Shown one piece after another: positions 1-64,000 of a stretch of DNA of 64,000 bases (positions are counted from its first letter, which is position 1; each line of letters begins with the position of its first letter). The DNA comes from Oncomelania hupensis (lineage: Eukaryota; Mollusca; Gastropoda; Littorinimorpha; Pomatiopsidae): contig CM072516.1 of the NCBI GenBank assembly GCA_036898135.1, positions 20,078,693 to 20,142,692 of the forward strand, read 5' to 3'. Under the pieces are notes generated by a model. That model was not told the DNA's origin. It was given only the letters and a program-made list of their open reading frames with translations, and searched no databases. The translations under genes were made by a program, and so were the position numbers.

Positions 1-478
1 GATGTCATTGTTGATTTTTCGGTAGACATCAACTCCCTGTGAGGTGTTCTTTTTCTTTTTTTTCTTTTTTTTAATCTCTCTTCGTTTAGCACACAGATCC
101 AAAAGTTCAGATGTGATCCACAGCTTCTTATTTGGTCGGTGCTTGCCAAGGATCTCAGTGGCGGCATCTGTCACAGCTGAGTTGAAGATGGTGGTCATGG
201 TGTTGACATCTACTTCACCAGCCCCAAAATGAGCAGTGGTGCAAATTTCCCTCCAATTGTGGCCTGAAATAGTTCTGCCACATCCGGGTCTTGCAGTTTG
301 TCCAGGTCGAACTTCAGTCTAGTGCACTTTTGCTGTATTTACTCTCTTCGAGTGGAGCCGGATAGACATCATCACGACATGGTGGTCGCTTCCGATGTCT
401 GCTCCTGGAAAAGTGCGTGTCCTGCCAATGGTGATGCTTGATCTGAAGCGTTTCTTGACCATGATGTAGTCGATTTCA
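1..478 (-). pseudogene. LINE endonuclease C-terminus and linker, 3' part of a split RTE-like element
   Basis: Read on the minus strand, about 480 to 300 encodes the end of an APE-type LINE endonuclease: a DYIMV stretch followed by GADIGSDHH, the usual C-terminal motif with the conserved SDH. The frame then runs toward position 1 through a charged linker (LCAKRREIKKK) typical of the spacer before the reverse transcriptase. The matching N-terminal half is at 7920-8938 on the same strand, so this is one LINE copy split by the DNA element at 476-7919. Frameshifts and stops show it is dead. The RT itself would lie beyond the window start. Clade is uncertain (RTE-like or a related EN-RT family). 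Confidence 0.7.
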
Positions 479-603
479 TTCGCCAAAAAAGGCAAGTCCC
501 GAAGTCGAACGAAGCTCTCCGATGTTTTACGAACGAATGCTTGCAGGACTACGTGAAACCACAGGTTGGGAAGTCTCGTCTTTCGTAGTCCTCGATTACA
601 TAC

Positions 604-1241
604 TGTTACGTTGAAACGCGAATGGTAGTACGTCAGAAACGCGCAAGATAGATCTAATCGTTTCGTTTCGCAAAGTATTCAATAATGGAGTTTATTTACC
701 TTTGATTTGAGTTTGCATTGTTGTTAGGAGAGGCTTTGTATAACGTTGATAATTTTCGTTAGTCGATATTGTTGTAGAATCTTCTGGGTCGGCTTGTTTA
801 CTATCGATCGAAGATTCGGGATAATTGTAGAAATTTGAAGGAACGATCTGGAAGGAGAAGAAATGTGTAATGACGTAAGTCAGTGATGACGATCTTTAGT
901 TCGATTGGTGGCAGTACGTCATTTCTACCATGTACCAAATTGTTCCAGAAAAGAAAGAGGTTATTTAATCGTGTGCCGAGTTGCTGTTAAAATAGTAAAG
1001 TTGTTGATAGTGATTTGGAAAGTTGCTGTGAAAGTTGTTGAGTTGAATTGAGAATTGTATGCAGTTGTTGATGTATGCTGAATAAAAGTGGAAAACTTCA
1101 TACGTCGACTTTGTGATTTGTATGCTGTTTGGACGGGCTGCGTGAATAAACGAATCTGAGTTACACCTTATCAGGACTTCAGCATCGGGGCTGAATCAAA
1201 TACTGATAACGAAAAACACCATCATCGAACTGAGTGTAACA
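604..1241 (+). repeat. 5' LTR of copy 1
   Basis: 638 bp, starting TGTTACGTTG and ending GTGTAACA with perfect inverted termini. An AATAAA signal lies near 1081 and a TTATTTAAT stretch near 961 could serve as the promoter AT-box. It matches the LTR at 5591-6234 apart from one 6-bp gap. Confidence 0.93.
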
Positions 1242-1244
1242 TTT

Positions 1245-1264
1245 TGGGGGTCAAGCCGCGATTC
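1245..1264 (+). other. Candidate tRNA primer-binding site of copy 1
   Basis: TGGGGGTCAAGCCGCGATTC begins 3 nt after the LTR. It starts with TGG, as a complement to CCA must, and fits a tRNA 3' end through acceptor stem, T-stem and the first T-loop bases (GATTC). I cannot name the tRNA. The start and end resemble the tRNA-Pro site at 50126, but the middle five bases differ. Confidence 0.55.
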
Positions 1265-1702
1265 ACGCCATAGCCAAGGGTTCAACTGCTACAACAAGCG
1301 AGTCAACGTTACGAGAGGCAGTCATCGAGGGTAGCCGCCAACGAGTTGCGTCGAGAGGGGCCAACATACTGGGACTACATCCGATAGATTCGGGTTGACT
1401 GCAAGGGCGTGTAGTCGCTGAGAGTTGCTTCGTGAGCGAACAACAGATCGGGACTACGTGGCTGCCGCAGGACTACGTCGAGGGACAGTCTCGGAGCTAC
1501 ATCGCCAGTGTTACAGAGAGCGACGAGCGGACGTCGCGTCTACTTCAGCACAGGAGCGTGCACATCAACACCAGCGTGGTGCAGCGTCGCATACGACGAG
1601 GACAGCGGGGCCTGCGTCAGCGAAGGCGACTAGTGGCAAGCATCAGCGCTACTGCAGAAAGCGTGCTGTTCTAGAACAGTCTAGAAAGGTACAGCACAGT
1701 CA

Positions 1703-1793
1703 AGAACTTTCCAGAAAAGAACCTTCCAGAAAAGAACTTTCCAGAAAAGAACCTTCTAGAAAATAACTTTCCAGAAAAGAACTTTCCAGAAGC
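1703..1793 (+). promoter_or_regulatory. Heat-shock-element-like 15-bp repeat array in the leader of copy 1
   Basis: Just upstream of the gag ATG the leader repeats AGAAC-TTTCC-AGAAA units with a 15-bp period, about six times. Split into pentamers this reads nGAAn-nTTCn-nGAAn, the layout of a heat-shock factor site. A further TTCTAGAA palindrome lies at about 1669-1676. The same array occurs in copies 2 and 3. Function is inferred from pattern alone. Confidence 0.4.
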
Positions 1794-1799
1794 ATCAAG

Positions 1800-2621
1800 A
1801 TGGCTGACTTCTGGCAGAAAGGGGTTGAACTAAATCTAAAAGGCAAACAGCTGACGGAGTACGTCAAATGCCAGGAGAGAATATTGCGTGAAGAAAGAGA
1901 AGAACAGCGACGGCGCGAAGAACGAGAATTAGAAGAGCAGCGTCGCCGTGAAGAAAGAGAATTGGAAGAGAAGCGTCTAGAAAAAGAAATAGAGTTAGAA
2001 CAGAAGCGTCTAGAAATTGAACAGCAACGTCAAGAGAGAGAAGAGCAGCGTCGCCGTGAAGAAAGAGAGTTCGAGCTGAAGCGTCTTGAAGGTGAGCGTC
2101 AGTACCAGCTAGAGTTGGCGCGTATCCAAAACAATCAGCATGCGCCACAAGTCACCAACGACCATACGGCTCCAAAATTGCCAGCTTTCGTCGACGGGAA
2201 GGACCAGATCGACAGCTATCTGGCGAGATTCGAAAGGTTCGCCGAAAGCTCTAACTGGCAACCTCAAGACTGGGCAATTCGACTGAGTGCACTTCTGACA
2301 GGGCAAGCTCTCGAAGTTTACACCAGACTGTCGAACGATGACGCCAAAAACTACGACGTCTTGAAAGAGGCCCTGTTGCAGTGCTACAACTTTACAGAGA
2401 AGGGCTACCGTAAACGCTTCCGTGAATGCCGGCCTAAGTCAGACGAGACGCCAAAGCAGTTTGTGGAGCGCCTGTCGTCATATCTACACAAGTGGGTGGA
2501 GTTATCAGGCGAAACGAAGTCTTACGACAGTCTCCATGACCTGATCGTGAAGGAACAATTTCTCAATGCCTGTCACAAGGACTTAGCGACCCACTTAGAA
2601 GAACAAAAGCTGCAGGCTTAA
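1800..2621 (+). pseudogene. gag: Gag of copy 1: coiled coil plus SCAN-like capsid, cut short by a 2-bp deletion
   Basis: The structural protein that would package element RNA. Residues about 25-105 are a highly charged coiled coil of Glu/Arg repeats, followed by a retrotransposon capsid domain (FVDGKDQIDSYLARFERF, then QFVERLSSYLHKW and LIVKEQFLNA), the last part resembling the SCAN domain. Compared with copies 2 and 3, two bases are missing near 2616, giving a stop at 2619-2621 and moving the rest of the polyprotein to another frame. The ATG follows the 15-bp repeat array and is shared by all three copies, so the start is well supported. Confidence 0.85.
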
Positions 2622-2625
2622 AGAT

Positions 2626-5334
2626 GTGACTGAGGCTGCTGAAAGATATCTCATCGCTCATGGGAAAACCCTGGGGCTACCCAGCGCGACGAAACATTTT
2701 CAGAAGACTGGAAACCATGGGAACCAGATCCAGGGAAGCCAGACGAGCCAGAGACAGACAGACTCCACGCCACCTCCCAGGGAAGGGCATTCAAGGGGCT
2801 GTTTCACCTGCAACGCTACAGACCACAGAGCGGCTAACTGTCCTCAAAACAAAAGTAGCGGACAGCGGAGCAGTACGGACAATGCAGCGGCGGGCAACCG
2901 GCAGAGGCGGTTCTCCAATCAACGGCAATCCAGTAGATCTGACCATCAAGTGTGCGGCGGGAGTGAGACCAAGCGCACAGCTACTCCCGCGGACGTGCAA
3001 GAGTGCATGACCGATGGCCAACTTCTCCTTGCCAACGGAAAATCCATCCCCGTCGTCGCCAGCGCAGCTGTGACCGTCCAGAACATGCCTGTTTCAAAGG
3101 GACGCGTCGGAAATCATGAAGTGACTGTTTTAAGGGACTCTGGCTGCAGTGGGGTCATCGTCAGAGAAGACCTAATCGCTAAAGAACAGTTCACTGGCGA
3201 TTCAAAATGGACACTTATGGCCGACAGCAAATGTGTGAGAGCGCCAGTTGCGAAGATTCATGTCAATACCCCTTTCTACATAGGCGAAGTCGAAGCGGTT
3301 TGCCTGAAGAAGCCGCTGTATGATTTGATGATCGGGAACATCGATGGCGCGAGACGACCCGACGACCCCGATCCAGAATGGAGTCCTGCCTCAACCCAAC
3401 ATGTCGAAGTTGTGGAGGAGGATCCATTGCCGTTTCCCGATGGAGACCTTACAGAGCTGCTACGGGACAATGTGGTTACTCCGGCTCAGCCCTGCCGACC
3501 AGAGATCGTCGGTGCTGTCACCACCAGGGCCCAGGCCAAGAGAGACAAGACGTCTACGCCACTGAAGGTCGCCGACAACTCCAAAGCTGCCATCGTGGAC
3601 AGAGATAAGCTGATCCAGCTCCAGGAAGCTGACAGCACTTTAAACAAGTACAGGAACCGCCAAGACCACGTGACCAAGGGCAGTGGTACGATCTATTTTG
3701 AGGTGAAGGCCAAGATCCTGTACCGAATCTTCCAGCACCCGAGGGTCAACGGAGGGAAACCACTACGTCAAGTCTTGGTACCGTTACCCCTAAGGCGCCA
3801 GGTGATGGAAGTAGCGCATGACTCAATCATGGGAGGTCACCTGGGTATCAAGAAGACGTCGGATAGAATCCAGGCGGTATTCTACTGGCCAGGACTTCAT
3901 GCGGACGTCAGCCGTTTCTGCCGATCGTGTGACATTTGCCAGAAGACCATACCTCGAGGAAGGGTCCCGAAAGTGCCTATGCAGAGGATGCCTCTGATCG
4001 ACCGACCTTTCAAGAGGGTGGCCTTAGACTTAATCGGCGAAATAAGACCTCCGAGTGAAGAAGGTCATCGGTGGGTACTGACTTTAGTGGACTATGCGAC
4101 TCGGTACCCAGAAGCAGTGCCACTGAAGAAGATTGACACTGAAACTGTAGCAGAGGCACTGGTGGACATGTTCAGTAGGCTTGGAGTGCCTGAAGAAATT
4201 CTGACAGACCTCGGGACGCAGTTCGTCTCTGACTGCATGAAGGAGGTCAACAGACTGCTGAGCATCCGGCATTTAACTACGACACCCTACCATCCGATGT
4301 GCAACGGGCTCGTCGAAAAGTTCAATGCTACGCTGAAGTCCACCCTGAAGAAACTGTGCAGCGAGCAGCCCAGACAATGGCATCGCTACATCAACGCCTT
4401 ACTTTTCGCCTACAGAGAAGTACAGCAGGAGTCCACCGGCTTCTCTCCGTTCGAACTGCTGTACGGAAGAACCATCCGAGGGCCGATGCACATCCTAAAA
4501 GAACTGTGGACGAAAGAAGTAGACACCCCAGAGGTGAAGAACAGCTACCAGTACGTGTTTGAGCTACGGGAGAAGCTGGAGCAGACTCTCGAGATAGCCA
4601 GAGAAAACCTGAAGAAGTCCCAGGACTGTGGAAAGCACTACTATGATCGTAGGGCTGTGAACAGGAAGTTCAAACCTGGCAACAAAGTGCTGGTGCTGCT
4701 ACCTACCGACCACAATAAATTGCTGATGCAGTGGAAAGGCCCGTACGAAGTGGAGACCGTGGTGGGAATCAACGACTACAAGGTGAAGGTCGGCCAGCAT
4801 TCCAAGATATACCACGCCAACCTCCTTAAGCTGTACGTGGAAAGGCCATCAGAGACTGTGCACGCAGCTACAGCAGCTGTGACCGACGACCGCTTTGACA
4901 GCGAAGAACTGTTGGAACTGGGAGACTTCCACAGCAAAGAAGGCATCAATGACGTTAAGCTAGGACCAGGCTTGACGGAAGGTCAAAAGTTGGAGCTCAA
5001 GGACCTTATGGGCGAATTTCCACATAGCTTCAGCGATGTCCCAGGCTCTACGACTTTGGTCGAACATGAAGTCCACACCCAGACCTGGAAGGAGCATCTG
5101 CAGACCTTGAGGGAGCTGTTCCACCGTCTCGCAGAAGCCAACCTGACCGTGAGACCCAGCGAATGCATTCTGGGAGCTGACAACGTCGACTGCGTCGGAC
5201 ATCCGACGGGAGAGGAAGACAACGGAGGATGCACTGACTCCAGGAAAGCCCACGAGATCACTGTCTTTGACCCTGGGCCGATGACGACCGCAACTGACGA
5301 GGGCGTCATTTCCTTGCGGTTGAAAGAACATTGA
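2626..5334 (+). pseudogene. pol: Nucleocapsid-protease-integrase polyprotein of copy 1, RT and RNase H lost
   Basis: One 902-codon frame downstream of the gag frameshift. In order: CFTCNATDHRAANC zinc knuckle (CX2CX4HX4C), an aspartic protease with RDSGCSG, an HHCC integrase zinc finger (HDSIMGGH...SCDIC), an integrase core with all three acidic residues (ALDLIG, TDLGTQF, LVEKFN) and a GPY/F module (MQWKGPYEV). After EHEVH the frame jumps straight to TQTWKEHLQTLRELF, which in copy 2 lies 163 codons later, so the RT palm with its catalytic aspartates is missing. The tail is a short rearranged patch containing ITVFDPGPM, and RNase H is absent. The integrase looks complete. Copy 3 has the same structure. 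Confidence 0.88.
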
Positions 5335-5578
5335 CTGTGTGGAGAACATTGGCAATATCTAAACAGACTTGCAGATGAGAAACATTGACCTTGTGTGAAT
5401 GAACTGTGAACATTGACAATATCCAGATAGACTTGCGGATGGAAGAACATTGACTCTGTGTATATAAACTGAGAACATTGACAGTAAATGAGACAGTCTG
5501 AAGTAAGTTTTAATTCTGTACATTGTTTGTGCATTACGTTTCAACGTTGTTGAAAGAATTTGGGTAAATTTCTTCTTG

Positions 5579-5590
5579 AGTGGGGGGTTA
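5579..5590 (+). other. Polypurine tract of copy 1
   Basis: AGTGGGGGGTTA directly abuts the 3' LTR, where plus-strand DNA synthesis is primed in LTR elements. The same tract precedes the 3' LTR in copies 2 and 3. Confidence 0.7.
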
Positions 5591-6234
5591 TGTTACGTTG
5601 AAACGCGAATGGTAGTACGTCAGAAACGCGCAAGATAGATCTAATCGTTTCGTTTCGCAAAGTATTCAATAATGGAGTTTATTTACCTTTGATTTGAGTT
5701 TGCATTGTTGTTAGGAGAGGCTTTGTATAACGTTGATAATTTTCGTTAGTCGATATTGTTGTAGAATCTTCTGGGTCGGCTTGTTTACTATCGATCGAAG
5801 ATTCGGGATAATTGTAGAAATTTGAAGGAACGATCTGGAAGGAGAAGAAATGTGTAATGACGTAAGTCAGTGATGACGATCTTTAGTTCGATTGGTGGCA
5901 GTACGTCATTTCTACCATGTAGGCCTACCAAATTGTTCCAGAAAAGAAAGAGGTTATTTAATCGTGTGCCGAGTTGCTGTTAAAATAGTAAAGTTGTTGA
6001 TAGTGATTTGGAAAGTTGCTGTGAAAGTTGTTGAGTTGAATTGAGAATTGTATGCAGTTGTTGATGTATGCTGAATAAAAGTGGAAAACTTCATACGTCG
6101 ACTTTGTGATTTGTATGCTGTTTGGACGGGCTGCGTGAATAAACGAATCTGAGTTACACCTTATCAGGACTTCAGCATCGGGGCTGAATCAAATACTGAT
6201 AACGAAAAACACCATCATCGAACTGAGTGTAACA
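5591..6234 (+). repeat. 3' LTR of copy 1
   Basis: 644 bp, same termini as the 5' LTR, with a 6-bp TAGGCC-type insertion near 5920 as the only difference seen by eye. Followed by the target duplication CATAC. Confidence 0.93.
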
Positions 6235-6239
6235 CATAC

Positions 6240-6955
6240 TATATATACTACGTACGTATGTAGGAGGACCACGAGTTTACAAAGACGAAAGAAAATACTT
6301 CAGAGCCTGTGGTAAAACATCCGTGCATAAAAACAGCCGCTGTTTCGATCTGCACAGCTTCAAGCTGTAAGTCAAATCGAGATTCGCATTTTGAAGCAGT
6401 TAGTATTATTATTATTGTTATTATTTTATGATGATTAATATACTGACACGCTTAGTAATAAAGAGTAAAAATAATACTCAACACATAATACACACATACA
6501 ACGATATTTCACATCTATATCAACAATGAAACCATGACAAAAGTTATAAGCGCTATGGTTACATTGATGTCCCTTCAGCACAACAAGGCAAAGCAAGTTT
6601 ATAATGGTCTAAAAAACTGACATTTTTATTGCAAGCACCAAAAGCAATTATTTATTTAACTATATATTATAGCAATATTATTCTTTTTAAATGATACAGT
6701 AAATTTGTTATTTGTATTTCAATGATATGTATTATAATGAGAAATGCGTATTTAAAAAAATGTTGCGTAACAGGCGGAAATTTCAATAAATCATCTGAAA
6801 ACTTTGGTAAATCGATAAGAAAAAAAAATAACCAGTAACACCATCTGAATATTTCGGGTTACACCCAACTTCAGCAAAAACTAACAAAACGTCACTGACC
6901 AAATTTATACCATTGAGCACGCACACTATTCTTTTTAAAAAAAAAAAGAAAAAAA
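6240..6955. other. AT-rich stretch without a gene
   Basis: Interior of the DNA element at 476-7919. It is AT-rich with scattered short TAT runs; no supported reading frame. Confidence 0.5.
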
Positions 6956-6958
6956 GAG

Positions 6959-6959
<1 letters not shown>

Positions 6960-7037
<78 letters not shown>

Positions 7038-7043
7038 CAAACA

Positions 7044-7131
<88 letters not shown>
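6960..7131. repeat. (AAT)n microsatellite
   Basis: Long runs of AAT/ATA in two blocks separated by an AACAAACAAACA interruption near 7030. Apparent frames here translate to homopolymers and are not genes. Confidence 0.97.
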
Positions 7132-7134
<3 letters not shown>

Positions 7135-7167
7135 AAAACAAAATAAATTAAAGATTTTACTAAATAT

Positions 7168-7201
7168 ACTACTACTACTACTACTACTATTACTACTACT
7201 T

Positions 7202-7272
<71 letters not shown>
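7168..7272. repeat. (ACT)n microsatellite
   Basis: About 35 ACT units with one TTACTACTACTTCT imperfection, about 40 bp after the AAT repeat. Confidence 0.97.
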
Positions 7273-7273
<1 letters not shown>

Positions 7274-7279
7274 GCGAAG

Positions 7280-7840
7280 TTCTGGTCTTGATTTTGTGGT
7301 CCTGATTCGGTTCTTTGCAATCCGCTGGATCATGTAAGCAATGAATAACTAACTAACTATAAATTTAACTCTGATCTCAAGTTAAAAAAAAAAAAAGATT
7401 TCGCTTAGCCTACTCGTCCTTCTCCGGAAATTTAAAGATTCGAATAGTATAAAGTATAGGCCTAAATATTATTAATTAGAATATATATATATAGTTTATA
7501 CATTTATTTACGTATAAAACAAACAATACAGGTCTAATAATTATTTTCAGCTAGTGATCTTCTTCACACTGCGGAGACTGACTTATAATATATAATGTAG
7601 ATTAAGTCTATGTATACTGTATAATGTATAACAGTGTCTACTTGGTTCTAGGCAGGAAATGGGGAATTCAATTATTAGCCTACTGCTGAGAACTAACAAA
7701 ATGCAAATCAAGGAACGCAACTGTTAAATATGGTCGATAATAATTATGCTCATCTTAACAAGTATACCGTTGCGAAATGCTAATCTGTGTAAATCGAAGA
7801 GAATTAGAAGCAACAGCGATCATTTTTAATGTTTAACTAG
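7280..7840. other. Interior of the DNA element, no gene seen
   Basis: AT-rich sequence between the ACT microsatellite and the right inverted repeat. Nothing recognisable. Confidence 0.5.
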
Positions 7841-7919
7841 TCGTAGTCATGCAAGCATCATTTCGCAACACATCGGAGAGCTTCGTTCGACTTCGGTGAT
7901 TGCCTTTTTCGGCGAATGA

Positions 7920-8938
7920 CTGGAACTAGGTTGGAAAAAACAAGTTTGCCGCCGGGACTGTGCAATGTCCATCGTCTGGAGTTTTTGTGGATACCAAGCG
8001 TGTTTGCCAGTATGAGATTGTTGTCTCGTTGCAGTGGGGTCCACATGTGTCTCCCCAGTTGTGGTGCGCATCTTGGCCAACCTTGGCATTCCAGTCGCCT
8101 TCCACTATGACTATGTTCTTCTTCGGCACTTGGTCAAGGACAGCCTGTAGATTTTCATAGAAATCTTCCACTTCGCTGTCGTCATAGTCTGATGTTGGGG
8201 CATAGGCCTGGATGATGGTGATGTTGAAAGGGGCTGCTCTCAGACGGATGGTAATGAGTCTACTAGAGACTGGGCTGCAACCCATGACAGTGGCTAGAAT
8301 GTTCTTGTGACCAAAAATCCAACGCCGTGTTCGTGCCTGTCATCTCTACAGCTGAAATAAAGCTTGTGGCCTTTGTCCGTTGTTTTTTCACCTATGCCTT
8401 TCCAGCGCAGTTCGCTGATCCCTAAAACGTTTTATCGATAGTGGTCCATCTCGTGGGCCAGTTATTCTAATTTTCCCTCCGCATTTAGGGTCTTGACATT
8501 CCAGGTTTCTTTGACAATGTTATTTCTGGTGAGGATCTTGCTGAGTTGTCCATCAGTAGCACACTTATCGCCTCCGTCCTGGTGGCCAACGGAAGGCGCG
8601 GTCCTTGTTGATCCGGGCGACGACCGATCCGGCATTGAGTAAATGGTTTTTTATTCATCAGGCAGTGTGTCTTGGGCAAGAAAGACCTGGCAGGGCCCAA
8701 TCCTCTCCAGACAATGGTTGTCCACAGCCGATATCCACAAATACAGTGTGGCTCACCTTAGCCCCGAGCACGTGGTCGTTGAACCTGTAGTAACATGAGG
8801 TTCATCCGGCCTGGCCGGTGACTTCTGTGTAGAAGACTTTCGCCCAGTGATGCCGTGCTAACATCACCCCTCTTAGTCGCCTCTTACGACACGTCGGGAA
8901 CCGTTGGGTCTATTCTAATCAGTGCCCGAACCCACAAG
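7920..8938 (-). pseudogene. LINE 5' region and endonuclease N-terminus, 5' part of the split RTE-like element
   Basis: On the minus strand from about 8500 to 7926 the frame shows an APE-type endonuclease: a SELRWKGIGEK stretch, HGVGFLVHK, then ITIIQAYAPTSDYDD and GDWNAKVGQD, all canonical LINE endonuclease blocks, followed by NNLILANT and RRWTLHSPGG in a shifted frame. Upstream (8500-8938) is a leader that ends near the stretch at 8905-8938, likely the LINE 5' end. Several frameshifts and stops are present. The domain continues at 478-1, so the copy was split by the DNA element. Confidence 0.75.
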
Positions 8939-8939
8939 G

Positions 8940-9380
8940 CAAAAATTGATGACACAATATATAATATAAAAACGAGGAGGCGGGAATGGTTGAATAGTCC
9001 TCACTGAAAATCAGGAGACGTATCCACCGCTCTTTTGGAATCAGGAAGCTCCAACTCCAGAAAGTAAACTAAAACGTAGATAATTAAATAGACAAAACAG
9101 TAGATAATGAAGTAGATAACGAAGTAGATAATGAAGCCCATCAGGCCTGTGAATCTTCTTTTTGCACGTGAATTTTTCCACACTTGGCATGCCCAATTAT
9201 CCAAGGATAATTGCACATACAGATGAAGCTCCAACTTGCTCCCAAATCTGTAGAATACCCTGCGACTGTCTCATCTTGACAATACACAGTTCTGACTCCC
9301 GAGTTCTTCGAAAAATCTCTCCGTCTGTCGCGAGGTTACGTGGATTTATACGTAATATTACAGAACAAATGTGGCCTACC
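8940..9380. other. No gene seen
   Basis: A/T-rich sequence with repeated GTAGATAA(T/C) units near 9065-9140. No supported coding. Confidence 0.4.
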
Positions 9381-10290
9381 TTTACTTGGTTTTTCGTTGT
9401 GCCAGTCGTGCCGAACGCCGAAGATCAAGCGTTGAAGTTTTTGCTGAGGCCGCCATCTGCGCTGGGGGTGCCTGTACCAAAGGCGCTGTCTCACATTTGT
9501 AGTTGGTGGTGACCATGGTAGGAGGGAGAGAGTCAGGGAAGGTTCCCATCCAGGTCTCAGGCTCTTTTTCGTTGTAGCTCTCACTATAAGGCATGGTCTC
9601 GGGTGGGTCAGTAGTTTGGATGAGCAGATCGAAGTGCTTGAAGGTCTCTTCTGTTCACCACCCGCTCTGGCCCACCTGCTACTGGCTGGATGGTGTAGAC
9701 ATGCAGGCGGGGATCCCGGCGGGCGGTGACGCGATGCAGCTCAGATCGCCAGAAGTTATGGATCTTGTTTCGACCCATCACTCAGTTCCTAGTGTAGACG
9801 TAGTTTCCGACGGTCAATGGATGGTCGGCTGCTCTTTGGTCGGTGAGTCTAGTCCTGGTCTCGGCGGCTCTCAACAGTCGTCTGCTTGCGCCGCTTAAGG
9901 TGTCGCCTCGTTGCTGGATGGGCCATGTGTTGTAGTGTCGCCTCTTTCAGCCCATTCTTCTATGATGAGGGCAGTCTCTTTGCTTTCACTTGCTATCTCG
10001 GGCTCTTGGTTTTCCACTGCCCGGGCTCTCAGCTGCTTCTCTGCCTTCGTAGTCGATGTCTACCTTGGTTTTGTCATCTTTAAATCCTGCTCGCAGCGCC
10101 AAAAAAATTCTGTAGTGGAGTTGGTGGTGTTTGGAGAGAAGACGCAGTGAAGTGATGGAAGTAGGGTGGGGAATTCTCATGCATACATTCTCTCTCTCCC
10201 GAACGCCAGTCCGTTGATGGCCGTTTAGTTTGTCTTTTATTCGAAGTACATCATACTCAGAGAGCAGAAGCAGTGCTCGTGGAGATAATA
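9380..10290 (-). pseudogene. Decayed, internally deleted Ty3/gypsy element of a third family
   Basis: On the minus strand, a TTTTTTTGGCGCTGCGAGCA stretch near 10100 looks like an LTR end followed by a primer site and leader. About 300 bp on, broken frames show an integrase C-terminal end: VMGRNKIHNFWRSELHRV, then HVYTIQPVAGGPERVVNRR, and a final RRSARLAQRK tail near 9390. Most of gag and pol is missing, stops are frequent, and a complete LTR pair was not found. It differs clearly from the two Gmr1-like families. Confidence 0.5.
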
Positions 10291-10381
10291 GCATGTTCAA
10301 CGATTCAACGAAGTTTATTGGCCAAATTGACAAAAAATAAGTTGTGATGTGGCAGTAACATCATAAAACATACATGCAAAC
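10290..10381 (-). pseudogene. 3' end of the L2-like LINE that hosts copies 2 and 3
   Basis: On the minus strand the sequence reads CCAATAAACTTCGTTGAATC and then TTGAAC, like the tail of L2/Rex1-type LINEs. It is the continuation of the 3' UTR at 16823-16966 across the copy 2 insertion (target duplication CAAAC). Confidence 0.5.
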
Positions 10382-11002
10382 TGTTACGTTGAAACGCAAA
10401 CGATATCATGTCTGAAGCGCGCACGATAGATCTAATCGTTTCGTTTTGCAAAGTATTCAATAATGGAGTTTATTTACCTTTGATTTGAGTTTGCATTGTT
10501 ATTAGGAGAGGCTTTGTATAACGTTGATAATTTTCGTTAGTCGATATTATTGGAGAATTCTCTGGAATTAAGTGTTTACTATCGATGGAAACTTCCCGAT
10601 AAATATCGAAGTGTGGCGGAAGGAGAAGAAATATGTATGACGTAAGTCAGTGATGACGATCTTTTATTTGATTGGTAGTAGTGAGTCATTTCTACTGTGT
10701 TCGAAATTGTTCGGGAAGAGAGAGAGGTTATAAAATTATGTGCCGCGCTGTTTTGATAGTTGTTGTTGATAGTGAGTTGGAAAGTAAATTTGAGAGTGGA
10801 AAGGCGATTGAGCGATTGTATGCAGTTGTTGATGTGTGCTGAATAAAAGTGGAAAACTTCATACGTCGACTTTGTGACTTGTATGCTGTTTGAACGGGTT
10901 GCGTGGATAAACGAATCTGAGTTACACCTTATCAGGACTTCAGCATCGGGGCTGAATCAAATACTGATAAAGAAAAACACCATCATCAAACGGAGTGTAA
11001 CA
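10382..11002 (+). repeat. 5' LTR of copy 2
   Basis: 621 bp, TGTTACGTTG to GTGTAACA. It is a diverged version of the copy 1 LTR (for example AACGATATC near the start). Confidence 0.93.
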
Positions 11003-11005
11003 TTT

Positions 11006-11025
11006 TGGGGGTTAAGCCGCGATTC
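11006..11025 (+). other. Candidate tRNA primer-binding site of copy 2
   Basis: TGGGGGTTAAGCCGCGATTC, three bases after the LTR; differs from copies 1 and 3 at one base. Confidence 0.55.
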
Positions 11026-11464
11026 ACGCCATAGCCAAGGGTTCAACTGCTACAACAAGCGAGTCAACGTTACGAGAGGCAGTCATCGAGGGTAGCCGCC
11101 AACAAGTTGCGTCGAGAGGGGCCAACATACTGGGACTACATCACCGATAGATTCGGGCTGACTGCAAGGGCGTGTAGTCGCCGAAGAGTTGCTTCGTGAG
11201 CGAACAACAGATCGGGACTACGTGGCTGCCGCAGGACTACGTCGAGGGACAGTCTCGTAGCTACATCGCCAGTGTTACAGAGAGCGGCGAGCGGACGTCG
11301 CGTCTACTTCAGCACAGGAGCGTATACATCAACACCAGCGCGGTGCAGCGTCGCATACGACGAGGACAGCGGGGCCTGCGTCAGCGAAAGCGACTAGTGG
11401 CAAGCATCAGCGCTACTGCAGAAAGCGTGCTGTTCTAGAACAGTCTAGAAAGGTACAGCACAGT

Positions 11465-11526
11465 CAAGAACTTTCCAGAAAAGAACTTTCCAGAAAAGAA
11501 CTTTCTAGAAAAGAACTTTCCAGAAG
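11465..11526 (+). promoter_or_regulatory. Heat-shock-element-like array of copy 2
   Basis: About four 15-bp units of the AGAAC-TTTCC-AGAAA type immediately upstream of the gag ATG, one with TTCTAGAA. Shorter than in copy 1. Confidence 0.4.
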
Positions 11527-11533
11527 CATCAAG

Positions 11534-13249
11534 ATGGCTGACTTCTGGCAGAGAGGGATTGAATTGAATCTAAAAGGCAGGCAGCTGACGGAGTACGTCA
11601 AATCCCAGGAGAGAATACAAGAACGAAAATTAGAAGAGCAGCGTCGCCGCGAAGAAAGAGAATTGGAAGAGAAGCGTCTAGAAAAAGAACTAGAACTAGA
11701 ACAGAAGCGTCTAGAAATTGAACAGCAGCGGCAAGAAAAAGAAAGAGAGTTCGAGCTGAAGCGTCTTGAAGGTGAGCGTCAGTACCAGCTAGAGTTGGGG
11801 CGTATCCAAAACAATCAGCATGCGCCACAAGTTATCAGTGACAACAAAGCTCCAAAATTGCCAGCGTTTGTCGACGGGAAGGACCAGATCGACAGTTATT
11901 TGGCGAGATTTGAAAGGTTTGCCAAAAGCTCTAACTGGCAACCTCAAGACTGGGCGATTCGACTAAGTGCACTTCTGACGGGGCAAGCACTCGACGTCTA
12001 CACCAGATTGTCGGACGATGACGCTAAAGACTACGACGTCTTGAAAGAGGCCCTATTGCAGTGCTACAACTTTACAGAGAAGGGCTACCGTAAACGCTTC
12101 CGTGAATGCCGGCCTAAGTCAGACGAGACGCCAAAGCAGTTTGTGGAGCGCCTGTCGTCATATCTACACAAGTGGGTGGAGTTATCAGGCGAAAGGAAGT
12201 CTTACGACAGTCTCCATGACCTGATCGTGAAGGAACAATTTCTCAATGCCTGTCACAAGGACCTAGCGACCCACTTAGAAGAACAAAAGCTGCAGACGCT
12301 TAAAGATGTGACTGAGGCTGCTGAAAGATATCTCATCGCTCATGGGAAGACCCTGGGGCCACCCAGCGCGACGAAACATTTTCAGAAGACTGGAAACCAT
12401 GTGAACCAGATCCAGGGGAGCCAGACGAACCAGAAACAGACGGACTCCACGCCTCCTCCCAGGGAAGGGCATTCAAGAGGCTGTTTCACCTGCAACGCTA
12501 CAGACCACAGAGCGGCTAACTGTCCTCAAAACAAAAGTAGCGGACAGCGGAGCAGTATGTACAATGCAGCGGCGGGCAACCGGCAGAGGCGGTTCTCCAA
12601 TCAACGGCAAACCAGTAGATCTGACCATCAAGTGTGCGGCGGGAGCGTCATTCTTCCGAGCGAGACCGAGCGCACAGCTACTCCTGCCGACGTGCAAGAG
12701 TGCATGACCGATGGCCAACTTCTCCTTGCCAACGGAAAATCCATCCCCGTCGTCGCCAGCGCAGCCGTGACCGTCCAGAACATGCCAGTTTCCAAGGGAC
12801 GCGTCGGAAATCATGAAGTGACTGTCTTAAGAGATTCTGGCTGCAGTGGGGTCATCGTCAGAGAAGATTTAATCGCCAAAGAACAGTTCACTGGCGATTC
12901 TAAATGGACACTTATGGCCGACAGCAAATGTGTGAGAGCGCCAGTTGCAAAGATTGAAGTCAGCACTCCTTTCTACATAGGCGAAGTCGAAGCGGTTTGC
13001 CTGAAGAAGCCGCTGTATGATTTGATGACGGCGCGAGACGACCCGACGACCCCGATCCAGAGTGGAGTCCTGCCTCAACCCAACGCGTCGAAGTTGTGGA
13101 GGAGGATCCATTGCCATTTCCCGATGGAGACCTTTCAGAGCTGCTACGGGACAATGTTGCTACTCCGGCTCAGCCCTGCCGACCAGAGATCGTCGGTGCT
13201 GTTACTACCAGGGCCCAGGCCAAGAGAGACAAGACGTCTACGCCACTGA
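11534..13249 (+). CDS. gag: Gag-nucleocapsid-protease of copy 2, frameshifted at its end
   Basis: 571 codons from the ATG shared with the other copies. Charged coiled coil (about residues 25-90), capsid with SCAN-like segment (YRKRFRECR, QFVERLSSYLHKW, LIVKEQFLNA), zinc knuckle CFTCNATDHRAANC and protease with RDSGCSG. Gag is continuous here, unlike copy 1. After LYDLM a net 13-bp deletion (near 13027) relative to copies 1 and 3 shifts the frame, so the last ~70 residues are out of register and the integrase continues in another frame (13096-14307). Confidence 0.87.
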   Translation: MADFWQRGIELNLKGRQLTEYVKSQERIQERKLEEQRRREERELEEKRLEKELELEQKRLEIEQQRQEKEREFELKRLEGERQYQLELGRIQNNQHAPQVISDNKAPKLPAFVDGKDQIDSYLARFERFAKSSNWQPQDWAIRLSALLTGQALDVYTRLSDDDAKDYDVLKEALLQCYNFTEKGYRKRFRECRPKSDETPKQFVERLSSYLHKWVELSGERKSYDSLHDLIVKEQFLNACHKDLATHLEEQKLQTLKDVTEAAERYLIAHGKTLGPPSATKHFQKTGNHVNQIQGSQTNQKQTDSTPPPREGHSRGCFTCNATDHRAANCPQNKSSGQRSSMYNAAAGNRQRRFSNQRQTSRSDHQVCGGSVILPSETERTATPADVQECMTDGQLLLANGKSIPVVASAAVTVQNMPVSKGRVGNHEVTVLRDSGCSGVIVREDLIAKEQFTGDSKWTLMADSKCVRAPVAKIEVSTPFYIGEVEAVCLKKPLYDLMTARDDPTTPIQSGVLPQPNASKLWRRIHCHFPMETFQSCYGTMLLLRLSPADQRSSVLLLPGPRPRETRRLRH

Positions 13250-14307
13250 AGGTCGCCGACAGCTCCAAAGCCGCCATCGTGGACAGAGATAAGCTGAACC
13301 AGCTCCAGGAAGCTGATAGCACTTTAAACAAGTACAGGAACCGCCAAGACCACGTGACCAAAGGCAGTGGTACGGTCTATTTTGAAGTGAAGGCCAAGAT
13401 CCTGTATCGAATCTTCCAGCACCCGAGGGTCAACGGAGGGAAACCACTACGTCAAGTATTGGTACCGTTACCCCTAAGGCGCCAGGTGATGGAAGTAGCG
13501 CATGACTCAATTATTGGAGGTCACCTGGGTATCAAGAAGACGTCGGATAGAATCCAGGCGGTGTTCTACTGGCCAGGACTTCATGCGGACGTCAGCCGTT
13601 TCTGCCGATCATGTGACATTTGCCAGAAGACCATACCTCGAGGAAGGGTCCCGAAAGTGCCTATGCAGAGGATGCCTCTGATCGACCGACCTTTCAAGAG
13701 GATGGCCTTAGACTTAATCGGCGAAATAAGACCTCCGAGTGAAGAAGGTCATCGATGGGTACTGACTTTAGTGGACTATGCGACCCGGTACCCAGAAGCA
13801 GTGCCTCTGAAGAAGATTGACACTGAAACTGTTGCAGAGGCGCTGGTAAACATGTTCAGCAGACTTGGAGTGCCTGAAGAGATCCTGACAGACCTCGGGA
13901 CGCAGTTCGTCTCTGACTGCATGAAGGAGGTCAACAGACTGCTGAGCATCCGGCATTTGACTACGACACCCTACCATCCAATGTGCAACGGGCTTGTCGA
14001 AAAGTTCAATGCTACGTTGAAGTCCACCCTGAAGAAACTGTGCAGCGAGCAGCCCAGACAATGGCATCGCTATATCAACGCCTTACTTTTCGCCTACAGA
14101 GAAGTACCGCAGGAGTCCACCGGCTTCTCTCCGTTCGAGCTGCTGTACGGAAGAACCATCCGAGGGCCGATGCACATCCTAAAAGAACTGTGGACGAAAG
14201 AAGTAGAGACCCCAGAGGTAAAGTACAAAGCTGGAGCAGACTCTCGAGATAGCCAGAAAAAACCTGAAGAAGTCCCAAGACTGTGGAATGCACTACTACG
14301 ATCGTAG
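13096..14307 (+). pseudogene. Integrase of copy 2, C-terminally frameshifted
   Basis: A 403-codon frame with a linker, the HHCC finger (HDSIIGGH...SCDIC) and the integrase core with three catalytic acids in ALDLIG, TDLGTQF and LVEKFN. It integrates the cDNA copy in the nucleus. After ETPEVK a net deletion of about 29 bp relative to copies 1 and 3 shifts the frame, ending in unrelated residues; the GPY/F module continues in the next frame at 14288. Its start also depends on a frameshift, so this integrase probably cannot be made whole. Position upstream of RT is the unusual point. Confidence 0.88.
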
Positions 14308-16003
14308 GGCCGTGAGCAGGAAGTTCAAACCTGGCAACAAAGTGCTGGTGCTGCTACCTACCGACCACAATAAGTTGCTGATGCAGTGGAAAGGCCCGTA
14401 CGAAGTGGAGACCGTGATGGGGATCAACGACTATAAAGTGAAGGTCGGCCAGCATTCCAAGATATACCACGCCAACCTCCTTAAGCTGTACGTGGAAAGG
14501 CCATCAGAGACTGTGCATGCAGCAACAGCAGCTGAGATCGATAACAGCTTTGACAGCGAGGAACTGTTGGAACTTGGAGACTTCCACAGCAAAGAAGGCA
14601 TCGATGATGTTAAGCTAGGACCACGCTTGACAGAAGGTGAAAAGATGGAGCTCAAGGACCTTATGGGGGAGTTTCCCCATAGCTTCAGTGATGTCCCAGG
14701 CTCTACGACTTTGGTCGAACATGAAGTCCACCTCACTTCAAATATCCCTGTTCGATCCAAACCATTCCCTATCCCTTTCAAGGCCCGTGAATCCTTGAAG
14801 AAAGATATCGATGAGATGCTGAAGATGGGCATCATCAGGGAGTCCAGTTCCCCCTACGCGTCCCCTGTCGTGGTCGTGAAGAAGAAGGACGGGAGCAACC
14901 GAGTATGCATCGACTACAGGAAGGTTAATACGATCACAGTCTTCGACCCTGAGCCGATGCCTACCGCAGCAGACCTCTTCCGCCAACTATCGGGGAGTAA
15001 AATATTCTCAAAGATTGACCTCAGCAAGGGTTATTGGCAAGTCCCCGTGCATCAACAGGACATACCAAAGACTGCTTTCATAACTCCTGATGGGACGTAC
15101 GAGTGCCTAAGGATGCCCTTTGGCATGGTCAACAGCGGAGCTACCCTAAAGAGAGGAATGAGAAAGATGCTCAAAGGGATGGACAACGTCGTGTGTTACT
15201 GGGACGACCTGCTAGTCCACACCCGCACCTGGGAAGAGCATCTGCAGACCTTGAGGGAGCTGTTTCACCGTCTAACAGAAGCTAACCTGACCGTGAGACC
15301 CAGTAAGTGCATTCTGGGGACTGACAACGTAGACTTAATCGGCCATTCGCTGAAAGAAGGACAAAAGGGGCTTCTACTAGAAAACGTCACCAAGATTCTG
15401 AACGCTCCACGTCCCCAAACCAAGAAGCAGGTGCGATCTTTCCTGGGGTTGGCTGGATATTACAGGGAGTTTGTACCAAACTACTCCGCCATCACAGCAC
15501 CCTTGTCGGACCTGGTGCGGAAAGGCTGTCCAAACCAAGTGCAGTGGGGACCGTCTCAGGAGAAGGCATACCAGACTGTGCGCGACCTCCTTTCGAAGGA
15601 TCCGGTGCTACGACTGCCTGACACTTCCAAGGAATTCGTCTTAAGAACAGACGCAGCGGACGAAGGCATCGGCGCCATACTGATGCAGGAACACGAAGGG
15701 AAACTATTTTCGGTCAGTTACGCCAGCAAAAAGCTGTCCAGGGCTGAGAAAAATTACTCGACCATGGAGAAAGAGTGTCTTGCCATCATATGGGGAATCC
15801 GGAAGTTCGAACTGTACCTTCAAGGAGTGAAGTTCGTGCTACAGACTGATCACAAGCCGTTAACTTACTTGAACTCTGCCAAGTTTGTGAACAGTCGGAT
15901 CATGAGATGGGCTATGTACTTGCAGAACTTTAACATGCGAGTAGAATCTTTCAAAGGATCAGACAGTGTTGGTGCGGACTTCCTCAGCAGAGTGTGTGAG
16001 TAA
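14288..16003 (+). CDS. pol: Integrase GPY/F module, reverse transcriptase and RNase H of copy 2
   Basis: 571 codons. Residues about 10-65 are the GPY/F end of the integrase (MQWKGPYEV, YHANLLKLY). RT follows: KKKDGSNRVCIDYRK at about 198-212, KIDLSKGYWQ with catalytic Asp 243, LRMPFGM at 274-280, and YWDD at 304-307 in place of the common YVDD. Then RNase H with RTDA (Asp 455), EKEC (Glu 496), TDHKPL (Asp 521) and a final GADFLSR. All expected catalytic residues are visible. The first residues lie just after a frameshift, so the true protein was part of a longer polyprotein. This enzyme is the natural candidate for mobilising copies 1 and 3. Confidence 0.92.
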   Translation: MHYYDRRAVSRKFKPGNKVLVLLPTDHNKLLMQWKGPYEVETVMGINDYKVKVGQHSKIYHANLLKLYVERPSETVHAATAAEIDNSFDSEELLELGDFHSKEGIDDVKLGPRLTEGEKMELKDLMGEFPHSFSDVPGSTTLVEHEVHLTSNIPVRSKPFPIPFKARESLKKDIDEMLKMGIIRESSSPYASPVVVVKKKDGSNRVCIDYRKVNTITVFDPEPMPTAADLFRQLSGSKIFSKIDLSKGYWQVPVHQQDIPKTAFITPDGTYECLRMPFGMVNSGATLKRGMRKMLKGMDNVVCYWDDLLVHTRTWEEHLQTLRELFHRLTEANLTVRPSKCILGTDNVDLIGHSLKEGQKGLLLENVTKILNAPRPQTKKQVRSFLGLAGYYREFVPNYSAITAPLSDLVRKGCPNQVQWGPSQEKAYQTVRDLLSKDPVLRLPDTSKEFVLRTDAADEGIGAILMQEHEGKLFSVSYASKKLSRAEKNYSTMEKECLAIIWGIRKFELYLQGVKFVLQTDHKPLTYLNSAKFVNSRIMRWAMYLQNFNMRVESFKGSDSVGADFLSRVCE

Positions 16004-16211
16004 AAAACATTGACTGTGTAGATAAACTGTGAACATTGACAGTATCCAGAAAGACTTGCAGATGAGAAACATTGACTCTGTGTGAATAAGCTGTGAATAT
16101 TGACAGTGTTCAGACAGACTGAAATAAGTTTTAATTCTGTACTTTGTTTGTGCATTACGTTTCAACGTTGTTGAAAGAAATTAGGTAAATTTCTTCTTGA
16201 GTGGGGGGTTA

Positions 16212-16822
16212 TGTTACGTTGAAACGCAAACGATATCATGTCTGAAGCGCGCACGATAGATCTAATCGTTTCGTTTTGCAAAGTATTCAATAATGGAGTT
16301 TATTTACCTTTGATTTGAGTTTGCATTGTTGTTAGGAGAGGCTTTGTATAACGTTGATAATTTTCGTTAGTCGATATTATTGGAGAATTCTCTGGATTTT
16401 AGTGTTTACTATCGATGGAAACTTCCCGATATATCGAAGTATGGCGGAAGGAGAAGAAATATGTATGTCGTAAGTCAGTGATGACGATCTTTAATTTGAT
16501 TGGTAGTAGTGCGTCATTTCTACTGTGTTCGAAATTGTTCGGGAAGAGAGAGAGGTTATAAAATTATGTGCCGCGCTGTTTTGATAGTTGTTGTTGATAG
16601 TGAGTTGGAAAGTAAATTTGAGAGTGGAAAGGCGATTGTATGCAGTTGTTGATGTGTGCTGAATAAAAGTGGAAAACTTCATACGTCGACTTTGTGACTT
16701 GTATGCTGTTTGAAAGGGTTGCGTGGATAAACGAATCTGAGTTACACCTTATCAGGACTTCAGCATCGGGGCTGAATCATATACTGATAAAGAAAAACAC
16801 CATCATCAAACGGAGTGTAACA
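16212..16822 (+). repeat. 3' LTR of copy 2
   Basis: 611 bp, preceded by the same GAGTGGGGGGTTA tract (16199-16211) as copy 1. Differs from its 5' partner by about ten substitutions and small gaps. Confidence 0.93.
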
Positions 16823-17574
16823 CAAACACACGTTTACCAGCTAATAAAATACCGATCAAGCGTGCACACAACACAACAACACACGCAAACAACAAATAGT
16901 AAAAATAAACAAGTAGGTGCCAGTGGATTATCACGTGACGTCAGTTACAGCATTATGAATTTGACATTATGAGGAATTTAAAGCAAGAGCAGCCTCTGGA
17001 AAAAAAGAATATCTAAAACGGTTTGTTCTGGTTTTGAGGGCTCTGAAGCGCCTGCCGGACGGGAGGAGCTCGAACAGATGGCCGGCTGGGTGTGAGGGGT
17101 CAGCTGTGATGTTTCTAGCTCTACGGACCAAGTGCGTGTTGTAGATCGAGGCGACAGATGGAAGTTTGCACCCGATAACTCTGGACGCGTGTTTGACGAT
17201 GCGCTCAAGCTGCACTTTCTCCTCATCAGTGGCACCACCAAACCAGGTAGTGATGCGAAAGCAGAGGATGCTTTCGATCACTGCGCAATAGAACTGTGTC
17301 AGGACTTTTGCAGGCAACCTGAACTTCTTGAGTTGCCTCAAAAAGTGCAGGCGCTGTTGGCACTTTTTGATGATGGGGGTGGTGTTGTTTCCCCATGACA
17401 AGTCGTTCGAAATGACTGTGCCTAAAAATGTGAACTCTTCGACTTGTTCAACACTTTCACCGTTGATCACAATTGGTGAAAGTGGATCTTTAATTCTCCG
17501 AAAATCGACAATCATTTCTTTTGTTTTTGAAACGTTGAGCTCGAGGTTGTTCTCTGAGCACCAGTCAACCAACC
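16823..17574 (-). pseudogene. L2-like LINE reverse transcriptase C-terminus and 3' UTR
   Basis: On the minus strand from 17572 to 16967 a 201-codon frame covers the end of a LINE RT: DWCSENNLELNVSKTKEM, FTFLGTVIS, LHFLRQLKKF and LFELLPSGRRFRALK, ending LALNSS. It continues directly the RT part at 23196-23660, interrupted by copy 3, which inserted between ERL and VDW and duplicated CAACC. The 3' UTR runs to 16823 and resumes at 10381 across copy 2. It resembles the longer LINE at 30315-32930 (CR1/L2 superfamily). Confidence 0.85.
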
Positions 17575-18220
17575 TGTTACACTCAGTTTGATGTTGGTGT
17601 TTTTCTTTATCAGTATCCGATTCAGCCCCAATGCTGAATTCCTGATAAGGTGTAACTCAGATTCGTTTATTCACGCAGCCTGCTCAAGCAGCATACAAGT
17701 CACAAAGTCGACGTATGAAGTTTTCCACTTTTATTCAGCATACATCAACAACTGCATACAATCGCTCAATCGCCTTTCCACTCTCAAGTTTACCTTTCAA
17801 CTAACAACAACTTCAACTATCAACAACAATCTCTCTTATTTTTGAAACAGCGCGGCACTTAAATAGTCTCTTGATACTCCCGAATAACCTGGATCAATCT
17901 CGTTTGACGCAATTTAACCAATCGCTTCTAACTTCGTCATTACTGTCTTACGTCATACATAATTATTTCCCGTCCCAGAATATTCGCCATTATCTACGTC
18001 CATCAAGAAACTTCGATCGATAATAAACAAGGGGATCCAGAGAATTCTACCATGATATCGACTAACGAAAATTATCAACGTTATACAAAGCCTCTCCTAA
18101 CAACAATGCAAACTCAAATCAAAGGTAAATAAACTCCATTATTGAATACTTTGCAAAACTAAACGATTAGATCTATCGTGCGCGCTTCCGACGTACTACC
18201 ATTCGCGTTTCAACGTAACA
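17575..18220 (-). repeat. 3' LTR of copy 3
   Basis: 646 bp; in plus coordinates it starts TGTTACACTC and ends CAACGTAACA. The polypurine tract lies next to it at 18221-18233 on the minus strand. Confidence 0.93.
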
Positions 18221-18233
18221 TAACCCCCCACTC
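18221..18233 (-). other. Polypurine tract of copy 3
   Basis: Minus strand reads GAGTGGGGGGTTA directly before the 3' LTR, as in copies 1 and 2. Confidence 0.7.
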
Positions 18234-18480
18234 AAGAAGAAATTTACCCAATTTCTTTCAACAACGTTGAAACGTAATGCACAAACAAAGTTCAGAATTA
18301 AAACTTATTTCAGACTGTCTGAATACTGCCAATGTTCACAGTTCATTCACACGGAATCAAAGTTTCTCATCTGCAAGTCTTTTTGGATATTGTCAATGCT
18401 CACATTCCATCTACACAGTCAATGTTTTTCATCTTCAAATCTGTCTAGATATTACCGATGTTCTTAGTTCACCAACACAG

Positions 18481-21400
18481 TCAATGTTCTTCCATCCGCA
18501 AGGAAACGACGCCCTCGTCATTTGCGGTCGTCATCGGCCCAGGGTCAAAGACGACGATCACGTGGGCTTTCCTGGAGTCAGTGCATCCTCCGTCGTCTTT
18601 TTCTTCCGTCGGATGTCCGACGCAGTCGACGTTGTCAGCTCCCAGAATGCATTCGCTGGGTCTCACGGTCGGGTTGGCTTCTGCGGGACGGTGGAACAGC
18701 TCCCTCAAGGTCTGCAGATGCTCCTTCCAGGTCTGGGTGTGGACTTCATGTTCGACCAAAGTCGTAGAGCCTGGGACATCATTGAAGCTCTGGGGAAACT
18801 CGCCCATAAGGTCCTTGAGCTCCAACTTTTGACCTTCCGTCAAGCTCGGTCCTAGCTTAACATCATCGATGCCTTCTTTGCTGTGGAAGTCTCCCAGTTC
18901 CAACAGTTCTTCGCTGTCAAAGCTGTCGTCGGTCACAGCTGCTGTGGCTGCGTGCACAGTCTCTGATGGCCTTTCCACGTACAGCTTAAGGAGGTTGGCG
19001 TGGTATATCTTGGAATGCTGGCCGACCTTCACCTTGTAGTCGTTGATTCCCACCACGGTCTCCACTTCGTACGGGCCTTTCCACTGCATCAGCAACTTAT
19101 TATGATCAGTAGGTAGCAGCACCAGCACTTTGTTGCCAGGTTTAAACTTCCTGTTCACAGCCCTATGGTCATAGTAGTGCTTTCCACAGTCCTGGGACTT
19201 CTTCAGGTTTTCTCTGGCTATCTCGAGAGTCTGCTCCAGCTTCTCCCGTAGCTCAAACACGTACTGGTAACTGTTCTTCACCTCTGGGGTGTCTACTTCT
19301 TTCGTCCACAGTTCTTTTAGGATGTGCATCGGCCCTCGGATGGTTCTTCCGTACAGCAGCTCGAACGGAGAAAAGCCGGTGGACTCCTGCGGTACTTCTC
19401 TGTAGGCGAAAAGTAAGGCGTTGATATAGCGATGCCATTGTCTGGGCTGCTCGCTGCACAGTTTCTTCAGGGTGGACTTCAGCGTAGCATTGAACTTTTC
19501 GACAAGCCCGTTGCACATTGGATGGTAGGGTGTCGTAGTTAAGTGCCGGATGCTCAGCAGTCTGTTGACCTCCTTCATGCAGTCAGAGACGAACTGCGTC
19601 CCGAGGTCTGTCAGGATCTCTTCAGGCACTCCAAGTCTACTGAACATGTCCACCAGTGCCTCCGCTACAGTTTCAGTGTCAATCTTCTTCAAAGGCACTG
19701 CTTCTGGGTACCGAGTCGCATAGTCCACTAAAGTCAGTACCCATCGATGACCTTCTTCACTCGGAGGTCTTATTTCGCCGATTAAGTCTAAGGCCACCCT
19801 CTTGAAAGGTCGGTCGATTAAAGGCATCCTCTGCATAGGTACTTTCGGGACCCTTCCTCGAGGTATGGTCTTCTGGCAAATGTCACATGATCGGCAGAAA
19901 CGGCTAACGTCCGCATGAAGTCCTGGCCAGTAGAACACCGCCTGGATTCTATCCGACGTCTTCTTGATACCTAGGTGACCTCCCATGATTGAGTCATGTG
20001 CTACTTCCATCACTTGGCGCCTTAGGGGTAACGGTACCAATACTTGACGTAATGGTTTCCCTCCGTTGACCCTCGGGTGCTGGAAGATTCGATACAGGAT
20101 CTTGGCCTTCACCTCAAAGTAGTCCGTACCACTGCCTTTGGTCACGTGGTCTTGGCGGTTCCTGTACTTGTTTAAAGTGCTATCAGCTTCCTGGAGCTGG
20201 ATCAGCTTATCTCTGTCCACGATGGCAGCTTTGGAGTTGTCGGCGACCTTCAGTGGCGTAGACATCTTGTCTCTCTTGGCCTGGGCCCTGGTAGTAACAG
20301 CACTGACGATCTCTGGTCGGCAGGGCTGAGCCGGAGTAACCACATTGTCCCGTAGCAGCTCTGTAAGGTCTCCATCGGGAAACGGCAATGGATCCTCCTC
20401 CACAACTTCGACGCGTTGGGTTGAGGCAGGACTCCACTCTGGATCGGGGTCGTCGGGTCGTCTCGCGCCGTCGATATTCCCGATCATCAAATCATACAGC
20501 GGCTTCTTCAGGCAAACCGCTTCGACTTCGCCTATGTAGAAAGGGGTGTTGACATGAATCTTCGCAACTGGCGCTTTCAAACATTTGCTGTCGGCCATAA
20601 GTGTCCATTTTGAATCGCCAGTGAACTGTTCTTTAGCGATTAGGTCTTCTCTGACGATGACCCCACTACAGCCAGAGTCTCTTAAGACAGTCACTTCATG
20701 ATTTCCGACGCGTCCCTTTGAAACAGGCATGTTCTGGACGGTCACAGCTGCGCTGGCGACGACGGGGATGGATTTTCCGTTGGCAAGGAGAAGTTGGCCA
20801 TCGGTCATGCACTCTTGCACGTCCGCAGGGGTGGCTGGGCGCTCGGTCTCACTCGGACTAATGACGCTCCCGCCGCACACCTGATGGTCAGATCTACTGG
20901 TTTGCCGTTGATTGTAAAACCGCCTCTGCCGGTTGCGCGCCGCTGCGTTGTCCGTACTGCTCCGCTGTCCGCTACTTTTGTTTTGAGGACAATTAGCCGC
21001 CCTGTGGTCTGTAGCGTTGCAGGTGAAACAGCCTCTTGAATGCCCTTCCCTGGGAGGAGGCGTGGAGTCCGTCTGTTTCTGGCTCGTCTGGCTCCCTTGG
21101 ATCTGGTTCCCATGGTTTCCAGTCTTCTGAAAATGTTTCGTCGCGCTGGGTGGCCCCAGGGTCTTCCCATGAGCGATGAAATATCTTTCAGCAGCCTCAG
21201 TCACATCTTTAAGCGTCTGCAGCTTTTGTTCTTCTAAGTGGGTCGCTAGGTCCTTGTGACAGGCATTAAAAAATTGTTTCTTCACGATCAGGTCATGGAG
21301 ACTGTCGTAAGACTTCCTTTCGCCTGATAACTCCACCCACTTGTGTAGATATGACGACAGGCGCTCCACAAACTGCTTTGGCGTCTCGTCTGACTTAGGC

Positions 21401-21999
21401 CGGCATTCACGGAAGCGTTTACGGTAGCCCTTCTCTGTGAAGTTGTAGCACTGCAATAGGGCCCCTTTCAAGACGTCGTAGTCTTTAGCGTCATCGTCCG
21501 ACAATCTGGTGTAGACGTCGAGTGCTTGCCCCGTCAGAAGTGCACTTAGTCGAATCGCCCAGTCTTGAGGTTGCCAGTTAGAGCTTTTGGCAAACCTTTC
21601 AAATCTCGCCAAATAACTGTCGATCTGGTCCTTCACGTCGACAAACGCTGGCAATTTTGGAGCTTTGTTGTCACTGATAACTTGTGGCGCATGCTGATTG
21701 TTTTGGATACGCGCCAACTCTAGCTGGTACTGACGCTCAGCCTCTCTTTCCTCTCTTTCTTCTTGGCGACGCTGCGCTTCGAGCTTTCTTTCTTCTCGGC
21801 GTCGTTGCTCTTCTATTTCTCTTTCTTCATGACGTCGTTGCTCTTCAATTTCTAGACGCTTCTGTTCTAATTCTATTTCTTTTTCTAGACGTTTCTCTTC
21901 CAATTCTCTTTCTCGTATTCTCTCCTGAGACTTGACGTACTCCGTCAGCTGCTTGCCTTTTAGATTCAGTTCAATCCCTCTCTGCCAGAAGTCAGCCAT
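18481..21999 (-). CDS. gag-pol: Intact 1172-aa Gag-protease-integrase polyprotein without RT
   Basis: One uninterrupted frame. Coiled coil about residues 25-95; capsid about 115-265 with a SCAN-like part near 190-262; zinc knuckle C324-C337 (CFTCNATDHRAANC); protease active site DSGC at 441-444, with Ser and Cys where DTGA is usual; integrase finger H668, H675, C705, C708; integrase core D738, D798, E834 with the classic 35-residue spacing between the last two; GPY at 975-977. After EHEVH the RT palm is missing (same junction as copy 1), leaving an RT thumb fragment and a short rearranged tail. It could supply capsid, protease and integrase but no polymerase, so it needs an RT in trans. A few capsid residues differ from copies 1 and 2 (LIVKKQFFNA). 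Confidence 0.93.
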   Translation of the reverse strand: MADFWQRGIELNLKGKQLTEYVKSQERIRERELEEKRLEKEIELEQKRLEIEEQRRHEEREIEEQRRREERKLEAQRRQEEREEREAERQYQLELARIQNNQHAPQVISDNKAPKLPAFVDVKDQIDSYLARFERFAKSSNWQPQDWAIRLSALLTGQALDVYTRLSDDDAKDYDVLKGALLQCYNFTEKGYRKRFRECRPKSDETPKQFVERLSSYLHKWVELSGERKSYDSLHDLIVKKQFFNACHKDLATHLEEQKLQTLKDVTEAAERYFIAHGKTLGPPSATKHFQKTGNHGNQIQGSQTSQKQTDSTPPPREGHSRGCFTCNATDHRAANCPQNKSSGQRSSTDNAAARNRQRRFYNQRQTSRSDHQVCGGSVISPSETERPATPADVQECMTDGQLLLANGKSIPVVASAAVTVQNMPVSKGRVGNHEVTVLRDSGCSGVIVREDLIAKEQFTGDSKWTLMADSKCLKAPVAKIHVNTPFYIGEVEAVCLKKPLYDLMIGNIDGARRPDDPDPEWSPASTQRVEVVEEDPLPFPDGDLTELLRDNVVTPAQPCRPEIVSAVTTRAQAKRDKMSTPLKVADNSKAAIVDRDKLIQLQEADSTLNKYRNRQDHVTKGSGTDYFEVKAKILYRIFQHPRVNGGKPLRQVLVPLPLRRQVMEVAHDSIMGGHLGIKKTSDRIQAVFYWPGLHADVSRFCRSCDICQKTIPRGRVPKVPMQRMPLIDRPFKRVALDLIGEIRPPSEEGHRWVLTLVDYATRYPEAVPLKKIDTETVAEALVDMFSRLGVPEEILTDLGTQFVSDCMKEVNRLLSIRHLTTTPYHPMCNGLVEKFNATLKSTLKKLCSEQPRQWHRYINALLFAYREVPQESTGFSPFELLYGRTIRGPMHILKELWTKEVDTPEVKNSYQYVFELREKLEQTLEIARENLKKSQDCGKHYYDHRAVNRKFKPGNKVLVLLPTDHNKLLMQWKGPYEVETVVGINDYKVKVGQHSKIYHANLLKLYVERPSETVHAATAAVTDDSFDSEELLELGDFHSKEGIDDVKLGPSLTEGQKLELKDLMGEFPQSFNDVPGSTTLVEHEVHTQTWKEHLQTLRELFHRPAEANPTVRPSECILGADNVDCVGHPTEEKDDGGCTDSRKAHVIVVFDPGPMTTANDEGVVSLRMEEH

Positions 22000-22008
22000 C
22001 TTGATGCT

Positions 22009-22085
22009 TCTGGAAAGTTCTTTTCTGGAAAGTTCTTTTTCTAAAAATTTCTTGACTGTAGAGTTCTTTTTTTTCTGGAAAGTTC
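22009..22085 (-). promoter_or_regulatory. Heat-shock-element-like array of copy 3
   Basis: On the minus strand, repeated AGAAC-TTTCC-AGAAA type units before the gag ATG, partly degraded by short T/A runs. A TTCTAGAA palindrome lies upstream near 22115. Confidence 0.35.
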
Positions 22086-22526
22086 TTGACTGTGCTGTAC
22101 CTTTCTAGACTGTTCTAGAACAGCACGCTTTCTGCAGTAGCGCTGATGCTTGTCACTATTCGCCTTCGTTGACGCAGGCCCCGCTGTCCTCGTCGTATGC
22201 GACGCTGCACCACGCTGGTGTTGATGTATACGCTCCTGTGCTGAAGTAGACGCGACGTCCGCTCGTCGCTCTCTGTAATACTGGCGATATAGCTCCGAGA
22301 CTGTCCCTCGACGTAGTCTTGCGGCAGCCACGTAGTCCCGATCTGTTGTTCGCTCACGAAGCAACTCTCAGCGACTACACGCCCTTGCAGTCAACCCGAA
22401 CCTGTCGGTGATGTAGTCCCAGTATGTTGGCCCCCCTCGACGCAACTTGATGGCGGCTACCCTCGATGACTGCCTCTCGTAACGTTGACTCGCTTGTTGT
22501 AGCAGTTGAACCCTTGGCTATGGCGT

Positions 22527-22546
22527 GAATCGCGGCTTGACCCCCA
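22527..22546 (-). other. Candidate tRNA primer-binding site of copy 3
   Basis: Minus strand reads TGGGGGTCAAGCCGCGATTC three bases after the 5' LTR, identical to copy 1. Confidence 0.55.
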
Positions 22547-22549
22547 AAA

Positions 22550-23195
22550 TGTTACACTCAGTTTGATGTTGGTGTTTTTCTTTATCAGTATCCGATTCAG
22601 CCCCAATGCTGAATTCCTGATAAGGTGTAACTCAGATTCGTTAATTCACGCAGCCTGCTCAAGCAGCATACAAGTCACAAAGTCGACGTATGAAGTTTTC
22701 CACTTTTATTCAGCATACATCAACAACTGCATACAATCGCTCAATCGCCTTTCCACTCTCAAGTTTACCTTTCAACTAACAACAACTTCAACTATCAACA
22801 ACAATCTCTCTTAATTTTGAAACAGCGCGGCACTTAAATAGTCTCTTGATACTCCCGAATAACCCGGATCAATCTCGTTTGACGCAATTTAACCAATCGC
22901 TTCTAACTTCGTCATTACTGTCTTACGTCATACATAATTATTTCCCGTCCCAGAATATTCGCCATTATCTACGTCCATCAAGAAACTTCGATCGATAATA
23001 AACAAGGGGATCCAGAGAATTCTACCATGATATCGACTAACGAAAATTATCAACGTTATACAAAGCCTCTCCTAACAACAATGCAAACTCAAATCAAAGG
23101 TAAATAAACTCCATTATTGAATACTTTGCAAAACTAAACAATTAGATCTATCGTGCACGCTTCCGACGTACTACCATTCGCGTTTCAACGTAACA
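22550..23195 (-). repeat. 5' LTR of copy 3
   Basis: 646 bp; nearly identical to the LTR at 17575-18220. Differences seen include T/A near 22640 and C/T near 22864. Confidence 0.93.
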
Positions 23196-23660
23196 CAACC
23201 GTTCGACCTCATCCCGATAGGCGGTCTCGTCGTCTTTGTTAATCAGGCCCTCAATGGTGGTGTCACCAGAAAATTTAATGACATGAACGGATGGAACATG
23301 TGACACACAATCATTTGTGAACAATGTAAAGAGAAGATGGGAAAGGACACAACCCTGAGGTGCTCCAGTGTTCAAAATCCTGGAGTCAGACAACATCTTG
23401 CCCACCCTGACGACCTTGGGGCGATCCAGCAAAAAGTCTAAAAGCCAATGGCACACATAAGGATGGACATTTAAGGTTAAAAGTTTATCAAACAGCTTGT
23501 GGGGTATGATGGTATTAAAAGCGGAACTAAAATCCACAAAGAGCAGTCTAGCGTACGTACGCGCCTGCTCCAGATGGTGCAGTACGTGGTGAAGGCCCAG
23601 AGCGACCGCGTCCTCCACTGACCTCCACTGTTCCCCCCTGTGCTGTCCTCTCTATGTTCT
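23196..23660 (-). pseudogene. L2-like LINE reverse transcriptase, central part, 5'-truncated
   Basis: On the minus strand from about 23660 the frame reads RSVEDAVALGLHHVL, YARLLFVDFSSAFNTI, LNTGAPQGCVLSHLLF and IKFSGDTTIEGLI. The polymerase motif A (FVDFSSAFNT) is intact, but motif C has Ser-Gly in place of the usual FADDT (IKFSGDTT), a loss of a catalytic Asp. The sequence upstream is unrelated or too decayed, so the copy is 5'-truncated near 23660. It joins 16823-17574 across copy 3. Confidence 0.8.
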
Positions 23661-24290
23661 GCCCTGTGCAGTGTGTCCAACACTTTCTTTATTAGATTAA
23701 CGTCCCCGAACACTGGTGACTTGTGGTTAAGATAGGGCAGAAGAAGGTGTAGCCGACGTAGCAGCAATGTATGGAGGCGATGTATATGGTAGAGGTGGGA
23801 TGTAGTGTCGGAGCGCTCAAGGCAGCACAGGAAGGAGTTAGCAGACACGCCGCTGGAGGAAGGCTAGACGAGGTGTGGCATAGGGCCGATGGAGGGAGCA
23901 ATGAGTGGCGTTGAGAGGGATATACTAACTCAGGTAATGAGCCTTCTGGGAGGGACCTAAAACCTACAACATCTGATTAAACATTTAGGAGATGCTAAAA
24001 CTGGAAAAATAAAAGAAACAAAAATCCGGAAGGAAATGGAAGCCCGTGGTGAAAAAAAGAAGATAAAAACCTGGGCTAAAGAGAATTAAAACTTCACGAC
24101 AAATAGTTCTGATTAATATAAAATGAATGCGATCTACGAAAGAAAAATAGGACAAGCAAAAATGGATCCAAAAAGGTGGCTAAGATAATAACAGTGTATG
24201 TACACGAAATAGTGCTAGATACGCGATAAAAAGAAAATAAAAGCAGGTTCTCGATCAAAACGGGTGCCAATAATAGCGCCCGGCAGGTAT
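23660..24290. other. No gene seen
   Basis: Between the truncated LINE and a LINE ORF1 relic. Only A-rich sequence with no supported frame. Confidence 0.4.
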
Positions 24291-25505
24291 ACAGAGAAGC
24301 TAAGACTCAGCAGGCTGCTAATTGGTTACGGGCAAGGTGTAGGGCCTGGGCTCGAGGCATGTACTTAGCTGCCCTGAGCTGGCTCGCGAGAACGCGATCC
24401 CTCAGGGCAGGGCAGTTGTTATTAGAGGCAGAGTGATTGCCTTGGCACTTGAGGCAAAATCGCTTGCCGGCTTTGCAATGAGCTCAGGAGAGACCAGAGG
24501 TACCGCATGAGGAACAAGTTGGGATAGATCTGCAATATTTTTTTAATATGCCCATACTGTTGGCACTGAGAAAAGCGGACTACTGCAGCGACATATGTAC
24601 GAACCTGGAATTCCATCCGGTTGATCAATAGAACGGAGGGAAGGGCCGGTGCCTCAATAGTGACTCTGATCTAAATAGAAACCTGACCATCGGCGCAGGA
24701 CAGGCACTGGACAGGTTTGACCACGCAAAACCGAACCGATCCATCGGGATCGACCGATCCTTCACACTTGGACAAAATATTCTCATCCGCTATCGAGGAG
24801 GGAACATCCCGAACGACACCCTCCACAACAGGGTAGGGTTTAGAGCAGACCACCGACAAGAGATCAATAACGGTCAACCTGACCAACCTCTGCTGCTGAG
24901 CTCTAGATTTACAACTGACCAAAAACCCGTCACCGAGCGACCTCACCGATCAATTGGGCCCATCAAGGCCTGCAGAAATTCGGAGAACTTCGAACAGAGC
25001 GTCTAACCGAGACCGGAAAACGACACAGGGGAGGATTAGACAGCACCTTGCTCCGATTTCGGCGCGGGCCGGAGACCGTAGTCCGTTATGATCACGATCA
25101 TCAAGGGGATCGGCTGGGATAAGCTGGGGGGGAGGGGGGTGACACCAGGTATTCAGCGCCCGCAAGCGAAAGGATCTCCTCGGGAACTCGCGCATCCGAG
25201 ACCGCACTCGAAGGGGGATCGGCATCACCCTCCATCACATCAATCATCTCCTCAGAGGAGGAGGACGTGGAGGAATCTGTGAGAGTCCCCCGAGCTCTCT
25301 TACGGCTAGGAGTATGCGTCCTTACTCCATCGGGGGCAAACAGATCGCCCGCATCGTAACCAAGCGCCACGCTGGGCTCCAGGGCACCAACGCTGGCGCC
25401 GGCGCTCGATGAATCAGTTGTGGCCTTGATCACAGGAGAGTCTCTCCTGGCTGCTCTCACCGGGCACTGACGCCACGGTCGCACTCGCGATTCAGGCTTC
25501 TCCAT
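24290..25505 (-). pseudogene. Decayed LINE ORF1-like (gag-like) protein
   Basis: Three consecutive minus-strand frames. 25505-25101 is Ser- and Pro-rich, with a basic PSRKRARGTLTD stretch and an acidic run after it. 24946-24671 has DGFLVSCKSRAQQQRLVRLT and VEGVVRDVPSSIADENIL. 24628-24422 has VRTYVAAVVRFSQCQQYGHI, the usual lead-in to a CX2CX4HX4C zinc knuckle, here with the first Cys changed. This order (disordered N-terminus, RNA-binding domain, knuckle) is typical of ORF1 of I/Jockey-like LINEs. Frameshifts separate the pieces and no RT follows. The identification rests on motif style. Confidence 0.5.
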
Positions 25506-25718
25506 AAGGGGAAGACGTCAATAAAAGTCAGAATAGCTTTATATATTCTAATAGAGAATTTAATGCTACGTCTAACGGTTATGTGCTTTAAGGGATCTGA
25601 AAAGTATATCTCAAGTTATTGCACACAGCTATTTTAAACATAACAGACAAAGTATAAGGCCTACGTATCGTATGGTCAGAAATTCTGTAGCCAGCACGGC
25701 TACACAACAATAGCCTAC

Positions 25719-26760
25719 CTCAATGTGTAGAGATTCCGGTCTGCATTGAGAACTGGTGTAAGGACAGTCTTCTGTCTCGTCCTCCCCTTCCTGGCACTCC
25801 TGTCTTAAGTTACAGTCCAAGTGCTGTCGGAATGCCTCGTAGTGTCTGGAGCAGTTAAACTGACCACTGGACAGTTGAGTGATTGACTCGTTGAGTTTGT
25901 GATATGAATAGTACATTAAAATGCCGCTTGACGGTGTGCGAATTTGAAAAGGTAAAATTGCGTTGCTTTCAAAATATATGGACACGGATGTAGTGAACAG
26001 GGTTGCCGTGATGTGTTGTTCACCACATGTCTGCCACAGTACTGTAGTTGTACCGTCACTGTCAATAGTTTTCAATTCCATAAAATCGTTATCACAAGGA
26101 AATGTATGGTGAAACAAATACACTTTAAATATACGAAAACTGATCATGAGAACCGAATTTTCGGGAAGATTAAGTGTGTTAGACAACCGTAGTCCTACTG
26201 GGTAGTCAAGCTTTTCCTGAAATCCAGGCAGAGTTAGGAAGCTAGAGGTGAGTGATGCATTCAATTGGATAAAAGATCCATATAATGGATTGTCTTGAAG
26301 TGCCTCAAAATACACCCAGAAGTCTTCAGGAATTTGACTGTCTTCGACCAACACATACAGTGTATTACCAGGGACTATAATTAGAGGCAACCGGTCTTCA
26401 TTGACTATGCCTGGAACGACTAAGTCCATTTGATTGCGAGGAGTGCAAAACATTATACCTTTTTCATTGTAATATTTTGAATTTGTGTCGGCACGATAAC
26501 TGAATAAATTGACGTCGTTCAGTCTCACTACAGTTGAACCGTTGCACGGTCTCTTATCTACTCCCACAAACTGTCCATAAGCCTTGAGATGAAGGTTCTG
26601 TGGAACAGTGATCTTGAAGAGACATGTGCTAAATCTGCCATTTAGTGTTTTTTTGTTGATGAAAGCATTGACAAAGCCTTCTGTTCCATTGATTTGAATT
26701 ATCAACTTGTCTGATTTGCAATCGTTGATATCCACGTAATACGCAGGGGTAGCAGCATCT
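25719..26760 (-). CDS. Internal exon of an extracellular CUB-like/LDLa protein
   Basis: A 1042-bp open exon on the minus strand. It begins after a pyrimidine-rich acceptor ending AACAG and ends at TTGAG|GTAGGC, a plausible donor. The protein part has many N-glycosylation sequons (INGT, CNGS, LNAS, LNES, FNCS), two beta-rich regions with paired cysteines like CUB domains (CKSDKLIIQIN...CLFKI and CDNDFMEL...WQTCGEQ), and then an LDL receptor class A repeat (CSRHYEAFRQHLDCN then CQEGEDETEDC) with the acidic calcium-binding end. It probably belongs to a secreted or membrane receptor. No neighbouring exon was found in the window. The frame is free of stops and looks like a real host gene rather than a transposon. 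Confidence 0.65.
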
Positions 26761-26789
26761 GTTTTGAGAAATACACACAGAAACAAGCG

Positions 26790-27640
26790 ATATTAAGTGA
26801 TCATATACCTCTGAACATGAACACGTCTATACATCAAAGCATGCTCCAATCTATAGGTAATTACATACTTAAGTTTAACAACTAATCCCAGTCAATAACA
26901 ATTTCAAGTTGAGCCTGTTCTCACTACAAGCCAAAAATTAACAGGAAAATTTTTTAATAAACCTGTTGATGTGTGAGTGTGTGTGTGTGTGTGTGGGTTT
27001 GTGCTTGTGTGTGCGGAGGAAGGAGGAGATGGATGGGGAGGGGAAGAAGGGTAAGAATGTGTGTATTAAAATGCATTAATTAGCTTAGTGATTTGTTACC
27101 GTAGTTAAGGAATATGTTTGTTTCAAATTATTTTATGTTATTTATTTTGTTTGTTTTGCATTGTTTATTAAGGACTAGCTGTAAAACAGGTCCAAAGGAC
27201 CTAATGCTATTATCCTATTAATGGTTTCGACTTCGACTTCTCTGTGGACTCTGGGTATTTAGGTTTAAAGTAATCGTATTAAACTTCGAACATTAATAGT
27301 AGAATAGTTAGCCCATAAACACGCGTTTGTCTAGATTAAATGTGTGTGTGTGTCTGAAATGTGTGTGTGTGTGTGTGTGTGGGTGTGTGTGTGTGTGTGT
27401 TTGCCTACCTGGGGTTGTGGAGTACAAAATGATACTTGCAACGTCGGTAATGAGGGCCACTTTTTGTGGGGAACTTTTTCCCGTTACTCCACAAGGCGAA
27501 CCCCAAAACCTGCTTGCTGATGCTATTCTTCTCTCCCCTGTGCAATTTCATCGACTCCCCCCAAAAAACGCTATTCTGCCGTTTGTGTGTACGCACACAC
27601 AATACACACAGATTCTTTGGAGCTTTCACTGGGAAGATAA
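26790..27640. other. Intergenic or intronic, (TG)n repeats only
   Basis: Contains TG microsatellites at about 26966-26998 and 27341-27401. No supported gene. Confidence 0.6.
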
Positions 27641-27645
27641 TGAGG

Positions 27646-27680
27646 TGACGTCATGAGACAATTTCATTGGCTGAAATTGG
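27646..27680 (+). promoter_or_regulatory. Possible promoter: CRE and two inverted CCAAT boxes
   Basis: A perfect TGACGTCA (27646-27653) is followed by ATTGG at 27666-27670 and 27676-27680. They lie 55-90 bp upstream of an ATG with a good splice donor. The combination is typical of animal promoters, but no transcript evidence is available here. Confidence 0.35.
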
Positions 27681-27734
27681 GACTGACCCTTAATTATGCA
27701 TAAGATCCGTTTCCGTTTTGAATAACGCCATGAG

Positions 27735-27770
27735 ATGGAGCCCGCCATTGTGTGGAAAGGTGTTGTGAAG
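27735..27770 (+). CDS. Candidate first coding exon (12 codons)
   Basis: ATG at 27735 opens MEPAIVWKGVVK and ends exactly at AAG|GTAAGT, a near-consensus donor, in phase 0. The phase-0 KCNH-like exon at 29207 could follow, but that match is weak evidence since KCNH exons are internal. I do not recognise the peptide. Confidence 0.3.
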
Positions 27771-27779
27771 GTAAGTTGT

Positions 27780-28620
27780 TCTTTTAGTTCATGTTGTGTT
27801 ATATTTATGTAACCATGCATCCCTGTTGCATTACACTCCGGCCACTGACCTTATAATAATGGGGGAACAATACCAAGGAAGCGAGTGATACTGTTGAGTA
27901 AATAGGCTACAGCCCATCATGTTGCTTCTTCTTCTTTGTTGTTGGCAGCCATAATATATGTTAAAGAAACTTGCTGCACTGAGATGTTGAAACACTGAAG
28001 TTTGGGGTAAATTAGCTAGGAGCATGGACCAAAGCTTTTCATAAAAAATATAAATGGCAAATCTACTGTTTCTTATGCATGCTTTGCTGATGAATTTTTA
28101 AGTTTTCCCTTGTGACGTCTGCTCAATTTTTGGTTTCGGTTCGTGCCTGTGCACGAGTTTTTTTTCTTTTTCCTGATAAGTAACCACAATCGTCATGTCA
28201 ATCACTACGTTACTATGTTAGTTTAGGGCACCTTTTTCTAGTTTAGATAATTTTCTGTTTTTATTTTTTGTTGAAACAAAATTACTAGTAGCAAGATAAT
28301 TGGCATGTTTACATTCTATGTAGTACTCAACTAATGAAAGACGAGTACCTATAACACGTGACTTTGAAGGTCATGGCTGCTACTAGTGAAAATTGTGCTT
28401 TGACCTGGTTGGACTTTGCTATGATTTTCGATAAAATCAGTGCCATTATTATAAAGTTAAGGATAAGCATCAACTACAGTCTTGGATTGACCAGTTTCTG
28501 GTAAATTGTAATGAGTTTATGGTGTGGTATGTTGATAATTTAGCAAAATATTCGAGTACCGTTTACCGGAAGTGCATAGAAAGTGTCGTCTGCTACAATG
28601 TTTAATCGATAGTTTTAGTA
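27780..28620. other. No gene seen
   Basis: AT-rich, probably intron if the candidate first exon is real. Confidence 0.4.
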
Positions 28621-29138
28621 AAGTTACAGACCAGGAATAGACTACATGGTCTGTAAACGTCCCCTTCTTGTAATGCTGTATACATTTCGTTTATTATAAC
28701 ACCTATTATGTAATTAGTGGTTGGCTTAGCTTGAGTATTAAGCGTTAAATGATTGAACAACTAACATAAAATTTACCATTAATGCCATTGTGTCAAGATA
28801 AATAAATCATGATAATACAAAGTGATCTGATCTAGCCAAGTCAATAAATCTTTTATTTCCCCGCATTGGAGAATTTACAACAGAACATTGCAACAAGGTT
28901 ATAAAATTAATAATAATAATATTAATAATAATAACACAAATGTATTATAATTATATCTTTGTAATAATACTTGCATTTCTTTACATCATGGTCTCAGGAG
29001 TCTTTCTGCCAAGTTTTATGATTGTGTGTAAAGTTAGTTCAAAAATATGATTACACTGAATTTTACTGATGTCTGTAAAGATTACAATGTCATCTATCTA
29101 TCTACACACCAAAAATGTTGGTTGCATGAAGTGCGTAT

Positions 29139-29179
<41 letters not shown>
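29139..29179. repeat. (AGT)n microsatellite
   Basis: About 13 AGT units; a shorter version lies at about 33385-33405 in the second duplication unit. Confidence 0.9.
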
Positions 29180-29206
29180 TAAGTATTTTTATTATTTCTT
29201 TAACAG

Positions 29207-29312
29207 GTGCTGAAGAGTTTTCCGGAGTGTCTGCAGGCGAACATCTGTCTTCACCTGAAGTGGCTGAACCGTAATCTTAACACCTGTCCTGCATTTAAGG
29301 GCGCAAGTGCAG
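29207..29312 (+). pseudogene. KCNH (Erg-type) potassium channel exon, copy A
   Basis: A 106-bp segment bounded by TTTAACAG and G|GTGAGA. It reads [17 protein letters not shown], then NRNL and [10 protein letters not shown], matching the C-linker of Erg-type channels just before the cyclic-nucleotide-binding homology domain. Two extra residues (KW) follow CLHL compared with the family, and both copies have them, so they share a damaged ancestor. No other channel exon is seen nearby. It is most likely a displaced, duplicated exon, though splice sites of this copy remain usable. Confidence 0.6.
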
Positions 29313-29706
29313 GTGAGATATGCAGTCTACTGACAATTAATGTAGTTATCATTTGTTTATTGATTTGTTTTATATTATTGTATGTTTCTTATAAAGTGCT
29401 TTTTTTAGCTTAAAAGATATAGAATCTAACAGGATCTAACTCAAGGTGCTGGCTTGCTGCCTAATGACCTGTCTTAACTTCAAGTTTCGTGAAAGTTCAA
29501 AAACTTGTTTTCGAGGTTCTCACGTTCCAAACATAGGTTGCTGAAGCTTTTTGGAAAAAAAAAAAATAAATTTCTGACATATTGGAAAACAAGTTTTTGA
29601 ACCTTCACAAACCTTCCAATTAAGACAAGCCCTTTGGCGCATCGTCTGATTAACCACACAATAGAACACAATCCGGGATGACCAGAGATGGCAGAGAACG
29701 GTCCTA

Positions 29707-29889
29707 GTGCGCGCTAAATCCACAAGTACAGTACTAACAAAAGTTGGAGGCACCCTAACATTGGTCACAATTTTGAACTGGTTAAGAGGACTGTTAATAC
29801 TAACATTATTATACAAGCACTTAGTTGCCAATAGAATCACTAATATGTGGAACAGTCTGCCAAATGAAATTGCCACTGTTGGTTTCTAG
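29707..29889 (+). pseudogene. LINE RT C-terminal remnant
   Basis: Ends TNRITNMWNSLPNEI, a common C-terminal motif of CR1-like LINE RTs, with frameshifted sequence before it. Nearly the same remnant is at 60310-60543. Confidence 0.5.
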
Positions 29890-30111
29890 CTTCCAAAATG
29901 TATTCCACTGATTTGCAAATTGGGAATAGGTTATTAGGATTGGCTGTGTCCCAGATGTGTCCATTGCTATTAATTATATGACTAATAGGCCTAGTTTAGG
30001 CTAGGTTTTGTACACTTGCCCTCCAAAACTAATTCATAAAACCAATCTGTATTGTCCAGTTTAAGCTGCACTTCAAATGGTGTACCTTAAAATTTGCTTT
30101 TATTTTTACAG

Positions 30112-30179
30112 CGGCAGTGTGTCCGGAGAAGGCAGTGACAGTGATTTGAAAGAAATAGCAGAATTGTCAGCCTCAGAAG
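30112..30179 (+). pseudogene. Repeated 68-bp exon-like segment, copy 1
   Basis: Bounded by TTTTTACAG and GAAG|GTATGT. In the frame shared with 60898-60965 it encodes an acidic peptide containing SGEGSDSDLKEIAELSASE. It is part of the repeated block, and no downstream exon like 61692-62149 is present here, so it is likely an orphan copy. Confidence 0.45.
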
Positions 30180-30423
30180 GTATGTAATACGTTTTACTTT
30201 TTACGGACCAGGAATAGGCCTACAGGGTCTGTAAACGTCCCCTTCCTGTAATGCTGTATACATTTCGTGTATTATAACACCTAATTTGTAATTAATGGTT
30301 GGCTTAGCTTGATTAAATGTCAAATGTGCAACGAGAGAGAAAGCGACCCTTGACCTATGCTACAGCACAATTAGCGGCGCTTACCGCTCTATACCCCGCC
30401 CCCCACTCGGCCGATCTGATCAC

Positions 30424-32424
30424 GTGATGGTGTTCCTTCTTCCCTCCTACCGCCAGAAACTAAAGTCAGGCAAACCACAGGTCCGTACTGTCAAGCGCTG
30501 GAATCAAGACTCTATCCAGGAACTACAGGCGTGTTTTGACTGTACGGACTGGCAGGCACTGACCACCTCCTGTGCTGACATCCATGAGCAAGCTGATGTG
30601 GTAACTTCCTACATTAGTTTCTGTGAACAAGGCTGCATTCCAACAAAAGAAGTCAGATCTTGGCCAAATGACAAGCCATGGTTCAACAACAGCCTCAAGT
30701 CAAGCCTAAGAGCAAAGGAAGAAGCCCATAGAAGCGGCGACAAGATCAGCTACAAAAGGGCCAAATATGAGTTAGAAAAGGCCATCAGACGTGCAAAGTG
30801 GGATTATAAGAAAAAGCTAGAGGCCCACTTTCAGTCCAACAACATCAGGGCAGTTTGGCAAGGTCTGCAAACCATCACTGACTACAAGAAGAAAGGACGC
30901 CAAGCTGATGCTGACGACAAGCAGCTCCCAGATAAGCTGAACGAGTTCTATGCCAGATTCGACAGACAGAACACCATCCCTGTCACAGTCTCCCCTCCTG
31001 ATTCTGCTTCCCACCAGCCTCCACCTTTCACCATCACAGAGTCGGAGGTGGAGTCTCTCTTCAAGAGGCAGAACAGCAGAAAGGCAGGTGGTCCTGACGG
31101 AGTATCAGCCCCCACCCTCAAACACTGCTCCTCCCAACTGGCTCCAGTTTTTACCCAGATTTTCAACTCCTCCCTTCTCTTGTCAACTGTCCCCCGCTGT
31201 TTCAAGACCTCCACCATCGTACCTGTTCCCAAGAAACCCCAAATTAGCTCCCTCAATGACTACCGCCCTGTGGCCCTGACCTCGTTGGTGATGAAAGTGC
31301 TGAAGCGCCTGGTACTCAAGCACCTCCAGTCCGCTACCAAGGGCAAACTGGACCCGTGCCAATTTGCTTACCAAGCTAACCGGTCTGTCGACGATGCCGT
31401 CGCCCTGGCCCTTCACTTCATCCTCCAGCAGCTAGAAACCCCTAATCGCTACGCCCGCCTCCTCTTCGTAGACTACTCGTCTGCTTTCAACACCATTGTT
31501 TCCCAGACCCTGTTCGACAAGCTTCAGCTCTTCAATCTCTCCCCCTCCATCTCTTTCTGGATTCTGAGCTTCCTCCTCAACCGCCCCCAGTCAGTGAAAA
31601 TAGGCAGCAACATCTCGCAGTTCCTGACCCTGAATACAGGCGCACCCCAGGGGTGTGTCCTGTCTCCTTTTCTATACTGCCTGTACACCAATGACTGCAC
31701 CTCCCATCACGAGTCAGTTCAACTCGTAAAGTTTGCCGATGACACCACCGTTGAGGGCATCATATCCAATGGAGATGAGTCAGCCTACAGGCAGGAAGTC
31801 GACCTGCTGGTGTCATGGTGCAATTACAACAGTCTCGAGTTGAACGCCTCCAAGACCAAAGAGATGGTGATCGACTTTCGTCGGAACGCCACTCCCATTG
31901 ACCCCCTCTTCATCAACGGCCAGCCCATCGAGACAGTTGAGTCATTCAAGTTTCTGGGCTCACTCATTTTCTGCGACCTCACCTGGGATCTCAATACCGA
32001 CTCCATCATCAAGCGAGCACAGCAGAGGATGTACTTTCTCAGGCAGCTAAAAAAATTTGGCCTGAGGAAGGAAATCCTCACCCAGTTCTACCGCTCTGTG
32101 GTAGAAAGCGTTCTAACATTTTCCATCTGTGTGTGGTATGGGGGTGCATCCCAACAACAGAAAGAAAAACTAGACCATATTGTCTCCGCTGCCAGCAAGA
32201 TCATTGACACCGACCTCCCCTCTCTGGCCTCCATCTATACCAAACGCCTGATGAGCAGAGCCAGAAAGATAGTGGATGATGCCTACCATCCCGGATACCA
32301 CCTCTTCGAGCTGCTTCCTTCTGGCAAAAGGCTCAGAACTATGAAGACCCGCACCTGCCGCTTCAAGAACAGTTTTTTTCCACAAGCGGTGACAAACCTC
32401 AACTCCTTGTCTGGCACCCGATGA
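30424..32424 (+). CDS. LINE reverse transcriptase, open for 666 codons
   Basis: Target-primed reverse transcriptase of a CR1/L2-superfamily LINE. The frame is open upstream of 30424 back to the truncation near 30318, giving the end of the endonuclease. RT motifs: SRKAGGPDGVS, LNDYRPVALTS, YARLLFVDYSSAFNTI (motif A), NTGAPQGCVLSPFLY (motif B), KFADDTTVEG (motif C with both Asp), LELNASKTKEMVIDFRR and FKFLGS. The C-terminus ends LFELLPSGKRLRTMKTR and FFPQAV. All catalytic residues and the frame are intact, so this is a young insertion, inactive only for lack of the 5' part. Confidence 0.92.
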   Translation: MMVFLLPSYRQKLKSGKPQVRTVKRWNQDSIQELQACFDCTDWQALTTSCADIHEQADVVTSYISFCEQGCIPTKEVRSWPNDKPWFNNSLKSSLRAKEEAHRSGDKISYKRAKYELEKAIRRAKWDYKKKLEAHFQSNNIRAVWQGLQTITDYKKKGRQADADDKQLPDKLNEFYARFDRQNTIPVTVSPPDSASHQPPPFTITESEVESLFKRQNSRKAGGPDGVSAPTLKHCSSQLAPVFTQIFNSSLLLSTVPRCFKTSTIVPVPKKPQISSLNDYRPVALTSLVMKVLKRLVLKHLQSATKGKLDPCQFAYQANRSVDDAVALALHFILQQLETPNRYARLLFVDYSSAFNTIVSQTLFDKLQLFNLSPSISFWILSFLLNRPQSVKIGSNISQFLTLNTGAPQGCVLSPFLYCLYTNDCTSHHESVQLVKFADDTTVEGIISNGDESAYRQEVDLLVSWCNYNSLELNASKTKEMVIDFRRNATPIDPLFINGQPIETVESFKFLGSLIFCDLTWDLNTDSIIKRAQQRMYFLRQLKKFGLRKEILTQFYRSVVESVLTFSICVWYGGASQQQKEKLDHIVSAASKIIDTDLPSLASIYTKRLMSRARKIVDDAYHPGYHLFELLPSGKRLRTMKTRTCRFKNSFFPQAVTNLNSLSGTR

Positions 32425-32452
32425 TCCCGGACTATCTCAGTGACTTATGCAT

Positions 32453-32454
<2 letters not shown>

Positions 32455-32523
<69 letters not shown>

Positions 32524-32525
32524 GG
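32455..32525. repeat. (GA)n microsatellite
   Basis: About 30 GA units in the LINE 3' UTR, followed by degraded GA-rich sequence to about 32590. Confidence 0.95.
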
Positions 32526-33433
32526 ATGTGGGGAGAAGTGAGTGAAAGAAAGACAGAAAGAAAGAGAGGAAGAAAGAGAGAGAGAGTGAGAAGAGGAAGT
32601 GATAAAGAGAGAATTTATAGATGTATGTAGAGTGCTTGTGTAAGATAAGAGAAGAGAATTGAGAGAGCGAGAGATAACGGAGAAGAGCGCGCACGTGTGT
32701 GTGGATGTGTGTGTCTATTTGATTTGATCATTCTGTTTCTACTAATTTCCAGTCAGTATTATTCCTAGTCTTGTATGAGTGTGTCAGCAAGTGGATGATT
32801 GCGCGTAGGTGTGGTTGGCTTTGTTATTGTGTTTTGTATAAATATGTGTGCCAACATCAAAGTGTATTCCTCGTGCTTGTCACCTGGCGAAATAAAGTTC
32901 TGTTATCTGTTATCTGTTATCTGTTATTATTAAGCATTAAATGATTGAAAAACTAACAAAATGTACCATGGCATTACTGCCATTGTGTCAAGCTAAATTA
33001 ATCATGATAATACAAAGTGATCTGATCTAGCCAAGTCAACAAATCTTTTATTATCCTGCATTGGAGAATTTACACAGAACATTGCAACAGGTTATAAAAT
33101 TAATAAGAATAATATTAATAATAATAACACAAATATATTATTATAATTATATCTTTGTAATAATACTTGTATTTCTTTACATCATGGTCTCAGGAGTCTT
33201 TCTGCCAAGTTTTATGATTGTGTGTAAAGTATTTCCAAAGATATGATTACACTGAATTTTACTGATGTCTGTAAAGATTACATTGTCATCTATCTACACA
33301 CAAATGCCTTCTTGAAGTCTCCGAACACATGACATAGATGTTGGTGCCTGCGCGTGTACTTTTGTCTGATCGGTTCGCGACAGTAGTATAAGTAGTAGTA
33401 GTAGTATAAGTATTTTTATTTATTTCTTTAACA

Positions 33434-33545
33434 GGTGCTGAAGAGTTTTCCGGAGTGTCTGCAGGCGAACATCTGTCTTCACCTGAAATGGCTAAACCGT
33501 AATATTCTCAACACCTGTCCTGCATTTAAGGGCGTAAGTCCGGTC
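33434..33545 (+). pseudogene. KCNH (Erg-type) channel exon, copy B
   Basis: Same segment as 29207-29312 in the second duplication unit, with [17 protein letters not shown] and CPAFKGVSP. The donor of copy A is lost (GGTGAGA became GGTCAAG) although a cryptic GTAAGT appears 7-8 bases earlier. Considered dead. Confidence 0.55.
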
Positions 33546-33939
33546 AAGATGCAGTCTACTGACAATTAATGTTGTTATCATTTGTTTATTGATTTGTTTT
33601 ATATTATTGCATCTTTCTTATAAAGCGTTTTTTTTAGCTTAAAAGATACAGAATCTAACAGAATCTAACTCAAGCCTCTCGAGGAGCCCGTTTGCCTAAT
33701 GACCTGTCTTAACTGGAAGTTTCGTGAAGGTTCAAAAACTTGTTTTTGAGGTTCTCAGGTCCCAAACCTAGGTTGCTGAAGCTTTTTGGAAAAAAAATAA
33801 GTTCGAAATCTGACATATTGGAAAACAAGTTTTTGAACCTTCACGAACCTACCAATTAAGACAAGCCCTTTGGCGCATCGTCTGACTGACACAACAGAGC
33901 ACAATCCGGGATGACAGGGAGATGGCAGAGAACGGTCCT

Positions 33940-34458
33940 AGTGCACGCTGGGTGTGTTTGTGTAGCCGGCACTCACATGTCTAGGACATGAAAGTCAGCA
34001 TCCTTAAAGTCCGTGCGATGGAATGCGTGCTTGCACAGGCTAGACCTCGGTGTATACTCTTATCCGAAGGAGTAGGGGGTGCTTGCCTGTAAATCATGGG
34101 CAGGTTATTTTTTTCGGCATTCTAGGCCATCATTCGGTTTGGAACCACTGCCTGCAATGTCATCTATTAACACTTGATGCTATTAATGTCTTGCCGTTGA
34201 CTACACCACTTGACTGGGCCCACTGCATCAGTGCATCCCCAAATACGTTTTGCTGATTCCTTATGTCAGAGTGTTCTGACAGTAAAATAAATCACTCAAT
34301 GTTCAATAAATTTATAGACAGGCTATTTAAGGATAGCATCTACTCCACTAATTTGGAGTCTAAAAGGGTCTAAATTGGTAGGTATTGAAGTCAGGGTTTG
34401 GGTCTGAGACCCTCATCAAGATTTAACATGAAGGCCAAAGGCTGTTAGCCTATATGCC
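33940..34458. other. No gene seen
   Basis: Follows the end of the duplicated block. No motif recognised. Confidence 0.4.
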
Positions 34459-34963
34459 TGTCACGTCACCCGAGCGGGTTCCGCGACGTCAGCTCAACAA
34501 CGAGTGGGGAGATAGAAACTCAAACAAAATAAACTAACACAAAATGCCAGAATAACAGTCACACTCTTTTATTCAACAATCAAACACACATACACAGGAC
34601 AATGGGGTACTAAACCACCCTCCCCCCTATCAAGACCCCCACCCCAGTATTGACTAACAATTACCTCCCTTGTTTAACCAACAGAACTAAACATCAACAG
34701 GTTTCACACAATAATGTACAACAAAGTATAAATAAACAATCAATTCAAAATACTATAAATTTCAACTAAAGAAATGGAGTTGCAAATCTTTTATCTTCAA
34801 ACTACTGTCCAAGCTATCTTGCAGATCAGAAGCACTGTTCAAAATGTCATTTGTCGAGCTCAGTAGGAGCTAAGTAGTTATTCACTCAATACGATGGATG
34901 ATTCAATTAACTAAATGAAATATGTTTTTATGTGCGTGTAGTGCAAGTCTGTGTGTTCGCGGG
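34459..34963 (-). mobile_element. Possible solo LTR, part split by gypsy family 2 (left piece)
   Basis: On the minus strand this piece has GAATAAAAGAGTGTGAC (a polyadenylation signal context) and ends ACGTGACA. Together with 58769-59661 it would make a ~1.4-kb sequence with TGTCAC...GTGACA ends, joined across the family 2 insertion. I found no target duplication, so it stays tentative. Confidence 0.3.
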
Positions 34964-35994
34964 TGTCACGGCCAAATGTTATTAGGAGCTTCGTTTTTTC
35001 ATTGTTTGTGACTGGGAACACACTGGAGTGGCACATTCAGCTTGTTTTTTCAACCTTACTTTCACATTTTGTGTGTTCAATTTTGCTCACTACGGTTTAC
35101 GTGCTGCACGGGTATTTTACCCGGATGTGACCGATTTCCAGCGTGCCATGAAGCGAGGTAGATTACTATTTTGTTTGCACCGAGGGCGAGTGCAGGGCAT
35201 GTGGAAGCACAGCAAGCATTAGTTTTTCTTTATTCCAAGATGTTTTGGTTATGCCTACAGTTGCTAGTAATTGTACTAGAGGTTGACCGGCGAGGGAAAA
35301 ATAGTGTAGTTTCAGGGTGAATAAACTACTAGACTTGGACTTCGGAGTAGGGATTCTCTGCAAGTCTGTGAAAGCCATTGTGGCGGTTTCTTCTTTTCCT
35401 GTGGTCGACAAGGAGAAGCGTTGTTCTTTGAAGGTCATCGAGGGGCGACTCGGTCGTGGAGTCCGGTTTGGGCTACATGCATAAATCTGTTGAGGTAAGC
35501 GAGAGTGCTTGGTAATGCGTTGCTGTAAGCATTATTGTTATTCTCTTAGGTATTTTGTCACCCCACTTGTCCGTTTTGCCTCTGTTTTCACGTAGAAAGA
35601 ATAGGTGTAAGCAGGGCGGGGGTGAGGGTGATGGAGCACTGATAGCAGTGTGAAGATAAATGGACACATTTATTTATCTATTTATTTTGTTGGTTGGTTT
35701 GGTCGTTCTGTTGTTATGCCTAGCCTGTTTTTACGCCATCGTTTGTTGTCAAATTAGTATAGGCCAAATTTTACTAGTTGTATAAAGTTAGGTTTACTGT
35801 TACAGTTTACCGTCATTCATGCGTTGGGTATTGTGTGTGCATTTTTGCATTTCTCATTTTTGTTTTGATGGCACCCGACTTCCAAGGGAGTCGGGCATTT
35901 TTGCCTAACTCCGGTGCAAAGCTCGTTTTGCTATGCTTCAGATTTGTTGTGGTTTTTGGCGAGTCTGACGGGGACACGGAGGTGAAGTCAATAC
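34964..35994 (+). repeat. 5' LTR of family 2, first part
   Basis: Aligns to 57259-58287 of the 3' LTR with about a dozen differences. Ends at the CAATAC copied by the transposon insertion; the LTR resumes at 49645. Confidence 0.93.
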
Positions 35995-36055
35995 TATGAC
36001 GGCTTATTAGTGTCAAAAGTCCAGAATTTCAATTATAGTGTAGAATTTTAATTCC
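35995..36055 (+). repeat. Left terminal inverted repeat of the 13.6-kb transposon
   Basis: Matches the reverse complement of 49580-49638: 25 identical bases from TATGACGGC, then about 35 bases with a few substitutions, passing into AATTTTAATT-type sequence. Confidence 0.9.
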
Positions 36056-37105
36056 ATCTTTCAAAATTAAAATTCTGTCACAAAATTACAATTCTATAAA
36101 GCCACAATTAAAATTCTGTGAAGTCAAAATTAAAATTCTACAACAAAATTGAAATTATATTTCATAATTAAAATTCTATAATAGAATTAAAATTCTGATT
36201 TCCAGAATTACAATTCTGATTCACATAATTACAATTCTGATTTTTAGAATTAAAATTATCAATCGTAATTAAAATTACATGCTCTCATAATTTCAATTGT
36301 GACTTTTGACACAAGTAAAGCATGTAAAACGATATCAAAAGTTTAGACTTAAAATTATGATCTAGAATTACAATTTTACTTTAGAATTTTAATTCTATTA
36401 TTTTATAATTAAAATTCTATTCTAGAATTTTAATTCTATACTAGAATTTTAATTCTGAGATTCGAGAATTAAAATTCTACTCTTGAATTTTAATTATAAG
36501 ATTTGAGAATTAAAATTCTACTATAGAATTTTAATTCTAAGATTTGAGAATTAAAATTCTACTATATAATTTTAATTCTGAGATTCGAGAATTAAAATTC
36601 TACTCTAGAACTGTAATTTTGAGATTCGAGAATTAAAATTCTATTGTAGAATTTTAATTCTGAGATTCGAGAATTAAAATTCTACTCTAGAATTTTAATT
36701 CTAAGATTTGAGAATTAAAATTCTACTGTAGAATTTTAATTCTAAGATTTGAGAATTAAAATTCTACTATAAAATTTTAATTCTGAGATTCGAGAATTAC
36801 AATTCTACTCTAGAATTGTAATTTTGAGATTCGAGAATTAAAATTCTATTGTAGAATTTTAATTCTGAGATTCGAGAATTAAAATTCTACTTTAGAATTT
36901 TAATTCTGAGATTCGAGAATTACAATTCTACTATAGAATTTTAATTCTGAGATTCGAGAATTAAAATTCTACTCTAGAATTTTATTTCTGAGATTCGAGA
37001 ATTAAAATTCTACTCTGGAATTGTAATTTTGAGATTCGAGAATTAAAATTATAGAGTAGAATTTTAATTCTAGATCAGAATTAAAATTCCAGAGTAAAAT
37101 TTTAA
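36020..37105. repeat. Left palindromic array (41-bp period)
   Basis: From about 36440 to 37080 units repeat every 41 bp, roughly 15 times. Each contains AGAATTAAAATTCTA, three bases, and its reverse complement TAGAATTTTAATTCT, followed by a GAGATTCG spacer. The part at 36020-36440 has looser copies of AATTAAAATTCT. Each unit could fold into a 15-bp hairpin. Confidence 0.93.
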
Positions 37106-37261
37106 TTAGGGGCTTTTCTTCACTTCCACAAAAAAGAGTGTTGACTTTTAAGGTGAAGGTCGGCTTATCGGGGGTTGTTGTTCAACCTCGCCATAATATT
37201 AAACCACTTTCGCTATTAGTTTTCCGAGTTATTTACGGTATTGTACGCAATTTTGGGTGCC

Positions 37262-40200
37262 ATGGCTGCTAACTACGGATCCTGGACGCTCGAGGGATTG
37301 AAAGGCGAGTCGAGAAGGAGGAATGCTCGGATTTCTGGTAGAAAAGAGGAGCTGATTGAAAGGTGAGAGTGACACTGAGAGAGTACTGAGCTCTAGCCTT
37401 GTTCAGCCACAGGCTGCGAAGTCCGTAGGCCTCGCCTCACGGACTTCGCAACATATTATACTTAGTATGTAATTGAGGCGAGGCCTACGGACTTAGCAGC
37501 CTGTGGTTCAGCCTTGTTCAGTTGTTGCTTACACTAACAGTACAAAATTTGTAACAGTCATGATGCTAGTGCAGTATTGAAATATATTATTATAGTATTA
37601 TACGAATCACTTTTTATCGGCGTAAAATCACAGGGTTAATTTTCATACAGATTTTCACTCTTATTCGACTCCTATTCGACATTGGATCAATCTCACCTTT
37701 CACTCCACATTTCGTCCCCGTGTGTGAAGTTTTGAGACCTCACAGGATATATTGTAACAATAAGCGGTGAGTGTGCTTTGAACTTGAAAATCTGAGTTGG
37801 ATCCGTGTTTGCTTACAAATGTTCAAATTTGAGCTTTGGAGTCGAATACGAGTAAAAATCTGCATGAAACTTAACCCTGTGATTTGATGAAGTTTTGATA
37901 ACTTGTAAATTTTGTCTTAATGATAATCAATGTATTTACACAGAGGGCTACAGTTGTCCACAAAGGGATATTTCTCCTTATAATTAAGAAATCGTGTGTA
38001 GTAGAAAACAAAAGAGTTCAACAAAAGTGCACACAATGTATAGCATTGAGGATACCTTTTTTCCAAGTGTAATGCCTACTAATGGGATACGACAGTAAAG
38101 TTTTAAAAATTAATGCTTTAATTTTTAATTTTCAAGACTATTAAATAATATAAAATTCAAAGCATAGAAGATAAAAATGCATGCGCATACATTGCACAGC
38201 TAAAAGAAAACTAATCAGTATTTTATCATCTCTTTCCTTTGTTGCAGGCTGGAATCTTACGACCGAAATGCTGACTTTGGGCAGAACAACGCAGTCCAGC
38301 CAGAGTACCACATGCAGCTACCCACCCCAGCTGACTTTAAAGACATCCACGCTGACTTGGATGTTCCTCCCACCTCTGCCACGGATGTTTCAACTTATCT
38401 TCACACCGTCAGCAAAGAGCTTCACAATGATGAAGCTGCACAGCTCTACAAATGTAGGCACATAAACTTCATGCGTGTTTGTATCCAGGAAAATGCTACA
38501 TTTGTGAAAGGAGAGGTCAGGGCACAGTTTAAAACGAAAGTGACATACTGTGTGGACGTACAGCTGTGCAAGACTGGTGTCATTCTGCAGGCCCAGTGTG
38601 AATGCGCCAGTGGCATGGGTCCAACTGCCCATTGCAAGCACATAAGATGCATGCTGCTAGGCTTGCTGGACTTTGGAGAAAAGAGAACCGTGGACACACT
38701 GACAACTTGCACGCAAGTGTTGCAAACATTTCACCAGGCCAAAAAGCACCTTGGCTCTCCAATGAAGGCGGCATCATTACCAATTCATGACAAGAAACTG
38801 TTGGCGCATGATTTTGACCCGCGGCCACCTGCACTACGCAGCATGAGCTCTTACTCTGCATTCTTCTATGGCATCATGATGAACTCGGGTACAGTAATAC
38901 TAATAATAATACAGGATGCTATGTACGCGCCTTTCCCCAAATCAATCAGGATCAAAGCGCGGCGATCTGTACCAACATACACGCTCACCTGTCTCATCCA
39001 CCCTCACACACACACAACAAATACACATCCATCACTCAAACAGGTGGTGTAAAGGCAGGGAGATCGCTATTGGAAGACGGAAAGAAAATCGAAGAAAATT
39101 GTGAATTGACTGGGCACATCCAGTACCATTATTGAAGGGAGGGAGGAAACCGGAATGCCCGGAGAAAACCCTCGGTGATCTCAATGATCTTGTACCTAAG
39201 TCACATATGTTCACCCCTTGCGGGAATCGAACCCGCGACCTTCGGCATAGAAAACCGGCGACTTATCCACTGCGCCACGAGGTCACCCCGATCAGTATTA
39301 TCAGTAATCAGTATTATGCTACTGTAGTGTTCGTGTTGTTTTGCATTTTGTAGTTATTGATTTTGTTTTAAACAGTAAAAGTGTATTTTTGTTTATGTTA
39401 TGCATTGTCTGTGGATTTGTTCTAATAAATGGTTTTAAAGATATTGCCTTTTGGATATTAAAATATATATAGAACAATGGCAATTTTTTATTTAAAAAAA
39501 GAACTACAAGAAGTTTCAGACATTCTTTCCAGTTTATTATTAAACAAATGTTTGCCTATTACTATTAGAAAGCTTTTTCATCTTCTAAATAAAATAAATG
39601 TGCCAAATAATCCCTGACAAAATAAACAATTCACTCAAAAATAACTAAGGAGAGCAAATGAGATTCAAAGAATTCAATAAACTATATGTAAGATTTACTT
39701 GCTTGTTATTTGAAATGTCCTTTACTTTGCATTTATTGCATGTGAAATTGTTTGTTTGTATCTATGCACTCAGGTGTCTTCAGCGGCGCGCCGGTCATGC
39801 AGTGGTACCCCCCTGCCAACCCCTATGCAGTCTTGGCTGACCACACATACGCGGAAGGGAACCCAGTGGAGACCTTTTGGAAGAAAATAGGCCTTGCAGA
39901 CATGTCTGCTACGAAGAGGCAGGTCATTGAGAGAGACACGGCCGACTCCAAAAAGTTGTGGAGAGAAGAGAGGAGGAAGAGGCTATGTTCATCGGATTTT
40001 GGAATGCTATGCAAGCTGACAGATAGGGCAGACAAGGAGAGGTTATGCAAACGACTTGTTGATGCCCCACAGCCAACAAGTGCTGCACTCAGGCATGGAA
40101 GACAGTACGAAAGAGTCGCTATTGCCAAGTATGAGGAGGCAGCCCACTGCAAAACCTCAGCCTCTGGTCTTGTTGTCAGTGAGAGCCATCCCTACTTGGC

Positions 40201-40573
40201 CAGCACCCCAGATAGGCTGGTCTCTGATAGCAAGTTGTTAGAAGTCAAGTGTCCTTATGTAGCAAGAGAGCAAACCATTTCACCTGCCACAGTGCCATAT
40301 CTGGGAATGAAGAATGATCAGCTTTGTTTGAAGAAATCCCATGATTATTATTTTCTAGTGCAGGGCCAGATGTTTTGTTGTGGCGAGCAGATGAAAAGTG
40401 TTGACTTCGCTGTTTTCACTTTGCGAGACTTTGCCATCATTAATGTTGAACGTAATGACCAGTTCATTGGCAGCATGATTGAGAAGCTCAAGCATTTCTT
40501 TGAAAATCACTTCAAGCATGTTCTGCTAGAGAAGCTGTTTTTCAAGAAATACAGTGAGCATTTCTGTTGTTAA
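37262..40573 (+). CDS. SAP-SWIM-YqaJ nuclease gene of the transposon, three exons, 513 aa, intact
   Basis: Exons 37262-37362, 38248-38888 and 39774-40573, joined at AAG|GTGAG...TTGCAG and CGG|GTACAG...ACTCAG, with matching phases (2 then 1) and no stop. Residues about 8-36 form a SAP-like DNA-binding motif (WTLEGLKGESRRRN, SGRKEELIER). C151, C153, C163, H165 form a SWIM zinc finger. Residues about 330-470 are a YqaJ/lambda-exonuclease-type PD-(D/E)XK nuclease: D394 in STPDRL, E404 and K406 in LEVKCPY, and QGQ at 444-446. It likely acts in the nucleus on DNA ends during transposition or repair, but its role in these transposons is not settled. The gene points away from the left end; the transposase gene converges on it. 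Confidence 0.88.
37407..37506. repeat. 33-bp-arm hairpin in intron 1 of the nuclease gene
   Basis: 37407-37439 and 37474-37506 are inverse complements with one mismatch, separated by 34 bp. Could be a tiny fold-back element or an RNA hairpin. Confidence 0.85.
37625..37885. mobile_element. 261-bp MITE with about 48-bp inverted ends
   Basis: AAATCACAGGGTTAA at 37625 is matched in reverse complement at 37885, and the repeat runs to TTCGACTCC with a few mismatches. It lies in intron 1 of the nuclease gene. Target duplication not clear. Confidence 0.75.
38990..39290 (-). mobile_element. tRNA-derived SINE in intron 2 of the nuclease gene
   Basis: Minus strand from about 39288: box A-like TGGCGCAGTGGATA, then box B GGTTCGATTCC, followed by a body (CTTAGGTACAAG, TTTTCTCCGGGCATTCCGG) and a CA-rich tail near 39005. 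The same head and start of the body recur at 63900. It is a SINE, not a working tRNA. Confidence 0.8.
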
Positions 40574-40599
40574 TGAACTCATCAGGTTCAACATTTTTT

Positions 40600-41700
40600 A
40601 TTGTAAAATGTGTTGTATATCCTGTATATGTGGTAAACAGGACACCAACGCTTTCCATTCTCAAGTATAAAAACGACCAATTTTGACTGATATGTTTTTG
40701 TAAAATTATGTTTTAAAATGCATTTTATATAAAATCATAATCATCATTGGATTTCTTTAAACAGTGAAGATCATTCTTCATTTCCAAATACGAATACATC
40801 ATGTTGAGCAGTATACCTTTAGTAACGTTTGACTGAAAGTAATTCCCATGTTTAAAACAGCCATTACATTTTTGTTATTTTAGAACTTTAATAGAAAGAA
40901 GGAACAGACTGCTAATGTTCACTTGTGATGGTAGTGTACGCTTGGAAAAAGTGTCTCTTTTGAAGAGAATGCAGAAGAAACTGAAGTATTGGATTGATAT
41001 ACATACACTTTAAATCAAGTATTGATTATGTGTGCGAGTATACATGCATATGAGTGAGTGTGTGAACGCGCAAGTGGGTGTGTACGTGTGGAAGTGTTTC
41101 TTTTTTTTTAAGATAATGCAGAAGAAGCTGAAAGTATTGAATTGATATGTACATGCACCTTAAATCAAGTTATGATTGAGTGTGAGAACGAGCGTGTGTG
41201 TGCAAGCGTGTGTGAGTGCATAATCTACTCAACACGATATACTGAGATGCCTTACCTAGTCATCTGTTAGTGTCTATGAATGTTTGTGTTTGCTGCAAGT
41301 GTTCGTCATTTGATCGCCTGATATTGACAATTTGTGTGCAATATGTGCGTGTGTGTGCAGCTGATTTCTTAGGAGTTTGTGAGCATTGTTTTTCTGAGTT
41401 TGTATAAGTTAAGAATGGATGTGTGCGTGCGTTCCAATATGGTTCAAAGACTTTCTAACGTTAAACATCTTTAGAGCTCTGAAATTCATTATTATTTTCT
41501 TTCACCAAGTAATATTTGCTGTACTTCTGCATGTCATTTGGCAAAATAAATAACGGTTGTAATTATATATTTGAAAAAAAACATAAAAAAATTTTGGATA
41601 AGAGTTGAAATAAATAAATGTTGCAGGCTCTGAACACCATTAACCACTGTTTTTGTTGCCTAATAAAGTGAGTGTGTGTGTGTTTGATGTCTATGTTGTT
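40600..41700. other. Spacer between the convergent transposon genes
   Basis: Contains a duplicated ~75-bp block (about 40965-41040 and 41110-41185) and TG-rich stretches. No gene. Confidence 0.6.
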
Positions 41701-42349
41701 ATTACTTTCATAGGCATTTACATGTTTTATCAGCTTCACACACATATAAATAGTACATACTGTCACAGTCGAGTGAGTCTATCTTTATTCCACAAAAACA
41801 GGAAAATTTGCATAGCAAGTACCCTTCTACAACACTACCATTGCAGAAAAATTTGATTTACCAGATCTTTTAAATCTTGTTCGCCATAAACATACAACTG
41901 TAGTACATAAAATAAATTATTATTACTGTTGTTATACAATAAACATACAACTGTAGTAAATAAAATACATCATTATTACTGTTGTTATTCAATTATTATT
42001 ATTACAATACTTTCGTAGGCACATACACATGTTTTATCAGCTTCACACACATATAAATAGTACATACTGTCACAGTCGAGTCTATCTTTATTCCACAAAA
42101 ACTGGAAAATTTGCATAGCAACAGTATGCAAGTACAATATTTTCACTGATGCTAACATTAGCCCTTTTACAACACTACCAATTGTAAATTGCAGAAAGAT
42201 TTCATTTACCAGATCTTTTTAAAACTTGTTTCCCATAAACATACAACTGGAGTAAATAAAATACATTATTATTACTGTTGTTATTCAATTATTATTATTA
42301 CAATACTTTTGTAGGCACATAAACATGTTTTATCAGCTTCACACACATA

Positions 42350-44296
42350 TGTGTCGCCGCATGACAAAACCCGGCTAAAGACGCCAGGATTGATTCGCTG
42401 CTACAGCCGTAGAACACTAAAAATAGGCTACCCCATCAATTTTAAGATTGTTGCCTCTTTGTCTTTATTTAAGACTTTCCTTTAATATCCCAAACGGATT
42501 TTGTTAAAAATTACTAAAACATTGTTTATTTTGTTGATTTTGATAAGGGTGTTGATCACACCTTGCTAAAACAATGGCACTAATTGACCTCCGATACCCC
42601 AACTTTTCTTGTCTGACTATGAAGGGAAATCCCCAATGTGGATTGATATATAACGTCTGGGGAGTGAAAAGTCCCTATTGGTACTACTTTTTGGTACATA
42701 AAAGTGTGTGGCATATGAATTTTTCATGAAATTCCTTGTTCTGAAGCTTGCTTGTGACACAAGTTGTGTTCGAATGCGTCTCTTGCCGGGTCGTGAAAAA
42801 CGGAAGTGTTTCCTATAGATTTTCGACGATTTTTAGTTCAAAGTGAATTTTTTAATGTAGATAAACTCATCTTACATCTATTTCAAGTGTTTTCTTGCAA
42901 AATTTATGTTGCATTTGTTAGAAACACTTTGTCAAAGTAAGGGACCGATTCTTTTTGGAAACCGGAAGTGATGGCTTCGTCTCCAGCGTCAGTAGATGTG
43001 TCGTCTGCTAGAGTAGCTAGGGCCTTGAATCGACCCGGTTTTGCTTCTGAAGAGCTCCAAGACCTGCTTTCGGACTATTTTTATGATGGTGCCGGTGGGA
43101 ACTGTGATGAGGATTATGATTCTGACGAGCAGAAGCTTGATCCCGTTATTAAACGATACCATTTGTTTTCATTCAATGATTCATGTTTCGTAGGCCTCTT
43201 CGCTATAGGCGTGTCTTTAATAATCCGTCATTCTACTTGCATAGATTTAGGTAAAGGTTGAAAAGGCGATATCAGTGAAAGAATTACAGTAGGAGTGTGG
43301 AAAATATTTCAGTAGTATATTTTGTTGGGTGGGGGTGGGGTGGGGAGGGTTGAAAAGGTAAGTAGTCTGGCCTGCATTCAATATTACTAGCATGACAAGT
43401 TGACTATGTTCTCAGTATTTATTATTGTTGGTTTGTCTGTTTTAGGAAATGAACATGAGGACTATTTACCAAATTACTAGTAATTAGTATTTGCTTTGAT
43501 ATTTGTGTTTATTTACACTTTATAGAGCAAAATTACATGTTATTTTGATTTACACCTGTGACGCGACAGATTTATTCGACGTGCGGAAGGGAGTGGAGAA
43601 TCGGGGAATTATTAAAGCTTGATTATTAGGACTGAAAACTACCTAATGAAACTTTTGTTTTAGGTTTGTAATCTTTGTTTGACTATTTGAACTGAGCTGA
43701 TGTAGCTGCTTGCAATTAAACAAAAGATTACTTGACGGACGAGGGATTTAAGAGGGGGAAGGGGGGGGGCATTATGATAGAGTTTATTTTAGAAAAATGG
43801 TTGATTCAGGCCATGTTCTTGATATATTATGATGTGTTTGAGTTATTATAGACTTGCTAAACACTGGTTTTATTTCTAATATGTTTAAAAACACTATGCA
43901 TTATGGATGGGTACAGAATAAAATTGTGCGTACTGTTTTAATTTGTTTATGTTCAGTATTGTGTGGATGGTGTATAATGTGAATTTTCTCATCTTATTTC
44001 AACTCACTGCCATATTGCTGCCATCTTCCTGATTGTTTTGATACCAAATACATGCATGGAAAAATTCTGGTTGTGAAGTAATGATCATTTTACAATTTAA
44101 AACTTTGAAGGCAATTTCTGGAAATTAGCCCCCGAGAAAATAAAATATTAAAAAAAATCATAAAACATCAACCAATAAAGATAAAACAATTTGGTTTTTT
44201 GCATTTTGAAGATTATTTTTAGTACTTTGTTAATAAATAAATAAGTAATTTTTCATATTTTGACACTTTAGCCTGGTTTTCTCATGCTGCAACACA
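42350..44296. mobile_element. 1.95-kb DNA element with 33-bp imperfect inverted ends
   Basis: TGTGTCGCCGCATGACAAAA at the left matches the reverse complement of the right end (TGTGTTGCAGCATGAGAAAA), continuing to GGCTAAAG. The target site, known from the other repeat units, shows duplication of TA (or ATAT if the ends are drawn one base in). Probably non-autonomous; superfamily unassigned. Confidence 0.75.
42971..43258 (+). CDS. Candidate first exon inside the TA-type element
   Basis: ATG at 42971 begins MASSPASVDVSSARVARALN and runs into an acidic DYFYDGAGGNCDEDYDSDE stretch, after which it loses character. An acidic N-terminus is common in cut-and-paste transposases, so it may be the first exon of the element's lost transposase. 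The rest of any gene is absent. Confidence 0.3.
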
Positions 44297-45649
44297 TATA
44301 AATAATACATACTGTCACAGTCGAGTCTATCTTTATTCCACAAAAACTGGAAAATTTGCATAGCAACAGTATGCAAGTACAATATTTTCACTGATGCTTT
44401 GGACCTAAAGCAATAATAAATCAATCAATCAATCACTGATGCTAACATTAGCCCTTTTACAACGCTACCAATTGTAAATTGCAGAAAGATTTCATTTACC
44501 AGATCTTTTTAAACTTGTTTGCCATAAACATACAACTGTAGTTCATAAAATGAATTATTATTACTGTTGTTATTCAATTATTATTACAATAATAATTATC
44601 ATTATTAGTAGTACTTACAAGCATGTTAAGCATCACAAGATACAACATTCTGTCTAAAGTTGCACAAATGAAAGCATACTGATACTATGTGTCTTGAAAG
44701 AACAGTCTCAGAAGCACTTAAGACTAAGTATTTTGAAAGCACTTAAGACTAAGTATTTTGAATGTTTTCCTCTGGCCAATCAACCTTTCAATATGCACCC
44801 TCTTGCTGGAAATTTTGCGGTCTTTTAGCACCTGTTCATTGCTTAATCTGTTTTTCTTTGAAAAAATGCAGGAATGTTGACTTTGACATCTCTTGCAGCA
44901 AACAGGTCTTGGACATTAAATCCCTTATCAGCCATTATAGAGTCTCCGGGTTCGCACTTTTGTGGCAGATCAGATCTTTCCACGATCTGTCGATCAGATG
45001 TTGAACCTCCATATGTGGGTGAAACATAGGAAATAAGTCCTCCTGGTGTGCATCCTACCAACGTTTTAACAGTGTTTTTGTTCTTGTACATGCTAAATGT
45101 GGCCCTCTGTGCAATTGGATTGGAAGGTTTTTCTACTGGTATTTCTGTACCATCTAAAATAACTCTTGTGCTGGGGAATTTTCTCTGGAAGTCAATGGGA
45201 GCAAAATAATGCACAAGGTTGCTATCAGGCCATGTGTTCAGCTCCCCCCATTGTCCCGAGCAAAAATTGACCCAGGTTATAAAAATATTTTCTGCAGTAG
45301 AAACGGACACTCCGCACATTCGGGACAAAGGCAGATAATCAATATCTTGCCGCAGTTTAGCCAACATCAATAAGAATTGATTGCATGGCGAAATGCATAA
45401 AACACTTTCAGTGTGCAAATAAGTCAAACAATTCACCGCAGGGCCTAAACTTTAAAATACAGCGTGAAATTTTTCGTAGCTTTCCAGTCCTGTATAGTAA
45501 TGCAGGAGAGCTTTATCAAACTCTAGAGCATCGACAGACAGAAAAAAAGGTCTGCTGATGTTTCCTTGTGATGCCTGTGTGCGTCTGGATGTTGTCGTCT
45601 CTCTTTCTTCTGGGGTGAGTGTGGAGGGAGTCTCTGCTTGGCCTTCAAT

Positions 45650-45935
45650 CTCCTGAAACAAATTACAGGAACATATATATATATCATCTTGAGAAAGTAC
45701 AACATTCCACTACAGGATGGATCTGGAACTTTAACCTGTAAATATTCTGACTCATTTTCAATATTACATACTACTCTTGTTAGAAACCATGTTCAATCTC
45801 CTGAAACAAATTACAGGAACATATATCATCTTGAGGAAGGACAACATTCCACTACAGGATGGATCTGGAACTTTAGCCTGTAAACATTCTGACTCATTTT
45901 TAAGATTACATACTACTCTTGTTAGAAACCATATT
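45650..45935. repeat. Tandem duplication of about 140 bp at the intron 3/exon 4 border
   Basis: CCTGAAACAAATTACAGGAA occurs at 45652 and 45800, each followed by the same ~130 bp (ACAACATTCCACTACAGGAT). It copies the acceptor region of transposase exon 4 into the intron. Confidence 0.85.
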
Positions 45936-47089
45936 CTTTACATGTATGTGCAATTTGCTTCAAAAATATTACACAAGTATTACAACAAAAAATACAAAAT
46001 TAGAACATGTACAACCGTAATGATGATGACAATATTGGAATTTAGAGTTTACAATGTCTCTAGTACCATGGTACTCAATCCAGTGCAAGGAAACAGTTAC
46101 GAATAATTAAACATGTAGTGTCTCCTTTTCGACACCAGTAATAAAACAAAAATGTTCATGCTGCCGTCCAGGGTGCTTCAAATAGTGTTTCAAAAGGAGC
46201 ACATTTAATTTAATTAGAAAATCAAGTCAAAATGTTTGTATAGGTATCTTACCTGTTCCACCACAATGTTGGATCCTGTTTCAAGAACAGCCTCTGTACA
46301 ACTTGCATCTCCATTGGTAGATATCTCCACTTCCAATTCAGCCTCCAAACAGGGTTCAACAGAGTCAGATGGAGAGGCTCCAGTACTCATGACCTGTTAA
46401 AGTACCAAATGAAAATGTAAATTTTTACACAAATCAAACACACATAGGCTGCATGGCAGACATGTCTAACTATACACATGACACAAAAACAATCAAAACA
46501 AAAAGAAATTTAAAGTAAAATTGGCACGAGACAAGTCCTCAATAGTCTAGCAACCAATAAATTGAAAAATATAATTTAATAATAAAAATAAAATAAAGTA
46601 CATGTCGCCTTTGGTAGATAATCATACATGTGTGTATAAAACTCTACAGTGTCTACAAATAGCAAGGACACAGGAGTTCAGTCCAATATGGACCTTTTTA
46701 AGTAATAAATGAAAGGTATGGGTACACAGTCTGAAGCTCTGGCTCAGGATCACTGCCTGTACCCCTTTGCTGCTAGCATCTAGCGTAGAAGTACTAGAAG
46801 ACACCTCCCATGCAGACTATTACAGTATTAGTATTACATTAAATCCTAGATATATGTGTTAGGCACAATGAAGGATATCAAAATAAATGTCAACAAATTA
46901 CCTTTAATCGATCATGGTCTGCCATTCTTTGTTCACGAGTACTCACTGCAATGCTTCTGGGTTTCATCCATTGAAACACAGTGGGACAAGCACCAGGTTT
47001 CAGTCGTCGATTTTTTCGTGTCAAGCATCCTACCAGAAAACATACACAGGTTAATTAATAAGCTTTCATTATTGGCGAAGTACCACTGA

Positions 47090-48290
47090 ACAGATTTTCA
47101 ACCTCAGAATAATTGGTGAGAAATACCTACAGCACCAACAACATCTATATCATGTGTTCATAGACTTCAAGAAGGCGTTTGACCGAGTCTGGCATGCAGC
47201 TCTATGGGCAACAATGAAAGTGTACAACATCAGCCCTAAAATTATTGAAGTCATCAAAAGCCTGTATGACAAGGCTACCAGTGCAGTCCTCCACAACAGC
47301 GCCATCGGGAACTGGTTCAGAACAACAATCGGTGTGCGTCAAGGATGCCTACTCTCTCCAACACTCTTCAGTATCTTCCTAGAGCGCATCATGTCAGATG
47401 CTCTTGCAGACCATGAAGGCACAGTCAGCATAGGGGGTAGAGCAATCTCCAATCTTCGTTTTGCTGATGACATTGATGTATTGGCTGGAGAGGAACAAGA
47501 ACTTGAACAGCTGGTACAGAGGCTTGACACCACCTCCAGAGACTATGGAATGGAAATAAGTGCAGAGAAGACCAAAATGATGACCAACAACACCAATGGC
47601 ATCAATACGGACATCAAAGTCCAAGGCCAATCCCTCAACACAGTGCATAGCTTCAAATATTTAGGAGCCAGTGTATCAGGCAATGGGTCCCGACAGGAAG
47701 TCCTCTCCAGGATTGCACAAACTGCTGCCCTGACAAGGTTGAAGCCCATTTGGAAAGACAGGACCATCAGTCTACATTCCAAAGTAAGACAGCTGCGCTC
47801 CCTTGTCATCTCCATCTTCCTATATGCTTGCGAAGCATGGACCCTCACAGCAGATCTGCAACGAAGAATACAAAGCATGGAGATGAGGTGCTACAGAAAC
47901 TTCTGGGCATTTCCTATACCCAACACATCACCAACGATGAAGTCCGACAGATCATCACACACGCCATTGGACAACACGATGACCTGCTAACAGTGGTGAA
48001 GAAACGGAAACTCCGATGGTATGGCCATGTCACCAGATCATCAGGCCTTGCAAAGACTATTCTGCAAGGCACAGTGCAAGGAGGTAGAAGAAGAGGGAGG
48101 TAGAAGAAGAGGGAGACCGAAAAAGAGGTGGGAGGACAACATTCGAGAATGGACTGGTTTGACACTAAGCGAAGCCATCAGTGGCATCAGGCTGCTGAGG
48201 ACAGAGAAAGATGGCGTATGCTGGTTAAACGATCATCTGTGGTGCCCCTACGACCTTGTGGTTACGGGACAGGATAGGATAGGATAGGTC
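47090..48290 (+). pseudogene. 5'-truncated RTE-like LINE fragment in transposase intron 1
   Basis: Begins near 47095 and reads HVFIDFKKAFDRVWHAALW, GVRQGCLLSPTLFSIFLERI, LRFADDIDVLAGEE (motif C intact), EISAEKTKMM and FKYLGASVS. A frameshift near 47890 moves the C-terminus to another frame (LRWYGHVTRSS, RGRPKKRWEDNI). It ends in GGATA repeats at 48271-48288. The same family is at 62555-63888. It lies between transposase exons 1 and 2, in opposite orientation to them. Confidence 0.87.
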
Positions 48291-49154
48291 ATTATTGTGA
48301 ATATTGTTCATGCACATAAAACATAATTTATTGTGATGTACAGGTCAAAGGATATGGATAGTTTAAGAAAGGTGGGAAATGATCATCTACAAGTTTGCTC
48401 AATGCAATGGTGGAAATAAAAATAGCCTACACAGTTTGAGTTTGCCAAACAATGAAGCCTAGGCCTACATTATATCTGTGTGGTTGTAACTGAAACATAA
48501 CTAAAATCAAAATTACTATATACTTAGATGTGCCACTACATACAGCAGTCTACGGTCCTAAGCCAAGTTAGATCTCCTAATAACTGTGCACACCTTTTGA
48601 GAGTGTACAGAGTAATTTCATTTGTTGATCTGTTCAGTGTTCGGTCATGGGTGACTGTGTATAGAGGTCGATCGAGGTCGATCGACAAGCCCACCAAAAT
48701 ATTAATAAATACATACAAACAGCAAAATAGCCATAAAAGGTGGATGCTTTACAGCTGCAGTGAGCAAAGTATGATTCACTTACCAGTAGATGTTGGCGTA
48801 TCAAGGAAGTCTGTAGGCAGAAAATGCTTCGGGCATACAACACTGTTTTCTGTCGGAACAATGTTCCTCACGCTTCACTGCCTGAATCCACTTGGCTCGA
48901 AGGATCTTCGACTTTGGAAATTTATGACCTACGGGCGTATTACAGCCATATACTATGCATGTGTTTGAAGCGTGTGAGCAGCAAGGGCCTGTATCTGCCT
49001 CCACTCTCTGTAAAAGTTTCCATCTGGGTCGTCTGTTAGACGTCGGCTAATCCCGTTTACTACGTTTGTCGCTGCTTGAGCGAACTGATCCAGCGCCATT
49101 TTGCAACTGTGCCGAAACTACAATGCGCTGAGCTGCGCATGTGTGAGAAGATAG

Positions 49155-49620
49155 AATTTTAATTCTGGAGTAGAATTGTAATGTTGAAGTAGAATTTTAA
49201 TTATGGTCCATAATTTTAATTCTATCTTTTGACACTAATAAGCTGTGGAAAAGTGTATCAAAAGGCACAATTTTAATTGTGTCACACAATTAAAATTCTA
49301 TATCACAATTGAAATTATCAAAACCAACATTTTAATTATAAACTAGAATTTCAATTCTAATATAAAATTGTAATTGTGGGCTTTTGACACTAATAAGCTA
49401 CGGTGTCAAAAGTCAGAATTAAAATTCTGTTATAGAATTTCAATTCTGCTTTTGATAATTTCAATTTTGTTACACAATTTCAATTCTCGAACATAGAATT
49501 TTAATTATGGAAAGTAAAATTTTAATTCTGAAACATAGAATTTTAATTATGTAATAGAATTTTAATTTTGCCAAGACAGAATTAAAATTCTATACTAGAA
49601 TTAAAATTCTGGGCTTTTGA
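49155..49620. repeat. Right AT-rich palindromic region with repeated end motifs
   Basis: Many AGAATTTTAATT/AATTAAAATTCT elements in both orientations. CTTTTGACACTAATAAGC occurs at 49226, 49381 and, as part of the terminus, 49614. It is less regular than the left array. Confidence 0.9.
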
Positions 49621-49638
49621 CACTAATAAGCCGTCATA
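49580..49638 (-). repeat. Right terminal inverted repeat of the 13.6-kb transposon
   Basis: Reverse complement of the left end; last bases CCGTCATA, followed by the CAATAC duplication. Confidence 0.9.
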
Positions 49639-49644
49639 CAATAC

Positions 49645-50120
49645 TACATCAGCTATCTCCACCTCGGACCAAGCTGGGCGTTCAAGCAGACCAGCGTCCC
49701 ACTACGACGACGTTGTTGCCAAGATTCTCAGCATAGACGGTGACGATTCTGCGCATAGGTGCTTGGTGAAGCTAAGTACTATTGTGTAATCTGAATGTAG
49801 CTGCGAGTGTGAGCACCATTCGGGGTGTCATCAAAGCTGAGACTAAAAAAAACTATTGATTTTCGGAAGCAAAAACTAACTTTCGTTGGGGAATGTCGGT
49901 TCGTCTTATTTGCTTTAGTTTTTCTTTTAGTATTGAACCTTATGTGTAAATTTGTAATTAAAAGAGAAGAAAGCCACTACCTTGTGTTTGTTTTACTTTT
50001 TGGTCTTTTCTGCAACCTTTCATGCATTTCGCTACATCCTACCCCTGTTCTAGGAATGGGACGAGAGGGGAACATTTTTATTTCCTTAAGTTTATTTAGT
50101 TGTCGTCCCCTCTCGTGACA
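49645..50120 (+). repeat. 5' LTR of family 2, second part
   Basis: Continues the LTR after the nested transposon; aligns to 58288-58763 with about eight differences. Ends CTCTCGTGACA. Confidence 0.93.
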
Positions 50121-50125
50121 TATTT

Positions 50126-50143
50126 TGGGGGCTCGTCCGGGAT
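50126..50143 (+). other. tRNA-Pro primer-binding site of family 2
   Basis: TGGGGGCTCGTCCGGGAT, five bases after the LTR, is complementary over all 18 bases to the 3' end of animal tRNA-Pro, the primer also used by several gammaretroviruses. Confidence 0.85.
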
Positions 50144-50484
50144 CGTATGTGACAGTTCTGTCGTTAGGTTTACTTACGCCAGATCTCCGCTAGGTTATTT
50201 GTCGTAGGCGTAGCTTTAGGAGGTGTGATTGGTTGTTCGTCTCGTTTGTCCTATAAACAGACTTTTATTATTTTTTTTTGTTGTGGGGGGTAAGATGTAA
50301 ATAGCAAATTGTATTTTTGCCTATTTGCAGTTTGTTTGATTGTACTGCATAATTTTCTTCCAGGTCGTGGGTACAGCGGACTGGGTGGGCACTCCTGTAG
50401 TATTTATTTTGTGTTGTTTTATCGTATTCTTGCAGTAATAGTATTACCAGCAGTCTCGCTTATGCTTGGTGCCTTTATCTTACT
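50144..50484. other. Untranslated leader of family 2
   Basis: Between primer site and gag. No HSE-like array like that of family 1 is seen. Confidence 0.6.
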
Positions 50485-51974
50485 GTGAATTTTGAAATGG
50501 CGTTCATGACGGGAGATGTGGACAAAGAAACTAAAGCGTTTACTCCCATTTCTTCTCGCACACGAGGGAGAAATATTGCTTTAAATTCGCCTTTGGTACA
50601 GGGTCAAACAGCAGCGATGAACACTCAGTCGAAATTTTCACGTGAGGCTTTGGCGCTAGGCCGCGACATTGGTTTATCAAGTACTGACTTAGCGGATTTC
50701 GTCATGAAGTTTATCAGTGAACTAGAAGAGCACGAAATCAGGAAGGCTAGTCTGCAGAGCGAGAAGCGCGAGAAAGACAAAAATAGATAGCTACATAGAG
50801 CGTTGCAGGAGGAAAAGTTAAAACAGGAGGCCGCTGGTGGTGGATTAGTGCCTAACCGTGTGACCGTGGAGAATATTCGGTTACCAGAGTTTGACGAACT
50901 GCGCGATGATCTGGATGACTTTTTGCGTAAGTTCGAAAGAATCGCTAGTGTCCATGGATGGGAAGAGAACACGAGGGCTGTCAGGCTCAGTGCTGTTTTA
51001 CGAGGGAAGGCGCTACAGTTGTACAATTCATAAAACACTCAGACTGCCACTGACTATGAGAAATTGAAAAGAGCTTTGCAGGAGCATTTTCAGTTGACCG
51101 CCGACACCTATCGTAGTAGGTTGCGTCATGCTAAGCTCCAAGAAGGAGAGACGTATATGCAGTTCGTGGCACGTCTACAGCTGTATTTGGTCAGGTGGAT
51201 CGAGATGTCAAGGAAGAACAAATCGTACGCCGACCTGGTGGAGTTGTGTGTCATGGAGCAGCTGTCCAACAGTTTACCGTGGGAAGTAGCCACCTTCGTA
51301 CGAGAGCGAGTTCCGAAGAACGCCGAAGAAGCAGCTCATTTCGCTCAGGTGTACTCGGAGGCTCATCCGAAGCAGCATAAATTCAAAGAGGGCCCTCAGC
51401 AAACCAATCAAGCTGTAGCCCAAGGCTCGCGTACTTCAACCACTCATAAACCTACCAACGTTTCGGGTGACGGGACTTCCAAGCTTTGTTTTTATTGTAA
51501 GAAGCCAGGACATGTGAAGAAGTTCTGCAAAAAGTACAAAGCAGATTTTCCGGGTGTGCAATGCGTTCATGCGAACGAGCGGGTAGAAGAGGAGGCAACA
51601 ATCCCAGAGTTATGTGTTTCATGCTCAAAGAAAAAGTTTAACCCTCGTTGTAACGTGAGTATAGATGGGCGGCCAGCCATGGGGTTGCGCGATACCGGCG
51701 CCGACATGATAGTCGTGCGCGCTTCCTTCGTGCCACCCCAGGCTTACACAGGTCAGTTTGTGCCAGTCACTTTGGCGGAGACCTCGCTGACCAACGACTT
51801 ACCGCTAGCTCATATCAGGATAGGGACGCCTGTGTTTGAGGGTCAAGTTGAAGCAGTAGTGATGGAGAATCCCCCAGCGGATCTTATTATCGGCAATAGG
51901 GCAAGACTGGTGGAAGGCACTATCATGGATATTCCTGTCTATAGGGTTCCAGCTCTGCCAGGAATCTCGGTTAC
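50485..51974 (+). pseudogene. gag: Gag-nucleocapsid-protease of family 2, with two in-frame stops
   Basis: One reading frame broken by TAG at 50788-50790 and TAA at 51031-51033, then open from 51034. An N-terminal helical region is followed by a capsid (LPEFDELRDDLDDFLRKFER), a SCAN-like segment (YRSRLRHAKLQEGETYMQF, LCVMEQLSNSLP), a CFYCKKPGHVKKFC zinc knuckle and a protease with the normal DTGAD motif. The frame is cut near 51974 by a LINE insertion. The ATG is at 50497 or upstream, the exact start being unsure. Confidence 0.85.
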
Positions 51975-53162
51975 ATCATATCTGATGACATGTCCCTTGA
52001 TAACCATGTTTCACATGTTTGTCGTTCAGCATACACTGCCATTCGCCAAATCAGCTCAATCCGTCAGTATCTTACAGTATATGCCACCAAAACTCTGGTG
52101 TGTGCCTTTGTTCTCTCTCGTCTTGACTATTGTAACTCCCTACTCACTGGCTGTCCTAAATCTTTGATCGATAAACTACAAAAAGTTCAAAATTCTGCAG
52201 CACGGCTCGTACTGAAAGCAAAAAAACGCGATCACGTGACACCACTACTATTTTCCCTTCACTGGCTTCCTATCCAAGCACGCATTGACTACAAACTGTC
52301 AGTTCTCTGTCACAGTTTCTTCTCTGATACCTGTCCATCCTATCTTAGTCAACTCCTGTCTGCTTACTCACCTGCCCGACAGTTGCGTTCATCCGCAGAC
52401 ACTCATGTCCTCACCACACAAAGAGTACGCACAAAAACCTACGGTGAAAGATCTTTTGCTTTTTGTGGCCCTAAACATGGAATTCGCTGCCAGCTAACAT
52501 TCGTTGTATTGCATCCACGCAGACTTTCAAGAAAGCACTCAAAACACATCTTTTCAAGCAATACTTTCCCACTGATTGAACTAACGAACATCACAATTCT
52601 TCTGCCTGCTGACATCCAGTCGACTGCCCAGTTTTAAACTATTACCTTGAGGTGAATGCTTGTATTGTGTCCGTGTTGAAAGTCATCTATTAATTTTATA
52701 TAAGAGTATTTACCAATGTGTTACAAGTTCTTTTATACTACTAGTTTAGTTAAATGTATCTGTTGTAGTTGAGTCTGTTGTGATTGATGTCTTTTCATTG
52801 TATTTTACTGTTTTAAGAAATGTTTACAATCATATGTTTTGTTTTTAAGGTGTGTAATATTTTTAGTTGTATTGCTTTGTTAAATGATGTGATAATGAAT
52901 GCTTTTATTGTGGACATGTACTTTGGCCAGGCGCTCGTGCGTCTGTGTGTGAGTGATTGTGTGTGTGTGTCTGTGTGTGTGCTGTTAATTAAGGTACATA
53001 CTTGTGGTTTAGCATTTTTTACTAGGCATGTTTTTGTTTTACATATTTTATTTTGTTTTGTTTTTAATACTATTGCTTTTTTATTGCATTGTAAAGCGTG
53101 GCGCGCCCATGTTTGTTGGGGTACCACGCTATATAAATCTACCGTATTATTATTATTATTAT
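51975..53162 (+). mobile_element. 5'-truncated CR1/Jockey-type LINE inside family 2 pol
   Basis: Reads SDDMSLDNHVSHVCRSAY, LDYCNSLLTGCP, QNSAARLVLKAKK and TPLLFSLHWLPI, the RT C-terminus of this LINE type, then a 3' UTR with TG repeats and CACGCTATATAAATCTACCG, ending in TTA repeats at about 53145-53161. It splits protease from integrase. A different family from the other LINEs here. Confidence 0.85.
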
Positions 53163-54526
53163 AAGTGACGGTGTTGACTAGAGCGCAGAAAGAACGGTAC
53201 TGTCGTCAGTTACGACCGTTGCCTGTAGCAGATTCGGGATTGGACGTCACACCAGAGTCGCTGCGGCTAAAGCAAGCAGAAGATCCGTCTTTGAAGGCTC
53301 AGCGAGTTCTTGCTGAAAGTGGGGTGGTAAAGAAATCGGGCAAACATGGCCGAGTGAGTTATTTGTGGGAGAAAGGTGTTCTTTTCCGACGGTACAGTGA
53401 TGGCCAAGAGGAGTATAAACAAGTAGTTGTGCCAAAGAGTTTGCGTCACGGCATAATGTCTGTTGCTCACGAGTCAGTTCTTGGAGGTCACATGGCAGCT
53501 AAGCGTACGCTGGACAGAATTTGGCAGCAGTTTTATTGGCCGGGGATCTGTTCTGACGTCCGCCGATTCTGCGCATCGTGCGACCTATGCCAGAATATGT
53601 CCCCGAAGGGCCGGGTGAAGAAAGTCCCGCTGGTACCTATGCCTTTGATCGACGAACCGTTCAGACGAGTTGCAGTGGACATCGTCGGGCCGATTACCCC
53701 AGCGTCAGAAGCCGGCAACCGGTACATTCTAACCATGGTAGACTATGCCACGCGCTACCCTGAGGCCATTGCGCTCCGTTCCATTGAGGCTACTCGAGTC
53801 GCAGAAGCTCTACTCGAGATGTGGTCGCGACTCGGCATTCCCGTCGAGGTTCTTACTGACCGTGGCACACAGTTTACTAGTGACGTCATGCAGCAAGTTA
53901 ACCGATTGCTTTCTATACGGCATCATTGCACGACGCCGTACCACGCTCAAACAAACGGACTTGTGGAGAGGTATAACGGCACTTTAAAGGCGTCCTTACG
54001 CAAGTTGTGCCAAGAGCAACCTCGTTGTTGGGATCGTTATATTCCAGCACTATTGTTTGCTTATAGAGAAGCACCACAGGAAAGTACGGGTTTTTCCCCA
54101 TTTGAGCTCTTTTACGGGCGTCGAGTCCGTGGGCCGATGGCTATCCTCCGGCAGGCATGGACCGACGAGCAAGCACCAGAGGTGGTGCAGACCACTGCCA
54201 CCTACATAGTAGATTTGAGAAACAAGATTCAAGAAACGGTCAGATTGGCCCAGGAAAACCTAAAGAAGGCAGCAAGTCGGTATGCACAGCACTTCAACAA
54301 GAAACCAGTTCCACGAACTTTCCGTCCTGGAGACAAAGTCTTGTTGTTGCTGCCACGACAGCACAAGAAGTTAGAGCTGCAATGGCAAGGACCATTCGAA
54401 GTTTCAGAGAGGGTGGGGCAAGCGGACTACCGCATCGTCGTGAAGGGCAAGACACGTCTCTATCACGCCAATCTGTTACGCAAGTATACCCAGCGTGCAA
54501 TATCAAGTGAGGAAAGTCGTAAAGCC
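53163..54526 (+). CDS. pol: Integrase of family 2 (upstream of RT)
   Basis: Open frame after the LINE. HHCC finger with H102, H109, C139, C142 (counted from 53165), integrase core D172, D232, E268 with 35 residues between the last two, and a GPF module (LQWQGPFEV, YHANLLRKY). All key residues are intact. It ends near SEESRKA where the Harbinger-like element inserted; the apparent frame continues into that element to 54661, but this tail is not integrase. Beyond the insertion the RT frame is shifted by one base. Confidence 0.9.
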
Positions 54527-55675
54527 CTTCGCACACTAGCGTCAACGCGTCAAGTTTTGGTACGTCGCGTTAAGTTTTGGGCGCGCTGCTCTGTGTGCGA
54601 GATTTCCTCACGTCCGCGACTGCTGCGCGCGTTCCGACGCGGCGCGTCACCGCAAGAATAGAATCCATCCTATTTCCAAGCGGCAAGGCGCGCGGCTTCA
54701 CCAATCAGAATGCAGCTCTCGCTCGTTCTCAAAAGCAAAATGGCGGATTTGAAAGAAGATGAGGTGCTGTTGTTGATTGAATTATTTCAGAGTCAGGAGA
54801 ACTTGTAAAATTCAGGGTTGAAATCATACCATGATAGGGATAAGAACAGGGAGAGCATGGTCTACATCGCCAGTGTCATGAACAAGGGCTGGAGTGGTAG
54901 AGTGAGACTAAGTGGATGACCAAATATTTTGCCGATGTTGAATCTTTGACTTGAAGTTCTAAATCTGTCAGTGTGTGGATCGGCTCTGAATTATCAGCTT
55001 GTCAGTACGTAGTGTCGGATATTATTAGGCCTTGTGTGACCACATGCTATGTAGGAATGTGCTACACGTGTTTCTGAAGTGCGAGAAAAGATCAGACTCA
55101 ACAGAAACGGCCGGGATCAACCGCTTGCGCTTGTTTGCGTTTCATAGATTATAGTCCCCAACACATCAGCCATTGTTTACGTCAATAATGAAATGACGTA
55201 ATTTAGTGACCTAGCCTATGCATAGGCACATGCATACCACACATGTATAGAGATAAAACTAGCTAGTTATACCTCTATGGCTACACGTCTCATTTAGGAA
55301 AAACAATCAACCAGGCCTACTTTCCAAATATGGAAAGTACACAAAAAAGCATGCGTCGAAAGCCTCCGGGATCGACCGCTTGCGCTTGTTTACGTTTCAT
55401 AGATTATTGTCCCCAACACATCAGAGATTGTTTACGTCAATAATGAAATGATGTAATATAGAGATAAAACTAGCTAATTATACCTCTATGGCTACACATC
55501 TCATTTAGGAAAAAAATTCAACCAGGCCTACTTTCCAAATATGGAAAGTACACAAAAGAAGCGCGCGTCAAAAGCCGCCTGTGTGCGAGCCATGACGCAC
55601 GCAGCAAGTTGCAGACGTCGTCGCGTCACAGACGCTTTGACGCAAGCGCCAAGATTTAGACGCCAGTGTGCGAAG
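54527..55675. mobile_element. Non-autonomous Harbinger-like element with a MADF/Myb-like relic
   Basis: CTTCGCACACTAGCGTC at the left is matched in reverse complement at the right with one difference, and GCC is duplicated (54524-54526 and 55676-55678), a 3-bp duplication as in PIF/Harbinger. From about 54740 a frame reads MADLKEDEVLLLIELFQSQE and, after a stop, LKSYHDRDKNRESM, like the MADF/Myb-type accessory protein of Harbinger elements. Positions about 55105-55365 and 55368-55600 are a tandem duplication. No transposase. Confidence 0.8.
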
Positions 55676-55678
55676 GCC

Positions 55679-57180
55679 ATAAGCACGCATCAGTCGCCGT
55701 CGTGATGGAGGAAACTGAGTCCGATTCAGGTCCCGAGGTTCCTATCTGTCAGCTGCAGTCAGAAGAAGGGCCAGCTGACATTCATTTTGGACCCGAGTTG
55801 AGTCAGCAGCAACAGGCTGATTTACGCGATGTTGCCGACGGAGCGAAACGAGTGTTGACCGATTTACCTTTGCTAACGCATCTGGAGGAGTTCTCGTTTG
55901 ATTTGCTTCAGGCAGAATCTATAAGAGTAAAATCTTATCCTTTACCTCATGCCAAGGTCCAGCAGGTCAAGGAAGAGTTAGATCAAATGCTGAAACTGGG
56001 AGTTGTGGAACCAGCCAGTTCACCATACAGCTCTCCGGTCGTCTTGGTTCGCAAGAAGGACGGCAAAATTCGTTTCTGTATCGACTTCAGGAGGTTGAAT
56101 CAGGTCACAGTGTTTGATGGCGAACCAATACCAGACGTGGATACTTTGTTCAGTCGCCTCTCAAAGGCGACATACTTGTCCAAAATAGATCTCAGTCGTG
56201 GTTACTGGCAAATACCAGTCAGGAAGGAGGATCGACCAAAAACGGCATTTTCGACTTCCTTCGGGCAGTACCAGTGGACCGTAATGCCTTTTGGGCTGCA
56301 AAATGCGGGTGCGGTGTTCACTCGTATGATGCGCAAACTCCTGGATCCTCTACATTGTCAGGAGGTGTCCAATTTCATGGACGACATCTTGATGGCCACA
56401 GAAACGTGGAAGAGACACATTGAAGTACTCAGACTTGTGCTCGATCGTTTGAAGGAAGCCAACCTGTCAGCGAGGCCAACCAAATGCTTCTGGGGTTTCA
56501 AGGAATTGTCGTACCTAGGGCATGTCGTCGGACACGGTTGCGTTCAACCAGAAGAGGACAAGATCGGCAAGATCAGGGATGCACCCCTTCCCCGCACAAA
56601 GAAAGAAGTTCGTTCCTTTTTGGGCCTGGCCAGTTATTACAGAAGGTTCATCCCTCATTTCGCGGAAATTGCATTGCCGCTAACTAATGCGACCAGAAAG
56701 CAACAGCCAAACGTGGTTGACTGGGCGGAAGCATGCGAACTTTCGTTCCAGACGCTTAAACAGCGTCTTACGAGTCAGCCGGTCATTCATTTGCCTGATG
56801 TAGAAAGAGAGTTTGTCTTGAGGACTGACGCCTCGCAAGCAGGCCTTGGAGCAGTTCTTTTACAGGAGTTTAGCGGAGAGCTTCATCCTGTGACATATGC
56901 CAGCAGAAAGCTGACGGATGCAGAGAGGGCTTATTCTACAGTAGAGTGCGAGTGTTTAGCAGTGGTTTGGGCGGTGAGAAAGTTTGAGGCCTACTTGTAC
57001 GGCCGACCATTTGTTCTGGAGACGGATCATCACCCTCTTCAGTACCTGCAGCGAGCATGGCTAGCCAACGGTCGTCTCATGCGGTGGTCCATGATACTTC
57101 AGCCATTTCAATTTGTTGTCAGAGTTATCCCTGGGAGAGATAATGTGGGGGCCGACTTCTTGAGTCGTTCCTTTGAGTGA
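55679..57180 (+). CDS. pol: Reverse transcriptase and RNase H of family 2
   Basis: About 500 codons. RT: VRKKDGKIRFCIDFRRLN, KIDLSRGYWQIP (catalytic Asp), VMPFGLQNAGAVF and FMDDIL, with Phe-Met in place of the usual Tyr-Val. RNase H: VLRTDASQAG, VECECLAVVW, ETDHHPLQYL and a closing GADFLSRSFE. All acidic residues are present and the frame is open to the stop next to the 3' LTR. Its start lies beside the Harbinger insertion. About 35% to 50% similar to the family 1 RT by eye, so the families are related but old. Confidence 0.92.
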
Positions 57181-57245
57181 ATTGTGTCCGGCATTGTTCG
57201 TGAACTTTTCAGGTTTTGCTGTATGAAACCCAGGTTTCAACTCAA

Positions 57246-57258
57246 GTCAGGGGGTATT
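57246..57258 (+). other. Polypurine tract of family 2
   Basis: AGTCAGGGGGTAT abuts the 3' LTR. Confidence 0.6.
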
Positions 57259-58763
57259 TGTCACGACCAAATGTTATCAGGTTTCGTTTTTTCATTGTTT
57301 GTGACTGGGAACACACTGGAGTGGCACATCCAGCTTGTTTTGTCAACCTTACTTTCACATTTTGTGTGTTCGATTTTGCTCACTAGGGTTTACGTGCTGC
57401 ATGGGTATTTTACCCGGATGTGACCGATTTCCAGCGTGCCATGAAGCGAGGTAGATTACTATTTTGTTTGCACCGAGGGCGAGTGCAGGGCATGTGGAAG
57501 CACAGCAAGCATTAGTTTTTCTTTATTCCAAGATGTTTTGGTTATGCCTACAGTTGCTAGTAATTGTACTAGAGGTTGACCGGCGAGGGAAAAATAGTGT
57601 AGTTTCAGGGTGAATAAACTACTAGACTTGGACTTCGGAGTAGGGATTCTCTGCAAGTCTGTGAAAGCCATTGTGGCGGTTTCTTCTTTTCCTGTGGTCG
57701 ACAAGGAGAAGCGTTGTTCTTTGAAGGTCATCGAGGGGCGACTCGGTCGTGGAGTCCGGTTTGGGCTACATGCATAAATCTGTTGAGGTAAGCGAGAGTG
57801 CTTGGTAATGCGTTGCTGTAAGCATTATTGTTATTCTCTTAGGTATTTTGTCACCCCACTTGTCCGTTTTGCCTCTGTTTTCACGTAGAAAGAATAGGTG
57901 TAAGCAGGGCGGGGGTGAGGGTGATGGAGCACTGATAGCAGTGTGAACATAAATGGACACATTTATTTATCTATTTATTTTGTTGGTTGGTTTGGTCGTT
58001 CTGTTGTTATGCCTAGCCTGTTTTTACGCCATCGTTTGTTGTCAAATTAGTATAGGCCAAATTTTACTAGTTGTATAAAGTTAGGTTTACTGTTACAGTT
58101 TACCGTCATTCATGCGTTGGGTATTGTGTGTGCATTTTTGCATTTCTCATTTTTGTTTTGATGGCACCCGACTTCCAAGGGAGTCGGGCATTTTTGCCTA
58201 ACTCCGGTGCTCTAGCTCATTTTGCTATGTTTCAGATTTGTTGTGGTTTTTGGTGAGTCTGACGGGGACACGGAGGTGAAGTCAATACTACATCAGCTAT
58301 CTCCACCTCGGACCAAGCTGGGCGTTCAAGCAGACCAACGTCCCACTACGACGACGTTGTTGCCAAGATTCTCAGCATAGACGGTGACGATTCTGCGCAT
58401 AGACGCTTGGTGAAGCTAAGTACTATTGTGTAATCTGAATGTAGCTGCGAGTGTGAGCACCATTCGGGGTGTCATCAAAGCTGAGACTAAAAAGAACTAT
58501 TGATTTTCGGAAGCAAAAACTAACTTTCGTTGGGGAATGTCGGTTCGTCTTATTCGCTTTAGTTTTTCTTTTAGTATTGAACCTTATGTGTAAATTTGTA
58601 ATTAAAAGAGAAGAAAGACACTACCTTGTGTTTGTTTTACTTTTTGGTCTTTTCTGCAACCTTTCATGCATTTCGCTACTTCCTACCCCTGTTCTAGGAA
58701 TGGGACGAGAGGGGAACATTTTTATTTCCTTAAGTTTATTTAGTTGTCGCCCCTCTCGTGACA
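57259..58763 (+). repeat. 3' LTR of family 2
   Basis: 1505 bp, uninterrupted. It gives the empty-site sequence for the nested 13.6-kb transposon (AATACTACATCAGC near 58285). Confidence 0.93.
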
Positions 58764-58768
58764 GCGGG

Positions 58769-59661
58769 TGTAGTGCATGGAGTTCCTGTAGTAAATGGCG
58801 ATGCCCACGATACTGAAGCAAGTTGAGACGGTAGTCGCGAAGTCAACATCCACGCTTCCCAGCTGTAGTGGCAAAGGTTACAGCACAGTTGCACGTCCCG
58901 TACCAAGGTAACGGTGTAGTGGAAACACAACTACATCAGCAAAGGATTAAACGGCATAATACAGCCCAAACCTGTAAGCAAATATATAGTCTTAACAGTC
59001 TGCCTACAAAACACAAATACTACATAACATAATACGCCGGCCGCCATCTTGACCTGGTTATGCATAACAACAATGATAATAATACATGATGCTACGCACA
59101 CGTTCAATAATATAATGCAACTCTTGATACTAATAATTCATATCCTTCATAAGCACAGTCATTTATATAAATATACATAATCATTACGATCACACTTCAA
59201 TCACACAGTCCTAATTCATTCCATCCTCATCTTCATCTTCACCATCCCTCTCAACTGTTATAAATACATCACGATTATCTCCCTTCATCCATACTATCTT
59301 ATCGTACCATAATATAAACATGCTCTCCTCATATCCATCACCTTCTCCACCCCTCTCCAGCCTAGTACGATTATCTCTCTCCCCTTACATACATCCCCCC
59401 CCTCTCTCTCTCTAACATGCACTCTTGATCGTCACCTTTGACCCACTTAGCAACAACAGCAACGACATTTCCCATTCATGTATATAATAAGAAAATCATA
59501 TGAAAATCATACAAAAATCAATAAATCGTTATTCATCAAAATACATCCCCTTTTCCCTCTCATTCACCATCATTCATTCGCGTAAGCAGTCTCGAAGTGC
59601 GTGCCACTAGGAAAATGAATTACAGGGTTTTACTCACCGTTTTAGGTCTCGGCCTGTGACA
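58769..59661 (-). mobile_element. Possible solo LTR, right piece
   Basis: Continuation of 34459-34963 across family 2; plus-strand end GGCCTGTGACA. Tentative, no target duplication found. Confidence 0.3.
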
Positions 59662-60300
59662 CACCTCCCCAACACAGACACAACACAACACAGTATGACA
59701 CAGTGGTTAGTCCTGCGAGTTAATTTCGTTTCTGGCCATTTGCTAGTTATTCTCTCACAACAAGGACATCTCAATTCTTCAAAAGACCTTGAGCCTCGGC
59801 AGGTGCCCAATAGAGGACCACACAACCTTAGGAAGGAATTCTACATTTATCTCCAATAAATGGCAATTACGATCCTCCTTTATCTCAGACTAGACATTCT
59901 TACCCTGACCTTGGGTGGTTCGAATCAACGATTACAACACCCTTTCAAGCAAGAAAACCCTACTTCTTCTCTAGCACACAGTCACAGGGTTACTGCTTGA
60001 CTAAAGCTGACCTCTCGCAAAAGCACCAAATCTACTCTGCCTTACTAAACGCACCCTAGCCAAAAGCAAACCGGTCGAGTTCTCGTCAGTACCCCTCTTC
60101 TTATTCTACATACCCCTATTTACTATGTTACGCATGTGGACTTACAGCTACTGCATTCTTTCGTACACAATAAAAAAGCGGTCAAGCTATCTATGTACAC
60201 TACACAGTAGAGAGGTGCAACTTCGCACAAAATATAGCTCTCTCTGTTAATGCTGAAACTCGTGTCGTCACAATGCCAAACTATGCTATGCTAAGCTATA
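59662..60300. other. No gene seen
   Basis: No recognisable element or supported frame. Confidence 0.4.
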
Positions 60301-60309
60301 AAAAGAGAC

Positions 60310-60543
60310 TTGAATCTCAAGCTGTCAGCTTACGAGGTTTATAAAATCTTGTACAACAAATATGATCCTAAATCCACAAGTACAGTACTAACAAAAGTTG
60401 GAGGCACCCTAACATTGGTCACAATTTTAAACTGGTTAAGAGGACTGTTAATACTAATATTATTATACAAGCACTTAGTTACCAATAGAATCACTAATAT
60501 GTGGAACAGTCTGCCAAATGAAATTGCCACTGTTGGTTTCTAG
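60310..60543 (+). pseudogene. LINE RT C-terminal remnant, second copy
   Basis: Same remnant as 29707-29889, ending TNRITNMWNSLPNEI, with a little more sequence before it (ILYNKYDPKSTSTVLTKV). Confidence 0.5.
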
Positions 60544-60897
60544 CTTTCAAAATGTATTCCACTGATCTGCAAATTGGGAATAGGCAACATTTTTTTCAGG
60601 TGATTGATGCCTGATGTTCCGATCACAGTTTCAAATAAGTGTGCTCCAAGCACGTTATCAAGAGGGTAAGAGGTTTAACAGGATATGATGCCAGCTATAC
60701 TATTCTATAGTTTGACGATTATTAGGATAGGCCTGTCTCAGATGTGTCCATTGCTAATAATTATATGACTAATAGGCCTAGTTTAGGCTAGGTTTTGTAC
60801 ACTTGCCCTCCAAAACTAATTCATAAAACCAATCTGTATTGTCCAGTTTAAGCTGCACTTAAAATGGTGTACCTTAAAATTTGCTTTTATTTACCAG

Positions 60898-62149
<1,252 letters not shown>

Positions 62150-62550
62150 AATGATTTTTCTATCATGATATTGACTATTTTATCTGATATGGATGTTGCT
62201 AAGCGCTGCAGGTAGACATGATGTATTACTTCATATTCAAATACATGTATGACTATGAGTGATGGCATTGTTATGTGTGTGGTCAATTATCGAAAGTCCA
62301 ATTATTGGAAGTCTATGTACAGGTAATTTGCAGAACGATTGTTTTGATTGCCAGAGAACTTGTACAGAATTTGTGCAAAGGGAAACATATGCTTAGGAGA
62401 AAGATGAATGAATAGGTATATTTCAAAGTTCTGTATTTAGATTGATTTACACTGATGTGTGAACCCCCCCTCCCCCCCCATCGTTGGGGTGCCGGGGGTT
62501 TCAGTCTTCTTCGCTAGACCAGTCTCCTACCTTTTTTCTTGAAATCTCTT
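62150..62550. other. No gene seen
   Basis: Downstream of the gene 3' end; C-rich runs near 62466-62480. Confidence 0.5.
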
Positions 62551-62554
62551 CCGG

Positions 62555-63888
62555 GACAAGACTCCTTGAGGAAGATGGAGATGACGAGGGAGCGCAGCAG
62601 ACTTACCTTGAAATTTACACACCGACTTAACCAAAGCTTTTTAGTCTTGAGGTTGGCTTCGCCGATGCTTCCTTTCCTTTCCTTTCACTGGAAGGAAGGG
62701 TGCAGGCAAGCTATAAATAGCCCGCAACAAGCAAAATGTGGAGGTACTAAACAGTGCTTCTCACATAGGCATTGAGCTTGTGTGTGTAGACTGATGGTCC
62801 TGTTTTTCCAAATTGGCTTCAACCTCGCCAGGGCAGCAGTTGTTTGTGCGATCCTGGAGAGGACTTCCTGTCGGGACCCATTGTCTGATACAATTACTCC
62901 TAAATATTTGAAGCTATGCACTGTGTTGAGGGACTGGCCTTGGACTTTGATGTCCGTGTTGATGTCATTGGTGTTGTTGGTCATCAGTTTGGTCTTCTCT
63001 GCACTTATTTCCATTCCATAGGCTCTGGAAGTGGTGTCAAGCCTTTGTACCAGCTGTTCAAGTTCTTGTTCCTCTCCAGCCAATCCATCAATGTCATCCG
63101 CAAAACGAAGGTTGGAGATTGATCTTCCCCTATGCTTACTGTGCTTTCGTAATCGGCAAGGGCATATGACATGATGCGCTCTAGGAAGATGTTGAAGAGT
63201 GTTGGAGAGAGTAGGCATCCCTGATACACACCGAATATTGTTCTGAACCAGTTTCCGATGGTGCTGTTGTGGAGGACTGCACTGGTAGCCTTGTCATACA
63301 GGCTTTTGATGACTTCAATAATTTTAGGGCTGATGTTTTACACTCTCATTGTTGCCCACAGAGCTGCATGCCAGACTCGGTCAAACACCTTTTTGTAGTC
63401 TACGAACACATTATATAGATGTTGATGGTGCTGTAGGTATTTTTTGCAGATTATTCTGTGGTTGAAAATCTGTTCAGTGGTGCATCGCCCTGCCCTGAAT
63501 CCTGCTTGTTCTTCATCTATGATTTGTTCAGCTTGGGGTTTCAACCTGTTGAGTATTATTTTGAGGAGGACCTTGCTAAGATGGATGATGAGGCTGATGG
63601 TGCGGTAATTTTCACATTCCTGAAGGTTACCTTTTTTGGGACGAGTGATGACAAGCGACTGGGTCCATTGTGTAGGCCACTCCCCACTCTGCCAGATCTT
63701 GTTACAGATAATGGTGAGTGCGTCAATCATCGCTTCTCTTCCTGCTTGAAGCATTTCCGCGGGTATGTTGTCCACTCCAGCTGACTTTCCCTTCTTCAGC
63801 GATTGCACTGCTGCTTCATCTTCTTCTCGAAGAATTGGGAGGATTTCTTCTTCTTCTCTTTTCTTAGGACATGCTAGAACTGATGGGT
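62555..63888 (-). pseudogene. RTE-like LINE reverse transcriptase fragment
   Basis: Minus strand, from 63808: KGKSAGVDNIPAEMLQ, ENYRTISLI, FRAGRCTTEQIF, VFVDYKKVFDRVWHAALW, then frameshifts, FADDIDGLAGEE, EISAEKTKLM and FKYLGVIVS. An unrelated piece of about 150 bp interrupts it near 62620-62770, after which RSLVISIFL resumes at 62560-62600. Same family as 47090-48290, here with more of the N-terminal RT. Truncated at both ends. Confidence 0.85.
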
Positions 63889-63889
63889 C

Positions 63890-64000
63890 TCCATTTTGTG
63901 TGTGGTTGTGGCACAGTGAATAAGTCGCCGGTTTCCTATGCCGAAGGTCGCGGGTTCGATTCCCGCAAGGGGCGACCGTAAAGGACTTAGGTACGAGACT
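63890..64000 (+). mobile_element. tRNA-derived SINE, cut by the window end
   Basis: Head with TGTGGCACAGTGAATAAG and perfect box B GGTTCGATTCC, then GGACTTAGGTACGAGACT, the same body start as the SINE at 38990-39290. It abuts the LINE fragment. Confidence 0.8.

Follow-up and report, generated by a model that had tools for sequence, protein, structure and literature searches.

A 13.6-kb transposon of Oncomelania hupensis with an ISL2EU-type gene pair between ends resembling those of IS3EU/GingerRoot

Which transposition system moved a DNA transposon whose genes and ends disagree? Superfamilies of DNA transposons are recognised by duplication length and termini, which in the element described here conflict with the genes. 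The element lies in a 64,000-nt stretch of Oncomelania hupensis DNA (GCA_036898135.1, CM072516.1:20,078,693-20,142,692, forward strand), which is the whole stretch analysed and is referred to below as the window.

The original prediction described a single element with exact borders and a 6-bp duplication at an exact empty site, and both claims held. The outermost 25 bases of each side are perfect inverted repeats, TATGACGG...CCGTCATA, with TA..TA termini; deeper inward, identity is 34/36, 56/60 and 74/100. The flanks align to a second, uninterrupted LTR (57259-58763) with 98.35% and 98.34% identity, and the two alignments share exactly 6 bases of this partner LTR, 58283-58288. Since this empty site reads ...GAAGTCAATACTACATC..., the duplication is CAATAC. 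Inside the inverted repeats are arrays of AATT palindromes: all 67 occurrences of six AATTnnAATT 10-mers in the window fall in the end zones 35995-37200 and 49100-49638. The module named beside the AATT array is TTTTGACACTAATAAGC. Pieces of other kinds are nested inside the window copy at 42351-44291 and 47055-48290. Coordinates of the features can be seen in Table 1.

Table 1. Features of the transposon. Column Position denotes coordinates in the window. Column Remark denotes additional content or the basis of the assignment.
Feature	Position	Strand	Remark
Whole transposon	35995..49638	.	13,644 bp, sits within an LTR
Target-site duplication, left copy CAATAC	35989..35994	.	empty site in partner LTR
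Target-site duplication, right copy CAATAC	49639..49644	.	empty site in partner LTR
Left terminal inverted repeat, perfect over 25 bp	35995..36019	+	
Right terminal inverted repeat	49614..49638	-	
Left AATT-palindrome array	36020..37107	.	periods about 19-41 bp, TIR-like module near 36304
Right AATT-palindrome array	49152..49613	.	TIR-like modules near 49227 and 49382-49411
YqaJ gene exon 1, SAP domain	37262..37362	+	domain scan of predicted joined model
YqaJ gene exon 2, SWIM-like CxC...CxH	38248..38888	+	motif spotted by eye
YqaJ gene exon 3, YqaJ nuclease domain	39774..40573	+	domain scan
Transposase exon 1, THAP zinc finger	48784..49099	-	halves in different frames; limits predicted
Transposase exon 2, last part of THAP domain	46902..47029	-	limits predicted
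Transposase exon 3	46253..46393	-	predicted from frame and splice signals
Transposase last exon, HTH and DDE_4	44626..45652	-	in-frame stop, frameshift, 25-bp tandem duplication; limits predicted

The two genes are convergent and, as originally described, each begins just inside an array: the YqaJ ATG lies 155 bp inward from its array, and the first ATG of transposase exon 1 about 53 bp inward from the right-hand one. All exons of the YqaJ gene together give an open frame of 513 aa. The YqaJ domain scored 53 bits in the single exon and 51 bits in the joined model, in which the SAP domain scored 29 bits. The SAP and YqaJ parts of the proposed SAP-SWIM-YqaJ nuclease are thus borne out by Pfam scan; for the SWIM part the scan of the joined model gave no match, and the CxC...CxH motif was recognised by eye only. 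DDE_Tnp_4 scored 90 bits in the single exon and 114 bits in a read-through model with X at the breaks. In this same joined model the THAP domain scored 51 bits and HTH_Tnp_4 scored 25.9, slightly below the cut-off of 27.

The original prediction also implied a self-mobile element, and this was not supported. The transposase gene of the window copy is broken by a THAP frame break, an in-frame stop, a DDE frameshift and a 25-bp tandem duplication, damage that the first reading had not reported. The THAP halves are out of frame in 21 of the 21 copies that hold both, which sets the family apart from ISL2EU, and one in-frame stop codon is common to 14/19 copies. One DDE frameshift is common to the window copy, C4 and C10, three copies with different target duplications; a second is common to four other copies. 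Because the same lesions recur in copies at different sites, the damage predates the spread of the family. With the same THAP break and stop at many sites, the copies were therefore probably made in trans. A shared lesion could also spread through gene conversion, and at the THAP break of the predicted gene model the transcript may be spliced in an unusual way or read with a frameshift. Rescue of this break by a small intron was rejected, since the sole GT..AG span visible by eye has a frame-incompatible length. Nine apparently open DDE exons were likewise discarded, as tblastn had translated straight past the shared in-frame stop.

The claim that the two genes travel together was confirmed in the host genome: both are present in all five long copies examined, which span 12-18 kb. 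A comparison of duplication lengths across copies, which had been proposed as a check, gave exact 6-bp duplications of unrelated sequence in 8/8 elements with both ends available (CAATAC, GTCGCA, GAAAAC, GATCTC, CTATGG, TGTGTG, AATTTC and CACCCC). These results bear on whether gene block, arrays and LTR might have been stacked at the locus by chance, as independent insertions, instead of forming one mobile unit. The other nested pieces inside the window copy are in line with such a stack, whereas the complete unit, end to end, recurs at five sites with five different 6-bp duplications; because of this recurrence we regard a chance stack as already refuted and its probability as negligible. Viral contigs contained neither an exact match to the element end nor a relative of the DDE exon.

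The gene content is that of ISL2EU (PHIS superfamily, Repbase/Han et al. 2015): a transposase with THAP, HTH and DDE_4 (in the read-through model), a second, convergent ORF with a YqaJ nuclease domain, and an animal host. The ends differ. ISL2EU makes an AT duplication in an A|AT|T target and its ends usually start with GG (PMC4482050), whereas the duplications here are 6 bp and unspecific in 8/8 elements and the TIR starts TATGACGG; the duplication is thus longer than the published one, as had been anticipated. ISL2EU elements are also about 4.8 kb on average, compared to 12-18 kb in the five copies of the window family. Harbinger, Pangu and Nuwa have a 3-bp duplication and Spy none, and no YqaJ gene is described in them (PMC4482050), so the YqaJ second gene and 6-bp duplication of our element fit none of the four.

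Three related families in the host genome, B1, B2 and C, have both genes in convergent order, with DDE exons 72-76% (B1, B2) and 61% (C) identical in amino acids to that of the window family. They differ in having AAT|...|ATT borders, and the stretches examined are without AATTnnAATT arrays. Judged from sequence, these borders suggest a 2-bp AT duplication. One placement of the B1 end, where two copies cease aligning, was discarded because a masked run was the cause.

The original prediction suggested that the element may be a distinct lineage. The longer duplication agrees with this, and a true ISL2EU lineage could have had its ends replaced and its 2-bp AT duplications changed to 6-bp unspecific ones, with the copies seen being non-autonomous derivatives and the intact autonomous copy absent, unsampled or extinct. 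We consider this history, the main rival to the account favoured below, possible but rather unlikely. It is supported by the ISL2EU identity and convergent arrangement of the two genes, by the retention of the pair in every long copy examined and by the grouping of the four rows of the window family as one clade (99/99). The gene-less elements with the family's own ends that were compared with it (172 bp, and 3.4 kb at site C14) also resemble shortened derivatives. It is opposed by the B1 and B2 identities to families with AAT/ATT borders, by the lack of a THAP-intact copy among the 21 testable, and by the related TIRs that also flank gene-less elements of another type. Moreover, in the available excerpt of PMC10045372, PHIS duplications are described as absent or 1-4 bp. 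It is doubtful that a PHIS/ISL2EU branch went from a strand-transfer spacing of 2 bp to one of 6 bp, lost AT targeting, kept the YqaJ partner and gained long AATT-palindrome ends. If it did, it would be a PHIS element above the 4-bp maximum given in that excerpt, and duplication length could change inside a superfamily between transposases still about 76% identical.

In the same excerpt (PMC10045372), TA..TA termini combined with 6-bp duplications are ascribed to IS3EU/GingerRoot: complete IS3EU families always have the former and usually the latter. The window element has both. An integrase-type transposase, as in autonomous IS3EU/GingerRoot elements, was not seen among the five frames scanned of the 15 ORFs listed. 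Since the termini and duplication match this group and the relatives keep AAT|...|ATT borders, ISL2EU genes between foreign ends are likelier than a distinct lineage. The account that we favour, with a little better than even confidence, is that the ISL2EU gene pair is cargo between IS3EU-like ends and is moved in trans. Ends and arrays might instead stem from a third group of transposons that makes 6-bp duplications but is not related to IS3EU, the ISL2EU pair again being cargo. The match to IS3EU consists solely of termini and duplication length, and fungal IS3EU ends are TAYGG (PMC12730594) compared to TATGA here; the fungal TET-bearing IS3EU elements also differ in having transposase and alpha-kinase genes. 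Given that IS3EU/GingerRoot is described with both properties, we think a third group improbable.

Under the favoured cargo account, the element would be a large non-autonomous transposon whose TATGACGG TIRs, AATT arrays and 6-bp duplication come from an IS3EU/GingerRoot-like system, with the THAP-HTH-DDE_4 transposase and SAP-SWIM-YqaJ nuclease as an ISL2EU pair inside. The acting transposase would be supplied by a different element: it would recognise the TIRs and TIR-like modules, cleave at the TA..TA termini and insert the cut ends into the target with a 6-bp stagger. Because A|AT|T is the ISL2EU target and AATT abounds in the arrays, an ISL2EU may have inserted into an array and lost its own ends afterwards. 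An intact ISL2EU nested in the arrays was rejected: no canonical ISL2EU termini were recognised at the borders of arrays and gene block, and hence no sign of a simple nested insertion is seen, which counts against the cargo account. The gene block starts about where ISL2EU ends would lie, and a loss of these ends is therefore conceivable.

Several other observations count against cargo. Both genes are tidy, convergent and just inside the arrays, as though native there. A genome search with Pfam rve_3 found no IS3EU/GingerRoot transposase with such ends; it gave 111 matches, the majority of them within long open frames, and was not discriminating. One rve_3 match near a related TIR was considered as an IS3EU partner and, when inspected by eye, reads as LTR pol. 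Searches of the host genome likewise found no autonomous partner element. DDE pN/pS is 0.74, and YqaJ genes compared with the window copy have, in summed rows, 40 nonsynonymous and 9 synonymous differences (about 1.2 per site), a tally of our own addition in which changes private to the window copy are counted once per copy. Together these values indicate weak constraint, which speaks for cargo; the opposing point is that a self-mobile family would also show it in its young dead copies (pN/pS is 0.86 in B2).

A literature search of titles and abstract starts gave no description of ISL2EU genes in such ends. If the cargo account is correct, one superfamily has spread the gene pair of another, about 12-18 kb at a time, and this would show a route for YqaJ-type nuclease genes to move between transposon groups.

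In favour of cargo, gene-less TATGACGGCYTAYTAGCGCCAAAA elements with related TIRs, AATT-rich sequence and internal TIR-like modules like those of the window element exist in the host genome. A comparison by eye of the DDE matches listed with the 93 exact sites of one end variant showed no pair closer than 15 kb. For a 16-base end, 59 exact sites were listed, some of them belonging to the gene-less type. Four gene-less relatives were tested: two have no matching duplication, which counts against cargo, one matches at 5/6 positions and one (L002) has an exact 6-bp duplication. At C14, a 29.6-kb pair of ends (L019, L020) was rejected as an element; its flanks, AATTTC and GAAATT, are reverse complements, so the pair is probably an inverted duplication. 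The C14 entry in the count of eight duplications is the 3.4-kb element inside L019.

The window element is inserted in one LTR of a retrotransposon, and in the partner LTR its two flanks overlap by exactly 6 bases, which gives CAATAC as the target duplication. The terminal inverted repeats (TIRs) are 25 bp long and perfect, with termini TATGACGG..CCGTCATA, so that the exact borders and 6-bp duplication of the original prediction are borne out. All 67 occurrences in the 64-kb window of six AATTnnAATT 10-mers fall within the end zones of the element. Coordinates and the borders of three related families of the same genome (B1, B2 and C, the last distinct from the loci labelled C1, C4, C7, C10 and C14) are collected in the table.

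Features of the window and borders of the related families
Feature	Position or border	Remark
Window element	35995-49638
YqaJ gene (left), predicted model	exons 37262-37362, 38248-38888, 39774-40573
Insertion in the window copy	42351-44291
Non-LTR reverse-transcriptase fragment with GGATA-repeat tail	47055-48290	transposase intron
Open frame MALDQFAQAATNVVNGISRR...	48950-49099, minus strand	upstream of THAP part, in another frame
Partner LTR	57259-58763	~98% identical, uninterrupted
Piece similar to the reverse-transcriptase fragment	62836-63489	inverted
Family B2 borders	AAT|GAGCGC at both ends	one copy
Family C borders	AAT|GAGAG and GTCGACC|ATT	comparison of copies
Family B1 borders	AAT|GGGCC at one end, AAT|AGGCC at the other (reverse strand)	transposase side by copy comparison, other end one copy

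Across the 1.45-Gb genome, the TIR pattern with at most 2 mismatches was found at 2159 + 2126 sites, compared to 599 + 560 for the reversed control. Both ends could be paired for eight elements of the window family (the window included): six long ones, one of 172 bp and one of 3.4 kb. Five of the long ones measure 12.1, 13.6, 14.3, 14.3 and 17.7 kb; the sixth, at C1:160 Mb, has its ends 19 kb apart and was fetched at these alone. The duplication lengths of other copies had been proposed as a check, and in all eight elements the duplication is exactly 6 bp, without common sequence (CAATAC, GTCGCA, GAAAAC, GATCTC, CTATGG, TGTGTG, AATTTC, CACCCC). This count leaves out single ends, a mismatching 29.6-kb pair at C14 and a satellite-like tandem array at C7:31736000-31738000 (L021). 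The array is built around the TIR motif CTAATAAGCCGTCATATGTATGAC, which seems to have seeded it.

The left gene model translates without interruption into 513 aa that include SAP and YqaJ domains; the SWIM domain of the original prediction corresponds to a CxC...CxH SWIM-like motif read by eye only. The predicted model of the minus-strand gene at the right contains THAP, HTH and DDE_4. This transposase gene is broken in the window copy: the zinc finger is split between two reading frames, the HTH and catalytic part come after an in-frame stop, and beyond the stop there are also a frameshift and a 25-bp tandem duplication. Exons of both genes are present in all five long copies read through, and the two were thus not seen to travel apart. 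Of these five, the window and C10 copies have an open YqaJ gene, the C4 copy has one stop in it, and in the two C1 copies it is broken.

Homology searches returned at least 40 relatives of the YqaJ protein (at least 7990 candidates scored) and 754 of the transposase, 120 of them listed. Among the matches listed, the named relatives of both proteins are animals and many others are unnamed environmental sequences; the named transposase matches are largely molluscs (Littorina saxatilis, 3 of 120), and full-length transposase matches reach 55% identity at best. ISL2EU elements carry THAP-DDE and YqaJ genes, duplicate AT in A|AT|T, usually have ends starting with GG and average about 4.8 kb in autonomous length (PMC4482050). 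The window element has the same two genes, likewise in convergent order, a trait of ISL2EU that we take from families B1, B2 and C, not from that account. The convergent YqaJ gene is present in all three families, and their DDE exons are 76% (B2), 72% (B1) and 61% (C) identical to the window family. Their border pattern, rather than an empty site, suggests an AT duplication. In the DDE tree, which covers B1-type copies other than those read at the ends and is without family C, the four window-family rows form one clade (99/99) within a 17-row radiation (98/96) together with the B1-type and B2 rows. A subterminal CGCTAGG(T/G)G-like motif, a candidate THAP-binding site, is common to most ends read of the three families (L059, L061, L062, L068, L070/L047/L071; by eye), and was not seen by eye at the array/gene borders of the window element.

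The ends resemble another group. In complete IS3EU families the termini are always TA..TA and the duplications usually 6 bp, GingerRoot families have 6-bp duplications and mostly TA..TA termini, and PHIS duplications are absent or 1-4 bp (PMC10045372); fungal IS3EU have 6-bp duplications and TAYGG..CCRTA ends (PMC12730594). The window element, with TATGACGG..CCGTCATA at its ends, shares with IS3EU/GingerRoot both the TA..TA termini and the 6-bp duplication. Gene-less elements of the same genome contain AATT-rich sequence as well as TIR-like modules in their interior, and bear a related ("sister") TIR, TATGACGGCYTAYTAGCGCCAAAA; of four tested for duplications, one had an exact 6 bp, one 5/6 and two none. 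One sister end variant has 93 exact sites, and none of the listed DDE matches was seen within 15 kb of them (150 of 530 candidates scored; compared by eye). At C4:90.5 Mb (L072, L073) a frame resembling LTR pol is situated about 7 kb inward from a sister TIR, and another rve_3 match with an equal score, at C4:86.3 Mb, has a sister TIR at similar distance; the two are perhaps a shared nested insertion.

The damage to the transposase gene is shared among copies, and so would be older than the family's dispersal. THAP exon 1 was compared in 24 copies, 12 from a first set (14 rows, two loci read twice) and 12 from a second (13 loci fetched, one without match). Both zinc-finger halves are recognisable in 21 (11 + 10), always in different frames; the other three have one motif changed or absent. 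At one position of the DDE exon 14 of 19 copies share an in-frame stop, where the remaining five have a glutamine codon. One DDE frameshift is common to the window, C4 and C10 copies, each with a different target duplication, another to four copies (L041, L043, L044, L046). The simplest reading of the same lesions at different sites is mobilisation in trans, from templates unable to make a whole transposase, so that the copies were probably moved by another element's machinery. Gene conversion is a possible source of shared lesions, and an expression mode hidden from the predicted gene model could possibly yield transposase despite the breaks. Across 18 copies (153 pairs) the DDE part downstream of the stop has a pN/pS of 0.74. 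By itself this ratio is not decisive, since it is 0.86 in B2, a young family close by, and 0.23 in a set of more divergent B1-type rows. For YqaJ, differences from the window copy, summed by hand over the compared rows, were 40 nonsynonymous and 9 synonymous.

Judged by these resemblances, the genes point to ISL2EU, and the ends and duplication to IS3EU/GingerRoot. The two are reconciled most economically if an ISL2EU gene pair is carried between IS3EU-like ends. With their many A|AT|T targets, the AATT arrays may have offered the pair a way in; we infer this capture step, because ISL2EU termini were not found at the array/gene borders of the window element. An autonomous partner was not found among the genome matches returned. 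The chief alternative is that the element represents an ISL2EU lineage in its own right, now making 6-bp duplications, of which no intact form was seen among the copies.

The reverse-transcriptase fragment is common to all five long copies read, and was therefore in place before their spread; another similar piece was seen by eye within the gene-less relative L074. The insertion listed in the table was seen only in the window copy: in each of the other four long copies the BLAST alignment jumps from at most 42350 to 44433. With an 8-bp direct repeat, ACACATAT, on both sides (by eye), inverted ends that are imperfect and an open frame of 106 aa, it is probably a small nested DNA transposon. The MALDQFAQAATNVVNGISRR frame is kept in the aligned THAP exon 1 copies, with interruptions in a few, and partly in shortened derivatives too.
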